From: Ignavibacteriota bacterium
Lineage (GTDB): Bacteria > Bacteroidota > Ignavibacteria > UBA10030 > BY39
DNA: 64,000 nt
Direction: 5' to 3'
NCBI GenBank assembly: GCA_003327435.1
Contig: QOQV01000009.1
Span: 1 to 64,000 of the forward strand
Part shown: in pieces, positions 1-64,000 of the stretch
Position numbering within the stretch: position 1 is the first letter of the stretch
Layout of the letters: every line of letters begins with the position of its first letter
Translations under genes and position numbers: made by a program
Notes under the pieces: generated by a model
The model's database searches: none
What the model was told of the DNA's origin: nothing
The model's input: the letters and a program-made list of their open reading frames with translations, nothing else

Positions 1-2
1 TG

Positions 3-290
3 CGTTGGGAGAGTTTTGAGAAGTGGGCAATAGGTCAACAGTTAGTAGAATCGGCTGATAGCATAGCAGCAACAATTATAGAAGGTTATTATCGCTATAC
101 AGAGGGTGAACAGAGGAAATTCTTCCAATATTCATTATCATCAGCAAAAGAGACGATGCTATGGCTCTGGAGAAGTAAAGAAAGAGGATTAATTAATGAG
201 AAGGAGTATCAAAGAATAAAGAATGAACTTGATCAGTTAATACCGCAAACAATAAAGTTTATAACACAATTACAACAGAAGAAAATTTAA
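3..290 (+). CDS. Four-helix bundle protein (23S rRNA intervening-sequence type), 5' end cut off
   Basis: The reading frame is open from the window edge to TAA at 288-290 (96 codons seen); the start lies outside the window. The product reads WESFEKWTIGQQLVESADSI, then GYYRYTEGEQRKFFQYSLSSA, ending in a lysine-rich helix. This matches the four-helix bundle family originally found inside 23S rRNA intervening sequences and now known as scattered single genes of unknown role. No rRNA is present here. The first 111 bases are repeated almost exactly at 650-760, where the second copy breaks off right after the shared stretch, so this copy appears to be the intact one. Family assignment is by motif; function is unknown. 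Confidence 0.75.
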   Translation, partial: RWESFEKWAIGQQLVESADSIAATIIEGYYRYTEGEQRKFFQYSLSSAKETMLWLWRSKERGLINEKEYQRIKNELDQLIPQTIKFITQLQQKKI

Positions 291-356
291 AAATATCACT
301 AACCACACATCACTGTTTACTAAATCTGTTTGAATTTCCGCCGGAGAAGGGTGGTA

Positions 357-490
357 GTGATGAGTGATAGGGGATGAGTGATTGGTGATGAGTGATAAGT
401 GATAGGTGATAAGGGATAGGTGATAAGTGATAAGAGATAAGTGATAAGAAATAAGTGATAAGGGATGATAGGGGTAAGTAATTAATGATA
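357..490. repeat. Degenerate short tandem repeat, GTGATAA/GTGATRGG units
   Basis: About 130 bases consist almost only of 7-8 base units such as GTGATAA, GTGATAGG, GGGATGA and GAGATAA, all in one orientation. They lie between the two copies of the four-helix-bundle gene. Unit length wobbles, so this looks like a slipped microsatellite rather than a CRISPR array. Stop codons occur in several frames, so it does not code. Confidence 0.8.
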
Positions 491-576
491 GAATGAGAGA
501 TTTAAGTGTTTTATTTTATAATTTTTGTTATTATATTTATTTAAAACTGGGTAAAAAAAGTTTTATATCATCTGGC

Positions 577-765
577 ATGAAAGATTTATCAGATTTTAGA
601 ATATATCGAATTGCGGTAAGGGTAGGAGAAATGGTATGGAGTGAAGTTATGCGTTGGGAGAGTTTTGAGAAGTGGACAATTGGTCAACAGTTAGTAGAAT
701 CGGCTGATAGCATAGCAGCAACAATGATAGAAGGTTATTATCGCTATACAGAGGGTGAACTGTAA
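577..765 (+). pseudogene. Truncated second copy of the four-helix bundle gene
   Basis: From ATG 577 the frame reads MKDLSDFRIYRIAVRVGEMV and continues into the same WESFEK...YYRYTEGE segment as the gene at the window start. It stops at TAA 763-765 immediately after the shared segment, so the last third of the family (the helix beginning QRKFFQYSLSSA) is missing. The frame extends upstream to ATG 493, but that extension is hydrophobic and unlike the family, so 577 is the likelier original start. Positions 650-760 match 1-111 with three differences seen. The likely history is duplication followed by loss of the 3' end. A short product cannot be excluded. Confidence 0.65.
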
Positions 766-844
766 AAAATTTCTAAAAGTGCCACAGTGAAAATGAGATA
801 AGATGGATGAGCATTAAAATATTAGATAATTTATTGAAATATAA

Positions 845-1038
845 ATGGAAAAAAAAGAAAGTCATTCCTAATACCATTACCTGTTATCGCATTATTATCT
901 GCTGTTTTTTGGCAAGTTGCATTCATAATTATATTTATTTTAAGTTTTTTGTTAATTATTTTTATAATTGCATATAGCTTATCTGATAGATTTAAAGAAG
1001 GAATTCATAATATCATACGTAAATACTCACGCGAATAA
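845..1038 (+). pseudogene. Possible small membrane protein gene with a frameshift in a poly-A run
   Basis: ATG 845 begins a frame that stops after 8 codons, but a run of eight A (849-856) follows the start. A one-base change there would join it to a frame open from 838 to TAA 1036-1038. The joined product would begin MEKK, carry two hydrophobic stretches (IPLPVIALLSAVFWQ, then AFIIIFILSFLLIIFIIAY) and end in a basic tail (DRFKEGIHNIIRKYSRE), a normal layout for a small two-pass membrane protein. As read, no ATG, GTG or TTG opens the long frame near its start. It may be a decayed gene or a homopolymer sequencing error. I do not recognise a family. The rest of 766-1060 holds nothing else I can support. 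Confidence 0.3.
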
Positions 1039-1060
1039 CCGGATTCAGTTTTACACTTTG

Positions 1061-1148
1061 CGGAGAGGCAGGGATTCGAACCCTGGATTCGCAGAAAGCG
1101 AATACCGGTTTTCGAGACCGGCTCTTTCAACCACTCAGACACCTCTCC
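1061..1148 (-). tRNA. tRNA-Ser (CGA)
   Basis: Read on the minus strand, the gene starts GGAGAGG and closes with CCTCTCC plus a G discriminator. The anticodon arm is CCGGT-CTCGAAA-ACCGG, giving anticodon CGA. A long variable arm (ATTCGC-tttct-GCGAAT) marks it as class II, as expected for serine. The T-arm loop TTCGAAT is standard. No CCA is encoded. It lies 8 bases downstream of the tRNA-Leu gene on the same strand, so both are probably processed from one transcript. Confidence 0.95.
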
Positions 1149-1156
1149 TTACTTTG

Positions 1157-1240
1157 TGCCGGAGGCGGGATTTGAACCCGCATGCTCTTGCGAGCGCCGC
1201 GCCCTGAACACGGTGTGTCTGCCATTTCCACCACTCCGGC
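1157..1240 (-). tRNA. tRNA-Leu (CAG)
   Basis: On the minus strand the acceptor stem is GCCGGAG / CTCCGGC with A as discriminator. The anticodon arm is CCGTG-TTCAGGG-CGCGG (one T:G pair), giving anticodon CAG. The variable arm GCTC-gcaa-GAGC is long, as in class II leucine tRNAs. The T loop reads TTCAAAT. No CCA is encoded. It is transcribed just before tRNA-Ser(CGA). Confidence 0.95.
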
Positions 1241-1293
1241 TTTATCGAAGTACACAAATTTACAAATTTTCTGGTTCTATTCCAATTTGAATA

Positions 1294-2670
1294 TCATAAA
1301 TTCCTCAATTTTCCCCTCGCAAGAGATGCAAATATCCCGGCTATACAAAGTCCACTAAAAATTATAAAAATTACCTTTAAACTCTTTATAAATTCAGGAA
1401 AAATCTCAACATCGATTTTCGTTCTTCCCATAAATATCGAAAAACATAACATCACTATTCCCAAACTTAACATTTGTCCGCTTAAACGCATCGTTCCTAT
1501 AGTTGCACTGGCTATTCCATAATATTCCCTCGTTACCGAACTCATAACTGCATTAGTATTTGGCGAAGAAAACAATCCAAATCCAATTCCGAGTATTACT
1601 AAGTTAATTATCACATAAAATAATGGAGTATCCAGATTTATAGGGATGAATAACAATAAACCAATAACTGTTATCCCCATTCCTATTGAGGCAATGTATT
1701 TTGGTTCGATGTTGTCAGAAAGTTTTCCGGCAACAGGTGAGATAATTGCCATAAAAACAGGTTGTGCAATTAAGATTGTACCTGCAAATTTAGCATCAAG
1801 TCCTTTTACATATTGAAGGTATAAACTTAACAGGAATGTAACTGCAGATGTTGCACTGTAGTTTACTAATGCTGCAAGATTTGAATAAGCAAAAACTGTA
1901 TTTTTTATAAAAAACTTCAGGTTAATTATTGGTTCGGAATATTTTAATTCCCAAAATACGAAAAGCATAAACAATAAAATGCCAAGAATTAAAATTATAA
2001 CTCCGTAATTTTCAGTTAGATGAGATGCACCGTACATCAAGAAAAGAAATGCAATGCTGAAAATTATGGAACCGATAGAATCGAATTTTTTTCCCCGCGC
2101 TTCAGCCCATTCGCCTTTAAGATGAAATGAAGTCAGGTAAATGAGGAAAATTCCAAGTGCGACTGTGAGGTAAAAGATGCTTCGCCAGCCAATTGTACCT
2201 GTCAGGATTCCGCCTAAGAATGGTCCAAGAGAAAGTCCAAGATACACGGAGGCTACATTTAAACCAAGGGCTTTACCTTTTTGAGAAGGTTCGGTTGCTG
2301 AGATTAAGATGGCTGTGCTTGTTGCGAATATCATTGCACCACCAACTCCCTGAATTGCTCTCAATAAAATTAAAAACAAAGCTGAAGGTGCAAATACAAT
2401 AAGTAGAGAAAAGAGATTGAATATAATCAATCCCATAAGAAAAATTTTCTTCCTGCCATAAATATCTGCCAATCTTCCAAATGGAATCAGAAAAATTGCA
2501 GCAGAGAGTGCGTAAGCTGAAACTACCCAGCTGAGTGTTATTGCGTCGAGGTTAAATTCTTTTGCAAGAGTTGGCAATGCTACATTCATACCAGAAAACA
2601 TAAATGGTGTGGTAAAAGAAGATAAAGTAGCAATAATCAAAGCGGTCTTTGAGTCTGTCAAATTTTTCAT
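1294..2670 (-). CDS. MFS transporter, DHA2 (EmrB/QacA-like) drug-exporter type
   Basis: A 458-residue inner-membrane protein made almost entirely of hydrophobic helices. It carries the MFS loop 2-3 motif (GRLADIYGRKK, about residues 65-75), the following RAIQGVGGAM helix, and the antiporter motif C (GLSLGPFLGGIL, about 149-160). The length and number of hydrophobic stretches suit the 14-helix DHA2 family of proton-driven multidrug exporters. The substrate cannot be told from sequence. No membrane-fusion partner or regulator is adjacent. The gene follows the two tRNAs on the same strand at a distance of about 50 bases and lies downstream of the DUF5916-type gene, also on the same strand. Confidence 0.85.
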   Translation of the reverse strand: MKNLTDSKTALIIATLSSFTTPFMFSGMNVALPTLAKEFNLDAITLSWVVSAYALSAAIFLIPFGRLADIYGRKKIFLMGLIIFNLFSLLIVFAPSALFLILLRAIQGVGGAMIFATSTAILISATEPSQKGKALGLNVASVYLGLSLGPFLGGILTGTIGWRSIFYLTVALGIFLIYLTSFHLKGEWAEARGKKFDSIGSIIFSIAFLFLMYGASHLTENYGVIILILGILLFMLFVFWELKYSEPIINLKFFIKNTVFAYSNLAALVNYSATSAVTFLLSLYLQYVKGLDAKFAGTILIAQPVFMAIISPVAGKLSDNIEPKYIASIGMGITVIGLLLFIPINLDTPLFYVIINLVILGIGFGLFSSPNTNAVMSSVTREYYGIASATIGTMRLSGQMLSLGIVMLCFSIFMGRTKIDVEIFPEFIKSLKVIFIIFSGLCIAGIFASLARGKLRNL

Positions 2671-2724
2671 CTCAGCACAAAATATTGAAAAATTAACTTA
2701 ATCGCAAGGTGAAACAAAAAATAT

Positions 2725-5364
2725 CTACAGATTAAACCAGTATGTTAATTTGAACATAATAGCGTTATCTCCATCTGCTGAGATTAAATCTTTAAAATCT
2801 TTTCTGAAATGAAATACACCTGGATGTGAGTCGTTTGTTTTGTTTTGTGTCCAGACAAGATAAATTGTTGAGCCGGGTAAATATTCCCATCGTAAAACAA
2901 GATTTAGTCGAAGCGATTTAAAGTTGAAATCAGGATTTTCTATTGAGAAGCTTTCTGCTGGTCCACTCCCATCTGGATCAATTATGTATTCATCGTTATT
3001 AGCTTTTATAATAGTTGAGTTTCCTTCACCATAAGTGTTGAAGTCCAGACTTTTTGCATGTGCCAGTTCTTTAATTTTATGATATTTACCTACCGAAATG
3101 AGGGGTTGAAGATACATTTGCAGAGATAATGTTGGAGTAAATGTCCAGTTCAATCTGATATCCGCAGAGACTGTATTTTGTTTAAGTTCACCGAAAATAT
3201 ATCTCTTCCCATAGGTGGATTTTTGTAATGTATCTTCAATTGTCGATACATATTGATATTTATCCAAGTTATAATTGTATTTTGGTTCTAAACTGAGATT
3301 TAAATATGGGAATGGTTTCCATTCAATTTCTGATGCGAATTCAAATTCTTTCCCGCCGAGTTCGTTTGAGCTTGTTTCTGTCGAAAATTCAAAAATTAAA
3401 TTCTTTCGACGATCTGTATCAAACCATAACCTGAAGTTATAAGCTTTTGGTGATAGGATAGCAGGACCGCCTCTTGTACTTTTGGTATCAATTGTTCTCG
3501 GGATGTAGAATAATCTTGAATTAAAACCCCAATAATTGAGAAAAACTAAGTTAATGTTTGCAAAATAAATTTCACTGGTTTTATCACCACCAAAATTATA
3601 GTTGCGTGCGGCGGCAATTAGAAAAGATTTGAATCTGAAAAATTTATCAGGTTCATACCATTTGTATCCAGTTGCGATATGTGCATTATAAACATCTGCA
3701 TTAAATTGAAATCCTAAATCATTGGTTTCGAAAGACGGGCTGATAAATCCGAAAGCGGAGTTAAAAATCCAGTTATTTTTTTCTTTATTTAGAGTAAATC
3801 TCCCTGCTGTACCTACAAGTGATGTGGCAGTGCTATCTATTTTAAGGTGTGATGCGTCTGGTCGCTGAAAATATCTTTGTGGTGCTCTCTGTAATTTTAG
3901 TATTCTTTCTTTGTTTCCACCCACATACGATAAACCAACCCAACCATTAATTACCCATGATTTGTTTTGATCCAGAAAGACCCAGCCATCGCTACCAAAT
4001 GTGTAAGCTCTACGATTTAAAATTTTTGCTAATGTTGTATCCCGGGTATCTCTTTCTACCGAAGTAAGGAGGTATCCGATTCCATATTTTCCTTCATCGA
4101 ACTCGTACTGTGTTCTTCCAATACCGTAAAAAGTTAATGGTTCTACCTGTAATTTATATCTGTTAGTTTCATCCTGAACATCTGCCATTTCTTTTTCAGT
4201 TATGGCTGCAAGTAATCCGATTGATTGATTGTCGTCCAGTTTACCGCTAATTTTACCGGCAGCCAGGATTGTGGTAGCATTGGGTGCGTTGTTGAAATCG
4301 GGTAAGTCGTTTCGGTGTGGTTTGCGACCAATTCTGCGGCTGTAAAAAAATTGAGGATTGGACCAGTTAAAGTTCATATTGTTAGTAACACCTCCAACAC
4401 CGAATCTGAAGATGTTAGAGCCCTCGATAAAGAATGGTCGCTTCTCGCTGTAATATGTTTCGAATTGCGTTAAGTTAACTTCGGCTGGGTCGACTTCAAC
4501 CTGTCCAAAATCTGGATTGATTGTTGCATCGAGTGTAACATTGCTTCCGAGTCCGATTTTCAAATCGGTTCCAAAATTTTTTATAAACTTTTTTCCTGTG
4601 TTGAATGGATCGCCCATAGTGTAGTTTTTTGTAAATTCACCACCTGTGACGATGTACGGTAATATTTCAAATCTGGATGGAGGTTTAATGTTTTTAATGC
4701 CAGCGAGTTCAGCAAAATGTGAAACAAAACCGCTTTCATTTTTTGGAACCATTACGAGATAATCTTCTTCATTGTATCTCCCAATAATTCTCATTGCGTT
4801 AAATCCCCAGATGTAATCGTCTTTCTCTTGAAACCTTAATTGAGAGTAAGGAATTTTAAGTTCAGCGCACCAACCTTTTTCGTCTGTTGTCACTGCTCTA
4901 TCCCATATTCCATCCCAGGAATCATCATCCCAACCATCATTGAAAAAGGTTCCATCCACAATTGAGCCCGCCGGATTTACTCCAAAGAAAAATGCATTTC
5001 TCCTGTCAAAATAGGAATCAATTGCAATCATAAACCAGTCGGATTTCAGGAAAGAATCTCGCCTTCCAAGTTGTTTGATAATCGAGTCGGGTGATGAATC
5101 GTATAACCTTGCGCCTACATATAATGCTTCATCATCGTAACCTATCCAGATTTCAGTTGTATAGGTTGGTGATGCGCCTTCAATTGGATCTCTTTGAGTA
5201 AAATCCTTTATACCTGGTTTAGAATAAATGCTTTCATTTAACCGACCATCGACCTGAATGTTTTCATTTAACCTTGTTGCTAAAATCTTTTTCCCTTTTA
5301 CATCCGAAAAGGAAAAATGAACAATCAGTAGAGTTAAGTGTAATATTATTAAATATTTGTTCAT
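2725..5364 (-). CDS. DUF5916-type outer-membrane protein with N-terminal CBM9-like domain
   Basis: An 879-residue secreted protein with an N-terminal signal peptide (LIILHLTLLIVHFSFS). Residues about 30-225 resemble the carbohydrate-binding family 9-like fold (VDGRLNESIY, then YDDEALYVGARLYDS, FFFGVNPAGSIVDG, and WCAELKIPYSQLRF). The rest resembles the DUF5916 family, including the conserved stretch TLDATINPDFGQVEVDPA and then YYSEKRPFFIEGSNIF, followed by many alternating strands ending in an aromatic residue pattern (LTYWFNL) typical of outer-membrane barrels. The role is unknown; the family is common in Bacteroidota envelopes. It is divergent from the secreted-protein gene at 5473 across about 110 bases. 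Confidence 0.8.
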   Translation of the reverse strand: MNKYLIILHLTLLIVHFSFSDVKGKKILATRLNENIQVDGRLNESIYSKPGIKDFTQRDPIEGASPTYTTEIWIGYDDEALYVGARLYDSSPDSIIKQLGRRDSFLKSDWFMIAIDSYFDRRNAFFFGVNPAGSIVDGTFFNDGWDDDSWDGIWDRAVTTDEKGWCAELKIPYSQLRFQEKDDYIWGFNAMRIIGRYNEEDYLVMVPKNESGFVSHFAELAGIKNIKPPSRFEILPYIVTGGEFTKNYTMGDPFNTGKKFIKNFGTDLKIGLGSNVTLDATINPDFGQVEVDPAEVNLTQFETYYSEKRPFFIEGSNIFRFGVGGVTNNMNFNWSNPQFFYSRRIGRKPHRNDLPDFNNAPNATTILAAGKISGKLDDNQSIGLLAAITEKEMADVQDETNRYKLQVEPLTFYGIGRTQYEFDEGKYGIGYLLTSVERDTRDTTLAKILNRRAYTFGSDGWVFLDQNKSWVINGWVGLSYVGGNKERILKLQRAPQRYFQRPDASHLKIDSTATSLVGTAGRFTLNKEKNNWIFNSAFGFISPSFETNDLGFQFNADVYNAHIATGYKWYEPDKFFRFKSFLIAAARNYNFGGDKTSEIYFANINLVFLNYWGFNSRLFYIPRTIDTKSTRGGPAILSPKAYNFRLWFDTDRRKNLIFEFSTETSSNELGGKEFEFASEIEWKPFPYLNLSLEPKYNYNLDKYQYVSTIEDTLQKSTYGKRYIFGELKQNTVSADIRLNWTFTPTLSLQMYLQPLISVGKYHKIKELAHAKSLDFNTYGEGNSTIIKANNDEYIIDPDGSGPAESFSIENPDFNFKSLRLNLVLRWEYLPGSTIYLVWTQNKTNDSHPGVFHFRKDFKDLISADGDNAIMFKLTYWFNL

Positions 5365-5472
5365 AAAATAGACAGTTTTTGCACAATTACGAATGAGTAT
5401 TTATTAAGTTACAAAAATGGTTTGAATTTATCTAATAATTCTTTAAATTGTGAAAAAAATAAAGGAGAAATT

Positions 5473-6303
5473 ATGAAAAACTTATATGCTGTTTTCTGGT
5501 TGATCCTGTTATTTTCTTTTTCAGTTTTTTCACAGGAAATTTATAAATTGAGTTATAATTTTGAACAGGGAAAAATTTATCGGTATCAGGATGTAATTAA
5601 ATCCAAAACCACGCAGGAAGTAATGGGACAGGAAATCAGAGTTGATACAAAGGCAGAAATGATGCATAAAATAATTGTGGACTCGGTTTTAGAAAATGGT
5701 AATTATCTGATAACAATTTCTTTTGATTCAATCAGAGCACAGATTATTTCAAAACAGATGGATACTGTACTATCGTTGAAGGAAATTCCTGCAAAAAGAA
5801 AGAAAATTGAAGTCGATAAGTTTGGCAATATTGTGAACAAAGAAGGAAGAGATAAAATTGTAATTGGTGGACAACTTGCAGATGAAATTTTACAAAATAA
5901 GATTGAGTTACATATTTTGAGTGATAAGGAACTGAAGATTGGTGATAAATGGGAAACCACAGTGTATGATACAACAGATATAATGGGAACACTTATTGTG
6001 ACTAAAGCCAAGAACAAGTATAAGCTCATAAAGAAAGAAAATAAGTTTGATAAAGATTGTTTAAAGATTGAATACGAAACGGAAGCGGAAAGTGAGGGAA
6101 ACATTAAGATGCAGGGTGAGCAAGTTTATTTTGAAAGCAGTGTGGATGTTGAAGGTATTTTATATTATGATTTGAGTTCAAAGTTGATCATTTATGAGGA
6201 AGCCGATGTAACGGATAACACTTCACTGGCAACATCAGGACCTCGTGCAATGATAATTCCAATTACGCAAAAGTCAAGTTTTACCAGAAAACTGGTTCAA
6301 TAG
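5473..6303 (+). CDS. Secreted protein of unknown function (DUF6263-like?)
   Basis: I place the start at ATG 5473 because it has the Shine-Dalgarno-like AAAGGAG at 5461-5467 and opens directly into a signal peptide (MKNLYAVFWLILLFSFSVFS); the frame extends to ATG 5422 but that adds a non-signal leader. The mature protein of about 255 residues is predicted to be mostly beta, with a pattern of paired amphipathic strands (YKLSYNFEQGKIYRYQDVI, GNYLITISFDSI, KWETTVYDTTDIMGTLIV). The layout recalls DUF6263-type periplasmic proteins, but I cannot confirm this. The DUF418 gene starts 8 bases downstream, so the two are probably cotranscribed. Confidence 0.6.
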   Translation: MKNLYAVFWLILLFSFSVFSQEIYKLSYNFEQGKIYRYQDVIKSKTTQEVMGQEIRVDTKAEMMHKIIVDSVLENGNYLITISFDSIRAQIISKQMDTVLSLKEIPAKRKKIEVDKFGNIVNKEGRDKIVIGGQLADEILQNKIELHILSDKELKIGDKWETTVYDTTDIMGTLIVTKAKNKYKLIKKENKFDKDCLKIEYETEAESEGNIKMQGEQVYFESSVDVEGILYYDLSSKLIIYEEADVTDNTSLATSGPRAMIIPITQKSSFTRKLVQ

Positions 6304-6311
6304 GTGAGAAT

Positions 6312-7532
6312 GTGACCAATTCAAAAACTCTTCAACCAATAAAGCCAGAAGAAAGGATTTTAGTTTTAGATGTACTTCGTGGTTTTGCTTTATTTGGTAT
6401 TTTGCTGGTTAATATGGATTTTTTTGTACATCCTTCTCAAATGATTCTATTCCCATTACCCGAGAGTGTGCTGGGAGTTGATCGAGTAATTGCATGGTTT
6501 ATAAAATTTGCAGGTGAAGGAAAATTTTATACCATCTTTTCAATTTTATTTGCGTACGGATTTACAATCATAATGTCGCGTGCTGAAGAAAGGAACGCAA
6601 AATTTTTATCAATTATTTCAAGAAGATATCTGTTTCTATTCTTATTCGGTTTGTTTCATGCATTTCTAATCTGGGTTGGGGATATCTTGGCATTATATGG
6701 CTTGCTGGGATTTGTTTTAATATTATTCAGGAATGCAAAACCAAAAACAATATTGATCTGGGTTATAATTATTTTAGTGTTGCCGATATTGTTTACACTT
6801 TTAGGAGCGATTGCGATAGAATTGGGTAAATCGATTCCAGAGATACGTCAGGAGATAGAAAAATCTTTTTTAGCTCAGGCAGGATTCTATAAAAAAGACA
6901 TTGATAGAGCGTATTCGGTTTATCCAGTTGGAAGTTTCTGGGAAATTACTCAACAGCGAATTCATGATATGAAGTTTATGGGAGGTTCATTGATCTTTAT
7001 TGGTCCAAATGTGTTCGCAATGTTTTTAATTGGACTTTATCTTGGTAAAAAAAGATTTTTTCATGAATTGGAAAATAATCTGAATGTATTGAAAAAAATC
7101 TTTATTTGGGGTTTAATTATTGGCTTAATCGGGAATTTTGTTTACGCAACATTGATACTGGATTTAGAAAGATTTAAACCAACGATAGAGTTGTTTGTGG
7201 CTTCATTTTTCCAGATGATAGGTGTGCCGGCTTTGAGTTTATTTTATATTTCAGCTATCTGTATGTTAGTAATTAAGAAAATTAATTTTATAAAATACAT
7301 TGCGGCAGCTGGAAGAATGGCGCTGTCGGACTATTTTATGCAATCAATAATTTGTACATTGATTGTGTATGGGTATGGATTGGGAATGTTTAGTAAAATA
7401 AGTAAAACTGAGGGTTTGATTATAACGGTTTTGATTTACCTTGTTCAAATCGTGATTGCTAATGTGTGGTTTAAGAAATTTCAATTTGGACCGCTTGAAT
7501 GGGTATGGAGGAAGTTCACTTATTTGAGGTGA
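6312..7532 (+). CDS. DUF418 (YeiB-like) multi-pass membrane protein
   Basis: A 406-residue inner-membrane protein. The N-terminal signature RILVLDVLRGFALFGILLVN (about residues 15-34) is typical of DUF418/YeiB proteins, which carry an acyltransferase-like helical bundle and a C-terminal DUF418 region. Here the C-terminal part (AAGRMALSDYFMQSIIC, about 330-347, then QFGPLEWVWRKFTY at the end) matches that family well. About ten hydrophobic segments can be read. The start is GTG 6312; the ATG two bases earlier runs straight into TGA, so it cannot be used. The gene follows the secreted-protein gene by 8 bases. Biochemical role unknown. Confidence 0.8.
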   Translation: MTNSKTLQPIKPEERILVLDVLRGFALFGILLVNMDFFVHPSQMILFPLPESVLGVDRVIAWFIKFAGEGKFYTIFSILFAYGFTIIMSRAEERNAKFLSIISRRYLFLFLFGLFHAFLIWVGDILALYGLLGFVLILFRNAKPKTILIWVIIILVLPILFTLLGAIAIELGKSIPEIRQEIEKSFLAQAGFYKKDIDRAYSVYPVGSFWEITQQRIHDMKFMGGSLIFIGPNVFAMFLIGLYLGKKRFFHELENNLNVLKKIFIWGLIIGLIGNFVYATLILDLERFKPTIELFVASFFQMIGVPALSLFYISAICMLVIKKINFIKYIAAAGRMALSDYFMQSIICTLIVYGYGLGMFSKISKTEGLIITVLIYLVQIVIANVWFKKFQFGPLEWVWRKFTYLR

Positions 7533-7839
7533 GGATAAGAATCGTTTTTATTTTTTTGTTGATAATGAATGTTAGTATCTGTTTATTGTGTTTGTTGAGA
7601 ATCTTATGAGCGAAGAATGACATTTTACCCTTGTCTTTCTGAGAGAGTCCGTTAGTAAACGGACGAGCGAAGAATCTGATTGTGAGTAGTCAGATCCTTC
7701 ACTTCGTTCAGGATGACATTAGAGGAGGAGGGGATGACAATGACCGTGTTGTCAGATGTTTCGCTTCGCACAGTGCTTAATGTCAGATGTTTCGCTTCGC
7801 TCAACATGACAGGAAGAATGATTCGCTTCATGTTTTTCT

Positions 7840-7866
7840 CGCAAAGATCGCAAAGAGCGCAAAGGA
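7840..7866. repeat. Three 9-base CGCAAAGNN tandem units
   Basis: CGCAAAGAT, CGCAAAGAG and CGCAAAGGA follow one another inside the larger repeat mosaic, between the first B unit and the second A unit. Such CGCAAAG tracts are a common dispersed repeat type in this group of bacteria. Confidence 0.7.
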
Positions 7867-8186
7867 AATCAACAAATATGTCAGATGCTTCGCTAACGCT
7901 CAGCATGACCTGCCGACTGTCTTTCTGAGTGAGTCCGTCGAATGACGGACGAGCGAAGAATCTGACTGAGTTTAGTCAGATCCTTCACTTCGTTCAGGAT
8001 GACATTTTGCCCTTGTCTTTCTGAGAGAGTCCGTTGGTAAACGGACGAACGAAGAATCTGACTGAGTTTAGTCAGATCCTTCTCCGCCAGAGGCGGATCA
8101 GGATGACAGTTCGGCTTTGTCTTTCTGAGGGAGTCCGTTGGTAAACGGACGAGCGAAGAATTTGACTGAGTTTAGTCAGAGCCTTC

Positions 8187-8239
8187 TCCGCCAAAGGCGG
8201 ACAGGTCCGCTAGAGGCGGACAGGTCCGCCAAAGGCGGA
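8187..8239. repeat. Three tandem TCCGCC-loop-GGCGGA hairpins
   Basis: Within the fourth A unit the palindrome TCCGCC-AAA-GGCGGA occurs three times with a 19-base period (8187-8201, 8206-8220, 8225-8239), separated by CAGG. The middle copy has one G:T pair. The third A unit carries one copy of the same palindrome near 8083-8099, while the other three A units have the sequence CACTTCGTTC there. It looks like a nested or expanded element. Confidence 0.8.
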
Positions 8240-8448
8240 TCAGGATGGCAGTTCGGCTTTGTCTTTCTGAGGGAGTCCGTTGGTAAACGGACGAGCGAAG
8301 AATCTGACTGAGTTTAGTCAGATCCTTCACTTCGTTCAGGATGACATTAGAGGAGGAGGGGATGACAATGACCGTGTTGTCAGATGTTTCGCTTCGCACA
8401 GTGCTTAATGACAGATGTTTCGCTGGCGCTCAACATGACAGGAAAGGA

Positions 8449-8484
8449 AAAGCCGATTCCTTCCCACAGAAAAGAATCGGCTTT
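8449..8484. terminator. Probable terminator hairpin after the repeat array
   Basis: A perfect 11-base-pair stem, AAAGCCGATTC (8449-8459) with GAATCGGCTTT (8474-8484), encloses a 14-base loop. The arms begin with A and end with T runs on either strand, so it could act in both directions. It closes the non-coding region downstream of the DUF418 gene. 8485-8666 shows no gene or clear promoter that I can support. Confidence 0.55.
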
Positions 8485-8666
8485 AAATCATAAGATCTTA
8501 AATCAAAAATTGCTTAATTGATTCATAAAATTTGCTGTTATAAAAATTATGTCGTAACTGACAGAATAATTTCATAAAAATAATCTTAATATCTTCAAAT
8601 AAAATTTTTATCTTTATCAATAGTTGGGTATCTTGTTATTCTTTTGTATATTAAAACCCATAAATT

Positions 8667-10229
8667 ATGCAAAAACTTATCTCAAAAGAACCAGTAGTAA
8701 AACTTGTAAAAGCGTTTGAGAGTCCTTTTAAGAATGTGATTGCTACAGCTCGTACCTGTTACTCGTCAAAAGGAATAATAGAGGATTCTCATATTGATTT
8801 AACGCAAGAACCAATAAGTCGTGATCTGCAAATAGCAAAAAGCATTTACGAAGCTGGTCATCATACAACCTTCCAACACGCACATTTTCAGTTTACACTT
8901 GAGAATGTTTCCCGACAGTTTGTCTGGTCATTTTTGCATAGCCATCCGTTTTATAATTCAGAGCAGGTTAGCCAGAGGTATGTAGAAGTTAAACCTGATA
9001 ATTTTACAATTCCTCCACTTACAGATAAATCCCTCGAGATATATAAATCGGTAGTTAATGAACAAATTAATGCTTATAAAAAAATCATCGAAATATTGTT
9101 ACCGGTTGTTTCAAAAGAATATTATAAAATTTTCCCCGGTAGAAAATTAAATAATAAATATACAAAAGATATAAAGCGAAAAGCACAGGAAATTGCCAGG
9201 TATATTTTACCTATCGCAATACATACATATTTATATCATACCGTTAATGGAATTACTCTATTAAGATATTACCGCACCTGTGAACAATATGATGTACCTT
9301 TTGAACAAAAACTTATTGTTTCTAAAATGGTGGATGAACTGCTTAAAGTGGAGCCAAACTATAAAATTGTTCTGGATAAAATTATCCCACTTGAAGAAAC
9401 ACCTGAATATAGTGCGATTAAGCAATCATCTGTTAATGATCCTGAAATGAGAAAAAAATTTCTTTCAGAGTTTGATAAAAGTTTAGATGGGAAGGTATCA
9501 AAGTTAGTTGATTATAAGCTAAATAATGAAAAAATTCTTGCGCAATCAATAAGAGAGGTTCTGGGATTAAGTGAAAGTGAAATGTCGGATCAAATTGCCA
9601 TAGAAAGTTTATTAAATCCGACACATAACAAGTTTTTGGGAGAGACATTAGTTATTACAATGCATTCAAAATTGATGCGCGCAATGTATCATCCTGCTTA
9701 TACATTCAGGAAGAAGTTGAGTCACACAGCCGATTCACAGGATCAACGGCATAGAATGACACCCGCTTCACGCCCGGTATTACAAACTCATCTGACTGAG
9801 ACACCAGATTATATAATACCAAAGCTAATTCAGCTTTCGAATGAGGCTTATAAACTTTACGAAGAAACAATGCAAAAAATTTGGGATGGGATAAATGCCT
9901 TAAGAAAAATGCAGGTCAGGGATGAGTATATTATCTATTTATTACCAAATGCTTTTCCGATTCGTTTTACAGAATCCTCAGATTTATTGAATTTACATCA
10001 TAAACATATTATGAGATTGTGTTATAATGCACAGGAGGAAATATGGAATGCTTCGCTCGAAGAAGCTCAGCAAATTGCTGAAATAAACCCGACAATAGGA
10101 AAATACCTTTTACCACCCTGTTCGTTGCGTGCGGAATCGGGTACATATCCAATCTGTCCGGAAGGAGAACGTTTTTGTGGAATAAAGGTTTGGAAACTTT
10201 CAAAATCTGAGTATTCACGAATAATTTAA
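8667..10229 (+). CDS. thyX: Double-length FAD-dependent thymidylate synthase (ThyX) homologue
   Basis: ThyX makes dTMP from dUMP with methylenetetrahydrofolate and FAD/NADPH. The usual enzyme is about 220-250 residues with one RHRxxSxNExSxRY motif; this protein has 520 residues and looks like two ThyX domains in tandem. The first has HHTTFQHAHFQFTLENVSRQ (about 65-84), then HPFYNSEQVSQRYVEV (93-108), which keeps the S-E-S-RY half of the motif but not RHR. The second has HPAYTFRKKLSHTADSQDQ (342-360) followed by RHRMTPASRP (361-370), which keeps RHR. Both halves also carry the downstream helical part (ARYILP...TVNGITLLRYYR; YLLPNAFPIRFTESSDL...AQEEIW). Long ThyX-like proteins are known in some lineages such as chlamydiae. 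No thyA is in the window. Activity is inferred. Confidence 0.8.
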   Translation: MQKLISKEPVVKLVKAFESPFKNVIATARTCYSSKGIIEDSHIDLTQEPISRDLQIAKSIYEAGHHTTFQHAHFQFTLENVSRQFVWSFLHSHPFYNSEQVSQRYVEVKPDNFTIPPLTDKSLEIYKSVVNEQINAYKKIIEILLPVVSKEYYKIFPGRKLNNKYTKDIKRKAQEIARYILPIAIHTYLYHTVNGITLLRYYRTCEQYDVPFEQKLIVSKMVDELLKVEPNYKIVLDKIIPLEETPEYSAIKQSSVNDPEMRKKFLSEFDKSLDGKVSKLVDYKLNNEKILAQSIREVLGLSESEMSDQIAIESLLNPTHNKFLGETLVITMHSKLMRAMYHPAYTFRKKLSHTADSQDQRHRMTPASRPVLQTHLTETPDYIIPKLIQLSNEAYKLYEETMQKIWDGINALRKMQVRDEYIIYLLPNAFPIRFTESSDLLNLHHKHIMRLCYNAQEEIWNASLEEAQQIAEINPTIGKYLLPPCSLRAESGTYPICPEGERFCGIKVWKLSKSEYSRII

Positions 10230-10268
10230 GAAAGCTCTTTAAGGGAAATCCATAATCCTTTGATATAG

Positions 10269-10299
10269 TTTCATTTTTAAAACTTTTTGTTTATATTTG
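10269..10299 (+). promoter_or_regulatory. Possible Bacteroidota-type promoter for the glycosylase operon
   Basis: The -7 element TATATTTG (10292-10299) matches TAnnTTTG exactly. TTTC at 10269-10272 lies 19 bases upstream, one mismatch from the TTTG -33 element. The distance to the ATG at 10346 leaves a leader of about 40 bases. Weak because only one box is perfect. Confidence 0.4.
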
Positions 10300-10345
10300 T
10301 AAAGTAAATTTTTATAAAATTAAAGATTTTTTAAGCGCTCAAATA

Positions 10346-10975
10346 ATGGATAATGGAGATTTTAAAGAAAGAGTTCGCAAAGAATTCCAGCTGAAAAAAG
10401 GAGAAATCCATCAAAGGTTGGAAGAATTCAGAAATGTGAAAAAGGAAGAGTATTTTTACGAAATGATATATTGTTTGTTAACTCCACAATCAAGTGCACG
10501 AAATGCCGATTTGGTTGTTAAAAAACTGAAACATTTAAATTTTCATAGAACGAATTTCAATCCGGAAGAAATACTTGCCGATAAAAACAACTATATACGA
10601 TTTCATAAAACCAAAGCAGAACGATTGATTGAGTTAAAGGAAAATTTTCATTTTGTGCAAGATTATCTAACGAATGGTAAAGATGATTTTGAACTAAGAG
10701 AGTGGTTGGTTAAAAATATTAAAGGTTTGGGTTATAAAGAGGCATCACACTTCCTGAGAAACATAGGAAAGAGGAATCTTGCAATTCTGGATAGACATAT
10801 ATTGAAGAATCTGAAAAATTTAAAAGTAATTCGCGACATTCCCAAAACACTTACAAAGAAGAAATATCTGTATATTGAAAAGAAGTTTAAGAGGTTTTCT
10901 GAGGAAATTGGTATTACGATGGATGAGTTAGATTTACTGTTCTGGAGCATGGAAACAGGAGAGATATTAAAATGA
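10346..10975 (+). CDS. Ogg2-type 8-oxoguanine DNA glycosylase / AP lyase
   Basis: A 209-residue cytoplasmic DNA-repair enzyme that should remove 8-oxoguanine and cleave the resulting abasic site. The helix-hairpin-helix region reads IKGLGYKEASHFLRNIG (125-141), with Lys131 as the expected Schiff-base nucleophile, followed by ILDRHILK (147-154), where Asp149 is the catalytic aspartate. The early YEMIYCLLTPQSSARNA (38-54) is the characteristic Ogg2/archaeal-type N-terminal signature. No iron-sulfur cluster cysteines follow, which argues against an Nth-type enzyme. Its TGA overlaps the next start in ATGA, so the two are translationally coupled. Confidence 0.85.
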   Translation: MDNGDFKERVRKEFQLKKGEIHQRLEEFRNVKKEEYFYEMIYCLLTPQSSARNADLVVKKLKHLNFHRTNFNPEEILADKNNYIRFHKTKAERLIELKENFHFVQDYLTNGKDDFELREWLVKNIKGLGYKEASHFLRNIGKRNLAILDRHILKNLKNLKVIRDIPKTLTKKKYLYIEKKFKRFSEEIGITMDELDLLFWSMETGEILK

Positions 10976-12126
10976 GAGCGCTCGTGATAGGTGCAGGAAT
11001 GATGGGTAGTGCACTTGCGTATGATCTTGCACACTCAAATATGTTTGATGAGGTTTTAATTTCTGATGTTAACTTACAAAAAGCAGTCGGTGTTGCAGAA
11101 AAAATTAATAAAAATGTTGAACCCATCCAGCTTGATGTAAACAATTATGATGATGTAATTGATTTGATGTCGGGTGTAGATGTGGTAATAAGTGCGGTAC
11201 CGTATTCATATAACTATTTGTTGACAAAAGCATCTCTCGAAGCTGAAAAACATTTCCTTGATTTAGGGGGAAGTAACGAAATATTAAAAAAGCAGCTTCA
11301 GTTAAATGAAAAGGCAAAGGAAATAGGAGTTAGTATAATACCAAATTGTGGTTTAGCTCCTGGACTTGTGAATATACTTGCAGTTGAGGGTGCAAAAGAA
11401 TTCGATTTAGTGGATGAGATACATCTCAGGGTAGGAGGTTTACCTCAACATCCTCGTCCACCGCTAAATTACCAGATTGTCTTCTCTGCTGAAGGTTTAT
11501 TGAACGAATATACCGAACCAGTTGAAGTTATTAGGAATGGAAAGTTTGAAATTGTAAACTCTCTGGACGATGTTGAGGAAATTATTTTCCCCGAACCATT
11601 CGGAGCTCTTGAAGCTTTTAATACTTCTGGTGGCTTATCAACACTCTGTCAATACTTTTTGGGTAAAGTGAAAGAACTTGATTATAAAACTATCAGATAC
11701 AAAGGACATTGTGAAAAGATCAAAACTTTACTTGAACTGGGTTTTGCAAGTAATGAAACCTTGATCATTGGAAACACAATTACAACACCGAGAGAATTTT
11801 TTATTGATTTACTCTCTAAAAAATTGAATTATAATGATGAAGATGTGGTTCTACTGAAAACTGAAATAAAAGGAGAAATTGAGCATAAACCAAAAATTTT
11901 AGTATATGAAATGATAGATTATTTCGATAAAGCAAATCAAATTTCAGCTATGATGAGAACAACTTCATACCCAACATCGATTATTGCGCAAATGCTGTTG
12001 GATGGTAGAATTAATGAGCGTGGAGTTGTTCCTCCGGAATATTGTACGAATGCTGATGAAATGATAAAAGAACTCAGGAAAAGAGATATATTTATTGCAA
12101 AAACTATAATAAGTGGTGAAGAATGA
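10972..12126 (+). CDS. Saccharopine dehydrogenase-family oxidoreductase (lysine 6-dehydrogenase-like)
   Basis: A 384-residue NAD(P)-dependent enzyme. The N-terminal Rossmann motif GAGMMGSALAYDL (7-19) is followed by the family's DVVISAVPYSYN and LDLGGSNEI segments, then PNCGLAPGLVNILA (about 124-137), a signature of the saccharopine dehydrogenase/lysine 6-dehydrogenase group. Its length matches lysine 6-dehydrogenase, which oxidises the epsilon-amino group of lysine, but the exact substrate cannot be read from sequence. It is coupled by ATGA overlaps to the glycosylase upstream and to a 50-residue gene downstream. Confidence 0.75.
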   Translation: MRALVIGAGMMGSALAYDLAHSNMFDEVLISDVNLQKAVGVAEKINKNVEPIQLDVNNYDDVIDLMSGVDVVISAVPYSYNYLLTKASLEAEKHFLDLGGSNEILKKQLQLNEKAKEIGVSIIPNCGLAPGLVNILAVEGAKEFDLVDEIHLRVGGLPQHPRPPLNYQIVFSAEGLLNEYTEPVEVIRNGKFEIVNSLDDVEEIIFPEPFGALEAFNTSGGLSTLCQYFLGKVKELDYKTIRYKGHCEKIKTLLELGFASNETLIIGNTITTPREFFIDLLSKKLNYNDEDVVLLKTEIKGEIEHKPKILVYEMIDYFDKANQISAMMRTTSYPTSIIAQMLLDGRINERGVVPPEYCTNADEMIKELRKRDIFIAKTIISGEE

Positions 12127-12275
12127 AACGCCCATTTTCAATTGTATTGATTACCCGAGATAAAGATTCAAACAGGGAACTTCATATTAAGTATGAAACC
12201 GAAACAAGTCATCCAAGAATTGAAATATTAAAATTCTTTCTAAAGTATTTTTTTAGGTTGAAATTTAAAGCATGA
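12123..12275 (+). CDS. Small basic protein, 50 residues, coupled on both sides
   Basis: ATG 12123 overlaps the preceding TGA (ATGA), and its own TGA (12273-12275) overlaps the ATG of the amidase gene (ATGA at 12272). The product begins MKRPFSIVLITRDKDSNREL, contains a polar middle (HIKYETETSH) and ends in an aromatic, basic amphipathic helix (LKFFLKYFFRLKFKA). No signal peptide or known motif is visible. The double stop-start overlap in an otherwise gapless operon is the main evidence that it is translated; without it there would be a gap of 145 bases between two tightly packed genes. Function unknown. Confidence 0.6.
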   Translation: MKRPFSIVLITRDKDSNRELHIKYETETSHPRIEILKFFLKYFFRLKFKA

Positions 12276-13867
12276 GATTAAAGCTGAACATATTGATATT
12301 TCTGCTCTTAATAAGAATTGTAGTATATTCTCAATATTCAATCACGGTCGAATTTGCTGATAAAAAATTAAAAAATTCTTCAATTGGTAGTTTTGAACTC
12401 AGAGGTATTCTTTATGCATCTGTTAACGATTTTTGTAATTTATTTGGTTACCACACATTTTACAATGCTGAATCTCAGAAACTTGAGGTAAAAATTAACA
12501 ATCATAAGATAAAATTTACCGCAAACAATGATTTTGTAATAGTAACAGATGAAAAGGGTGAGCTTGGTGTTATTCAACTTGAGAATAAGACGGTTTTTGC
12601 TTCTTATTCGTTTTTTATCCCGATAAAAAAACTTGTTAACCTGTTTTCAAATGTAACAGGTCAGAGCATTCAATATGATGTTAAAAGAAATAAAATCGAT
12701 GTAGGAATATTTTACGAGAAAAAAAAGTATGATATTTTTGGAATAATGTATGATGTTAAAGTTAATGGCACGATGATTCGTTTAATGTCAAATAAAAGAT
12801 TAAAAGATTATGATAGTTGGGTACGGTACGAACCAGGTGATAAAGATAAAAAAAATGGATGGTTGTATCTAACAATAGCAGACGCTAAAGCTGATGTGGA
12901 AAAACTTAAATCAGTAAAACCCGCTGGGATAGTAAAAGAATTGCTGATGTTTCCTTCTGCTAATTCAGTGCAATTTACATTTAAGCTGAATCAAAAAATT
13001 TCAAACACAGAAATTTTACAGGATAGCGAGAGCAATGATTTAATTCTTGCGATTTACACACCCCTGGAGGAGAAACTACCAGAAAAGGAGCTTAAACCCT
13101 ACGAAAAAAATATCATACGTGAAAAAGAGAGGTGGAAACTTGATGTAGTTGTCATAGATCCTGGGCATGGAGGAAAAGATCCTGGAGCAATTGGTGTTAC
13201 AGGAACAAAAGAAAAAGACATTACGCTGGCTGTTGCCAAGAAGTTAGGCAAAATTATTGAAATGAGAATGCCAGATGTCAAGGTTGTTTATACAAGACAA
13301 TCCGATGAATTCGTGGAGCTCTACAGAAGAGGTCAGATTGCCAATCAGGCGAATGGGAAGCTTTTTATCAGTTTACATTGTAACTCAACAAGTCGTAAAC
13401 CAAGTTCAGCAAAAGGATTTGAAATATATTTGCTTAGACCAGGGAAAACAGAACATGCATTGAAGATAGCAGAGAGGGAAAATTCTGTTATTCAATTTGA
13501 GAGTGATTATGAGAAAAGATATCAGGAATTAACAGAAGAAAATTTTATATTGTTAACAATGGCTCAAAGCGCCTATATGAAATATAGTGAACACTTTGCT
13601 GAATTATCATCTAATTTTGTCCAGAAGCATACTGATTTAGAGATAAATGGGGTAAAACAGGCTGGTTTTTATGTGCTTGTCGGTGCTTCAATGCCGAATG
13701 TACTTGTTGAGATGGGTTATATTTCCAATCGCGAAGATGAAAAATTTCTAAAATCTGAAAAAGGACAAAATAAAATTGCTGAAGCTTTATTCCACGCAAT
13801 ACAACAATATAAAATTGACTATGATCAATCTATTGAAGGTCTAAAGCAAATTGGGGCGAAGGAATGA
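12272..13867 (+). CDS. N-acetylmuramoyl-L-alanine amidase (Amidase_3) with N-terminal stalk-like domain
   Basis: A 531-residue periplasmic enzyme that cleaves the amide between N-acetylmuramic acid and the stem peptide of peptidoglycan. A signal peptide (LNILIFLLLIRIVVYS) is followed by a domain at about 25-145 that resembles the copper-amine-oxidase N1 'stalk' fold (GILYASVNDFCNLFGYHTFY), then an AMIN-like beta region. The catalytic Amidase_3 domain runs from about 290 to 520 with the expected zinc ligands: His299 in DPGHGG, Glu314 in GTKEKD, His369 in SLHCN, and the catalytic Glu480 in LVEMGYISN. It has no C-terminal cell-wall repeat. Both ends overlap neighbouring genes in ATGA. Confidence 0.9.
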   Translation: MRLKLNILIFLLLIRIVVYSQYSITVEFADKKLKNSSIGSFELRGILYASVNDFCNLFGYHTFYNAESQKLEVKINNHKIKFTANNDFVIVTDEKGELGVIQLENKTVFASYSFFIPIKKLVNLFSNVTGQSIQYDVKRNKIDVGIFYEKKKYDIFGIMYDVKVNGTMIRLMSNKRLKDYDSWVRYEPGDKDKKNGWLYLTIADAKADVEKLKSVKPAGIVKELLMFPSANSVQFTFKLNQKISNTEILQDSESNDLILAIYTPLEEKLPEKELKPYEKNIIREKERWKLDVVVIDPGHGGKDPGAIGVTGTKEKDITLAVAKKLGKIIEMRMPDVKVVYTRQSDEFVELYRRGQIANQANGKLFISLHCNSTSRKPSSAKGFEIYLLRPGKTEHALKIAERENSVIQFESDYEKRYQELTEENFILLTMAQSAYMKYSEHFAELSSNFVQKHTDLEINGVKQAGFYVLVGASMPNVLVEMGYISNREDEKFLKSEKGQNKIAEALFHAIQQYKIDYDQSIEGLKQIGAKE

Positions 13868-14814
13868 GCAGGAGTTATCACCTGGTAAAATTATTTCTGT
13901 TTGTAACTGCACTTTTTCTGACGAGTGCTTGTGAGAGGAGATTACCACATCCTAAAACAACTTTACCACTTGCTATAATTGATGATATAGGGAATAGATT
14001 TTTGTTTGAGGAAGAACCAAAACGCATCATTTCGCTCGCACCAAGTATAACGGAAATTCTTTTTGCGCTCGACAGTGGAAAAAGTTTAGTTGGTGTTACA
14101 GATTTTTGTGATTATCCTCCCGAGGCGAAATTAAAACCAAGTGTTGGTGGAATGATTAATCCAAATCTCGAGAAAATTGCAGAGCTAAATCCAGAAGTTA
14201 TAATTATGACATTCCAGGGTAATGATAAGTGGGATTATTATCAGTTAAAAGGAATGGGATATAAAGTTTTCGTTCTTAATCCAAAAATGATTGATGGGAT
14301 ATTTCTTTCAATCAATCACCTCAGTCGACTTACGGGCGCAATTACACGCGGTAGTCTGATAAATAATGAGTTAAGAAAGAAATACAAGGAAATAGTTGAA
14401 CAGGAAAAGTTCTGTAAAAGACAAAAAGTTGGTGTTGTTGTAAATCTAGAACCTCTGATGTTTGCTGGACTCGATACATTTATTGATGAAATGATTATTG
14501 CGCTTGGGTGTGAAAACCCCTTTTCTTATTCATATATGCAATATCCAATTGTCAGTCGTGAAGACGTAGTTAAAAAAGATCCTGATGTAATTGTCGTTCT
14601 GGATGATGTCGTAAAAAATTTAGAAGAATTATATTATAAATACCCTGAATGGAAAACTCTGAAAGCTTACCGAAACAACAAAATTGTAATTGTAGATGCA
14701 GATTTGCTTTCAAGACCTGGACCAAGAATCCTGCAGGGTTTCGAAATTTTAGCTAACATATTAAATAAACAAAAACAATTAACAAATAATAAGGAGATAA
14801 AAAATGATAAGTAA
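13864..14814 (+). CDS. BtuF-like periplasmic substrate-binding lipoprotein
   Basis: A 316-residue class III substrate-binding protein. The lipobox LTSAC puts the lipidated Cys at residue 23. The start of the mature part (RIISLAPSITEILFALDSG, then LVGVTDFCDYPPEA and KIAELNPEVIIM) is typical of the BtuF/FhuD family that delivers cobalamin, haem or ferric chelates to an ABC importer. No permease or ATPase is nearby, so the ligand is open. The gene overlaps the amidase stop in ATGA and overlaps the ferritin start by 11 bases; the ferritin neighbour hints at an iron compound, but that is inference. Confidence 0.8.
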   Translation: MSRSYHLVKLFLFVTALFLTSACERRLPHPKTTLPLAIIDDIGNRFLFEEEPKRIISLAPSITEILFALDSGKSLVGVTDFCDYPPEAKLKPSVGGMINPNLEKIAELNPEVIIMTFQGNDKWDYYQLKGMGYKVFVLNPKMIDGIFLSINHLSRLTGAITRGSLINNELRKKYKEIVEQEKFCKRQKVGVVVNLEPLMFAGLDTFIDEMIIALGCENPFSYSYMQYPIVSREDVVKKDPDVIVVLDDVVKNLEELYYKYPEWKTLKAYRNNKIVIVDADLLSRPGPRILQGFEILANILNKQKQLTNNKEIKNDK

Positions 14815-15295
14815 AAACTTACAAAACGCTATAAACAACCAAATTCATTCTGAAATTTATTCCTCATACTTATATATGGCAATGGCTGCTTATGCGGATG
14901 GAAAAAATTTTAAAGGCATAGCAAATTGGTTTAAGGTGCAATCTCAGGAAGAATGGGAACATGCCATGAAATTTTACAATTTCCTTGTCGAAAGAGGAGC
15001 ATATGTAATTTTCAAAGCGATTGAACAACCCCCATCCGATTTTAAATCAATATTACAGGCTTTTGAGGCAACCCTCGAACATGAAAAGAAAGTAACAGCA
15101 TCAATTCACAAATTATATGAATTAGCAGTGAAAGAAGGTGATTACCCAACGCAGGTTATGCTTCATTGGTTCATTAATGAACAGGTTGAAGAAGAAGCCA
15201 ATGCAATGGAAATAATCGAAAAGATTAAGCTTGTTGGTGAAAAAAGTGGTTCAATTCTCTGGATTGATAAAGAATTAGGAAGTAGAGAAAAGTAG
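14804..15295 (+). CDS. ftnA: Non-haem ferritin
   Basis: A 163-residue iron-storage protein with the four-helix ferritin fold. Ligands of the ferroxidase centre are visible: Glu17 (QIHSEIYSSYLY), Glu50 and His53 (QSQEEWEHAMKF), and the later FEATLEHEKKV and FINEQVEEEANA segments. These identify an FtnA-type ferritin rather than a bacterioferritin or Dps. The start at 14804 lies within the 3' end of the BtuF-like gene, preceded by AAGGAG at 14791-14796, a good Shine-Dalgarno-like site. It is the last gene of the run that starts at 10346, followed by a strong terminator. Confidence 0.9.
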   Translation: MISKNLQNAINNQIHSEIYSSYLYMAMAAYADGKNFKGIANWFKVQSQEEWEHAMKFYNFLVERGAYVIFKAIEQPPSDFKSILQAFEATLEHEKKVTASIHKLYELAVKEGDYPTQVMLHWFINEQVEEEANAMEIIEKIKLVGEKSGSILWIDKELGSREK

Positions 15296-15322
15296 TTTAC
15301 ACACCTCAATTAGAAAAACTTT

Positions 15323-15360
15323 ACAGGGTTGCCATACCTAACCAAGGCGACCCTGTTTTA
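15323..15360 (+). terminator. Rho-independent terminator after ferritin
   Basis: ACAGGGTTGCC (15323-15333) pairs with GGCGACCCTGT (15346-15356), an 11-base-pair stem with one G:U pair and a 12-base loop, followed by TTTTAATCTT. This ends the 10346-15295 operon just before the LPS genes. Confidence 0.85.
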
Positions 15361-15368
15361 ATCTTATT

Positions 15369-16418
15369 ATGGAAATGTTTAAAAATATTTTGATAATTAG
15401 GTTCAGTAGTATTGGCGACATTGTACTAACCTCACCATTATTACGAATTTTGAGAAAGTCTTTTCCTGATTCTAACATCGATTTCCTGATTCGAAAAGAA
15501 TACTCTGAACTTGTAAAGTTTAACCCTAATGTAAATAATATAATCGAATTTGATACTTTGGAGGGGTTAAGAGGGTTATATAATATCGCTAATCAAATTA
15601 AAAGCAAAAGATACGATTTGGTATTGGATTTACATAACAATTGGAGAAGCAACTACATAAAATATTTCTCAAAAGCGAAGTTTTATACTATAAACAAAAG
15701 AGTACTGAAAAGATTTTTCCTGATAAAGTTTAAGATAGATCTTTTCAAGGAATATATTTCCGTTGTTGATAAATATATTGAGACAATCAAATTTTTAAAT
15801 GTCAAAAATGATAATAATGGATTAGATTTATTTTACCCGGATAACTTAAGTGTAAATTTTCATCAAAAATTTAAAGACCTTGCATTAGAAAATTATAATT
15901 TGCTAATTGGGGTTGCTCCTTCAGCAAAGCATTACACGAAGATCTGGCCTGCTCAAAAATATATTGAATTGCTTTCAAACATTTTGCAACAATTCAATGC
16001 ATTTGTGTTTATGTTTGGTAGTAAAAATGAAGCAGATTATATAAATATGATAACCAAAGCAGTTATTGAACACACTAATAAAAATTCTATTTTAAATATG
16101 GCAGGTAAATTGTCACTATTAGAAACAGCAGCTGTACTGGATAGATGTAATTTGATGATTACAAACGACACTGGATTGATGCACATAGCTGCGGCACGCA
16201 AACGTAAAGTAGTAGCAATTTTTGGTTCAACAGTAAGGCAGTTTGGATTTTTCCCTCATGGAACTGAAAACATAGTTGTCGAAAACAACAACCTTAAATG
16301 CAGACCCTGCACGCATATTGGCAGAAATCGTTGCCCGGAAAAACATTTCAAATGTATGCAGGATATTACAGTAGATAAAGTTTTCAATGCCTTCAAAAAT
16401 ATACTAAATATTAAATGA
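15369..16418 (+). CDS. Glycosyltransferase family 9 (ADP-heptose:LPS heptosyltransferase-like)
   Basis: A 349-residue enzyme of the GT9 fold, expected at the cytoplasmic face of the inner membrane, adding a heptose to the LPS core. The N-terminal ILIIRFSSIGDIVLTSPLL is the family signature with its catalytic-loop aspartate. The C-terminal sugar-nucleotide site shows MAGKLSLLETAAVLDRC, then NDTGLMHIAAARKRKVVAIFG, and a late cysteine-rich segment (CRPCTHIGRNRCPEKHFKC) as in WaaF/RfaF relatives. It overlaps waaA by ATGA, which supports a role in LPS core assembly. Which heptose is added cannot be told. Confidence 0.85.
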   Translation: MEMFKNILIIRFSSIGDIVLTSPLLRILRKSFPDSNIDFLIRKEYSELVKFNPNVNNIIEFDTLEGLRGLYNIANQIKSKRYDLVLDLHNNWRSNYIKYFSKAKFYTINKRVLKRFFLIKFKIDLFKEYISVVDKYIETIKFLNVKNDNNGLDLFYPDNLSVNFHQKFKDLALENYNLLIGVAPSAKHYTKIWPAQKYIELLSNILQQFNAFVFMFGSKNEADYINMITKAVIEHTNKNSILNMAGKLSLLETAAVLDRCNLMITNDTGLMHIAAARKRKVVAIFGSTVRQFGFFPHGTENIVVENNNLKCRPCTHIGRNRCPEKHFKCMQDITVDKVFNAFKNILNIK

Positions 16419-17695
16419 GAGCATTCTGGAAAATATTTTATAATCTAATTGTTGTACCGGTATTCTTTGTTCTGATCTTAGTTTTAGCCATATTCAACCC
16501 AAAATATAGAACAGGAATTAAAGGCAGGAAAAATCTTTTCTCTCAATTGAAAATTAAATCTACGGCATTAGATAATAACTCAAAAAAAATTTGGTTTCAT
16601 GTTTCTTCCTTGGGAGAATTTGAGCAAGCTAAACCATTAATTGCGGAGTTAAAAAAATCAAATAAAAATTTAAATATTATTGTTTCCTTCTTTTCGCCTT
16701 CTGGTTATGAACCTTCAAAAAAGTATAAACTTGCAGATATTATTACATATTTTCCATTTGATAGTTATTGCAATGCAAGAAGGTTTATTTCAATTGTTAA
16801 ACCTAATGTAGCAATATTAATAAGATATGATTTGTGGCCCAACCATATCTGGGAATTAAAACGAAAGAATATTCCAATAATTATTGCAAATGCTACAATG
16901 CGTGCGAATACAGCACGACTTTATCCAGTAATCAAATCATTTCACAGAACTCTTTATAATGAGGTTGATTATATTGCTGCAATATCAGAGGAGGATAAAA
17001 AAGTTTTTGAACTTTTAAATCTGAAACACCCAGAAATTTCAGTTATGGGGGATACACGATATGATCAGGTGTATCAAAGATGCAACGAGTCAATGAAAAA
17101 ACATCTGATTGCGGAAAATGTAATAAAAGATAAGTTAATAATTGTAGCTGGTAGTACTTGGGAAGCGGATGAAAATATAATTATCGAAGCTTACAAAGAG
17201 ATCAAAAGAAAAATAAATAATCTATTAATGATTCTTGTTCCTCATGAACCAAATGATAGAAATATTGAGAGAATTGAATTGGAATTAAATGACAAAATTT
17301 CACATATTAGATTTTCTGAATTAAATGATTATTCAGGACAGGAAGTTATAATTGTTGATAGTATCGGAAACTTAATGACACTTTATAAATATGCAACTAT
17401 TGCATTTGTCGGTGGTAGCTTTAGAGGTGGAGTACATAATGTACTGGAACCTGCAGTTTATGGAATACCAGTTATTTTTGGTCCAAATTACTATAATTCT
17501 CAGGAAGCAATCAAGTTATTATCGGCAGGTGGAGCATTCACTTGTAAAGATGAAAAAGAATTTATAGAGCTATCTATAAAATTATTGAATGATAAAAATT
17601 CCAGAGATAAAGCTGGTTCAATAGCAAAGAATTTTGTTTTGAAATATACTGGAGCTACAGATAAATTTCTTTCATATATAAAAAAAGTTTTGTAA
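16415..17695 (+). CDS. waaA: 3-deoxy-D-manno-octulosonic acid (Kdo) transferase
   Basis: A 426-residue inner-membrane-anchored GT30 enzyme that transfers Kdo from CMP-Kdo to lipid A precursor. One N-terminal membrane helix (IFYNLIVVPVFFVLILVLAIF) is followed by WFHVSSLGEFEQAKPLI (about 60-76), containing the catalytic-base Glu of the SxGE motif, and the C-terminal half shows GSTWEADE, LVPHEPNDR and the nucleotide-binding FVGGSFRGGVHNVLEPAVYG. Length fits the family. It is coupled by ATGA to the GT9 gene and sits 12 bases before larC. Confidence 0.93.
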   Translation: MRAFWKIFYNLIVVPVFFVLILVLAIFNPKYRTGIKGRKNLFSQLKIKSTALDNNSKKIWFHVSSLGEFEQAKPLIAELKKSNKNLNIIVSFFSPSGYEPSKKYKLADIITYFPFDSYCNARRFISIVKPNVAILIRYDLWPNHIWELKRKNIPIIIANATMRANTARLYPVIKSFHRTLYNEVDYIAAISEEDKKVFELLNLKHPEISVMGDTRYDQVYQRCNESMKKHLIAENVIKDKLIIVAGSTWEADENIIIEAYKEIKRKINNLLMILVPHEPNDRNIERIELELNDKISHIRFSELNDYSGQEVIIVDSIGNLMTLYKYATIAFVGGSFRGGVHNVLEPAVYGIPVIFGPNYYNSQEAIKLLSAGGAFTCKDEKEFIELSIKLLNDKNSRDKAGSIAKNFVLKYTGATDKFLSYIKKVL

Positions 17696-17707
17696 ATTAG
17701 TTTTATT

Positions 17708-18874
17708 ATGAAAATAGCATACTTCGATACAATCGCTGGTATAAGCGGTGATATGACAATTGGTGCATTCCTGAGCGCAGGTGTACCAATTGATGTACTT
17801 AAATCGGAGCTTGGAAAAATAGCTTTGACTGGTTATGAAATTTCCCAGCATAGTGTAGAAAAAAATGGTATTTTTGCCACAAAATTTGATGTAAAAGTAA
17901 CAGTTGCAGAAACTAAACATCGGCACTTAAGTGACATAAAGCAGCTCATTGAAAGTTCTCGATTGTCGGATAGAATAAAAAAAATTTCCATTAAAATATT
18001 TGAAGAATTAGCACAGGCGGAAGCAATAGTCCATAATACATCCATAGAAAAAGTGCATTTTCATGAAGTTGGTGCGATTGATTCTATTATAGACATTGTT
18101 GGAACTGCAATTTGTATAAATTATCTGGAAATTGAGAAAATATTTACGACTCCTGTTAAATTGGGATCAGGCGGTTTTGTCCAAACTCAACATGGTAATT
18201 TGCCAATACCTACACCAGCGGTGGTTGAATTGTTAAAAGATTACCCAGTCGAATTAACTAATATAGAATTTGAACTTACAACCCCAACTGGAGCCGCAAT
18301 CATCAGAGCATTGTCTTCTGGCGTGCTTCAAAATGAAGAATTTAAGATTAACTCGATTGGCTATGGTGCTGGGAATTTTCAATTACCAATTCCAAACTTG
18401 CTCCGAATAATAATTGGAGATTTAGATTACAAGGTTTCTTATGAAGAACTTATTTTAGTGGAAACTAATATAGATGATATGAATCCGGAAATATACCCAT
18501 ATGTCGTTGAAAAGTTAATATCAATGGGTGCACATGATGCATATTTGATTCCAATTATTATGAAAAAAGGTAGGCCTGGAATTTTACTTTCTACATTAAT
18601 TTCTAAATCTTTACTTGATCAAATATCGAATTTCCTTTTTAAAGAGACAACAACTTTAGGTTTGAGAATTATTGAAGTTGATAGAAAAAAGATTTATAGA
18701 GAGTTGAAACTTATCGATACAAAGTTTGGGAAGGTTCAGGTCAAAGTTGTTGATATAAATGGTCAGGTGAGATACATACCTGAGTTTGAGGAATGCAGGC
18801 GAATTGCATCTGAAACAGGAATGCCATTAATTGAAATTTACAAACAAATTGAAAAAGAATTCAAAGGAAAATAA
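17708..18874 (+). CDS. larC: Nickel-pincer cofactor biosynthesis protein LarC
   Basis: LarC inserts nickel into the pyridinium-dithiocarboxylate cofactor of lactate racemase and related enzymes, in a CTP-dependent reaction. The 388-residue product starts with AYFDTIAGISGDMTIGAFL and has KVHFHEVGAIDSIIDIVGTA (about 115-134), then TTPTGAAIIRAL, NIDDMNPEIYPYVVEKL and the C-terminal ferredoxin-like half. In some species larC is split by a programmed frameshift; here it is one uninterrupted frame. LarA, LarB and LarE are not in the window, so the client racemase must be elsewhere. It follows waaA by 12 bases, probably on the same transcript. Confidence 0.9.
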   Translation: MKIAYFDTIAGISGDMTIGAFLSAGVPIDVLKSELGKIALTGYEISQHSVEKNGIFATKFDVKVTVAETKHRHLSDIKQLIESSRLSDRIKKISIKIFEELAQAEAIVHNTSIEKVHFHEVGAIDSIIDIVGTAICINYLEIEKIFTTPVKLGSGGFVQTQHGNLPIPTPAVVELLKDYPVELTNIEFELTTPTGAAIIRALSSGVLQNEEFKINSIGYGAGNFQLPIPNLLRIIIGDLDYKVSYEELILVETNIDDMNPEIYPYVVEKLISMGAHDAYLIPIIMKKGRPGILLSTLISKSLLDQISNFLFKETTTLGLRIIEVDRKKIYRELKLIDTKFGKVQVKVVDINGQVRYIPEFEECRRIASETGMPLIEIYKQIEKEFKGK

Positions 18875-18875
18875 A

Positions 18876-21800
18876 ATGAAAAAAGTATTTTTAACTTTGT
18901 TTATAATAAATACATTTCTTTGTGATTTAGCATTTAGCATCAGACCACCGAAGGAAGGTGTAAAGATAGATCAGCGATTGATAGAGGAATTTAAAATTAT
19001 TCAACAATCGTATTCTTCAGGTTATTGGGCAGAGAAAATGATCGAACGCTATAAACAAATGCAAGATGACCCTGAAATTTTAAAAAATAATTTAACAATC
19101 GATAGTATTTATGCCCCAACTCTATTAGGTTATTTCACTGATATATTGCCAACATATACAAAGGACCAATTCCAGGCACAATTATGGGATGGTCCAAATC
19201 CCTCTGGTACGATCACCGACTATTATAAAGAAATTTCTTATGGAAAGATGTATCTTTATGGAAATTGTGAGGGGTGGTATCCAGTACAGGGTCCAGTATC
19301 TGCATATAATCCTGGTAGTAGTTCTGGTGGGCCAAAGTTTACTTATGAACTTTTAGTTGCAAGCGATAATCAAGTTGACTACAGTAAATATGTAAGATAT
19401 ATTGATGCTCAAGGTAATGGACATGTTCCGTTTCTTATTGTTGTTCATACAGGTGGGGATGCCGCAGCAGGTGCACCGAATATATGGTCGCATCGTTGGG
19501 ATTTTAAAGTATATAGCGGTTCTGCCTTTGTAACAAATGATAAAATGCCTGATGGTAAATCTGTAATTGTGGATGGACCTTATGCAATACAACCTGAAAT
19601 GACTGGTAATCAAAATTCAGGTGGGGCAATAGAACCGATTGGAGTATTTGTACACGAACTGGGGCATATATTTAATTTACCAGATCTTTACGATGTTTCC
19701 GGACAGGGAGAAGGTTTAGGTGGATGGTGCCTGATGGCTTCAGGTAGTTATGGCGGCGATCAAAGGAATTCTCATAAACCTTCACATATGTCTGCCTGGT
19801 GCAAAATTAAATTAGGATGGGTTTCTCCAGTCAATGTTACTACAACTTTTGACGATTTTGCCGTCTTGCCTGTTGAAAACAACCCGATTGTTTACCGCCT
19901 CTGGAAAAATGGAATACAAGGTAGTCAGTACTTTTTAATTGAAAACAGACAAAAAATTGGTTTTGATGTTTCACTAATTGAAAGTGGATTACTAATTTAT
20001 CATGTTGACGATCAAATAAATTCGCAAAATAATCCAGATCATTATAAGGTAGATTTGGAACAGGCGGATGGAATCAGACATTTGAATTTAGGATCCAACC
20101 GGGGTGATGCTGGGGATCCTTTCCCTGGATTCGGTGGAGCAAATAATCCTAATACGACTTTCGATGGTTATTCAACACCCAATAGCAGAGATTATAATAA
20201 TTTGTTAACTGGTATAAATATTAACTCAATCAGAAAAATAGATACATTAATAATGTTAAATATGACTATTTGGGATACAAGTATTGTTGCATCTGCTTTT
20301 GACGATGTGACCCCACAAGTGTTAAAGGATTCTTCAGAGAATTACGGCGTGGCAATTTTTGATTTTAATAACGATGGCTTGGAAGATATTTATGTGGCAA
20401 GCAAATCTACGAATAAATTTTATATAAATAATGGTGGCGTAAGTTTTACAGAATCCGCTTTCTCAGCAGGTATAGCTGATGTTGATCAAAACAGAGCAGC
20501 AGTCGTTGCTGATATTGATAATGATAATTTTGAAGATTTACTTATCACTACCTATAATCCATTGCCATTATTAAGAAGAAAGAATAAACTTTATAGAAAT
20601 AACTCCGATGGAACTTTTACTCTTCTAACTTCAAGTCCTGTTTATTATGATGATCGTTCAATGGGTGCAAATTTTGTTGATTACAATAATGATGGTATAA
20701 TTGATATATTTATTCTTTCAGAATTAAATACAAAAAAAGCCAGCCTTTTTAAAAACCTTGGAAGTGGTATTTATTCTCTCGATACGACTTCAGGTCTGGA
20801 CTATCAGGGTAAAGCTTCAATGGCAATATGGGGTGATATTAATAACGATGGTTATATGGATGTCTACATACTTACAAGAGATGAACTATCAGCTTGTGAA
20901 CTGTATAAGAATAATGGAGATGGGACTTTCAGTAATATTACAACGATAGCTGGGGTAGAAAATATGAATTATGCTTTGGGTGCTGCATTTGGTGACATTA
21001 ATAATGATGGATATCTGGATATTTTTGTTTGTAATGAAAATGCTCCAAATAGATTATATAAGAATAATCAAAATGAAACTTTTACTGATATTGCAACAAT
21101 TGCTGGTGTTGCTGATATTGGTATCAACTATTCGCCGGTTTTTTTAGATTATGATCTGGATGGTTATCTTGATATTTATGTTACCAGAGCTGGTCCAAAT
21201 AGATTGTTTCGAAATAACGGAAATGAGACCTTTATTGAGATTGCAGGTAGAATGAATATATCAAATAGAGCACTTAACAAAGGTGCTGCTATTTTAGATG
21301 TAAATAATGATGGATTGCCAGATATTTTTGTTGCATCTGGAAGTACAACATCTTCAAATTTACTATATCAACACACTACTACCAATAAAAAATGGGTAAA
21401 GGTATCCCTAAAAGGTAATCCATCAAATCGTAGCGCAATAGGTGCAAGAATTAATTGCTATACAGGTGGAAATCTACAAATAAGAGAAATAAATGGTGGT
21501 TCGGGATACTTATCTCAAAACAGCAAAACACAATTTTTCGGATTCCAGGATTATGAATTTATAGATTCAATGAGTATAAGGTTTCCATCTGGAAACACTT
21601 TTAAATTTTATAACCTGAGCACTAATAAACATTATAGTTTTATTGAAAACGAACTTTCAGCTGAAGAAATATCTTCTATTCCCCAAAAGTACACTTTGTA
21701 TCAAAATTATCCCAACCCATTTAATTCTAATACAATAATCACATTTGATGTTCCTAATAGTGAAAGGGTTATTTTAACGGTTTTTAATGTTCTTGGTCAG

Positions 21801-21947
21801 GAAGTTTCTAAACTGGTAAATTCTGAATTAAAAGCGGGAAATTATAAAATTGAGTTTGATGCAGCCAATTTGCCAACGGGCGTTTATTTTTACAGATTGA
21901 CAACTCAAAACTTCAGCTATGTTAGAAAAATGCTTTTAGTTAGGTAG
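18876..21947 (+). CDS. Secreted M6-like metallopeptidase with VCBS repeats and T9SS sorting domain
   Basis: The start is ATG 18876, where a signal peptide opens (MKKVFLTLFIINTFLCDLAF); upstream extension to 18831 runs inside larC. The 1023-residue protein has, in order: an immune-inhibitor-A-like (M6) peptidase at about 80-470 with the zinc motif HELGHIFNLPDLYD (His260, Glu261, His264) and GGWCLMASGSYGG; a series of FG-GAP/VCBS calcium-type repeats at about 480-850 (DFNNDGLEDIYVAS, DINNDGYLDIFVCNENAPN); an ASPIC/UnbV-like module at about 870-935 (GNPSNRSAIGARINCY); and a type A T9SS sorting domain at the end (YPNPFNSNTIITFDV, then GVYFYRL). It should be exported by T9SS and tethered or released outside. 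It begins 1 base after the larC stop. Confidence 0.88.
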   Translation: MKKVFLTLFIINTFLCDLAFSIRPPKEGVKIDQRLIEEFKIIQQSYSSGYWAEKMIERYKQMQDDPEILKNNLTIDSIYAPTLLGYFTDILPTYTKDQFQAQLWDGPNPSGTITDYYKEISYGKMYLYGNCEGWYPVQGPVSAYNPGSSSGGPKFTYELLVASDNQVDYSKYVRYIDAQGNGHVPFLIVVHTGGDAAAGAPNIWSHRWDFKVYSGSAFVTNDKMPDGKSVIVDGPYAIQPEMTGNQNSGGAIEPIGVFVHELGHIFNLPDLYDVSGQGEGLGGWCLMASGSYGGDQRNSHKPSHMSAWCKIKLGWVSPVNVTTTFDDFAVLPVENNPIVYRLWKNGIQGSQYFLIENRQKIGFDVSLIESGLLIYHVDDQINSQNNPDHYKVDLEQADGIRHLNLGSNRGDAGDPFPGFGGANNPNTTFDGYSTPNSRDYNNLLTGININSIRKIDTLIMLNMTIWDTSIVASAFDDVTPQVLKDSSENYGVAIFDFNNDGLEDIYVASKSTNKFYINNGGVSFTESAFSAGIADVDQNRAAVVADIDNDNFEDLLITTYNPLPLLRRKNKLYRNNSDGTFTLLTSSPVYYDDRSMGANFVDYNNDGIIDIFILSELNTKKASLFKNLGSGIYSLDTTSGLDYQGKASMAIWGDINNDGYMDVYILTRDELSACELYKNNGDGTFSNITTIAGVENMNYALGAAFGDINNDGYLDIFVCNENAPNRLYKNNQNETFTDIATIAGVADIGINYSPVFLDYDLDGYLDIYVTRAGPNRLFRNNGNETFIEIAGRMNISNRALNKGAAILDVNNDGLPDIFVASGSTTSSNLLYQHTTTNKKWVKVSLKGNPSNRSAIGARINCYTGGNLQIREINGGSGYLSQNSKTQFFGFQDYEFIDSMSIRFPSGNTFKFYNLSTNKHYSFIENELSAEEISSIPQKYTLYQNYPNPFNSNTIITFDVPNSERVILTVFNVLGQEVSKLVNSELKAGNYKIEFDAANLPTGVYFYRLTTQNFSYVRKMLLVR

Positions 21948-21951
21948 GATA

Positions 21952-21970
21952 TTTACCTATTCAGGGTAAA
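21952..21970 (+). terminator. Weak hairpin between convergent genes
   Basis: TTTACC (21952-21957) pairs with GGTAAA (21965-21970), followed by CAAATTTTT. The 6-base-pair stem is short, but the position between the convergent peptidase and anmK stops suits a terminator. Confidence 0.35.
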
Positions 21971-23142
21971 CAAATTTTTCCTAATATAGTTTTTTTATTG
22001 GCACCTGTTGCTCCAGGAATATTACCTGTGTTACTATTAATGGTTTCGTTCGCAAGAAATGCAAAACATATTGCCTCCTTTGCATCCGAAGAATATCCAA
22101 GGGATTCCAATTTTTTTATAGCAACTGGTCTAAAATAATTCTGAAGAGAATTGATAAGATAGTTATTGTGAATTCCACCACCACTTACTATAATTTCATC
22201 CAATATAACTGTGCTTTTGATAAAATTTTCATAAGAGTTGTATATAGATTTTGCCACGAATTCTGTAAATGTTGTAAGGATATCTTCTTTAGATGTATTT
22301 TTGTATTTGGATAAAATCTCTTTTATAAAATTTTCACCAAATATTTCACGTCCACAGGATTTGGGTGGTTTTTTTCTTAGATATTTATGATGCATTAAAT
22401 AATTCAACAGGTTATAGTTTATTTCACCACTTGCTGCGATTTTTCCATTTTTGTCGTATTGGAGTTTGAAAAATTTTCTTGCCATATAATCAAGCATCAT
22501 ATTTCCTGGACCTGTATCGAAGGCAAATATGTTCTCAATAGTTGCATTCTTTGGGATTATTGTAATGTTAGTAATACCACCAATATTTAACACCCCTCTA
22601 TTTTTATTCTTTGATTTAAAAAATACAAAGTCGAAATACGGTACTAATGGTGCACCTGTACCTCCAACTGCAATGTCCGCTATTCGAAAATCTCCAACAG
22701 TAGTAATACCAGTAAGTTTTGCAATTACTGAGGGATCCGCAATTTGCATTGTGGCGAAAATACTTTTTCCAAACAATTTCGATTTTTTGGGAGAGTGAAA
22801 TATTGTTTGCCCATGTGATCCTATTAAATCTACATTGCTGATCGTAATATTGTACCTTTTACAGGTTTTAATTATTGCATCTGCAAAATATTTTCCAAGT
22901 AAAAAATTTAATTTTGCAATCTCATCTAATCTGGCTGTAGCAGGGTCAGAATTTTTTAATATAAACTGTTTGAGTTTGGATGGGTATTTGTGACAATCAA
23001 AAGCAATCTGTTTAATTTTTGTTCTAAAACCATTATTGGATATTTCCACAATAGCTGTATCAACACCATCAACAGAGGTACCCGACATTAATCCGACTAC
23101 AATTTTTTTCTTCTTTTTTCTGAGTTTCTCAAGTTGTACCAT
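21961..23142 (-). CDS. anmK: Anhydro-N-acetylmuramic acid kinase
   Basis: AnmK phosphorylates and hydrolyses 1,6-anhydro-MurNAc from peptidoglycan turnover, giving MurNAc-6-phosphate. The 393-residue protein has the ASKHA-fold signature VVGLMSGTSVDGVDTAIVEI near the N-terminus, IGSHGQTIFHSP (about 112-123), GGTGAPLVPYFDFVFF, NIGGITNIT and AFDTGPGNMMLDYMAR, all characteristic of AnmK. Length matches. It is divergent from the BaiN-type gene by 35 bases, with its own terminator region shared with the convergent peptidase. Together with the amidase at 12272 it suggests active muropeptide recycling. Confidence 0.93.
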   Translation of the reverse strand: MVQLEKLRKKKKKIVVGLMSGTSVDGVDTAIVEISNNGFRTKIKQIAFDCHKYPSKLKQFILKNSDPATARLDEIAKLNFLLGKYFADAIIKTCKRYNITISNVDLIGSHGQTIFHSPKKSKLFGKSIFATMQIADPSVIAKLTGITTVGDFRIADIAVGGTGAPLVPYFDFVFFKSKNKNRGVLNIGGITNITIIPKNATIENIFAFDTGPGNMMLDYMARKFFKLQYDKNGKIAASGEINYNLLNYLMHHKYLRKKPPKSCGREIFGENFIKEILSKYKNTSKEDILTTFTEFVAKSIYNSYENFIKSTVILDEIIVSGGGIHNNYLINSLQNYFRPVAIKKLESLGYSSDAKEAICFAFLANETINSNTGNIPGATGANKKTILGKICLP

Positions 23143-23177
23143 TTTTTAGTAAAATTTTTATTTAATATATTAAACCA

Positions 23178-24449
23178 ATGAACAATTTCAAACATAGCGA
23201 AGTTATCGTGATTGGTGGAGGTGCAGCTGGAATTATAGCTGCCTGGCGTGCTGCGTCTCTTGGTGTCGATACACTATTAATTGAGAAGAACAACACGTTA
23301 GGTAGAAAATTACTTATTTCTGGCTCTGGCAAATGTAATATCACACACTCAGGGACTGTTGAGGAGCTCTTGAAGGGTTTTCCAAAAAATGAAGCAAATT
23401 TTTTAAAGTATTCATTTTATAGATTCAGTAATTCAGACATTTTAAATTTGTTGAATTCATATGGATTAAAAACATTTGTCCGTGAAGATGGTAAAGTATT
23501 TCCTGTATCACAGCGAGCTCGTGATGTTTTAAATGTATTTATGAAATTGTTGAGAGAAAATAATGGCAAAATATTATTAAATAGTACTGTTATCGATTTG
23601 CAGATGCATAGAGATTATTTTTTTAAAGTGATAACTGGAAGCAATCAGATTGAATCTAAATGTATTATAATTGCAACAGGTGGAGTTTCATATCCACATA
23701 CAGGTTCAACGGGAGATGGATACTTATTTGCTCAAAAACTCGGTCATAATATAATTGAAATTAAGCCAGCCCTTGCTCCTGTTGAAGTGTTCCCAGAGTT
23801 TCCCGAAGTTTGGAAAGGCATTGCATTGAGAAACGGATTGTTAAAATGTTATCTTGATGGAAACAAGTTAATTGAAGAAAGCGGAGATGTGTTGTTTACG
23901 CATCGTGGTTTATCAGGACCGGCGATACTCGAAATAAGTAGATATGCAGCAGAGAATATTAAAAAAGGTAATTTATATTTGTATTATGATTTGTTTCCTT
24001 TTAAATCAGCGGAAGAATTTGATATTGAGCTTACCGAAAATTTTGTTAATAATTCAAATAAAGAAGTTGAGAATGTTCTCAAGATTTATTTGCCTAACAG
24101 AATAATTAAGCACTTTTTAAATAGAGTTGGAATTGAAGAGTCGAAACGCTGTAATCAGGTGAGCAAGCAAGAAAGAAAAAAGATTCTAGATTTAATAAAG
24201 AATATGCCCCTTGGGAAAATAGTTTCTATCGATATAAAAAGTGGGGAGGTAACAGCCGGTGGTGTATCGTTGAAAGAAGTCAATAGCAGAACTATGGAAT
24301 CAAAAAAAATAAAAGGCATTTACTTCTGTGGAGAAGTATTGGACATAGCTGGTAGGATTGGAGGATATAATTTACAGGCAGCTTATTCAACTGGATATGT
24401 AGCTGGAGAAAATGCTGCTGAAATTATTAAATCCCGGCTTATGAGGTAA
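23178..24449 (+). CDS. BaiN/HI0933-type FAD-dependent oxidoreductase
   Basis: A 423-residue flavoprotein. The dinucleotide-binding motif VIGGGAAGIIAAWRAA is at residues 11-26, followed by LLISGSGKCNITHSG (about 49-63), a hallmark of the HI0933/BaiN (YhiN) family, then the ATGGVSYPHTGSTGDGY segment, FTHRGLSGPAILEIS, and the C-terminal GEVLDIAGRIGGYNLQAAYSTG FAD closure. The family's physiological reaction is not well defined. Its stop codon lies in the loop of a terminator hairpin shared with the convergent cold-shock gene. Confidence 0.85.
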   Translation: MNNFKHSEVIVIGGGAAGIIAAWRAASLGVDTLLIEKNNTLGRKLLISGSGKCNITHSGTVEELLKGFPKNEANFLKYSFYRFSNSDILNLLNSYGLKTFVREDGKVFPVSQRARDVLNVFMKLLRENNGKILLNSTVIDLQMHRDYFFKVITGSNQIESKCIIIATGGVSYPHTGSTGDGYLFAQKLGHNIIEIKPALAPVEVFPEFPEVWKGIALRNGLLKCYLDGNKLIEESGDVLFTHRGLSGPAILEISRYAAENIKKGNLYLYYDLFPFKSAEEFDIELTENFVNNSNKEVENVLKIYLPNRIIKHFLNRVGIEESKRCNQVSKQERKKILDLIKNMPLGKIVSIDIKSGEVTAGGVSLKEVNSRTMESKKIKGIYFCGEVLDIAGRIGGYNLQAAYSTGYVAGENAAEIIKSRLMR

Positions 24450-24461
24450 GGCCGGGATTTA
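24428..24461. terminator. Bidirectional terminator between convergent genes
   Basis: TAAATCCCGGC (24428-24438) and GCCGGGATTTA (24451-24461) form a perfect 11-base-pair stem. The TAA of the flavoprotein gene (24447-24449) lies in the loop. Downstream of the stem is an A-rich run on the plus strand and a T-rich run on the minus strand, so it fits best as the terminator of the cold-shock gene and perhaps of both. Confidence 0.7.
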
Positions 24462-24478
24462 AAAAGTGTTAACAAGTA

Positions 24479-24679
24479 CTATATTTTCTTTACCTTTGTA
24501 GCTTGTAAACCTTTTGGAGTTTGTTCAACTTCGAATTGTACTGAATCGCCTTGTTTAAGAGATTTGTAACCGTCGCCAACTATTGAACGGTAGTGAACAA
24601 ATACATCTTCACCTGATTCTCTTGTAAGAAAGCCAAAACCTTTTGTGTTGTTGAACCACTTTACTTTACCGGTTTCCAT
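24479..24679 (-). CDS. Cold-shock protein (CspA family)
   Basis: A 66-residue single-stranded nucleic-acid-binding protein with the cold-shock fold. The RNP1 motif reads KGFGFLTRE (13-21) and RNP2 reads DVFVHYRSI (25-33); GKVKWFNNTKGFG opens the domain. RNA chaperones of this type melt secondary structure in mRNA after temperature drop. The gene has a long untranslated leader with its own promoter about 200 bases upstream, which is typical of cold-inducible csp genes. Whether it is cold-induced is not shown by sequence. Confidence 0.95.
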   Translation of the reverse strand: METGKVKWFNNTKGFGFLTRESGEDVFVHYRSIVGDGYKSLKQGDSVQFEVEQTPKGLQATKVKKI

Positions 24680-24875
24680 AAAAATTAAACCTTAAATTTG
24701 TTAATAATAGCTGTACGCCAGTTTGAGCTTTGAAACGAAAACCAAATACAGCAGAAAATCATCTGGAATTCCGTTTTGGCTGCCTTGTCTGACGAACCAG
24801 CTATTTTATAAAGTGGTTCGTACAAATAAAGCAAACTTCGTAAAAAGCACAAATAACGGTGTACTGTTAATTGTA
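24680..24875 (-). promoter_or_regulatory. Long 5' leader of the cold-shock mRNA
   Basis: About 195 bases lie between the predicted start site and the ATG. The leader contains the perfect stem ACGAACCA (24792-24799) / TGGTTCGT (24814-24821), with a 14-base loop. Long structured leaders that switch fold with temperature are known for cspA-type mRNAs; a similar role here is inferred. A 77-codon ORF on this strand covers the promoter itself and is unlikely to be real. Confidence 0.5.
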
Positions 24876-24878
24876 ATA

Positions 24879-24910
24879 CAAAGATAAGAGAATATTTATT
24901 TAAAGTCAAA
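24879..24910 (-). promoter_or_regulatory. Bacteroidota-type promoter of the cold-shock gene
   Basis: On the minus strand TTTG (24910-24907) is followed after 20 bases by TATCTTTG (24886-24879), an exact match to the TTTG / TAnnTTTG pattern read by the primary sigma factor of Bacteroidota. It is the clearest promoter in the window. Confidence 0.7.
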
Positions 24911-24921
24911 TTATCCAATAA

Positions 24922-25506
24922 TTACTTGTTTGTGTACGAAATTTTAAGGTTTAACCAATTAAATATTATTTCAAATCCAACTTTTGTCAGGATAGATTCT
25001 GGATGGAATTGAACTCCCTCAACATTATAATATTTATGCCTGATTCCCATAATTTCACCCAATTCTGTCCTACTTGTGATCTCCAGTTCTTCTGGAAGAG
25101 ATGCTGCATCAACAATTAGCGAGTGATACCTTGCTGCTAAGAAAGGATTTTCTATGTTTCTATAAATTGTCTTTGAATCATGGAAAATCCAGGAGGCTTT
25201 TCCATGAAAAATATTTTCAGAATGCACAACTCTGCCACCAAAAGCAACAGCAATTGCTTGATGACCTAAACAAACACCAAGTATGGGAATTGAATTGAAA
25301 AACGCCTTTATTAACCTCACACATATTCCAGCATCTTCTGGTTTACCTGGACCTGGCGATAGCAAGATATGTGTAGGTTTAAGTTTCTCAATTTCGCCTA
25401 TACTAATTTTATTGTTTCTAAATACAATCACATCCGGCGTTATTGTTTTTAGTAAGTTAACCAGATTATAAGTAAAAGAATCGTAATTGTCTATAACTAA
25501 TATCAT
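24922..25506 (-). CDS. Glutamine amidotransferase of anthranilate / aminodeoxychorismate synthase
   Basis: A 194-residue class I glutaminase (TrpG/PabA type) that releases ammonia from glutamine for tryptophan or folate synthesis. DNYDSFTYNLVNLL opens the protein, the oxyanion segment is LLSPGPGKPEDAG, the nucleophile is Cys79 in GVCLGHQ, and the other triad members are His168 and Glu170 in VQFHPESI. The synthase component I partner is not in the window, so TrpG and PabA cannot be told apart, and one subunit may serve both. Its start lies 3 bases after the uvrA stop, so it is cotranscribed with uvrA. Confidence 0.9.
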   Translation of the reverse strand: MILVIDNYDSFTYNLVNLLKTITPDVIVFRNNKISIGEIEKLKPTHILLSPGPGKPEDAGICVRLIKAFFNSIPILGVCLGHQAIAVAFGGRVVHSENIFHGKASWIFHDSKTIYRNIENPFLAARYHSLIVDAASLPEELEITSRTELGEIMGIRHKYYNVEGVQFHPESILTKVGFEIIFNWLNLKISYTNK

Positions 25507-25509
25507 GAA

Positions 25510-28383
25510 TTAAGAATTTTCTAATTCTGCTTTTAAATACTTTGCGGTATAGCTTCTTTTGTTGTTGATAATATCTTCAGGAGTTCCGGTTGCAATTATT
25601 TCCCCTCCCTCATCACCACCACCTGGTCCGAGGTCTATGATCCAATCAGCGCATTTGATTACATCTAAATTGTGTTCAATAACTATCACTGTGTTTCCTT
25701 TGTCCACAAGTTTATCCAAAACAGAAAGAAGCATTCTGATATCTTCGAAATGTAATCCTGTTGTTGGTTCATCCAGTATATACAATGTGTTTCCAGTACC
25801 AACTTTTGACAACTCTGTTGAGAGTTTCACTCTTTGAGCTTCGCCACCAGAAAGTGTTGTTGCTTGTTGACCTAATCTGATATAACCTAATCCAACATCG
25901 TAGAGTGTTTGAAGTTTTTTTACAATTTTGGGAATTTCACTAAAAAAATTCAATGCCTCCTGAACAGTCATATCTAAAACATCAGCAATTGATTTACCTT
26001 TATATAAAATTTCCAGTGTTTCCTGATTATACCTTTTCCCCTGGCAAACTTCACATCGAACATACACATCTGGTAAGAAATTCATTTCAATCTTTTTTAA
26101 ACCGTCTCCCTCACATTCTTCGCATCTTCCGCCTCTAACATTGAAGCTAAAACGACCTACACTATAACCTCTCAGTTTGGATTCAGGGAGCTGAGCGTAC
26201 AAATCCCGTATTAAAGTAAACAACCCGGTATAAGTTGCAGGATTTGATCTTGAAGTTCTACCAATAGGACTCTGATCCACATCTATAACTTTGTCTATAT
26301 TTTTTATTCCCTCTATTTTTTTGTATGGCAGTGGGACTTCCAGTGAATTATAAAATTTTCTTGCAAGTATTCGATATAATGTTTCAAGAATTAGAGATGA
26401 TTTGCCTGAACCACTAACACCTGTAACGCATATAAATTTCCCAAGTGGAATTTTTAGATCTACATTTTTTAAATTGTTTCCTGTACAGCCCATTAAGTTC
26501 AAATATAACCCGTTACCTTGACGGCGTTTGACTCTTACCGGTATTTTTTTCAAACCTTTCAGATAATGTGCTGTATAAGAGATTGAATCGAAGCCGTTAT
26601 CTCCAATCCTAATTGACTCGTTTTGAAGGGCAAGTTCATCAGGTTTTCCGGATGTTACCAGATAACCACCGTATTCACCCGCACCAGGCCCGAGATCAAT
26701 TACAAAATCAGAGCTTCGTATCATTTCTTTATCGTGTTCTACAACGATAATAGTGTTTCCAAGATCTCTAAGTTTCTTGAGAGAATTAATAAGTTTTATA
26801 TTATCTCTTTGATGCAGTCCGATACTGGGTTCGTCAAGAACATATAGTACACCAACAAGCTGTGAGCCAATTTGGGTTGCAAGTCGAATACGCTGAGCTT
26901 CACCACCTGATAGAGTTTTAACCTGTCGGTCAAGAGTTAAATAATCCAGACCAACATTCAATATAAAGTCGATTCTGTTATTTATCTCTTTTAATATTGG
27001 GGCAGCAATCGTCGTTTGCCGTTCAGTAAGCTCTAGGTTTTTAAAGAATGTCTTAAGATCTTTGATTGATAATTTGGTAACTTCCGAAATATTAAAGGAT
27101 TTACTGTTTTTTAAATTATAAATTTTTACTGCTAAACTTTCTTTTTTTAATCTTCCTCCAGAGCATTCTGTACAAGCACTTGCACTCATATATGCTTCTA
27201 TCCATTGGCGAACATTACTTGAGGATGTTTCTTCGTAGTATTTCTGTAGTGTTGATAAAATTCCATTGAATCTATGTTTGTAAACAACTTTTCTGCCACT
27301 GGTATATGTGTACTCCATATCAAATTTTTCACTACCAGCACCGTTTATTAAAATGTTCACGAACTTTTTGGGTAATTTTTCAAGTGGAGTATCAAAATCG
27401 ATTTTGTATTTTTTTGCAACTGCTTTAATTTGGCTCCATAACCAGGTCTGACGCGGTTTACCAAGTGCTGCTATTCCACCCTGATTAATTGTTTTAGATG
27501 GATCAGGAATTATGAGTTCTGGGTCCAATCTTCGGTTTTCGCCTAAACCGTTGCAGGTAGTACACCAACCGTATGGTGAATTGAAGGAAAAAGAATTTGG
27601 AGCAAGCTCTTCGTAACTTGTACCACATTCAATACAGGCAGAATAAACACTATAAAGTGTATCTTCACCGTTTGCATTTACAATTACTACTCCTGAACCA
27701 AAGCTCAGTGCTGTTTCCACAGAATCAGCAACTCTACTACGAACACCTGAGCCAATTATAATTCGATCTATTACTATTTCAATATTATGAATCTTATATC
27801 TGTCAACCTGCATTCCCTTGTAAATTTCTTTGATTTCTCCATCTATTCGTGCACGCAGGAATCCGTTCCTTAATATTTCTTCAAAAAGTTCCCGATAATG
27901 ACCTTTTCTACCTCTTACAACCGGGGCAAGTATCTGTATATAAGTGTTGGCAGGGAGCTTCATTATAGTGTCAATAATTGTATCGATGTTTTGTTTTTGC
28001 ACTTTTTTACCACAGATATGGCAATGTTGAATTCCTATACGTGCAAATAGCAACCTTACAAAATCGTAAATCTCCGTTACCGTACCTACTGTCGAACGCG
28101 GATTTTGAGAAACTGATTTTTGTTCAATTGATACCGAAGGTCCTAAACCTTCAATATTGTCAACATCCGGTCTTTCGAGTACACCTAAAAATTGTCTGGC
28201 ATATGCCGAAAGGCTTTCGATATATCTCCGCTGGCCTTCAGCATATATTGTGTCAAATGCAAGGCTGGACTTGCCTGAACCTGATAGTCCAGTTATAACT
28301 ATCAATTTTTCTCGGGGCATTTCAACGTCTATGTTCTTGAGGTTGTGAACTCTTGCCCCTTTTATTATAATCTTATCGTTCAA
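25510..28383 (-). CDS. uvrA: UvrABC excision repair protein UvrA
   Basis: A 957-residue ATPase that recognises bulky DNA damage with UvrB. Both ABC modules are intact: Walker [13 protein letters not shown] near residue 33 and [12 protein letters not shown] in the second half, each with LSGGEAQR signatures and [11 protein letters not shown] / [11 protein letters not shown] Walker B regions. Zinc-binding cysteine pairs are present ([18 protein letters not shown] with CTTCNGLG, and CEECEGDG with [10 protein letters not shown]). Length is normal. A promoter-like sequence overlapping a palindrome lies just upstream. The PabA/TrpG gene follows directly. Confidence 0.97.
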
Positions 28384-28405
28384 TTTGATTCAATATTTTG
28401 ATTTC

Positions 28406-28445
28406 TTTTATCTTTAAAGATAAAAAATTGATAAGGCAAAAGCAA
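28406..28445 (-). promoter_or_regulatory. Predicted uvrA promoter overlapping a 20-base palindrome
   Basis: On the minus strand TTG (28445-28443) and TATCTTTA (28422-28415) are separated by 20 bases, one mismatch from the Bacteroidota promoter pattern. The perfect palindrome TTTTATCTTTAAAGATAAAA (28406-28425) covers the -7 box and the expected start site, where a repressor would act. It could also be part of the priA terminator. The ATG is about 25 bases downstream. Confidence 0.45.
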
Positions 28446-28478
28446 TTGGTATTTCGGTATAATTAAATAGCTCCCGTT

Positions 28479-31055
28479 CTACATTATCCCAATCGGATCA
28501 ATGTCTATAATTAATTTTATATTCTTAGATTTTATTGTTTTATGAAATATTGCGGTAGTTTTGCTGAGAGTTTGATGCAGTAATTTACCAGCAGGATCAT
28601 ACGATTTTAAATCTTTTATTAAAATGTGCCATCGATAGTTTTTTTTGATTTTTGGAATAGCAGCTTCGGAGGGGCCTAAGATTATCAAGTTTTCTTTTTC
28701 TGCTGCCAAAAATTCATAGAATTTGTTTGTTGCGCGAATTACTTCAGATTCATTTTCACCTTTTATCTCAATTAGAGCAATTCTTGAGAATGGTGGATAT
28801 TGTAGATTGTATCTTTCAGAAATTTCCTCATTATAAAACCCAAAGTAATTGTGGTTTATCACATATCTTAATGTGTAATGTTCGGGTTGAAATGTTTGAA
28901 TTATTACTTCTCCTTTTAGCAGTCCACTTCTTCCTGCTCTTCCTGCAACCTGTGTCAGTAGCTGAAATGTCCTCTCAGCGGATCTGAAATCTGGTAAAAG
29001 CATCTGAGTATCGGCACTTATAACTCCAACTAATGTAACATGTGAGAAATCCAGCCCTTTTGCTACCATCTGTGTACCAAGTAAAATATCTATTTCACCT
29101 TTTGCAAAGCGACTTAATATCTTATCGTGAGAGTGCTTTTGTGCTGTTGTATCTAAATCCATTCTAATTATGGAAGCTTGAGGGAAAATTTTTATCAGTT
29201 CATCTTCCACTCTTTGTGTGCCAAACCCTTTATAACTGAAATCCGCTGAGTTACATTTTGGACATAAAGTTGGAGGGGTTTTTACAAAACCACAATAATG
29301 ACATCGTAACTGTTTCTTTACAAGATGATATGTGAGTGAGAGATGGCAATTTTCACACATCTCAACATATCCACAATCCATACATTCGATAAAATTTGAA
29401 AATCCTCTCCGATTCTGTAGTAAAATTACACCTTCTTTCTTCTCCAATCGATCTCTAATCTTTTCTTTTAACAGTTCCGATAGGAAGGAAAACTCCATTT
29501 TTGGTTTTGATAGTCGAGCAGCGACAGGGTCTTTTTCAAATTCTTTTTTACGCTCTTCTTTGAATTTGAGATATAAAGCTTCTCTTTCTTTTCTCAAATC
29601 AACTATTTGAATGTCGGGTAATTTTGCATTATCGACCCGTTCTGGAAGCTCTAAGAGTTTATATTTACCGTTTACTGCATTGTAGTAACTTTCAATTGAA
29701 GGGGTTGCCGAACCTAAAATAACGACTGAATTATTGAACATTGCTCTGATTATTGCTACATCCCGTGCATTGTATCGGGGAGTTTGATCAAATTGTTTAT
29801 ATGATGCCTCGTGCTCTTCATCTACAACAATTAAGCCTATGTTTTTTAATGGAGCAAATACCGCTGAGCGAGGACCAATCAAAATCGAGAACTTACCATT
29901 TTTTGTTTGTTGCCATACGTTGTATCGCTCATTTACTGAAAGTCGACTATGCTGAACTGTAACTTTATCTCCAAAATGTGATTGAAATCTTGTAACTATT
30001 TGTGGAGTTAATGAAATTTCCGGGACAAGCATAATAGCAGTTTTACCTGCTAACAGACAATTCCTGATTGCTTCAATATATATCTGCGTTTTACCACTTG
30101 ATGTTATCCCATGAAGCAAAAAAACTTTGAATTCATTTCCAGTTATTGCAGTATTAATTTGTATTAGTGCATTTGTTTGATATTGATTTAATTTTATTTG
30201 ATTCTGATTAAATGATTCATATTCGTATTTTACAATTTGTTTTATTTCTTCTTGATGGATTATTAATAAATTTGACTCAATTAATTTTTTTAATGTTGAG
30301 GTTGATAATTTTGTTTTCTGAAGAATTTCTTTGATATTGATTAAGGTGCCTTCAGGAAAATCCAGTAAATATTTTAGTAGTTTAATCTGCTTATCGAATT
30401 TTTTATTATTGCTTTTTTCTTCAATAAATTTTAGCCAGAGGGATTTTGAGTTGTCGGTAATGTTTATATACTTTTCGTATTTCGATTTTACTTTTTTTAG
30501 TTGAAGATTTTCTCGAACTTCAATTAAATTTTTCTGAGTTAGTTCATTGAGAGAAGAATAGAGATTTTTTGTGCCTAATAATTTTTGAAGCTGATTTAAT
30601 TTAATTTCTTTTTTTTCTTGAATAATTTTTAAAATTTCAATTTGTTTTGGAGCGTTTGAAATTTGTTTAAATGCTTCATCTATATTGGTTGCGGTTAATT
30701 TTATTATTCTTTTGCTTTCTATCAATGAGTTTTTTGGTAGAGCTGTTTTTATAACTTCACCTAACGGTGCAAGATAATATTCTGAAATCCATCTTGTAAG
30801 CTTCAGCATATCTTCGCTTAAAATAGGAGTTGTATCGAGGATGTCAATTATTGGTTTAATTTGGGTTATGTTTGTTGTAGTTTTAATATTTACAATGAAT
30901 CCGATTATTTGCTTTCTCCCAAATGGTGCTAATGCTCTAACACCTAATTGTGCATAATTTTCGAGTTCCGGCGGAACACTGTATGTGAAAAGTTGATTAA
31001 CCGCTACCGGTAAGGCTAAATCTACAAAGATTGTTGACGATTTTTTACCTTTCAT
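28479..31055 (-). CDS. priA: Primosomal protein N' (replication restart helicase PriA)
   Basis: PriA reloads the replisome at stalled forks. I start at ATG 31055, which overlaps the cyclase TGA in ATGA and gives 858 residues; the frame extends upstream to 31085 inside the cyclase gene, with no support. The 3'-DNA-binding domain is N-terminal (VDLALPVAVNQLFTYSVP). Walker A is GITSSGKTQIYIEAI, the DEAH-type box is VVDEEHEASYKQ, and the zinc-binding insert has the expected cysteine pairs (CMDCGYVEMCENC, CHYCGFVKTPPTLCPKC). The C-terminal helicase part shows GTQMVAKGLDF and QVAGRAGR. The middle (about 150-290) is rich in Lys, Ile and Leu and poorly conserved. Confidence 0.95.
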   Translation of the reverse strand: MKGKKSSTIFVDLALPVAVNQLFTYSVPPELENYAQLGVRALAPFGRKQIIGFIVNIKTTTNITQIKPIIDILDTTPILSEDMLKLTRWISEYYLAPLGEVIKTALPKNSLIESKRIIKLTATNIDEAFKQISNAPKQIEILKIIQEKKEIKLNQLQKLLGTKNLYSSLNELTQKNLIEVRENLQLKKVKSKYEKYINITDNSKSLWLKFIEEKSNNKKFDKQIKLLKYLLDFPEGTLINIKEILQKTKLSTSTLKKLIESNLLIIHQEEIKQIVKYEYESFNQNQIKLNQYQTNALIQINTAITGNEFKVFLLHGITSSGKTQIYIEAIRNCLLAGKTAIMLVPEISLTPQIVTRFQSHFGDKVTVQHSRLSVNERYNVWQQTKNGKFSILIGPRSAVFAPLKNIGLIVVDEEHEASYKQFDQTPRYNARDVAIIRAMFNNSVVILGSATPSIESYYNAVNGKYKLLELPERVDNAKLPDIQIVDLRKEREALYLKFKEERKKEFEKDPVAARLSKPKMEFSFLSELLKEKIRDRLEKKEGVILLQNRRGFSNFIECMDCGYVEMCENCHLSLTYHLVKKQLRCHYCGFVKTPPTLCPKCNSADFSYKGFGTQRVEDELIKIFPQASIIRMDLDTTAQKHSHDKILSRFAKGEIDILLGTQMVAKGLDFSHVTLVGVISADTQMLLPDFRSAERTFQLLTQVAGRAGRSGLLKGEVIIQTFQPEHYTLRYVINHNYFGFYNEEISERYNLQYPPFSRIALIEIKGENESEVIRATNKFYEFLAAEKENLIILGPSEAAIPKIKKNYRWHILIKDLKSYDPAGKLLHQTLSKTTAIFHKTIKSKNIKLIIDIDPIGIM

Positions 31056-33244
31056 TTTATGGTCATCTCGAAAATACCATCCCATTCATCTGGTGGAGGT
31101 TGCTTTTTCAAGAAATTTATTCTCTCGATATATATTTTTGATGGATAGTCATCAGGTTTAAGCTTTAAAACCTCATTAAATTTAATTAAAGCTTTTTCCC
31201 AATCTCTTTTTCTATAAAAAGCTAAACCCTCAGAAAAGTTTTCTATTAAAAATAATGTCTCTGAGGGTATATTGTTGCCAAGTATTCCTAATAATTCATA
31301 GATCTTTATAGGTTGGATTTTACCTACTACCCTTATTAAATCCAGTTCACGAGCTAGAATTTGTGCTGCGACGAATTTGAAAGTATTTTCACTTAGAATA
31401 ATTTTTGTTTGATAAAATTTGTTTGTGGCTTCTAAACGAGAGCCTAAGTTCACACTGTCTCCTATTACTGTATAGTCAAATCTGTCGGCACCTCCTATGT
31501 TTCCAACAATCATATCTCCTGTGTTGATGCCAATACGGGTAAAGAGTTGAAAATTTTTAGTTTCATTCCATATCTTGTTCTGTCGTTCTAAGAATTCCTG
31601 CATTTCAATTGCTGCCTGACAGGCGTTTAAAGCGTGATTTGGTAAGGGCACTGGTGCACCAAAAAATGCCATTATGGAATCTCCCTGATATTTGTCGAGA
31701 GTCCCACTGTTTTTTAATATTATTTCAGTGGTTGATTCAAAATACTCATTTAATATTTTAACGAGCTCCTCTGGTGCTAATTTCTCGGCTATATTTGTAA
31801 ATTTTTCTATATCCGAGAAAAATACAGTTAATATTTTCCTTTCTCCACCAAGGTGAAGTTTTTTGGGGTCTTCTATTAACTCGTTAACGACTGTTGGATT
31901 TACATACTGACTGAACATTGATTTTATCATTACTCGCTTTTGTCTTTCGGATACATAACTGAATATCATGCTTCCAGTGTATCCGAAAATAATTGCAAGG
32001 AATGGACCTGTTAGAGGTGTCACATAATTGTATTTTTGGAAAAGGTATAATGATAGAGCAAAAGTTAAAAATAGTTCAGCAATTACAACAGCTACAGCTA
32101 AAATTTCAATCAGATAATGGTGGCGAATTTTTTCGCGTTTTAAGTTTTGTATGAAGAAAAATGTGATTGTAAAAAATCCGAATATTGTTATAATCTCAAG
32201 CCATAGTGGTTCTCGTGTTAAGAAGTTTCGGTCCAGAATACTTTGAATTATATTTGCGTGAATTTCTACCCCAAACATTAAATTGTCACCTTCCTGCTTG
32301 CCCTGCGGTATTGGAATAGGAAATAAATCTTTGTCTTCTGGATTTGTTGAACCTACTAATACAATTTTGTCTTTGAAGGTTCCATCGTATAAGTAACCAC
32401 CATCTGGATCATCAAATGTGTTTATTTCTTCTCCAGTTTCTTTCTCTTCCTTTGTTTGGAATTCTTTATCATCGATTACATCTACGAATTTTACCGTTGT
32501 GAATGTCCCTGAAGGTCCATAATAATTAATTAAAGCAGAATATTCATCGTATGTTGGTATCTTTATATTATGATAAATAAAATATTTTGTAGTAATTTCG
32601 GGTATAGATAAGGATGGAAGGGCAAAATATTTATTCAAAACAGCAAAACTGAAAGTAGGTATTCTTCTGTTACGCGCTCGATCATAAACAACTGGATTGA
32701 ATCTTCTATAAACGCCATCTTCATCATTTCTCAAATACACAATTCCAACTGCACTATCAACATCAAAAAATATATTACCGTAGTTCTCGTTTAAGGTAAT
32801 TAAATCATATTTTTCGTTAGCAATTCTAATTTTACCTGCCAAAGCAACATTGGGAATGTCTTTGAGTGCTTTCTTGAATTCTGCATCATTTTTCTCACTA
32901 TAGAAATCTTCAGAACTCATTATTATATCTATTCCTATTGCAGCTGCACCAGCCATCTGTAAATTACGAATTAGCTTTGCATAATATGACCTTGGCCAGG
33001 GCCACTTTTCGGAAAGTGACTTCAGGGATTCATCGTTAATTTCAACTATTACAACTCTTGGATCAAATGGTAATGTACCTCTGCTTCTAAATCTATAATC
33101 AATTGTTGCTAACTCTACCCTTTTAAACGGTGCGAATGCAAAAAATGCCTCTTCCGTTAAAAAAAGTATAATAAATGTAAGGATGATACAAACTAATATT
33201 TTTGTAAAAAATAACTTGGTTTTCTTTTTTTGCCGCTTTTGCAT
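31052..33244 (-). CDS. CHASE2-domain adenylate/guanylate cyclase
   Basis: A 730-residue inner-membrane sensor cyclase. One N-terminal helix (about 14-38) leads into a large extracytoplasmic CHASE2 domain (about 40-345: LATIDYRFRSRG, VVIVEINDESL, WPWPRSYYAKLI, IGIDIIM, IVLVGST, GVEIHANIIQSIL). Helices near 347-366, 378-402 and 408-430 follow, then a class III cyclase domain (about 468-625) with metal-binding Asp478 and Asp522, the KYQGDSIMAFFG segment, and transition-state residues Asn599 and Arg603 in DSVNLGSRLEA. All catalytic residues appear present, so it should make cAMP or cGMP. A TPR-like C-terminus (665-705) closes it. It ends by overlapping priA and starts 4 bases after the barrel gene, in an operon with FecR. 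Confidence 0.9.
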   Translation of the reverse strand: MQKRQKKKTKLFFTKILVCIILTFIILFLTEEAFFAFAPFKRVELATIDYRFRSRGTLPFDPRVVIVEINDESLKSLSEKWPWPRSYYAKLIRNLQMAGAAAIGIDIIMSSEDFYSEKNDAEFKKALKDIPNVALAGKIRIANEKYDLITLNENYGNIFFDVDSAVGIVYLRNDEDGVYRRFNPVVYDRARNRRIPTFSFAVLNKYFALPSLSIPEITTKYFIYHNIKIPTYDEYSALINYYGPSGTFTTVKFVDVIDDKEFQTKEEKETGEEINTFDDPDGGYLYDGTFKDKIVLVGSTNPEDKDLFPIPIPQGKQEGDNLMFGVEIHANIIQSILDRNFLTREPLWLEIITIFGFFTITFFFIQNLKREKIRHHYLIEILAVAVVIAELFLTFALSLYLFQKYNYVTPLTGPFLAIIFGYTGSMIFSYVSERQKRVMIKSMFSQYVNPTVVNELIEDPKKLHLGGERKILTVFFSDIEKFTNIAEKLAPEELVKILNEYFESTTEIILKNSGTLDKYQGDSIMAFFGAPVPLPNHALNACQAAIEMQEFLERQNKIWNETKNFQLFTRIGINTGDMIVGNIGGADRFDYTVIGDSVNLGSRLEATNKFYQTKIILSENTFKFVAAQILARELDLIRVVGKIQPIKIYELLGILGNNIPSETLFLIENFSEGLAFYRKRDWEKALIKFNEVLKLKPDDYPSKIYIERINFLKKQPPPDEWDGIFEMTIK

Positions 33245-33247
33245 GTT

Positions 33248-35608
33248 TTAAATATCGTATCTTAAAGCAAAACCAATTATCGATTCAGTTTTTTTGCTTT
33301 GATATTTGTAGAGATTCAGATTACCGGATAGCGTTAATCGTGATATTAATTCATAATCTACACTAAAATCAAAAGCAAATCTTTTTATATCACCCAAAGT
33401 TGGCCTGAAACCCATTAGCAATTTTAATTTCCTGTTTAACAGTAAATAATTTCCGGAAAAATTCAGAGATGTATATTTGAGTTTTCTGATTTGTGATTCG
33501 CTTGGTAACTGGAATGTGCTACTTGTATAAGAGATATTTAATGAGGTTTGTAGAGGAATTGAATATAAAGATATTAATCCAACTGCAACTGAAGTGCTTC
33601 TTGTATCAATGTCGTTAATTGTTTTATCATCTCTTCGGGAAGTGCTGAGATTAAAATTTAAGTTATTATTTGCTAAATACTTAAAATTATAATTAAGCTG
33701 AAAGAATATTCGATCGTTTCTATCATTCGTTTGGTATGAAATATTATCAGCATTGTTTTTTGTTGTACCGTAAACATAACCTAACGACATATTTACAAAG
33801 TTACTACCTGGGTAGTAATTAATGGTACTACTTAAGTTTGTATAATTTGTTGTGGCTGGTTTTGAATTGTCTGTGTTATCTCGTAGTTTTTCAAATCCAA
33901 GCGCAAGAAAGACTCTGTTTCCAATTATTCTTAGACGATCAATTATGTTAAATCCTTGAATATCTTTTCGAATGTATGATTGACCGAAAGATTCGTAAGC
34001 ACTCCCTCGTCTTAGAAATGAAAATTTGAAAATGTTATTAAAGTAGTTTAAACTTAAGGCTCCTTCGTATGCTAAAGTAGTTAGATTTTTGAGTGAAAGA
34101 GGAACAATATGTTCATTCACAGTAATAAATTTTGAAAGAGTATTTTTTACTTTTCGAATTAAATCCCTTTCTGATTCAGTTAGAGATTTAAAAAGGGAAT
34201 CAATGTCTTCATCTTTAATTGTTCCAACTGATATATCGTTGTTTACAGCTGAGAAAGCCGCTTGCGCTGTAAATTCTATCCTTCTTTTATCAAAAGATAA
34301 TCTCAAATCTGAGCCCAGAACAAGGTTTTCTTTTGGCATTAATCCATAATTTATAGAATTTTTGTCGTCTTTTGCCTTTAAGAATGTAAAGCCCCAGTCG
34401 AATGATTCACCTTTTCCAAATGTTGGCCTGATTATCATCATATTACGTGAGAACTCACCTCTTCGAACTAACATCAACCAGGTTGAGTCGTCATTTCTAA
34501 AATAAATTTTTGAAGGATCATCTGGCGAATCCACCACCTGAACCTCACTTTCAATTTTTCTAATAGTGCTTCCATATATAAAATCAAGCTTGAAAAATCC
34601 AAGTTGTGCATTTGCTGAAATTCCTCTCACTCTTTTTCCTGTCATAATTAAACTTGGAAAGATTGGATATGAATCTCCGAAACCTAATCTCAAATGTGGA
34701 ATTTCAACTCCGATAAAATACCTGTTTTGTGGTTGGCGATATGACTTTTCTTCACTTGTTAAAAAAAGGTTTCCGTTTATTTTTATAAAATCATATTCTG
34801 ATGTTGCATAGATACTTGCACGATTATACGTATTTTTCGTAGATGCAATGTTCTCATTTCTGTTTTCAAGTGCAAATGAGGCATTATATTTTATATTTTG
34901 AATTTTATATTTATCAACTTTGTAATCGATTATTGTAAATTGTCGGGTTTCAGTTAATAATTGTTCCAGCTGATTATTATAAATTTCAATTCTTAATTGA
35001 TGATTACCAGCTTTAATATCATCATTTTCAAGCTTTACAATTAACATATCTCCTGCTTGAAATATTTTTTCAGAGATATTATTTTCGTCTAAAAATAACT
35101 TCGTGTTTTTAATATCTATCGTGGTGTCAGTATTGTCTAATGAAAACGCAATCAATAAATCATCAGCAGTAATTTTTTCGTTCTGTGATGGGCTAAACCA
35201 ATTAATTTTTGTGATAACTTTTTCTTTAATAGGGAGTTTGAGGGGAGCAAGTTCTGGATTTTCAAGTGGGTATGTTTCCATCTGATCCTCGGAAGTAGGA
35301 TAAAGTATTATGTAATATTCTATAAAGGGAGGAATTACATCAGAAGCTGGAATTATTGTTGATGCTAAGTTTCCTTTGATGTTCATTTCAAGGATTTTGA
35401 ATTCCGATTCGCCATAATTTCTATAGGCAAGTTCTATTTTTTTACAGCAGGTTGTGTTCGCAGAAAGTTGTATAGTAAAATTTAATATTTCACCTTCGAT
35501 AAGAGGTTCAGTTGAAATATCTTGAATTTTGTCACTATATTGTGATTGTGCAAAATATAAATTTGTTGTAAATAGTAGTAAAACGAGAAAGAAAGTATGT
35601 CTTTTCAT
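33248..35608 (-). CDS. Outer-membrane barrel protein with N-terminal Ig-like domain
   Basis: A 786-residue protein with a signal peptide (FFLVLLLFTTNLYFAQS). Residues about 25-225 look like two beta-sandwich domains (EGEILNFTIQLSANTTCCKK, then LRIEIYNNQLEQL). From about 240 to the end are many alternating strands with periodic Tyr/Phe/Asn-rich turns, ending LSGNLNLYKYQSKKTESI then GFALRYDI, consistent with a large outer-membrane barrel. I do not recognise a named family. It lies between the FecR-domain gene and the CHASE2 cyclase with gaps of 8 and 3 bases. The organisation suggests an envelope component linked to the signalling pair, but that is inference. Confidence 0.7.
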   Translation of the reverse strand: MKRHTFFLVLLLFTTNLYFAQSQYSDKIQDISTEPLIEGEILNFTIQLSANTTCCKKIELAYRNYGESEFKILEMNIKGNLASTIIPASDVIPPFIEYYIILYPTSEDQMETYPLENPELAPLKLPIKEKVITKINWFSPSQNEKITADDLLIAFSLDNTDTTIDIKNTKLFLDENNISEKIFQAGDMLIVKLENDDIKAGNHQLRIEIYNNQLEQLLTETRQFTIIDYKVDKYKIQNIKYNASFALENRNENIASTKNTYNRASIYATSEYDFIKINGNLFLTSEEKSYRQPQNRYFIGVEIPHLRLGFGDSYPIFPSLIMTGKRVRGISANAQLGFFKLDFIYGSTIRKIESEVQVVDSPDDPSKIYFRNDDSTWLMLVRRGEFSRNMMIIRPTFGKGESFDWGFTFLKAKDDKNSINYGLMPKENLVLGSDLRLSFDKRRIEFTAQAAFSAVNNDISVGTIKDEDIDSLFKSLTESERDLIRKVKNTLSKFITVNEHIVPLSLKNLTTLAYEGALSLNYFNNIFKFSFLRRGSAYESFGQSYIRKDIQGFNIIDRLRIIGNRVFLALGFEKLRDNTDNSKPATTNYTNLSSTINYYPGSNFVNMSLGYVYGTTKNNADNISYQTNDRNDRIFFQLNYNFKYLANNNLNFNLSTSRRDDKTINDIDTRSTSVAVGLISLYSIPLQTSLNISYTSSTFQLPSESQIRKLKYTSLNFSGNYLLLNRKLKLLMGFRPTLGDIKRFAFDFSVDYELISRLTLSGNLNLYKYQSKKTESIIGFALRYDI

Positions 35609-35616
35609 TAGTTTTT

Positions 35617-36315
35617 CTATTCTTTGTATTTTAATTTTAATTCTTTTTTGTTACCTTCACTATCCCTTAATTCTAATTTTAATTCATTATCTTTTTGAAT
35701 TTCTCCAAGTTTCAGATTCTCTTCAGTAGTATTAACTTCCTCTTCTGTTGCTTTACGAGTTTCTAATTTTCCATCAGCGTAAGAAAAACATATTTGTCCT
35801 TCTTTTACCTCAGTTTCCTGTCCAGAAATAACGTTTTTAATGTTAACTATTCCTTCTAACACTATAAGTATATCCAAATCGTTTTGATGAGAAAAGATAC
35901 CGCGTGTTCCACGAATTGATGCAACTGAGGTTGGAGATTCAAAAGTGTATTGTTCGTTTTGAAGTTTAATAATATCAAACCCAAAGAAACCTTTTAAGAT
36001 TTTTATATTATTAATAATCTGACGATTTGACTTTTCACCTAAAAGTATCAATTCGGAATTTTCAAGTACTCTTAAAATACTGTTATCAGAAAATTTTATT
36101 ACTGCCACAGATTTTTTCCCTGTACGCATTTGATCTCGTGTAAATAGAGGGGTTCCTTTCTCTGCTTTAATCCATTCGGTTTCGGGTTCTTTCTTTTCTA
36201 CCTTGTTTATTGCTTTTTTTACTATACCAAGCGTTTTTTTGTTAATTTGGTCATTGGGGAAGATTATCGTTGAGAATCCAAGCAATAATATAATTATGTA
36301 TTGTATTTTTTTCAT
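35617..36315 (-). CDS. FecR-domain secreted protein
   Basis: I start at ATG 36315, preceded by AAGGAGG at 36328-36322; the frame reaches 36345 but without a good ribosome site. The 232-residue product has a signal peptide (YIIILLLGFSTIIFPN) and a FecR domain at about 45-185: GTPLFTRDQMRTGKKSVAVI, FSDNSILRVLENSEL, TFESPTSVASIRGTRGIF and VLEGIVNIKNVISGQETEV. The charged C-terminal tail is rich in Glu and Lys. It lacks the anti-sigma cytoplasmic part of true FecR, so it is a stand-alone FecR domain of the kind often found beside CHASE2 proteins. Its partner may be the barrel protein or the cyclase; that is inferred. Confidence 0.85.
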   Translation of the reverse strand: MKKIQYIIILLLGFSTIIFPNDQINKKTLGIVKKAINKVEKKEPETEWIKAEKGTPLFTRDQMRTGKKSVAVIKFSDNSILRVLENSELILLGEKSNRQIINNIKILKGFFGFDIIKLQNEQYTFESPTSVASIRGTRGIFSHQNDLDILIVLEGIVNIKNVISGQETEVKEGQICFSYADGKLETRKATEEEVNTTEENLKLGEIQKDNELKLELRDSEGNKKELKLKYKE

Positions 36316-36325
36316 ATTATCCTCC

Positions 36326-37402
36326 TTAATCAATTGAAACATCATAAATGTTATCTGGATTCTCCTTCAGGAAATCCAGGATTTCTTGAAGTTGTGAATT
36401 GGAAATTTTTTCCCCATTTAAATAAAAAGTTTCTGTAGATTTGAAATTGTTTTTCGTTATATCCTCAGAAACTTTTTTCCACTTTTTTTCTAAAATTTTT
36501 TGAATCTGCTCTATTAATATATCTGGTCCTATTGCAAATTGATTATCTTCGATCTGGAATTGGTAGATTGGACTGAAAATTAGTTGTTCACCACCAAGGC
36601 TTTTAACCTTACCAATAATTCTCCATACATATGTCTTACCTTTTTCAAGTGGGCGTACACCGTAAGCCGGGTATTGAAATGAGGTCTGGCCACCTGTAAA
36701 TGTGTTGTGATAAACAATTGGAAATTTATTCAATGCTTCTTCCCTTGATATTCCCGCAGGTTTTTCGTTAATAGTTATTTCAACATCTGGACCGTCAAAA
36801 TACCATTCGAATAGCGGAAATTCATTTGTAATATCTTCATCACGTGGATAGCGTAATTCTATTTGAGAAAAGCTTTCTAAGTTTAGCTCTACATCGCTTT
36901 GTCCGCCTGTTTGAGTTGTGCTTTCATAAACACCAATTTTAAAAACATAGTTACCGCTTGGAAATTTTCCTGAGGCGAGTGCGGGTTCAATAATATTCTT
37001 TCTTCCTTCTTCACTTAATTTGAAATTCTTTATTTTGATTTCATTACCAAAGTCTAAATTTGTTATGGTTTTTTGTCCTATTAACTGGAAAGGTTCGGAA
37101 CCAAATCCTGGCTCCTCTAATAAGTTAATTGTTCTTCCGTTTCTTAATGTAATTATAATTTTACAGGAATCTAACTGTACCATTCTCCCATATTCCGGTG
37201 GCTCTGGATCCGTAATTTTAATTGTGAATAACCATATTGAACTCTGGAGATTTTGAAAGTCAATTTGTGAAGGGGAGAGTTGTTGAATATTGGCATTTGA
37301 AATTGATATATATGGGCTCCATACCTGTGCATTCGTAAGCGAAAATGTAGTGATCAACAGGAGGAAAACTATCGTTATCCTCAAACATCTTTTTATGTTC
37401 AT
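36326..37402 (-). CDS. Secreted protein of unknown function, first gene of the FecR-CHASE2 operon
   Basis: The start is ATG 37402, which has GGAGG in ATATCCTCC (37403-37411 on the plus strand) and opens a signal peptide (ITIVFLLLITTFSLTNAQ); the frame runs further to 37480 with no support. The 358-residue product is mostly beta in its first 280 residues (WLFTIKITDPEPPEYGRMV, NYVFKIGVYES, FPLFEWYFDGPDVEITINE, KTYVWRIIGKVKSLGGEQL), resembling fibronectin/Ig-like modules, and has a helical C-terminal end (EQIQKILEKKWKKVSEDI). I do not recognise a family. Its TAA overlaps the ribosome site of the FecR gene, so the two are cotranslated. Confidence 0.65.
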   Translation of the reverse strand: MNIKRCLRITIVFLLLITTFSLTNAQVWSPYISISNANIQQLSPSQIDFQNLQSSIWLFTIKITDPEPPEYGRMVQLDSCKIIITLRNGRTINLLEEPGFGSEPFQLIGQKTITNLDFGNEIKIKNFKLSEEGRKNIIEPALASGKFPSGNYVFKIGVYESTTQTGGQSDVELNLESFSQIELRYPRDEDITNEFPLFEWYFDGPDVEITINEKPAGISREEALNKFPIVYHNTFTGGQTSFQYPAYGVRPLEKGKTYVWRIIGKVKSLGGEQLIFSPIYQFQIEDNQFAIGPDILIEQIQKILEKKWKKVSEDITKNNFKSTETFYLNGEKISNSQLQEILDFLKENPDNIYDVSID

Positions 37403-37539
37403 ATATCCTCCATAATAGTTAATTTTAAAATTCTTATAAAGTATAATTAAAATAAAAATTATTTGCAAGAAAATATTCAATTTTTCTTGATTATATTGAA
37501 GTATTTTCTTATTATCTAAATAGGAAATGCTAATTTTTT

Positions 37540-38589
37540 ATGCAAAACAGGAATAAAAATAGGATAGAAAAGAGAAAAAGCCAGCATATATCAATTACAT
37601 TGCGTAAAAATGTGAATTTTAGGAAAAAGAGTGCAGGGTTTGAATTTTATGATTTCGATCACAATGCTTTACCAGAAATCAATGAAAATGAGATAAATAC
37701 AGAGGTAATATTTCTTAATAAGAAGTTAAATCTACCTTTTATGATTTCTGGTATGACAGGGGGTTTTTCAAAAGCAGAAGATATTAACAGAAATCTTGCA
37801 ATCTTATGTGAAGAAAAACAAATAGCAATGGGGGTGGGAAGTCAACGCCAGACATTGGACAGCAATGATTTTATTCATACATTCAAAGTTGTGCGCAAAT
37901 TTGCTCCAACTATTCCCGTTATAGGAAACATAGGCGCTGTTGAAATAGCACAATTAAAAAGCGAATCTCCGATTCAAAAACTAATTGAGATGATTAAGGC
38001 AGATGCAATTGCAATACATCTCAATCCCCTTCAGGAATTTTTGCAACCAGAAGGCAATACGAACTTCAAAGGAGTACAGAAAGGGATTGAACTGTTGGTC
38101 AAAAAGTTGGATGTTCCTGTGATAGTCAAAGAGGTTGGTTCAGGTATTTCATACAATGTTGCCAAAAGGTTATTTGATTCAGGTGTAAAAATTATTGATA
38201 CTGCCGGCGCTGGTGGAACCAGCTGGGCAGGTATCGAAATATTGAGAAGAAATGATAATTCTCTTGCTAATGCTTTCTGGGATTGGGGAATTCCTACAAC
38301 CGAATCAATTTTAAATATTAAAAAAGTTTCTCATAAGATTTTTATCATTGCTTCCGGTGGTATAAGAAGTGGAATTGATATGGCAAAGTCCATTGCTTTA
38401 GGTGCCAGCTTAACAGCAGCTGCAGCACCAATGATTAAAGCTTTAAATTCTGGCGGTGTCAAATCGTTAGTGCAACTTTTACAACTATGGGAAACAGAAC
38501 TTCGCGGTGTGATGTTTTTAATCGGAGCAAAAAATATTCAGGAACTAAAAAAAGTTGAACTTAAAAAAAGTTCTCATTATGAAGAATGA
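37540..38589 (+). CDS. fni: Type 2 isopentenyl-diphosphate delta-isomerase
   Basis: Fni is the FMN- and NADPH-dependent enzyme that interconverts IPP and DMAPP. The 349-residue protein has FMISGMTGGFSKAEDINRN (about 67-85), MGVGSQRQTL, AIHLNPLQEFLQPEGN, VKEVGSGISYNVAKRL and DTAGAGGTSWAGIE (about 222-235), all typical of the TIM-barrel type II isomerase. The first ~30 residues are Arg/Lys-rich. It is divergent from the operon at 31052-37402 across 137 bases and overlaps the polyprenyl synthase gene by 11 bases, so the two form an isoprenoid pair. Confidence 0.95.
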   Translation: MQNRNKNRIEKRKSQHISITLRKNVNFRKKSAGFEFYDFDHNALPEINENEINTEVIFLNKKLNLPFMISGMTGGFSKAEDINRNLAILCEEKQIAMGVGSQRQTLDSNDFIHTFKVVRKFAPTIPVIGNIGAVEIAQLKSESPIQKLIEMIKADAIAIHLNPLQEFLQPEGNTNFKGVQKGIELLVKKLDVPVIVKEVGSGISYNVAKRLFDSGVKIIDTAGAGGTSWAGIEILRRNDNSLANAFWDWGIPTTESILNIKKVSHKIFIIASGGIRSGIDMAKSIALGASLTAAAAPMIKALNSGGVKSLVQLLQLWETELRGVMFLIGAKNIQELKKVELKKSSHYEE

Positions 38590-39550
38590 TAAATTATTTG
38601 AAATATTACAATCTAATATAGAAAAACGTATTCAATATTGGTTGCAATGTAACAAATCATTATATATACCAATAAAATATATTCTTAAGGCTGGAGGCAA
38701 GAGGATAAGACCTTTAATTACATTGCTTTCTGCTGAATCGGTTGGCGGTAATTTTAATAATGCCATAGATTTAGCAGTTGCTATAGAATTTTTACATACC
38801 TTCACACTTATCCACGATGATATTATGGATCACTCAGACAAAAGAAGAGGACACAAGACAATTCATGAGAAGTGGGATGAAAATACTGCAATTCTGGCAG
38901 GAGACTTTTTGTCAGGTTTATCTTATAATACAATTTTAAATGCATCCAATAAACGAATTATTGAAATCTTGAAAGTTTTTACAAATGCTTACATTGTAGT
39001 TTGTGAAGGACAAAATGAGGATATGGAATTTTCAAATAAGAAATTTATTAGCATGGATAATTATTTGGAAATGATTAAAAAGAAAACTGCGGTTTTAATT
39101 TCAGCATCTGCAGAAATTGGCGCATTGGCGGGTGGAGGAGCTACAGTTGAAGTAAAAGCTTTAAGGGAATTTGGACTGAATTTAGGTATGGCTTTCCAGA
39201 TTAAAGACGATATCCTTGATATAATTGGAAATCAAAGCAAATTGGGAAAACCAAGATATCAGGATATTTTCGAAGGCAAAAAAACATACCTTTTTATAAA
39301 AGCCCTGGAGATGGCTGATAGAAAAGAAAAAAGGTTTTTGTTAGAATTTTACAACAAAAAACCCGTTACAGGAGAATTTGTAAACAAAATAAAGAAATTA
39401 TATTTTGATTTAGGTATCATAGAAGAAGGTGAAACAGAAGTTTCTAAATATTCAAATATTGCAAAAGGTAAATTAGATGTTTTGAAAAACACAGAAGCAA
39501 AAAATTGTCTTATAATGTTAACAGATAAAATTACATCAAGAAATTATTAG
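38579..39550 (+). CDS. Polyprenyl (farnesyl/geranylgeranyl-type) diphosphate synthase
   Basis: The chosen start, ATG 38579, overlaps the fni gene by 11 bases and gives 323 residues; an upstream ATG at 38555 lies deeper in fni. The first aspartate-rich motif is LIHDDIMD (about 79-86), preceded by GGKRIRPLITLLSAE, and the second is QIKDDILDIIGN (about 212-223). These bind the Mg-diphosphate of the allylic substrate and IPP. Product chain length cannot be judged securely from the sequence. It directly precedes ptsH with no spacing. Confidence 0.9.
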   Translation: MKNDKLFEILQSNIEKRIQYWLQCNKSLYIPIKYILKAGGKRIRPLITLLSAESVGGNFNNAIDLAVAIEFLHTFTLIHDDIMDHSDKRRGHKTIHEKWDENTAILAGDFLSGLSYNTILNASNKRIIEILKVFTNAYIVVCEGQNEDMEFSNKKFISMDNYLEMIKKKTAVLISASAEIGALAGGGATVEVKALREFGLNLGMAFQIKDDILDIIGNQSKLGKPRYQDIFEGKKTYLFIKALEMADRKEKRFLLEFYNKKPVTGEFVNKIKKLYFDLGIIEEGETEVSKYSNIAKGKLDVLKNTEAKNCLIMLTDKITSRNY

Positions 39551-39817
39551 ATGGTGGAAGTAGAAGTAGTCATAAAAAACAAAGCCGGTTTGCATACTCG
39601 TCCAGCAGCTAATCTTGTAAAAACTGCGGCAAAATTTAAATCGGATTTTTTTATTTACAAGGATGGATTTGAGATTAATGGTAAAAGTATAATCGGCGTG
39701 ATGACACTGGCTGCTGAACAGGGTGCAAAGTTATTGCTTCGTTTTAATGGAGAAGATGAACAGGAAGCCGCAAAAGCAGTATGTGAATTATTTGAAAGAG
39801 GTTTCGATGAGGTTTAA
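39551..39817 (+). CDS. ptsH: Phosphocarrier protein HPr
   Basis: An 88-residue PTS phosphocarrier. The phosphorylated His15 sits in KAGLHTRPA and Ser46 is kept in NGKSIIGVM, both at canonical positions. The start ATG follows the polyprenyl-synthase stop with no gap, and enzyme I begins 3 bases after its own stop. No sugar-specific EII components are present in the window, so HPr and EI may act in a regulatory or nitrogen-type PTS; this is inference. Confidence 0.95.
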   Translation: MVEVEVVIKNKAGLHTRPAANLVKTAAKFKSDFFIYKDGFEINGKSIIGVMTLAAEQGAKLLLRFNGEDEQEAAKAVCELFERGFDEV

Positions 39818-39820
39818 ATT

Positions 39821-41590
39821 ATGATTGAGGATAAACACAAACCTGAAATAATTTTTAGAGGAATTCCAGCATCCCCTGGAATTTCTATTGGAAAGGTTTT
39901 CCTTTATGTAAAAGAAATACCTACTGCTGTCGAAAGAATCATTAAACCGGATGAAGTCGAGAACGAGATCCAAAAATTGAGAAATGCAGTTAAGAAATCG
40001 GAGAAGGAACTTCTAAAAATACTTTCTTTTGCTCAGCAAAAAATTGGTGAGGGAAAATCAAAAATATTAGAAGCTCAGATAATGATATTACGGGATCAAT
40101 TCTTGCTTGAATCACTTGAAAAAAGAATAAAAACCGAACTTCGAAATGCTGAATATATTGTTAGTGATGAAATTGGTAAATATGAAAAAATGATGTTGAT
40201 GGCACAGGATGATTATATGCACGAACGGGCGCATGATGTCGATGATTTAAAAAACAGAATCATACGAAATATGCAGCAGACAAAATTGATTTCTAAATTT
40301 GAAGAGGCAGCTATCGTTGTAGCCCATAGTTTGACTCCGGCTGATACAGTCATTTTTAGCAGGAACACAGTTTTAGGTTATGCAACAGACAGAGGTGGAA
40401 TTACTTCCCATGCTGCAATTCTTTCGCGTGCGTTAAAGATTCCAGCAGTTTTGGGCTTAGGAGATATTTCAAGACGCGTCTCTCACGGCGATAAAATTAT
40501 AATTGACGGGTATAGTGGAATAGTTATTGTAAATCCTTCACTTGAACAACAATCGAAATATCAGGCAAAAAAAGAAAAATATTTGCAGCATGAAGCTAAA
40601 CTAGTTCAAATTAAAAATTTACCCGCTGTAACTTTAGATAATCACAAAATAGAATTATCTGCAAATATAGAATTTGAGGAAGAAATTGAGTATGTTCAGA
40701 TGCAGGGTAGCCAGGGAGTTGGATTATTTCGTTCTGAAAGTATTCTGATAAATAAAGAATCAATCCCAACTGAAGAAGAGCAGTATCAGGTATATAAATT
40801 ATTTGCAGAAAGGATATATCCCAATAGAATAATTATTCGGACATTTGATGTTGGTGGGGATAAAATTGCTCCAAATACAATTGAAGAGGCAAATCCTTTT
40901 TTGGGCTGGAGAGGAATAAGAATTTTCCTTGATCATAAGGACTTATTTCTTGAGCAACTCCGTGCCATACTGAGAGCAAGCACAAGAAAAAATATTGCGA
41001 TTATGTTTCCAATGGTTAGTACTGTTGAAGAAATTATCAAAGCAAAAGAAATTCTTGAAATCGCTAAATCTCAGCTTAAATCAAAAAAAATTAAATTTGA
41101 TTCTAATATCAAAATAGGTGCAATGATTGAAGTGCCTTCAGCAGCTGTAACAGCTGATACAATTGCAAAGGAAGTTGATTTTTTAAGCATCGGTACAAAC
41201 GACCTAACACAGTATTTGTTAGCAGTTGACAGAGGAAATAATGTTGTATCAGGTTTGTATCAAGAATTCCACCCAAGTGTGATCAGAACTATCAAATATA
41301 TTATAGATGCTGGGCATAAAGAAAACAAATGGGTTGGTATGTGTGGTGAACTTGCTGGCAACCCGCTTGCAACTGTATTACTGGTTGGGCTGGGTCTTGA
41401 TGAGTTCAGTGTTATTCCAACCATTTTACCTGAAATTAAAAGAATTATTAGATCAATAAAATATTCTGATGCAAAATTACTTGCATCAGAAGTATTGAAT
41501 CTGGCAACAACTGATGAGGTTCTAAAATTTTTGCGGTCCTACTTGCAAAAGAATTTTAAAGATATTATAATAAACAACAATAACAAATAA
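39821..41590 (+). CDS. ptsI: Phosphoenolpyruvate-protein phosphotransferase (PTS enzyme I)
   Basis: Enzyme I autophosphorylates from PEP and passes phosphate to HPr. The 589-residue protein has the swivelling-domain active histidine His197 in GGITSHAAILSRAL, the HPr-binding helical insert between about 25 and 150 (GEGKSKILEAQIMIL), and the C-terminal PEP-binding TIM barrel (GLFRSESILINK, MFPMVSTVEEI, MIEVPSAAVTAD, IGTNDLTQY) ending with MCGELAGNP, whose Cys is conserved. Length is usual for the non-GAF form. The gene is 3 bases from ptsH and 15 bases before the PGI/PMI gene. Confidence 0.95.
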   Translation: MIEDKHKPEIIFRGIPASPGISIGKVFLYVKEIPTAVERIIKPDEVENEIQKLRNAVKKSEKELLKILSFAQQKIGEGKSKILEAQIMILRDQFLLESLEKRIKTELRNAEYIVSDEIGKYEKMMLMAQDDYMHERAHDVDDLKNRIIRNMQQTKLISKFEEAAIVVAHSLTPADTVIFSRNTVLGYATDRGGITSHAAILSRALKIPAVLGLGDISRRVSHGDKIIIDGYSGIVIVNPSLEQQSKYQAKKEKYLQHEAKLVQIKNLPAVTLDNHKIELSANIEFEEEIEYVQMQGSQGVGLFRSESILINKESIPTEEEQYQVYKLFAERIYPNRIIIRTFDVGGDKIAPNTIEEANPFLGWRGIRIFLDHKDLFLEQLRAILRASTRKNIAIMFPMVSTVEEIIKAKEILEIAKSQLKSKKIKFDSNIKIGAMIEVPSAAVTADTIAKEVDFLSIGTNDLTQYLLAVDRGNNVVSGLYQEFHPSVIRTIKYIIDAGHKENKWVGMCGELAGNPLATVLLVGLGLDEFSVIPTILPEIKRIIRSIKYSDAKLLASEVLNLATTDEVLKFLRSYLQKNFKDIIINNNNK

Positions 41591-41605
41591 TTCTAAGGTA
41601 AATAA

Positions 41606-42655
41606 ATGAAAGAAACAACAATTCAGTTGTACGATAACTACAAGATGAGAAATTTATTGATTAATTTCCCAAATCAAATTCAACAGGCAATAGAAATTGG
41701 GAATAAAATCAAATTCGCTTTGAAAAAGTCAATAATACAAAATATAGTTATAACTGGACTTGGCGGCTCAGCTATTGGTGGAGATTTATTAAGGTCATAC
41801 CTTAGCGACGAATTATCAATTCCTTTGCTTGTTAATCGAAATTACAACTTACCTGAGTTTGTTGATGAAAGCAGTCTTGTAGTGGTTTCAAGCTACTCTG
41901 GAAATACAGAAGAAACTATCTCAGCACATATGGATGCTCACAAGAGGAAATCTCAAATAGTATGTATAACATCAGGGGGTGAAACAGAAAAGCTTGCAAA
42001 GAAATACAAGAATAACTTAATCAAAATTCCTAAAGGTTATCCACCCCGTGCAGCTTTAGGTTTTTCATTTTTCCCAATACTAATACTATTATCTAAATTG
42101 GGATTTGTAAGAAATAAACAGAAGGAAATTAGGGAAACTATTTCTTTGTTGAAAAAGAAATCCAAAACTTATCAAAACCTTGACGCAGATAAAAACCCAG
42201 CTCTTCAATTAGCACAAAAATTTTTTAACCGCTTGCCAATAATATATTCATCCTCAGAGCATTTTGATAGTGTAAATATAAGGTGGCGTGGACAGCTAAG
42301 CGAGAACTCAAAAGTACTGGCATTTGGAAATGTTTTACCAGAAATGAACCATAATGAGCTTGTTGGCTGGAAAGTCCTTAAATCCGCAATGGCAAATATG
42401 ATTGTTGTTTTTTTGAAAGATAAGAATGATCATAATAGAGTAAAAATACGAATGAAAATTACAGAAGGTATTGTAAAAGAATATGCAGCTGATGTATTAT
42501 ATATTGAAAGCGAAGGGAATTCACTTTTAACAAGAATGTTTTCCTTGATATACCTTGGTGACTGGGCGAGTTATTATTTGGCTATAATAAATGGTATAGA
42601 TCCAACTCCGGTAAAAGTTATTGACTACTTAAAAAACGAATTGTCTAAAGTTTGA
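41606..42655 (+). CDS. Bifunctional phosphoglucose/phosphomannose isomerase
   Basis: A 349-residue isomerase of the small PGI/PMI family, which interconverts glucose-6-P or mannose-6-P with fructose-6-P. It carries a double SIS fold: ITGLGGSAIGGDLLRSYL (about 50-67), VVSSYSGNTEETI (SIS phosphate site), and later PEMNHNELVGWK, the motif with the catalytic Glu and His of this family. It lies in line between PTS enzyme I and the envelope genes; the next gene starts with TTG directly on its TGA, so translation may be coupled. Confidence 0.88.
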   Translation: MKETTIQLYDNYKMRNLLINFPNQIQQAIEIGNKIKFALKKSIIQNIVITGLGGSAIGGDLLRSYLSDELSIPLLVNRNYNLPEFVDESSLVVVSSYSGNTEETISAHMDAHKRKSQIVCITSGGETEKLAKKYKNNLIKIPKGYPPRAALGFSFFPILILLSKLGFVRNKQKEIRETISLLKKKSKTYQNLDADKNPALQLAQKFFNRLPIIYSSSEHFDSVNIRWRGQLSENSKVLAFGNVLPEMNHNELVGWKVLKSAMANMIVVFLKDKNDHNRVKIRMKITEGIVKEYAADVLYIESEGNSLLTRMFSLIYLGDWASYYLAIINGIDPTPVKVIDYLKNELSKV

Positions 42656-45469
42656 TTGAAATTTATTTTAAAAAAATATATCTTCTATATCTTGTTCTTA
42701 ACAGGAACACTACAAGCTCAATTTTTTTATTTTGGTAGAAATAAAGTTCAATACACTGAGTTTGATTGGCAGGTTCTTAAAACAGAACATTTTGATATTT
42801 ATTTTTATACGGGGATGGAAGACCTTGCTAACCGTGGTGCCTATCTTGCAGAACAGTCCTATAAAATACTGGAGAAAAAATTTAATCATAACATATTGCA
42901 CAAAATCCCATTAATATTTTATAGTACTCCACTGCATTTCCAACAAACCAATGTAACTCCCGGTTTTATTCCAGAAGGTGTTGGTGGATTTTTTGAATTT
43001 TTAAAAGGAAGAGTGGTAATTCCTTTTAACGGATCTTTTAGGGAATTTCAACATGTAATACAGCACGAACTTGTACATGTTTTTATGCATAGTAAAATTT
43101 CTAAAGTTCTTAATGAACACAGAAAAATTTCTGATCGTTTGCCACCTCTGTGGTTTGTCGAAGGGCTTGCTGAATTCTGGTCAACAAACTGGGATATTCA
43201 GGCAGATATGATAATGCGCGACCTGGTATTAAATAATAATCTGGTGCCTCTTGATGATATAGAAAAGATTTATGGTTCATACCTGATGTATAAGGAAGGT
43301 CAAAAAATCCTAGAATATATTTCAGAAAGATATGGCGAGGAAAAAATATTGCTTTTATTAGAAAATTTCTGGAAGGATGATTCATTTGAAGATGTGTTTA
43401 AAAAGACATTGGGTGTGAATTATGAAGAGTTTGATCGTGAATGGGTTTATGCTATGAAGAAAAAGTATTATCCAGTAATTTCTAATTCGGATAATCCAAG
43501 CATTGCATCCAAAGTAATTGTGAAGAAAGGTTTTAACACAAAACCAACTTTTTATAAACCAGTTGGTGATACTTCAAAATATGTTTGTTTTATTGGTAAC
43601 CATTCAGGTTATACAAGTTTATATAAGCTTGAATTAAATAATGAAAAAGCCAAACCCAAACTTTTAATTCAGGGCGAAAGTACAGATGAATTTGAAGCGT
43701 TCCATCTGTTTCAAAGCAAATTGTCTGTATCTAAAGATGGTATACTTTCCTTTATCACAAAAAGCGGTGAGAGGGATGTTATTCACTTGCTTGATTTGGA
43801 AAAAGAAAAGTTAATCGAGACATTAAAATTCGAAGAATTAGTATCAATAAGTTCTGCGGCTTGGTCAAATGATGGAAGAAATCTCGTAATATCCGCAACA
43901 GGATTGAATGGATATTATGATTTATATATCTGGAATAATGAAAAAAAATTTTTAAAAAGGTTAACTAATGATATTTATGATGATAGAGATGCGGTCTGGT
44001 CAATTGACGGAGATTATATAGTGTTCAGCTCGGATCGCACTTCGTATGGTGCCAACGGTTATTATAATCTTTTTAAATACTCATTAAAAACAAATCATAT
44101 TTATTATTTAACATTTGGAGAAGAAAATTATTATTCGCCAGAATTTTCGAATGATGGTAAATTTTTGGTTTTTGTTTCTGATATAGGTGGTGCACGAAAC
44201 ATCTGGTTGATGAATTGGCAGGATTCAGATTTTACAAATATCCACCGTATTACTAATTTTACAACTGCTGCTTTTGATCCAGTATTTACCGACGATAATA
44301 AATTATTGTTTACCTCTTTTGAAAACTATAACTTTACGATTAATCTGCTTGAAGATTTTGAAAATCTATATCTCAATTCTTTTGAAATGCGCAGTATTAA
44401 AATCGATGTGGATAATCAAAAGTGGACAATTGAAAGTATGATTGGTGATTCAGAAGCAAAGAGATATAAATATGTCGGTGAGTATAGTATGGATATAGCT
44501 CAAAGTCAGATTTCCACAGACCCTGTTTTTGGAACCTCAGGTGGTGCATTCGTTGCACTTAGCGACCTATTGGGTGATGAACAATATTATTTTCTTGTTT
44601 ACAATACAGCACAAAGTCAGTCCGAGATAATGCAAAGTTTTAATTTTGCTATATCTCGTATATCACTTGCAAAGCGAACAAACTTTGGATATGGAGTTTT
44701 CAGATTCTCAGGAAGAAGGTACGATCTGACGGACCCTGATTATTTTTATTTTGAAAAAGTATTTGGTGGTTATTTCGTCTTAAGTCACCCACTTTCAAAG
44801 TTTAGAAGAATAGAATTGGCTGCCAGTATTAGCAACTCTGAAAAAGAAATCATAGAAGGTTTCGGTGGTAGAAAAGCTCTATTTGTATCTAATTCTTTAA
44901 CATTTGTACACGATAATTCTCTCTGGAGTTTAAGTGGACCCATTGATGGAAGTAGATTTAAAATTACATTTGCATATACGACAGATATCCAGTATTCGAA
45001 TGCCAATTATTATTCTTTTATTTTCGATTTAAGGTACTATTTGCGACTCACTTTAAGAAGTGCCTATGCAATGAGATATTGGCTTTTTTATAACGAAGGT
45101 CAGGAAGCAAGAAGATTTTTTATGGGAGGAAATTGGGACCTGCGAGGTTATCCAAGATGGTCAATAAGAGGACAGAAACTCTGGCTTGTATCTCATGAAT
45201 TAAGATTTCCTCTTATAGATGAATTTTATATAAAATTTCCTTTTTGGGGTATTCGACTTTCTGGTTTTAGAGGTGCATTGTTTTTTGATGCCGGAAGTGC
45301 CTGGGACAAAGTTTATAAACAAACACTTGGTAGTTTCGGTGCAGGAATTCGCTTCAATTTAGGTGGTTTCCTGGTGCTGCGTTACGATTTCGGTAAAAGA
45401 ATAGAAAACAATTTCTCTAAAATACAAAGTAATTATTTTCATCAATTCTTTTTCGGCTGGGATTTTTAA
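42656..45469 (+). CDS. Hybrid envelope protein: metallopeptidase-like, beta-propeller and Omp85-like barrel
   Basis: A 937-residue protein starting at TTG 42656, directly after the previous TGA. A signal peptide (IFYILFLTGTLQAQ) is followed by a gluzincin (peptidase MA-like) domain at about 35-265 with HELVH at 137-141 and WFVEGLAEF (167-174) supplying a possible third Glu. Residues about 270-570 form TolB/PD40-type propeller blades (AWSNDGRNLVISATG, FSNDGKFLVFVSDIGGARN). The C-terminal about 300 residues look like an Omp85/D15 surface-antigen barrel (MGGNWDLRGYPRWSIRGQKL, GALFFDAGSAWDK, GAGIRFNLGGFLVLRYDFGK, final Phe in FFFGWDF). This order is unusual to me. Peptidase activity is uncertain. 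It is followed at once by a BamB-like lipoprotein. Confidence 0.82.
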   Translation: MKFILKKYIFYILFLTGTLQAQFFYFGRNKVQYTEFDWQVLKTEHFDIYFYTGMEDLANRGAYLAEQSYKILEKKFNHNILHKIPLIFYSTPLHFQQTNVTPGFIPEGVGGFFEFLKGRVVIPFNGSFREFQHVIQHELVHVFMHSKISKVLNEHRKISDRLPPLWFVEGLAEFWSTNWDIQADMIMRDLVLNNNLVPLDDIEKIYGSYLMYKEGQKILEYISERYGEEKILLLLENFWKDDSFEDVFKKTLGVNYEEFDREWVYAMKKKYYPVISNSDNPSIASKVIVKKGFNTKPTFYKPVGDTSKYVCFIGNHSGYTSLYKLELNNEKAKPKLLIQGESTDEFEAFHLFQSKLSVSKDGILSFITKSGERDVIHLLDLEKEKLIETLKFEELVSISSAAWSNDGRNLVISATGLNGYYDLYIWNNEKKFLKRLTNDIYDDRDAVWSIDGDYIVFSSDRTSYGANGYYNLFKYSLKTNHIYYLTFGEENYYSPEFSNDGKFLVFVSDIGGARNIWLMNWQDSDFTNIHRITNFTTAAFDPVFTDDNKLLFTSFENYNFTINLLEDFENLYLNSFEMRSIKIDVDNQKWTIESMIGDSEAKRYKYVGEYSMDIAQSQISTDPVFGTSGGAFVALSDLLGDEQYYFLVYNTAQSQSEIMQSFNFAISRISLAKRTNFGYGVFRFSGRRYDLTDPDYFYFEKVFGGYFVLSHPLSKFRRIELAASISNSEKEIIEGFGGRKALFVSNSLTFVHDNSLWSLSGPIDGSRFKITFAYTTDIQYSNANYYSFIFDLRYYLRLTLRSAYAMRYWLFYNEGQEARRFFMGGNWDLRGYPRWSIRGQKLWLVSHELRFPLIDEFYIKFPFWGIRLSGFRGALFFDAGSAWDKVYKQTLGSFGAGIRFNLGGFLVLRYDFGKRIENNFSKIQSNYFHQFFFGWDF

Positions 45470-46623
45470 TGAGAATCTTCTTGAAACATTCGATTTTTTT
45501 TATCTTGATAATTTTGATATCCTGCCAGAGTATCCAAATCCAAAAATATATAAAAATAAAAGATTTGGATTTAATAATGTTCGGGGTTAATTTCACAAGA
45601 ACAAACTTTTATGATTCTGAAATTAACCCTCCTCTTGAAAAATTCTGGGAATACGATGCTGATGCTGGCTTCAGTAAATATTCTGCTTGCATTGCGGATA
45701 GTATTCTGTTTTTACCAACTCTTTATGGCGAGCTCCACCTGGTTAATATATACAATGGAAAAAAAATTGCCAAGCAAAAATTTGCAGGTCCTATTTCGGG
45801 TTCCATTGCTTTAGATAATAACGAAGTGTGTCTTACTTTCTCTAATTCAGATATATCATTACTGTGTTATGAACTTATAGCTGGCAAGAAAAAATGGGAT
45901 CTTAAAATTGGAGAAATTGAAACTGCCCCTCTTTTGTTTGAAAAAAAATTGTTTGTATCAACTCTTGATGGTAAACTTTTTTCGATTGATAAAAACAAAG
46001 GAATTGTAAACTGGTCGTTCTCCCCCGAAAATAAAATACCTAAACCATCTTATTCTTCACCTGCAACAAACGGACAGGTGGTGTTATATGGATGTGACGA
46101 TGGATACCTTTATGCTGTTGATTTTGACAATGGAAAATTGAAATGGAAATTTAAAACAAATGCAAGCATAAAATCTACTCCATCAATAAATGAACAGGCT
46201 GTATATTTCGGCTCAACTGATGGTAATTTTTATTGTGTGGATTTAGAAAGTGGGGAACTTCGCTGGAAACATAATTTTGAATGTCCAATTTATAACTCTC
46301 AAGCTTTGAGTGATTCTTTTATTTATGTGAACACCCAGGATGGTTTTTTGAAATGTCTGAATATAGATTCCGGGAAAGAAATTTGGAAATTTTATGCTGG
46401 CTCGCTTTTATCGTTCTCTCCTTTGTTAATTAAAAATTTTGTTATAGTTGGTTGTTACAATAAGAACATTTATTTAATTGATTTAAAAACAGGTAATTTA
46501 ATCTGGTCTTATCAGGTGAATGGAAGAATTAAAAGTTCACCAATTATGTGGAAAAAATTTTTGATAGTTATGACCGATAATCAAACCGTTTATTGTTTTA
46601 AACCTAAAAATGATAATCCATAA
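45469..46623 (+). CDS. BamB-like PQQ-type beta-propeller lipoprotein
   Basis: A 384-residue protein with a lipoprotein signal (FFILIILISCQS; Cys19 as the lipidation site) and several PQQ/quinoprotein-type blades, each with the Gly-X-X-X-Trp pattern: AGKKKWDLKIG, KNKGIVNWSFSP, NGKLKWKFKTN, SGELRWKHNF, SGKEIWKFYAG and TGNLIWSYQVNG, separated by FVSTLDGKLFSID and YFGSTDGNFYCVD. No redox centre is implied. The fold, anchoring and position recall BamB of the outer-membrane assembly machine. Its ATG overlaps the TAA of the Omp85-like gene by one base (TAATG), a strong sign of coupling. Partnership is inference. Confidence 0.8.
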   Translation: MRIFLKHSIFFILIILISCQSIQIQKYIKIKDLDLIMFGVNFTRTNFYDSEINPPLEKFWEYDADAGFSKYSACIADSILFLPTLYGELHLVNIYNGKKIAKQKFAGPISGSIALDNNEVCLTFSNSDISLLCYELIAGKKKWDLKIGEIETAPLLFEKKLFVSTLDGKLFSIDKNKGIVNWSFSPENKIPKPSYSSPATNGQVVLYGCDDGYLYAVDFDNGKLKWKFKTNASIKSTPSINEQAVYFGSTDGNFYCVDLESGELRWKHNFECPIYNSQALSDSFIYVNTQDGFLKCLNIDSGKEIWKFYAGSLLSFSPLLIKNFVIVGCYNKNIYLIDLKTGNLIWSYQVNGRIKSSPIMWKKFLIVMTDNQTVYCFKPKNDNP

Positions 46624-47368
46624 ATTAAACCTAAAAATATTTTTTGTATTAGTTCTTATTAATGTTAATTTATCTCGAGCGCAATTAACAGAATCGTATC
46701 TTTCCATTGAATCAAATATTGAAGGTGCAAAAGTATATCTGGATTCAATGAATATTGGTAAAACACCAATTTATAATTTTAAAATAAATTCTGGAAATTA
46801 TAATCTAAAAGTTGTTTATCCAGATGATAAATCCTGGAATCAGTCTCTGTATACTGAAAGCATTCAGCTAAGCCCAGGCGAAAATTTGAAAAAGTATATT
46901 GAGTTAGAATATATTTTTATTATAAATTCCACTCCAATTGATGCTAATGTATTTGTAGGTGATTCTCTAATAGGTCAAACACCTGTCGTTTATTTTACAA
47001 AATCTACAGAGTTGGTTGCAAGAATTGAAAAAGAGGATTATGAAAGTGTAATTTTCAAATTTGATAAAAATAACCATTATCAAGAAGTAATACTATTAAA
47101 GAAGGAATCTAAAGTTTTGAATAAAAGCAACCTTAAAGTCACACATCTCAGTACTGAAGTCTATATAGCAGGTGGAAGTGCTATAATATTCGGTTCAGCA
47201 GCTGCATTGTTAAAAGTAAAAGCAGATGAACATTATAAAAAATACAGAAGTACTGGTGACAGAAGCGAGTTAACGCATGTTAGAAAATTTGATAAATTAT
47301 CAGGAATTTCCTTATTTTTATGTGAAATTAGCAATATTTTGCTTGTTTATTTGCTTTTGTTAAGGTAA
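46610..47368 (+). CDS. PEGA-repeat envelope protein with C-terminal hydrophobic segments
   Basis: A 252-residue product with a signal peptide or anchor (LKIFFVLVLINVNLSRAQ), then two PEGA-type repeats: SIESNIEGAKVYLDSMNIGK (about 29-48) and NSTPIDANVFVGDSLIGQTP (about 105-124). PEGA domains are beta-sandwich modules found in surface and peptidoglycan-associated proteins. The C-terminal part has hydrophobic stretches near 184-200 (VYIAGGSAIIFGSAAAL) and 236-252 (ISLFLCEISNILLVYLLLL), perhaps membrane segments. It overlaps the BamB-like gene by 14 bases. Function unknown. Confidence 0.7.
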   Translation: MIIHKLNLKIFFVLVLINVNLSRAQLTESYLSIESNIEGAKVYLDSMNIGKTPIYNFKINSGNYNLKVVYPDDKSWNQSLYTESIQLSPGENLKKYIELEYIFIINSTPIDANVFVGDSLIGQTPVVYFTKSTELVARIEKEDYESVIFKFDKNNHYQEVILLKKESKVLNKSNLKVTHLSTEVYIAGGSAIIFGSAAALLKVKADEHYKKYRSTGDRSELTHVRKFDKLSGISLFLCEISNILLVYLLLLR

Positions 47369-47389
47369 TTTGTTTAAATTTAAACAAAT
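47368..47389. repeat. Perfect 22-base palindrome downstream of the PEGA gene
   Basis: The two 11-base arms ATTTGTTTAAA / TTTAAACAAAT abut with no loop, beginning at the last base of the PEGA stop codon. The absence of a loop makes it a poor terminator hairpin; as duplex DNA it could be an operator. The next gene starts 32 bases downstream. Confidence 0.5.
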
Positions 47390-47420
47390 ATGTTTGAAAT
47401 AATTTTGCAGGAAAATACAA

Positions 47421-49817
47421 ATGGAAGATAATGGGAGTTTCAAAATAACCGATGAATTAAAAAAGCGTGCAGAAGAATTAGCTAAAAAAGTTGAAGCTGA
47501 TGAAATTCTTCGTATCGAAGAGTTGATAAAAAAAGCTGAAGAGTTTGCCTCAATGCGAAATCGAGATTTCTGGGAAAAGTGCGAAGCAAAATTAAAATTA
47601 GCCGAGCAGATTTTTCAGCAATCAAAGCAGGATTTAATTGAGCGCGAAAGAGAGATTGAACAGATTCTAAAAGAAGAGAGAGTTAAGAAATTAGATGCAT
47701 ATAAAAAACAGCTTGAAGAGAAAAAATTGAGAGAGGAAGAAGAACGCAGACGACTCGAAGAAGAAAAGCGCCGGCAGGAAGAAGAACAACAACGCAGATT
47801 AGAAGAAGAAAGAAGATTAAAAGAAGAATTACAACGCAAACGAGAAGAAGAAGAGAGATTACGCAGAGAAGAGGAGGAACGTAGAAAGAAAGAAGAGATT
47901 GAATTGAAAGTTCAAACCCTTTTAACACAGGCAAGGGAATATTTTGAAAATAATAATTATGAAGCTGCATTGATTGAAGTTGCAAAGGCACTTGTGCATA
48001 ATCCTGAACATCCTGAAGCTATAGAATTAAAACAAAGCATTAAACAAGCACAAACTGCTACTACTCAAGTTACAGAACAGGAGGAAAAGGAAAAAGCCGT
48101 CGAAACTGTCGAATTTGATAAGATTGAAACCATACCTGAAACTAAACCCATTGCACCAGCTTCTCCAGTAAAGAAGAGAAAAAAATATCCAATCGTTGCT
48201 ATAGCTGTTGCAATTATTGCATTAATAGCAATTGCTTTATATCAATATTTACCACGAATCTTTTATCAGTCACCATCAATTGCAGTTTTACCTTTTAAAA
48301 GTGAAACAGGAACTCTTGAGGAAGATGTTCTTGGTCGAGGTATTTCTGAGGATATTGTAAATCGACTTTATTATATCAAGGATTTGAAAATAATGGGATA
48401 CAAATCTGCGCTTTTTATTTCAAACTCATATTCAAATCCCGAAAATCTGGTTTATCAAACAGGATTTGGTAAAATTTTAGAAGGGAGAATTAAACAGACA
48501 GATAACCAAATTTCAGTTAAAATAATTTTGAAAGATACAGCCGGAAATAATATTGAGAAAGAAATTTTAGAAAATAAGGAAAAACTATTTGAATTACCCT
48601 CTGTGGTATGTAAAGAAATAGTCAATATGTTAAATATAGACAAAGAGAATGTTAATGAAACGGCTTTTAGAATCTCAACTTCGGATAATTCAGCATATTT
48701 GATGTATTTGCGTGGTCTTGAGATGATGCATCGCCAAACTGAAGCGAGTTTGAATAATGCTCAACAACTTTTTGATTATGCAACATCGTTAGATGACAGT
48801 TTTGTCGAATCTTTTGCAATGAGTGGATATGCTTCGCTTTTGAAAAATGTATATTATTATCGTTCAAATAAAGATTTTAGCAAAGCCAGCGATATGTTGG
48901 AGAGAGCAGATATTAAAATGCTCAATCCACTCTTTGTAAAACCCAAAATTATGTTACTTAACATCTATAAGAAAGATTTTTCAAGTGCCATAAACATTCA
49001 TAACAAACTTGAATCAACTTTTTATAAAAATGCTGAAATTTATAAATGCGATGGTATATTAAAACTTTTTACCGGCAATTATGAGAATGCTACAGATGTT
49101 TTAATACTTGCAAAAGAATTAGACCCATATGATTTTGAGCTTCTAAGGCTAATTTCAAAAGCTTATCAATTAAATAAAGAATACAAATCAGCTTACTCAC
49201 TATATAATCAGTATAGTGCATTTTTTGATGATACTTCGTCAGCAGTGATGAATGATCTATCCAATATAATTTTAAATGATCCTGAATTAATGGTTAAATA
49301 CTCTAATAGATTAATTGGTATATTAGAAAAAAGGATTGAGCGCAATCCAAAGGATTGTAGAGATCGATATAAACTTGCTCGTATTTATCAGGTGAATGGT
49401 AAATATTCAGATGCTGAACCTATATTGATCAAAGCACTTGATCTTAATGAAGGAGAATACTTAACTAAGCCGAATAATCCAGAAGTCTTAATATACAGAG
49501 CTTTGATTAACACTCGACTTGGGAGATTTAATGATGCTGTAAAAAACGCACAGGCTGCACTTCAGATGGCTAATGATGATTATAGAATCTATTATAAAGC
49601 TGCACAGATGTACGCAATTCAGGCAAAGGGTAACGATACATTATATTACGATAAGAAAACAAAGCGACCTATCTTGAAAGAGTTTATAAAATCTATTGAA
49701 TTATTACAACAAGGTGTAGAAAAATATTTTGATATTGATGAGATACTTGATGTAGATTTTTATAATTTGCGCCGTACAGTAGAATTCCAAGAAGCAATCA
49801 AACTAAAGGGCAAATAA
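47421..49817 (+). CDS. Membrane-anchored charged-helix/TPR protein with TolB/FlgO-like domain
   Basis: A 798-residue protein. Residues about 60-165 form a very long charged helix rich in Glu, Lys and Arg (EEEERRRLEEEKRRQEEE). A TPR-like pair follows at about 168-205 (AREYFENNNYEAALIEVAKA), then a linker and one transmembrane helix at about 256-274 (YPIVAIAVAIIALIAIALY). The part after the helix begins SIAVLPFKSETG (286-297), with GISEDIVNRL, a signature of the TolB N-terminal/FlgO-like domain that is often fused to adenylate cyclases or kinases; here no such catalytic domain is present. About 425-790 are TPRs. With one helix, the charged helix should be cytoplasmic and the TPRs periplasmic. 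It is a paralogue in layout of the next gene. Confidence 0.78.
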   Translation: MEDNGSFKITDELKKRAEELAKKVEADEILRIEELIKKAEEFASMRNRDFWEKCEAKLKLAEQIFQQSKQDLIEREREIEQILKEERVKKLDAYKKQLEEKKLREEEERRRLEEEKRRQEEEQQRRLEEERRLKEELQRKREEEERLRREEEERRKKEEIELKVQTLLTQAREYFENNNYEAALIEVAKALVHNPEHPEAIELKQSIKQAQTATTQVTEQEEKEKAVETVEFDKIETIPETKPIAPASPVKKRKKYPIVAIAVAIIALIAIALYQYLPRIFYQSPSIAVLPFKSETGTLEEDVLGRGISEDIVNRLYYIKDLKIMGYKSALFISNSYSNPENLVYQTGFGKILEGRIKQTDNQISVKIILKDTAGNNIEKEILENKEKLFELPSVVCKEIVNMLNIDKENVNETAFRISTSDNSAYLMYLRGLEMMHRQTEASLNNAQQLFDYATSLDDSFVESFAMSGYASLLKNVYYYRSNKDFSKASDMLERADIKMLNPLFVKPKIMLLNIYKKDFSSAINIHNKLESTFYKNAEIYKCDGILKLFTGNYENATDVLILAKELDPYDFELLRLISKAYQLNKEYKSAYSLYNQYSAFFDDTSSAVMNDLSNIILNDPELMVKYSNRLIGILEKRIERNPKDCRDRYKLARIYQVNGKYSDAEPILIKALDLNEGEYLTKPNNPEVLIYRALINTRLGRFNDAVKNAQAALQMANDDYRIYYKAAQMYAIQAKGNDTLYYDKKTKRPILKEFIKSIELLQQGVEKYFDIDEILDVDFYNLRRTVEFQEAIKLKGK

Positions 49818-49820
49818 ATT

Positions 49821-51104
49821 ATGGATGAGAAAAAAGAATTATCCAAAGAAGAAAAAAGAGAAATAGCCAGAGAAAAATTATTAACTGCAGATAAATTATT
49901 CAAAGCTGGTGAATATAAAAAAGCTCTGGAAACTGTTGAAGATGCATTGGATGTAGATCCTGAAAATTTTTATGCCCTTGCATATAAAGATAGAATTTTG
50001 AATGTGCTCGAGTCAGAACAGAGTGTTGAACAACCAGTTAAAGAGAAGGCAGAAAGTAAAGAGGATGTGAAGCAGAAAACACAACAGGAAGCTTTGAGGA
50101 AATTGAAAGAACAGCAATTAAAAGAAGCTGAAGAGAGAAAAAAGAGAGAAGAAGAAGCGCGTAGAATTGCTGAAGAAGAGTTGCGTAGGCGAGCCGCTGA
50201 ATTAGAGATGCTCAGAAAAGCAGAAGAAGAACAAAAAAGGTTAAAAGCAATAGAAGAAGAAAAAAAGAAAAAGGAAGAAGAGCTTCGTAAAAAACGTGAA
50301 GCAGAAGAGCAAGCAAAACTTTTAGAAGCAGAACGCGCTCGAAAACGTCAACTTGAGGAACAGGAAAGAAAACGCAAAGAAGAAGAAGCAAGAAAGAAAG
50401 CCGAGGAACTCGAACGTAAAAAACGAGAAGAAGCAGAAAGAAGACGCAGGGAGGAAGAAGAAATGCGTCGTAAGGCTGAAGAAGCTAAAAGAAAAGCTGA
50501 AGAAGAACTTAGAAAAAAACTTGAAGAGGAAAAGAGAAAAAAACAGGAAGAAGAGTATCTAAAGTCAGAAGAGACGAAGGCAATCTCGAGAGTTAGAGAA
50601 GCAAAAATTCAGGAATTTCTTGAACAGGCTGGTATTTTTATTAAGGAAAACAAATTTAAAGAAGCAGTGATCGAAATTGCAAAAGTCCTTTTGATTGATC
50701 CCAAAAACTCTGATGCTCTCAAGCTCGAAGAAACATTTCAGCAAGAGCAAATGAAACAAATAGAAGAAGAATTTGAAGTGAAAAAGAAAATCCCCAGAGA
50801 TATGATTATAGAATCTTATAAACGTACATTAAAAGAAGCATGGATCGATGGAACTTTAAGTGTAGAAGAGGTTACCCAGATTGAAATGAGGAAGAGAGAA
50901 TTGGATATTTCGGAAATTGAACACAAAGATCTCGAAAGAGAAATTCAGCTTGATTGTTATGAGCAGAATTTAAGAGAATTTTGGAAGGATGGCGCTATAA
51001 CACCTGAGGAGCAGGATTGGTTGGATATTTTAAGAGAAGAATTGAGAATAACTCCAGAAGAACATCTCGAAATTGAAAGAAAAGTCAGAAAAGAAGTAAC
51101 ATAG
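49821..51104 (+). CDS. Cytoplasmic charged-helix/TPR protein with duplicated C-terminal motif
   Basis: A 427-residue protein with no signal peptide or membrane helix. A TPR-like pair lies at about 18-58 (ADKLFKAGEYKKALETVEDA), a charged Glu/Lys/Arg helix at about 95-250, and a second TPR-like pair at about 265-303 (LEQAGIFIKENKFKEAVIEI). The end is a clear internal duplication with a period of 47 residues: 332-376 (YKRTLKEAWIDGTLSVEE...) and 379-423 (YEQNLREFWKDGAITPEE...). Both copies keep Y, L(K/R)E, W, DG, EE, L.I and ER residues. The TPR after the charged helix closely resembles that of the upstream membrane protein. I do not recognise a family for the repeat. The gap to the previous gene is 3 bases. 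Confidence 0.75.
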   Translation: MDEKKELSKEEKREIAREKLLTADKLFKAGEYKKALETVEDALDVDPENFYALAYKDRILNVLESEQSVEQPVKEKAESKEDVKQKTQQEALRKLKEQQLKEAEERKKREEEARRIAEEELRRRAAELEMLRKAEEEQKRLKAIEEEKKKKEEELRKKREAEEQAKLLEAERARKRQLEEQERKRKEEEARKKAEELERKKREEAERRRREEEEMRRKAEEAKRKAEEELRKKLEEEKRKKQEEEYLKSEETKAISRVREAKIQEFLEQAGIFIKENKFKEAVIEIAKVLLIDPKNSDALKLEETFQQEQMKQIEEEFEVKKKIPRDMIIESYKRTLKEAWIDGTLSVEEVTQIEMRKRELDISEIEHKDLEREIQLDCYEQNLREFWKDGAITPEEQDWLDILREELRITPEEHLEIERKVRKEVT

Positions 51105-51143
51105 AAAATATTTTCCTAAATGTAAAATATGCAAGGAGGAATT

Positions 51144-53528
51144 ATGAAAAAAAATATCATAGTTTTATTATTTGTAACCATTACATTTACATATTCACAG
51201 GAAAATTCACTTTTTAATGTTTTTCAACCAACATTTGTAAAATCTATGTTTACCGCAGGTGTTGATGGTGTTTCAGGTATTGCAATAAATCCTGCTGCTG
51301 CAGGACTTCAACAGGAAGCCGGAATTTTTTTAAATACGACTTTTCACAAAAGCAAGTTTAAAGAGAATTCTATATACTTAAATACAAAATTTTTTAATTT
51401 TGGTTTAGGAATAAACTTTAGAAACTCAACCGACACTTCCTCTAAAAATACTTTATATGCAATTGGTTATAATCTGGGCATAGGTAATGAAAGGTTTGCT
51501 TTTGGTATAGGATTAGATAATGTGTGGCAGAATAGGTCTTTCTCAAGCGTAAAATCATTTTATAGTTTTGGATTTGTAGCGCGCCCAATCAGGTATCTTT
51601 CATTAAGTTATTCGCTCCTCAATGCTGGATGGAAAAATGTTGCTGGTAGAGATATAAAAGCAACCAATATTTTCGGAATTGGTGTTAGACCACTTGGCAC
51701 CAATCAGTTCACACTCTATTTCGACTATGAATATGACACAAACCTTAAACTTAAGGAAACGCCATATAAATATGGTGCTGAGCTAAAAATTGCCCGGGGA
51801 TTATTCATTTATGGTAGTTTTTATGACATGAGAAATTCTAATGGGAAAAATTATAATTTGGGTATGCGCTTTGATTTTCCACACATCGGTATTGGATTTA
51901 ACAGCGTTTTGAATGATGAAAAAAAGAGCATCGGACACAATCTTTCTCTATACATAAATCGGGCAATGAAACCAAGTTTGGTTCGAGGGAAAACAAAAAT
52001 AGCAGAAATAACTATTGAAGGTAATTACAATGATTTTAGTGAACCTGGGGGCATATTCTCAAAACCAACAAAAGGTTTGCAGGCTTTAATTGAAGAGATT
52101 GATAACGCAGCTAATGATGATGATATCGGTGGCGTGCTTTTAAATATAAAAAGCTTTACAACTCCTTATTCAATATTCGGAATGAATTCTGGTCTTGAAG
52201 AGTTATCTTCTGCAATTCAAAGAGTGAAAGTAAAAGGTAAACCTGTAGTTGCTTTTATAGAATCTGTTGGGAATTTACATGAAATTTATCTTGCTGTTTG
52301 TGCTGATAAAGTTATACTACCTCAATATGGAATGTTGATTGGATATGGTATATCGTATAATAATCTTAAACTCAAATATGCTCTTAAAAAAATAGGGATT
52401 GATTTGAGGACATATACTGCCGGAAAATATAAATCCTCACTTAATGATTTATCTGATACTTTGTCAACTGTAAAAATTGAAGAATTAAACTCGTTAATTG
52501 ATGACTTATATGATAAAATGGTTGAACATATCAAATCTCATAGAAAAGTAAGTGATAATATTATAGATTCGTTATCTGGAATAATATATCCAGAACAAGC
52601 ACAAAGTGCAGGTGTAATTGATATTATTGGTTGGTATGAAGATGCAAAAAAAGAAGTTTATAAATTGGTTAAAAACAGAGAGGTTGAGAAAGCAGAAGAT
52701 GTTCGTACTTTTAAACTTGCAAGCAGGAGATATTGGAACGAATATTGGAATTCTCCTGACAAGATTGCAGTAATTGGAATCTATGGAACGATTGTACAGG
52801 GGGAGAGTCAACCACCCAGTCCAGTTCCAATTCCTTTTTTATCATCACCAAGGTCAACTGGATCAGAAACTGTAATAAGGCAACTTGAGAGAGCTGTGAA
52901 AGATCCAAATGTTAAAGCTATTATTTTGCGTGTCGATAGTCCAGGTGGAGATGGAATTGCTTCAGATGATATTTATCGTGCAGTTGTGAAAGCTCGTGAG
53001 AAAAAAACTGTAATTGTCTCGATGGGAAGCTTGGCAGCATCAGGTGGTTATTATGTTTCATCCCATGGTGCCAAAGTTTTTGCAAATCATACAACGCTTA
53101 CAGGGAGTATCGGTGTAATATCTCAGGTTCCATTCCTTTATGAGCTGTTTCAGAAGTATGATGTTTACACAAAAAGTTTCAATCGTGGTAGTTTTAGCGA
53201 ATATTTTAACATTTACGCTGAACCCAAACCTGAAGCAGAAAAAATGCTGAACGATGCACTTAATACATTTTATGATGGTTTTATAAAAAGAATTGCAGAA
53301 GGTAGAAAATTAACTGAAGAGGAAGTCAGATTGGTTGCGCAGGGAAGAATCTGGACAGGTAAACAGGCGAAAGAGCGAAAACTGATTGATGAAATCGGAT
53401 CACTTTCTGATGCAATTCAATATGCAAAACAAATATGTAATTTAGGGGTGGATACAAAAATTGAATTTTATAGTGTTCCCGCCCAAACATTTGGTATTGG
53501 ATCAATAATGTCTGTTTTGATTAAATGA
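51144..53528 (+). CDS. SppA-type serine protease with N-terminal outer-membrane barrel-like region
   Basis: I start at ATG 51144, preceded by AAGGAGG (51133-51139); it opens a signal peptide (KNIIVLLFVTITFTYSQ). Residues about 25-275 look like a PorV/UPF0164-type outer-membrane barrel: the GVSGIAINPAAAGLQQ motif, then repeated strands (YAIGYNLGIGNERFAFGIG, FGFVARPIRYLSLSY, TNIFGIGVRPLGTNQFTLYF). Residues about 285-790 are a double S49 protease of the 67K SppA type. The lysine of the dyad is probably Lys430 (GKYKSSL) and the serine Ser633 (AASGGYYVS). This 794-residue architecture is a fusion of barrel and protease. Ordinary SppA is inner-membrane anchored, so location here is uncertain. It ends the 37540-53528 run at a shared terminator. 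Confidence 0.85.
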   Translation: MKKNIIVLLFVTITFTYSQENSLFNVFQPTFVKSMFTAGVDGVSGIAINPAAAGLQQEAGIFLNTTFHKSKFKENSIYLNTKFFNFGLGINFRNSTDTSSKNTLYAIGYNLGIGNERFAFGIGLDNVWQNRSFSSVKSFYSFGFVARPIRYLSLSYSLLNAGWKNVAGRDIKATNIFGIGVRPLGTNQFTLYFDYEYDTNLKLKETPYKYGAELKIARGLFIYGSFYDMRNSNGKNYNLGMRFDFPHIGIGFNSVLNDEKKSIGHNLSLYINRAMKPSLVRGKTKIAEITIEGNYNDFSEPGGIFSKPTKGLQALIEEIDNAANDDDIGGVLLNIKSFTTPYSIFGMNSGLEELSSAIQRVKVKGKPVVAFIESVGNLHEIYLAVCADKVILPQYGMLIGYGISYNNLKLKYALKKIGIDLRTYTAGKYKSSLNDLSDTLSTVKIEELNSLIDDLYDKMVEHIKSHRKVSDNIIDSLSGIIYPEQAQSAGVIDIIGWYEDAKKEVYKLVKNREVEKAEDVRTFKLASRRYWNEYWNSPDKIAVIGIYGTIVQGESQPPSPVPIPFLSSPRSTGSETVIRQLERAVKDPNVKAIILRVDSPGGDGIASDDIYRAVVKAREKKTVIVSMGSLAASGGYYVSSHGAKVFANHTTLTGSIGVISQVPFLYELFQKYDVYTKSFNRGSFSEYFNIYAEPKPEAEKMLNDALNTFYDGFIKRIAEGRKLTEEEVRLVAQGRIWTGKQAKERKLIDEIGSLSDAIQYAKQICNLGVDTKIEFYSVPAQTFGIGSIMSVLIK

Positions 53529-53553
53529 GAATGTTCAGCTAAACATCTCATTT
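53523..53553. terminator. Shared terminator between convergent sppA-like and gmhA genes
   Basis: AAATGAGAATGTT (53523-53535) pairs with AACATCTCATTT (53542-53553) with one bulged A and a 6-base loop, followed by T-rich sequence. The plus-strand TGA lies in the left arm and the minus-strand stop overlaps the base of the loop, so both transcripts end inside one hairpin. Confidence 0.65.
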
Positions 53554-54137
53554 TCTATTATTCCGCAAATTATGTGGGCTACAGTTATATGCCCTTCCTG
53601 AATTCTTTGAGTATCGTCAGCAGGAATGATGATTGGAATGTCTACAAGGTTCTTGGAAACTCCTCCATCTTTGCCGAGGAGTCCAATCACTTTCATCTGT
53701 TTATTCTTCGCTTGTTGAATTGCTCTATTAACATTTTCTGAATTGCCGCTTGTTGAAATTGCGATCAGGATATCGCCTTCATTTCCAAGAGCTTCAACCT
53801 GTCGTGAGAAGATATTTTCAAACCCGATGTCGTTACCTCCCGCTGTGAGTATTGAGGTATCTGTTGTGAGCGCTATAGCTGCAACAGGTGGGCGGTTCGG
53901 CTTGGTCATACGGATAACTAATTCAGCAGCAATATGTTGTGAATCGGCAGCGCTTCCACCATTTCCACAAATCAGTATTTTTTTGTGATTGTTTAACGCA
54001 TTAAAAATTAAATCCACAGCTTTTATTATACTTGAGGCACAAGCCTCAAACATTTTTTTCTTTGTTGCAGCGCTATCTTCAAGCTGATCCTGTATATATT
54101 TTTGTCTGTGTAGTAAAGTCAAAGGTAAATGTGCCAT
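53535..54137 (-). CDS. gmhA: Phosphoheptose isomerase (sedoheptulose-7-phosphate isomerase)
   Basis: GmhA converts sedoheptulose-7-phosphate to glycero-manno-heptose-7-phosphate, the first step to ADP-heptose for LPS. The 200-residue SIS-domain protein has [20 protein letters not shown] (about 53-72), [40 protein letters not shown] and the C-terminal [17 protein letters not shown], with zinc- or substrate-binding His residues. It agrees with the heptosyltransferase-like gene at 15369. It starts 13 bases after the alaS stop on the same strand. Confidence 0.92.
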
Positions 54138-54150
54138 ATTGCTTTCCTTT

Positions 54151-56961
54151 TTAAATTGATGATTTTACAATTTCGTAAGTTTTTTGTAATGCTTCATCTA
54201 ATTTCGAAGCGTCTTTTGCACCTGCTGTAGCAAGGTGTGGCCGTCCTCCTCCACTACCGCCGGCAAACTTTGCTACTTCAGAAATAATTTTTCCTGCTGA
54301 CAATTTTTTTTCTTTTATTAAATCGTCAGTTACCACGCATACAAAGTATGCTTTGGATTGGATTTCAGCCGCTAAAACACCGATTCCACTCTTTAATTTA
54401 TCTCTAAGTTGATCTCCAATTTGTTTCAATTCGTCAAGGGTTTCTACTTGCAATATCGCGGTTGCAACTTTAATTCCTTTAATGTTTTTAGAATTGTTAA
54501 TCATTTCATCCAGACCTATCGAAGCATCAGTTAATCTTTTCTTACTTAACTTCTTCTTGATTTCATTTGATGCTTCGAGTAGATAATTATAATAACTTTT
54601 TCTATTGTATAATTCTATTTCAAGCTCTTTTACATAATCTAAATTTATTATTTCTGGGAGTTTGGTATTGAGTTCTTTTAAATTTTTAAATTCGATTTCG
54701 TTCAAAGCTTCGGATGGTGATAGTTCAGTTAAATTTAGTTTAATGCCTTCTATAAGGTTCTGTATCTTTTCAGTTATATCTGAAAGATTTTTAAATAATG
54801 AATTTAAATAATTTTCGATTCCACCAAGAGTAACAGCTTCAATTCTCCTGATACCGCTTGCAATGCTTGACTCAGATATAATTCTGAATATACCAATTTC
54901 TTTTGTATTGTTAACATGGGTACCACCACAAAGTTCAGCGCTGAATTCATCTTCAAGTTTAATGACTCTTACCACATCTCCATATTTTTCGCCAAAAAAC
55001 ATTTTTATGTTTGGAATATTTTTAGCTTCTTCAAGTGGTAGAATTATTGATTTAACAGGAATTCCAGCATTTATTTTTTCGTTTACAATTTCTTCAATTT
55101 TTTGTTTTTGAGCGTCAGTTAACTTTTCAAAATGGTTGAAATCAAATCTTAATCGATCAGGTGCAACAAGTGAACCCTGCTGTTGTACATGATTACCTAA
55201 AACCCGTCGAAGTGCTTCATGTAGAAGGTGCGTGGCAGTGTGGTTTTTCATAGTTTTCTGTCTCCACTCAGAATCAACAACTGCTCTAACAATAGTACCA
55301 ACATTCAAATGTTCAGCTTCATCACGGTCAAGTATATGATAAATTTCGTTATTATGTTTCAATACATCTAAGACATTAATTTGTTTTCCGTTGTATTCAA
55401 TATATCCTATGTCATCTACCTGTCCACCCGATTCCACATAAAAAGGAGTTTTATCGAGCTCAATTAAGATTTTATCTTTAAGTTTTCGAACTCTGATGAT
55501 CTTTGATTTTATATCTGTTGTTTCATAACCTACAAAGATACCTGGTTTGTAATCTTGAACTAGTATATCTTTTTCAGTAATATTATCGAGGTTTTCGTCA
55601 ATATTTGAAATTGAGAACTTTTCTTTTGAAGCACTTCTGGCTCTTTCCCTTTGCTCTTCCATTAACTTGCTGAATGTAGCAATGTCTACATGAAGCCCTC
55701 TTTCTTCAGCCATTAGCTGCGTCAGGTCGATAGGAAAACCGTATGTATCGTAAAGTTTAAAAGCATCCTCTCCTGGAAAAGTTTTGGATTTTTCAAGCCG
55801 ATTTATCACTGCTTCAAAAATTTCTATACCGCGATCAAGTGTTTGATTAAAACTTTCTTCTTCAGCTTTGATAACTCGTTCAATATGTTCTTGTTTTTCT
55901 TTGATTTCAGGGAAGACATTTTCCATTACTTCAGCAAGAGTTTGCACGAGCTTATAAATAAAGGGTTCGTGCATATTCAGTTTTCTGCCGTATCTGGCAG
56001 CTCGCCTTAAAATTCTACGGAGTACATAACCTCTGCCTTCATTTGAAGGGAGAGCACCATCTGCGATTGCAAAAGCGAGTGCACGAATATGGTCAGATAT
56101 AACTCTTATTGCAGTGTCGATCTCAATCTGTGGATTGGATTTAATTAGTTCGATCTTGTATGTTGTGCCAGCATAACTTGTGCTGGTTAATTCACAAATT
56201 TTTTTGATTATTGGTTGGAATATATCAGTGTCGTAATTTGAATTTTTGTTTTGTAGTACAGCGCATAATCGTTCAAAACCAGCACCTGTGTCTACATGTT
56301 TTGAAGGAAGTGTGATCAATGAACCATCAGCTTCCCGATTGTATTGAATAAAAACAAGATTCCAGATTTCTATGACATTCGGATTACCTGTGTTTACTAA
56401 ATCACGGCCCGATTTATCTGAAGTTAAATCTATGTGTATTTCTGAACAGGGACCACAGGGACCAACATCACCCATTTCCCAGAAATTTTCTTTTTCTCCA
56501 AATCGCAGAATATGTGAATGCTCGATATCTGTTTCTTTTTTCCAGCATTCTTCTGCTTCATCATCGGTTTTGTAAATTGTTGCATATAATCTATCTTTTG
56601 GAAGTTTCCAAACATCTGTGAGTAATTCCCATGCCCACCTTATCGCTTCTTTTTTATAATAATCACCGAAAGACCAATTTCCTAACATCTCAAAAAATGT
56701 ATGGTGATAAGTATCTTTTCCAACCTCCTCAAGGTCGTTATGCTTTCCACTTACACGTATGCATTTTTGTGAATTTACAGCCCTTTTGTAGTCGCGAGTG
56801 CCTTTCCCCAAGAAAAGATCCTTAAATTGATTCATCCCTGCGTTTGTAAACAGCAAGGTTGGATCATCGTATGGTATAACTGATGAGCTGGGAACAAATT
56901 TGTGTCCGCGTTCTAAAAAAAAATTAATGAACTCGTTTCTGATCTCTATTGATGATTTCAA
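54151..56961 (-). CDS. alaS: Alanyl-tRNA synthetase
   Basis: A 936-residue class II synthetase that charges tRNA-Ala. The N-terminal catalytic core reads [39 protein letters not shown] and [18 protein letters not shown]. The editing domain zinc ligands are [12 protein letters not shown] and the later CGGTHV. The C-Ala/DHHA1 domain ends the protein with [17 protein letters not shown]. Length is slightly above the usual 875 or so, with a coiled linker near 725-830. It follows clpS by 11 bases on the minus strand. Confidence 0.97.
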
Positions 56962-56972
56962 TTTTCTTCTTT

Positions 56973-57245
56973 CTAATATTCTATTTGTGTGCTTAATTCA
57001 ATTTCTTCTAAAATACTACTAACTTCGATGCACCTGGCAAGTTCACCAGAATAAACAATTGCTTTCCCGTAATTGTGCACCTGATATGTTAATGCTTTTG
57101 CTTTTTCGTAGTCGCAACGAATTGCTTTTATAAGTTGATATATTACTTCTTCAAATGTATGTACATCGTCATTAAATAAAATCACCTTTGCAGGTGTTTG
57201 AACATCAGTAATTTCTTCTATTTCTTCAAGCGGTTTTTCTTGCAT
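56973..57245 (-). CDS. clpS: ATP-dependent Clp protease adaptor ClpS
   Basis: A 90-residue adaptor that presents N-degron substrates to ClpAP. The central motif VILFNDDVHTFEEVIYQLIKA (split: VILFNDDVHTF about 19-29, then EEVIYQLIKAI), with YEKAKALTYQVHNYGKAIVY downstream, is diagnostic. The FNDDxHT motif provides the substrate pocket. No clpA is in the window. It lies between the hybrid kinase and alaS on the minus strand. Confidence 0.93.
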   Translation of the reverse strand: MQEKPLEEIEEITDVQTPAKVILFNDDVHTFEEVIYQLIKAIRCDYEKAKALTYQVHNYGKAIVYSGELARCIEVSSILEEIELSTQIEY

Positions 57246-57303
57246 AATTGTTTCAAATTTTTTAGAAATTACTGAAAAATTGTGAAAAAATCAAAAGTAT
57301 AAT

Positions 57304-57335
57304 TTTTGGGATTTAGATTTTTTTAAAATCCAAAA
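57304..57335 (-). terminator. Weak hairpin at the end of the hybrid kinase gene
   Basis: On the minus strand TTTTGGATTTT (57335-57325) pairs with AAATCCCAAAA (57314-57304) with one G bulge, and is followed by a short AT-rich tail. The stop codon of the kinase lies within it. Terminator function is tentative. Confidence 0.35.
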
Positions 57336-60300
57336 TTGATCTAATGGTCTTTAAAATCTGTATTTGATGATATGGTTTTTGTACAAATTCTTTTATGCCT
57401 AACTTTAATATTTCGGATTTAGTTTGAGGGTCTACAAAACCACTCGCAATTATCATTTTAACATCTGGATTTATTGTTTTTAGTTTTTTGAATAATTCTA
57501 AACCATCATACTTCGGTAAACCATAGTCGGATAAAACAAGATGAATTTTATCAAAATAGTTTTGATAAATTTTAAGGGCTTCCTCACTATTACTTGCCGT
57601 TATTATATTGTATCCCTTTTCATTTAAATAGGATGAAACTAATGAGAGTAGAAGTTCTTCATCTTCCACTACAAGGATTGTTTCATTACCACCTTTAATT
57701 TCTTCTATCTGTATCTCTTCTGATTTTTGTTTTTCAAATTTTACAAGTGCAGGCAAATATATTGAAAAAGTTGTACCCACATTTGGTTCACTTTCTACGC
57801 TAATTATGCCATCGTGACTGTCGATGATACCACGCACTACGGCGAGCCCCATTCCGGTTCCTTTTCCTCTTTCTTTAGTTGTAAAAAATGGTTCAAATAT
57901 GTGTTCTAAGTTTTCTTTTGGGATTCCGATGCCAGTATCTGATATTTTAATTGTAACATAGGGTTGCGCTATTGCCTGTGGAAAAACTTTTTGTAAATCT
58001 ATTCCATTTACATTTTCAGTTGCGATTGTAAGTGTTCCACCTTTTGGCATAGCATCTCTAGCATTAACACAAATGTTTATAATTACTTGATGAAGTTGGG
58101 TGATGTCAACAGGTGCCATCCTCAAGTTTTTATCTAATTTTAAATTGATACTTATTGTTTTCGGAAAAGTTTCCGATAACATTTTGGTTATTTCCTTTAA
58201 AATAATATTTAGATCAATTGGTTCCTTTTTTACATCCGATTTTCTTGCAAATGTTAAAATTTGTTTAACCAAGTCTGCTGCTCTCATTCCAGCTTTTATT
58301 ATAGCGTCGGTGTTTTTCTTTACCATTTCATTTTGTGGTAACATCGATTCAAGTAAACTGGCATGCCCGATCATAATACCGAGGATGTTATTAAAATCGT
58401 GAGCAATTCCGGCAGCGAGTGTACCTAAACTTTCAAGCTTTTGTGTTTGCCGTATATTTTGTTCAAGTATTTTTCTATCAGTTATATCTCTTGCAATTCC
58501 TAATACACCGATAATTTTTTTATCTTTTATTTGTGGGGCAATCTGGAATTCACTTATTAAATAATTTCCGTCTTGTTTTTTAATTCTCAGTTCGCATAAG
58601 GTTGTTGGCGTTCCCTGAAGGGCATCATTAAATAATTGAATAGCAGTTGAAATATCTTCAGGATGAACCAAGTCAGTTAATGATTTTCCCAACCATTGGT
58701 CTATTCTCCAATTGGTGAGTTTTGTAAAAGCTGGATTTATAGATGTTAATATCCCTTTGTTTGAAATCGTAAAAATTGCATCCTGTACATTTTCAAGAAT
58801 GTTTCTCAGATGCTCTTCAGAGGTTTTAATTGTTTCCTGTGCAGACACCTGATCAGTAATATCTACATACATACCATAAGCACCTACGATCTTATTATTT
58901 AATGAAATTGGGGATGCAGAAAGTAGAAAATGCCTGAAAGTTCCACTTTTTGTTCTACGAATTACCTGCTTATTGTATAATACTCCAGTTCTTATATAAT
59001 TGTTAATTTCGTTTGATTCATTTAATAAATTATATGGGACTATTAACTCTGATAAAACTTTTCCACGGAGTTCTTCGATTTTATATTCAAAATTTTTTAT
59101 AAATGCAGGATTTGCATCAATTACAATATCATTTAAATCAATGATTACTATCGATGTTGGAGAGGAGTCAAAAAGTTGCTTGAAATATGCACGCTCGTTT
59201 GTAATTTGTTCTTCAAGCTTTTTCCTTTCAGTAATATTTCTGATAACATTGCGATATCCTAAAACTTTACCATATGAATCTCTCATTATTCTTGTTCTTT
59301 GATCAACCCATAACAAACCACCATCTTTTTTCATTACGCGAAATTCTATCTGTACATCTCGAGCGCCAATTTCTGTTTGTTTTAGATAATGGTCAACTAC
59401 TGTTCTTCTGTCTTCTGGTGCAATTAACCTTACATATGATCTACCAATTACTTCTTCTGGTGTATAACCTGTCTCAGTGTATAGGTTTGGGCTACAATAT
59501 TGCATTTTGCCGTTTGCATCGGAAATGTAAAAAACATCAGAAATATTTTCCACAAGATTTCTAAATAATTCTTCACTCTCTATAAGTTTTTGTTCAAATA
59601 ATTTTTTTTCAGTAATATCACGCGCAATCAGTTGGAAACCTATCACATTGTTATTCTCTATTAGAAGTGAGGATGTCTGTTCGAACCATAATATTTTTCC
59701 ATCTTTTGTATAAAATGGAAATTCAATTTGTGTATTGGGAATCTTATCAATGTATTGTTTAAAATAATGTCGCTTTACTCTATCTCGATATTCTGGAAGA
59801 GTTAAATCAATGTATTTATACTTTCTTAGTTCTTCCAGAGTATATCCTGATTTTTTTAGTCCAGCAGGATTTACATATTGAAAGTAACCGTTAATGTCAG
59901 TTGTGTAAATAATTTCTGAAGCATTTTCGACAACATCCCGATATTTTTTTTCGCTCTCTCTAATAGTATTTTCCATTATTTCTTTATGTTTTTCTTCCTC
60001 AATTAGATAGAGAGCGAGGCCAATATCGTCAACTACCTCCTTTATTAGAGAAATTTCCTGCTGGTTGGTTATTTTTTGTTTTAAATTAATAATTAAGAAC
60101 CCATAAACATTTTCATTATGCTGAATCTTTGCCGTAATATTGTAATAATTATCGTCTTTGAAATTGAAGTTCTTGAAAATATTCTGGATGTCGAATAAAT
60201 CTTTATTCACTGTATTGAGGATATGTCCGATTAAATTATGTTCTTGAATTTTTTCTAAGAAATCATAAAATTCTTTTTCTAAACCATCAACTGCTGTGTT

Positions 60301-61251
60301 TATGATGTTTTTCTTTTCATCAAGTAGGACAATCCATACTGATGCAAAATTTTTAAATTCCCTTAGAAGTTTGCAGGTTTTCTTTATTAACTGTTCAGGA
60401 TTTTTTTCTGATACAATTAGTTGATTTATATTTCTGATTACAAGAAGTAGAGAATTAATTTGTTTTATGTTTTCCTCGGCGAGCTTTTGTGCTGTTATAT
60501 CCTGTGAAGCTCCATAAATACGAATTACATTTTTATGTTCTTCATCCCACACAGGAATAGCGTAATCTCTCAACCATCGAATTTCACCTGATTTTGTTAC
60601 CCACCTCATTTCGCATATGTCCCTTTGCCCATTTGCTACCTTCATTGCATGTGCAAGTGCAATCTCTAGATCTTCCGGATATACCATTGTGATCCAACCG
60701 CCAGCTGCATCAATTTCTGGGATTGTTACACCAAATACTTTGTTAAATGCACTGGTTACCCACTCACCTTTTAGGGTTTTATCGGGTAATACTTTAAATG
60801 AATAAGCGTAGTCAGATACTAATTCAGTGAGGAATCTATATCGTTCTTCACTTTTTTTTAAATCTTCTTCAGTTTGAATTTTTTTTGTTACATCGTTGGC
60901 TAATACAAGTACGGCATTATGACCTTTATATGATATTGTATGAGAAGTTATGTCTGCAAATATTATTTCACCGTTTTTTAATTTATGCCTCCAAATTCCT
61001 GACTCTTGAAACTCAGGTCTTGATTTTTGAATATCATCCAGTAATAATTTTATATCTTCCACTGGACGAATATCCTTGAGCGTCATAGTGGAAAATTCTT
61101 CTCTTGTATAGCCATATTTAGTTACAGCAGCGTTATTTACTTCAAGAAATTTTAATGTATCAAGATCATAAATCCACATTGGAATTGGATAATTCATAAA
61201 AAATAATTCAAAATAATTACGCTCCTGTTTTTCTTTTCTATTCTCTTCCAT
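57313..61251 (-). CDS. Soluble hybrid histidine kinase with six PAS domains, a GAF-like domain and a receiver
   Basis: A 1312-residue protein with no membrane helix, so a cytoplasmic sensor. In order: PAS near 12-125, PAS 135-255, a GAF-like region 265-420, PAS 435-550, PAS 560-675, PAS 685-805, PAS 812-925, HisKA with His951 (LAAGIAHDFNNILG), HATPase about 1050-1168 (N-box INICVNARDAMPKGG, G boxes DTGIGI and GKGTGMGLAVV), and a receiver at 1190-1310 with Asp1242 (LSDYGLP) and Lys1292. The AHDFNNILG H-box is typical of kinases with an attached receiver. The output target is unknown: no response regulator with a DNA-binding domain is next to it. It is divergent from the PfkB gene across 121 bases. 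Confidence 0.92.
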   Translation of the reverse strand: MEENRKEKQERNYFELFFMNYPIPMWIYDLDTLKFLEVNNAAVTKYGYTREEFSTMTLKDIRPVEDIKLLLDDIQKSRPEFQESGIWRHKLKNGEIIFADITSHTISYKGHNAVLVLANDVTKKIQTEEDLKKSEERYRFLTELVSDYAYSFKVLPDKTLKGEWVTSAFNKVFGVTIPEIDAAGGWITMVYPEDLEIALAHAMKVANGQRDICEMRWVTKSGEIRWLRDYAIPVWDEEHKNVIRIYGASQDITAQKLAEENIKQINSLLLVIRNINQLIVSEKNPEQLIKKTCKLLREFKNFASVWIVLLDEKKNIINTAVDGLEKEFYDFLEKIQEHNLIGHILNTVNKDLFDIQNIFKNFNFKDDNYYNITAKIQHNENVYGFLIINLKQKITNQQEISLIKEVVDDIGLALYLIEEEKHKEIMENTIRESEKKYRDVVENASEIIYTTDINGYFQYVNPAGLKKSGYTLEELRKYKYIDLTLPEYRDRVKRHYFKQYIDKIPNTQIEFPFYTKDGKILWFEQTSSLLIENNNVIGFQLIARDITEKKLFEQKLIESEELFRNLVENISDVFYISDANGKMQYCSPNLYTETGYTPEEVIGRSYVRLIAPEDRRTVVDHYLKQTEIGARDVQIEFRVMKKDGGLLWVDQRTRIMRDSYGKVLGYRNVIRNITERKKLEEQITNERAYFKQLFDSSPTSIVIIDLNDIVIDANPAFIKNFEYKIEELRGKVLSELIVPYNLLNESNEINNYIRTGVLYNKQVIRRTKSGTFRHFLLSASPISLNNKIVGAYGMYVDITDQVSAQETIKTSEEHLRNILENVQDAIFTISNKGILTSINPAFTKLTNWRIDQWLGKSLTDLVHPEDISTAIQLFNDALQGTPTTLCELRIKKQDGNYLISEFQIAPQIKDKKIIGVLGIARDITDRKILEQNIRQTQKLESLGTLAAGIAHDFNNILGIMIGHASLLESMLPQNEMVKKNTDAIIKAGMRAADLVKQILTFARKSDVKKEPIDLNIILKEITKMLSETFPKTISINLKLDKNLRMAPVDITQLHQVIINICVNARDAMPKGGTLTIATENVNGIDLQKVFPQAIAQPYVTIKISDTGIGIPKENLEHIFEPFFTTKERGKGTGMGLAVVRGIIDSHDGIISVESEPNVGTTFSIYLPALVKFEKQKSEEIQIEEIKGGNETILVVEDEELLLSLVSSYLNEKGYNIITASNSEEALKIYQNYFDKIHLVLSDYGLPKYDGLELFKKLKTINPDVKMIIASGFVDPQTKSEILKLGIKEFVQKPYHQIQILKTIRSILDFKKI

Positions 61252-61372
61252 AAATTATATTTATAATTTTTGCTTGAATATTTCTATATAAATTAATATA
61301 AGAAATGTTAAAAATAAACACAATGTTTGTATTTTTTTAAAAAAATATGCAATTTTAAACAAAAACTCTTAA

Positions 61373-62305
61373 ATGCATATTACGGTAATAGGACATATTT
61401 GCAATGATGTTATACACAACCCCGATGGCGAAGAAGTTAAAGGATATGGTGGTATATATTATTCTTTGGTCTCACTCGCAAATCTGTTAGATGAGAATGT
61501 TATAATTTATCCAGTTTTTGGAATTGGCTCGAAGGATTATAATAATTTGATTGAAGATTTATCAAAGTATAAGAACATTGATACTTCTGGAATTTACAAA
61601 ACTGAAGGGCAAACAAATACTGTTCATCTGTATTATCAAAATGATTCTCATAGAATTGAATGCTCACTCGATATAGCAAAACAAATTCCTTTTAAAAAGA
61701 TAAAACCTTACTTAGATGTTAATATGCTATTGATAAATATGATATCAGGATTTGATATAACTCTGGAAACTCTTGACGAGATTAGAATTGCTGTTAGAGA
61801 TGAAGGAACTCCTATTTATTTAGATTTACATAGCTTAACGCTTGGAATTTCAGAAGATGGTAAGAGGTTCAGAAGACCAGTATCAGATTGGAGAAGGTGG
61901 TTGTTTATGTTACATGCAGTTCAAATGAATGAAGAAAAAGCAGCTGGACTTAGTATAGAGAGCAAGGATGAGGAATATTTAATTAAGCAAATTACTTCAC
62001 TGGACACCAATAATGTAATCATCACACGAGGCGCAAATGGTTGTACACTTTACAAGGATGTCCATAAAAAAATTCATAAATATGAATATAAAATAGAAAA
62101 TAATATCAAAACAGTTGATACAACTGGTTGTGGTGATGTCTTTGCAGCAGCTTATTGTGCTAAATATCTTTATGTAAAAGATGTTGAGCAATCGGTTGAA
62201 TATGCAAATAGAGTCGCTTCATTTAAAGCGACATTAAGTTCATCAGGTGAATTAAAAAAATTATCTGAATATAGAATAAAAAACAACAAAAAGTCGGAGA
62301 AATAA
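61373..62305 (+). CDS. PfkB-family carbohydrate kinase
   Basis: A 310-residue ribokinase-fold protein. The glycine pair GYGGIYYSLVSLANLL lies in the sugar-binding region (about 24-39). The anion-hole/catalytic segment is TVDTTGCGDVFAAAYC (about 245-260), with Asp254 as the probable base; the usual GAGD motif is GCGD here. The substrate is unknown. The dapB gene begins 2 bases after its stop, so it is the first gene of a lysine/DAP run, an odd place for a sugar kinase unless it has another substrate. Confidence 0.85.
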   Translation: MHITVIGHICNDVIHNPDGEEVKGYGGIYYSLVSLANLLDENVIIYPVFGIGSKDYNNLIEDLSKYKNIDTSGIYKTEGQTNTVHLYYQNDSHRIECSLDIAKQIPFKKIKPYLDVNMLLINMISGFDITLETLDEIRIAVRDEGTPIYLDLHSLTLGISEDGKRFRRPVSDWRRWLFMLHAVQMNEEKAAGLSIESKDEEYLIKQITSLDTNNVIITRGANGCTLYKDVHKKIHKYEYKIENNIKTVDTTGCGDVFAAAYCAKYLYVKDVEQSVEYANRVASFKATLSSSGELKKLSEYRIKNNKKSEK

Positions 62306-62307
62306 TT

Positions 62308-63045
62308 ATGAGAATTGCTATAATCGGTTATGGTAAAATGGGCAAAGAGATTGAACAGGTAGCCAGTGAAAAAGGAATTGAAATAGGAATGATTATTAAA
62401 GAAGAAGAAAATTTCGAAGGCGCTGCAATTACAAAAAAGAATTTGAAAAATATTGATGTGTGCTTGGAGTTTACAAATCCAAATTCAGTTTTGAGTAATA
62501 TTGAAGCTGCGATAAAAGCAGGGAAAAATATTGTAGTTGGTACAACAGGATGGTATGACAAGCTTGAAGAAGTTAAAAAAATGGTAAAGAAAAGTGATAT
62601 TGGTTTGCTTTATTCACCAAACTTTTCTCTGGGTATAAATATATTTTATCGGATTCTAAATACTGCATCAAATATTTTCAATAACTTTGATGAATATGAT
62701 ATTTTAGTATCAGAAATTCACCATCGCAATAAAATGGATAGCCCAAGTGGTACTGCATTGGCAATTGCTCAAATTATAATGCAGAATATCAAGAGAAAAA
62801 AAGAAATACTTCATGAAACTGCTCATGGTGCCATAAAGCCGAATCAATTGCATGTAATATCTGCACGGGCAGGTACATTTGTAGGAAAACATTCCGTCAT
62901 TTTTGATTCTGAAGCAGATTTTATTGAAATCGTTCACACTGCAAAGAATCGAAGAGGATTTGCACTCGGAGCACTTCTCGCAGCTGAATGGCTCAACGGG
63001 AAAAAAGGAATTTTTACAATGAAAGATGTGATGTCATCAATTTAA
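62308..63045 (+). CDS. dapB: 4-hydroxy-tetrahydrodipicolinate reductase
   Basis: DapB reduces the DapA product to tetrahydrodipicolinate with NAD(P)H. The 245-residue protein has IIGYGKMGKEIEQVA (4-18), GTTGWYDKL, SPNFSLGINIFYRI and the catalytic EIHHRNKMDSPSGTALAIA (about 137-155), in which the Lys and His are the expected active-site residues. It sits 2 bases after the PfkB gene and 12 bases before dapA. Confidence 0.95.
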   Translation: MRIAIIGYGKMGKEIEQVASEKGIEIGMIIKEEENFEGAAITKKNLKNIDVCLEFTNPNSVLSNIEAAIKAGKNIVVGTTGWYDKLEEVKKMVKKSDIGLLYSPNFSLGINIFYRILNTASNIFNNFDEYDILVSEIHHRNKMDSPSGTALAIAQIIMQNIKRKKEILHETAHGAIKPNQLHVISARAGTFVGKHSVIFDSEADFIEIVHTAKNRRGFALGALLAAEWLNGKKGIFTMKDVMSSI

Positions 63046-63057
63046 AAGGATAATGAA

Positions 63058-63945
63058 ATGAAAAGGAAATTATTATTTCGGGGTACTGGCACTGCACTCG
63101 TAACACCTTTTAAACCAAGTGGTGAAATTGATAATGTATCTCTGAAACGCTTGCTTGATTTTCAAATTCAAAAAGGTGTAGAGGCAATTATTCCCGCTGG
63201 TACAACTGGTGAAAGTGCTTCTCTTTCTGAAGCAGAACAAATATCTCTAATTAATCTTGTTGTTCAGCATGCAAAAGGTAAAGTTAAAATTATTGCTGGT
63301 GCTGGAGCGAATGATACAAGTAAGGCTATTAAACTTGCAAAGCTTGCATATGCAACCGGTGCAGATGCAATTCTATCGGTGGCTCCTTACTACAATAAAC
63401 CAACACAGGAAGGCATATTCCGTCATTATCAAATGATTGCCGAGGAAGTTCCGGTTATCGTTTATAATGTTCCGGGTAGAACATCCTGTAATATTGAGGC
63501 AGAAACTACATTACGAATTGCTGAAGAAATTCCAAATGTAATTGGAATTAAAGAAGCTTCCGGTAACATTTCTCAGATAATGGAAATTTTAAGAAACCGA
63601 CCTGAAGGATTTGGTGTCTGGTCAGGTGATGATGCTATTACACTACCTTTAATTGCACTTGGTGCTGATGGAGTCATATCTGTTGTTTCAAATGAAATAC
63701 CTGGTTTGTTTTCTAAAATGGTCAGATTAGCTTTGAGTGGAAAGATTGAAGAAGCTAAAAAGATTCATTATAAAATTCTTCCATTGATGAATTTTAATTT
63801 TATAGAATCAAATCCAATACCAGTTAAAGCAGTCCTTGCCGAAATGAAAATGATTGAAGAAGTATATCGCTTGCCATTAGTACCGTTGAGTGACAAACAT
63901 CGCGATAAAATGAAAAAAATATTGAGAGAATTGAAAGTAGTTTAG
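63058..63945 (+). CDS. dapA: 4-hydroxy-tetrahydrodipicolinate synthase
   Basis: DapA condenses pyruvate with aspartate semialdehyde, the first committed step to DAP and lysine. The 295-residue TIM barrel has GTGTALVTPF, PAGTTGESASLSEAE, VIVYNVPGRTS with Tyr136 of the proton relay, and the Schiff-base Lys165 in VIGIKEASGN. Length is usual. DAP is also the cross-linking residue of the Gram-negative wall, so this operon feeds both protein and peptidoglycan synthesis. The next gene starts 1 base after its stop. Confidence 0.97.
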   Translation: MKRKLLFRGTGTALVTPFKPSGEIDNVSLKRLLDFQIQKGVEAIIPAGTTGESASLSEAEQISLINLVVQHAKGKVKIIAGAGANDTSKAIKLAKLAYATGADAILSVAPYYNKPTQEGIFRHYQMIAEEVPVIVYNVPGRTSCNIEAETTLRIAEEIPNVIGIKEASGNISQIMEILRNRPEGFGVWSGDDAITLPLIALGADGVISVVSNEIPGLFSKMVRLALSGKIEEAKKIHYKILPLMNFNFIESNPIPVKAVLAEMKMIEEVYRLPLVPLSDKHRDKMKKILRELKVV

Positions 63946-63946
63946 T

Positions 63947-64000
63947 ATGGAACTAATTGAGAAAATAGAATCCTTATTTTCACAACCTGTTGATCAAATC
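63947..64000 (+). CDS. Start of a further gene, probably in the dap run (3' end outside window)
   Basis: ATG 63947 follows the dapA stop by one base and opens MELIEKIESLFSQPVDQI, 18 codons to the window edge. The close spacing makes it part of the same operon. A lysine-pathway gene such as dapD would fit the position, but 18 residues do not allow an assignment. Confidence 0.5.
   Translation, partial: MELIEKIESLFSQPVDQI

Follow-up and report, generated by a model that had tools for sequence, protein, structure and literature searches.

A predicted metallopeptidase, propeller and Omp85 barrel in one chain, encoded beside a BamB-like lipoprotein in an Ignavibacteriota bacterium

A single gene of an Ignavibacteriota bacterium encodes an HExxH peptidase-like domain, a TolB-type beta-propeller and an Omp85 barrel in one chain. 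This architecture, which a preliminary description had proposed from the DNA, is borne out by matches to Pfam families and by AlphaFold models. The hybrid is followed by a gene for a propeller lipoprotein resembling BamB, and the gene pair, whose conservation had been proposed as a check, is kept across the Ignavibacteria and also in sister classes. Below, the window denotes the whole stretch of DNA analysed (64,000 nucleotides, positions 1 to 64,000 of contig QOQV01000009.1). Its features relevant to the hybrid are as follows:

42656..45469, plus strand: hybrid gene, 937 aa, encoding a gluzincin, a TolB-like propeller and a POTRA-less Omp85 barrel, with a TTG start
42656..42718, plus strand: predicted signal peptide, residues 1-21, cut before Gln22
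42719..43510, plus strand: peptidase domain, residues 22-285, Peptidase_MA_2 / gluzincin fold
43064..43078, plus strand: HELVH motif, residues 137-141
43151..43174, plus strand: WFVEGLAE, residues 166-173, including Glu169, the predicted third zinc ligand
43289..43300, plus strand: YKEG, residues 212-215, including Tyr212, the predicted catalytic-site Tyr
43511..44425, plus strand: PD40 / TolB-like beta-propeller, residues 286-590, linker included
44483..45466, plus strand: Omp85 16-strand barrel, residues 610-937, with RGY at 830-832 and a C-terminal Phe
45469..46623, plus strand: gene for the BamB-like PQQ-propeller lipoprotein, 384 aa, overlapping the hybrid gene by one base
46610..47368, plus strand: gene for a PEGA-domain protein, 252 aa, overlapping the lipoprotein gene

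The TTG start of the hybrid had been described as lying on the stop of the previous gene, which encodes a phosphoglucose-isomerase-like protein (bact-PGI_C in Pfam). The start itself is supported, since the equivalent codon is ATG in two orthologues (genomes G003 and G004); it directly abuts the upstream TGA (42653-42655) and does not overlap it. The signal peptide is predicted from the sequence, from a helix at residues 2-19 in the AlphaFold model and from the invariance of Gln22 in an alignment of 60 orthologues. The same number of orthologues served as AlphaFold2 input for the full chain, giving a model (mean pLDDT 79.9, pTM 0.68) in which a helical peptidase part and a propeller precede 16 strands between residues 610 and 935. 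In a full-length Pfam scan the hybrid matched Peptidase_MA_2 (34.8 bits, cut-off 32.4) and PD40.

The hybrid probably carries an active gluzincin metallopeptidase, with a site that we infer to be functional. An HExxH motif, a predicted Glu ligand downstream of it and a gluzincin fold in the model together place the domain in the gluzincins of clan MA(E). From the sequence pattern of M1, M9 and M61 enzymes, we infer that Glu169 would supply the third ligand and that Tyr212 would belong to the catalytic site. His137, Glu138, His141, Glu169, Tyr212, Lys213 and Gly215 are all invariant in the 60 aligned orthologues. The HExxH motif is present in 79 of 80 hybrid loci, and the one locus without it has a truncated frame; Peptidase_MA_2 was matched in every one of the full-length orthologues in the 29-sequence set scanned with Pfam (29/29). 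The earlier proposal that HELVH is placed to bind metal thus agrees with the modelled gluzincin-like fold and with the invariance of the predicted third-ligand Glu and the Tyr. Averaged by domain, conservation stands at 0.76 in the peptidase, 0.73 in the barrel and 0.58 in the propeller. The peptidase is therefore the most conserved part of the chain, which argues that it is under selection.

Folded alone, the peptidase domain was modelled with a pLDDT of 78.6. In structural comparison this model resembled lugdulysin of family M30 (Z 15.8 over 238 residues, 5.0 A), the M9 collagenases (Z 14.3) and the M1 aminopeptidases (Z about 13), and enzymes of these three families make up nearly all of the structural matches listed for it. 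Foldseek agreed with the gluzincin matches, if weakly (best E 6e-4). When a profile of just the peptidase was searched against solved structures, a single weak collagenase match emerged (E 0.094), in which WFVEGLAE was aligned with the collagenase WWSEGIAEY. Residues 98-117, upstream of HELVH, are poorly modelled despite their high conservation.

The propeller superimposes on TolB (Z 25.5, 242 residues, 2.3 A), and the barrel on BamA (Z 23.5, 299 residues, 4.0 A) and TamA (Z about 22). Whether the C-terminus is an Omp85 barrel had been set beforehand as a test of the preliminary description, and the C-terminus is indeed predicted as a 16-strand barrel of the BamA/TamA kind. The Omp85 family PF01103 was not reported in the full-length Pfam scan of the hybrid; we read this as a filter effect, since the C-terminal piece alone scores 48 bits for it, twice the cut-off of 24. 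The hybrid reached 45.7 bits for PF01103 in a whole-genome search, and the family was matched in 21 of 29 full-length orthologues. The hybrid also carries the loop-6 motif [VL]RG[YF] as LRGY at 829-832, and R830, G831 and the C-terminal F937 are invariant in the 60 orthologues. No POTRA family occurs among the Pfam matches of the 29 orthologues, and the hybrid scores just 13.8 bits for the BamA equivalog, a weak match that does not qualify it as a BamA.

The ATG of the lipoprotein gene lies within the sequence TAATG and shares one base with the stop of the hybrid, exactly as had been described. Its product was also said to be like BamB, and this holds in part. The protein has a PQQ_2 propeller (112.5 bits in Pfam) and a lipobox, with Cys19 invariant in 16 aligned partners, but its score of 135 bits for the BamB equivalog TIGR03300 is well below the cut-off of 285. 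The gene lies directly downstream of the hybrid in all 30 orthologue loci first fetched, and in a scan of GTDB contigs it adjoins the hybrid in 70 of the 73 loci that have room for it. The three others (L103, L112 and L123) are without the lipoprotein and have a gene for a CRP-like regulator directly downstream of the hybrid instead. In a panel of 31 genomes, which are related so that the counts are not independent, the lipoprotein occurs in 17/17 genomes with the hybrid and in 0/14 without it; the latter contained either nothing or partial matches to other propeller proteins only. Among 27 genomes from other families and classes that carry the hybrid, the partner is adjacent in 23, elsewhere in 2 and absent from 2 (G041 and G045).

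A canonical BamA (437 bits) is encoded separately, 26 kb downstream on the same contig, followed by two genes that by eye are Skp-like. Since this BamA stands apart and the partner is the sole PQQ_2 propeller protein of the host genome, the lipoprotein looks dedicated to the hybrid. That its presence follows the hybrid argues against a role as a subunit of the BamA complex, and the possibility that it is simply the BamB of the host BamA is accordingly disfavoured. The usual third member of the cluster is the PEGA gene, found in 50 of 64 loci whose downstream sequence exceeds 2 kb. Upstream of the hybrid there are usually genes for PtsI and PGI; these neighbours are metabolic and give no hint to its function.

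Other genes of the window deserve mention in their own right. Two adjoining TPR proteins with long charged stretches (47421-51104) are retained next to the cluster in close relatives. Next to them, at 51129-53528, lies an SppA-like peptidase (S49) whose first ~290 residues look barrel-like by eye and have no Pfam or NCBIfam match; it may be another barrel-peptidase fusion, some 6 kb from the hybrid. An M6 peptidase with FG-GAP and UnbV_ASPIC domains and a type IX secretion sorting tail is encoded at 18831-21947.

Orthologues of the hybrid are present in 34 of the 41 genomes of the host's order, the host included, with the gene split over two contigs in one of them (G013). A chance fusion or an error of assembly was rejected on this count; more broadly, the conservation, the synteny and the predicted folds of the hybrid and its partner rule out chance. 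The seven close relatives that are without the hybrid indicate that it is not universally essential. By our own count of full-length matches, 46 of 198 genomes sampled from the phylum have it, and GTDB contigs hold 361 relatives of any degree, mostly from Ignavibacteria and Bacteroidota. The hybrid-lipoprotein pair is ancient and widely kept.

The 2.6 Mb host genome has nine Omp85-type matches, three of which belong to the peptidase-propeller family. Besides the hybrid there are two paralogue families, B and C, whose N-terminal parts are 37% and 28% identical to that of the hybrid, respectively. Every sequence in the alignment, ten of B and nine of C, keeps both His, both Glu and Tyr212. Paralogue B (L050 6067-9192, G000:C13; 1041 aa) has no BamB-like neighbour and is more widespread in the phylum than the hybrid. 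Paralogue C (L051 4751-15973, G000:C17) clusters with the type IX secretion genes PorU, PorV and M6i. In 7/8 other genomes it is adjoined by M6i, a T9SS-dependent inactivated M6 protein, and in 7/8 it also keeps a 315-aa protein. Given this tie to the type IX secretion genes, a role in assembly or export gains weight.

What might such a chain do? We tentatively propose that the hybrid is an accessory device for outer-membrane assembly and quality control, working beside the canonical BAM in the manner of BepA but within a single chain. According to this proposal, the 16-strand barrel would lie in the outer membrane, and the peptidase and propeller in the periplasm, a placement that we deduce from the topology of Omp85 barrels and from the precedent of PlpD (PMC11116518). 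Instead of POTRA domains and BAM lipoproteins, it would be the propeller and the BamB-like lipoprotein translated with it, often joined by the PEGA protein, that receive some of the outer-membrane or surface-bound proteins. The lateral gate of the barrel would help to insert or pass these clients, and the peptidase would clip or remove those that stall. The preliminary description had spoken of a self-contained device; this is questionable in view of the separate gene for a canonical BamA. It also speaks against the proposal that characterised insertases, to our knowledge, are equipped with POTRA domains, of which none is found in the hybrid. Should the device prove to insert or export proteins, it would present an Omp85 barrel that works with a propeller and a protease instead of POTRA domains, and outer-membrane assembly would be directly tied to proteolytic quality control. 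One may speculate further that Ignavibacteria and their sister classes possess a second, POTRA-less assembly machine, in which barrel insertion or export is coupled to built-in zinc proteolysis, with a dedicated BamB-like lipoprotein and three diverged paralogues, one of them tied to type IX secretion; this wider claim we consider doubtful.

Other readings of the hybrid have to be weighed against this proposal. In two-partner secretion a barrel exports the product of a neighbouring gene, and the one-to-one adjacency and co-occurrence of the hybrid and the lipoprotein are likewise typical of a transporter and its cargo. The barrel could then be a dedicated exporter that brings the lipoprotein to the cell surface, perhaps along with the PEGA protein, while the peptidase trims them. 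The faster evolution of the lipoprotein (mean column identity 45%, compared with 66% for the hybrid) also fits a cargo. However, POTRA domains and a known secretion signal are both absent, and a propeller of the BamB kind would be just as much at home as a subunit in the periplasm, so that we regard export of this kind as unlikely. A slightly different picture is suggested by prolyl oligopeptidases, where a propeller filters substrates. Given that the peptidase is the best conserved domain and that M1 aminopeptidases and M9 collagenases are among the enzymes its fold resembles, the hybrid might be a tethered enzyme that degrades or matures peptides admitted by the propeller, the barrel being an anchor or a peptide pore. 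It is hard to see, though, why an inert anchor would need to be nearly as conserved as the enzyme (0.73) and to keep the Arg and Gly of RGY fully, and this reading too seems rather unlikely.

The location and the activity of the peptidase can also be questioned. For other Omp85 enzyme fusions the main text of Heinz and Lithgow raises the option that the enzyme is displayed on the surface (PMC4104836), as was once proposed for PlpD, and the peptidase and propeller of the hybrid could similarly be threaded through the barrel to act extracellularly. Two folded domains would then need to pass the barrel, and the enzyme domain of PlpD has been proved periplasmic (PMC11116518); we therefore hold surface display to be very unlikely. 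Finally, the peptidase fold may have lost its activity and serve as a binding scaffold only. Such decay does occur in the host genome, where the M6i neighbour of paralogue C belongs to a family of inactivated metalloproteases. Yet the predicted ligands and the Tyr are all invariant in the orthologues and kept in the paralogues, making an inactive protease the most improbable of these alternatives. We thus retain, with due caution, the assembly and quality-control device as the preferred reading.

The hybrid shares traits with several known systems. With the BAM complex it has in common the barrel fold of BamA and the lipoprotein propeller of BamB, but it has no POTRA domain, and its partner falls below the BamB cut-off and is encoded beside the hybrid rather than beside BamA. 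The BAM complex of Flavobacterium (PMC12611786), from the same phylum, is an expanded outer-membrane assembly machine with the subunits BamA, D, G, H, M and P; its published text is without BamB or a propeller. BepA is reported to be an M48 metalloprotease that acts at BAM on outer-membrane proteins (PMC8423444). The proposed periplasmic metalloprotease work of the hybrid would be similar, a functional analogy only, as BepA is a separate M48 enzyme and the hybrid is a gluzincin fused to its barrel. PlpD, a patatin-Omp85, also has an enzyme domain N-terminal to an Omp85 barrel (PMC11116518), but that domain is lipolytic, is accompanied by one POTRA and comes without a propeller.

The family PF00149, which we take to comprise calcineurin-like phosphoesterases and not HExxH proteases, had no match among the families listed for the 29 orthologues. 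The 'Metallo' Omp85 subfamily, said in the main text of Heinz and Lithgow to carry a 'metalloprotease' domain (PMC4104836), rests on PF00149 and was rejected as a counterpart of the hybrid.

In its barrel and propeller the hybrid agrees with the WD40-Omp85 subfamily, which Heinz and Lithgow defined in 2014 by its TolB-like propeller and whose members, their main text suggests, resemble a BamA-BamB fusion (PMC4104836). As in the hybrid, the propeller directly precedes the Omp85 barrel and POTRA domains are absent. The main-text account does not report a peptidase domain or a lipoprotein partner, and the word 'peptidase' does not occur in it (PMC4104836). Among open-licence papers we found none on a gluzincin domain or a lipoprotein partner of WD40-Omp85 proteins, and a 2024 paper still describes these proteins as uncharacterised and as intriguing targets (PMC11116518). 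The barrel and propeller of the hybrid are therefore of a known kind, while the peptidase and the dedicated partner set it apart as a variant. The present findings give three experimental handles on the WD40-Omp85 proteins: the predicted active site, which is open to mutation; the dedicated lipoprotein, which lends itself to co-purification; and the two paralogues, of which one lies by type IX secretion genes.
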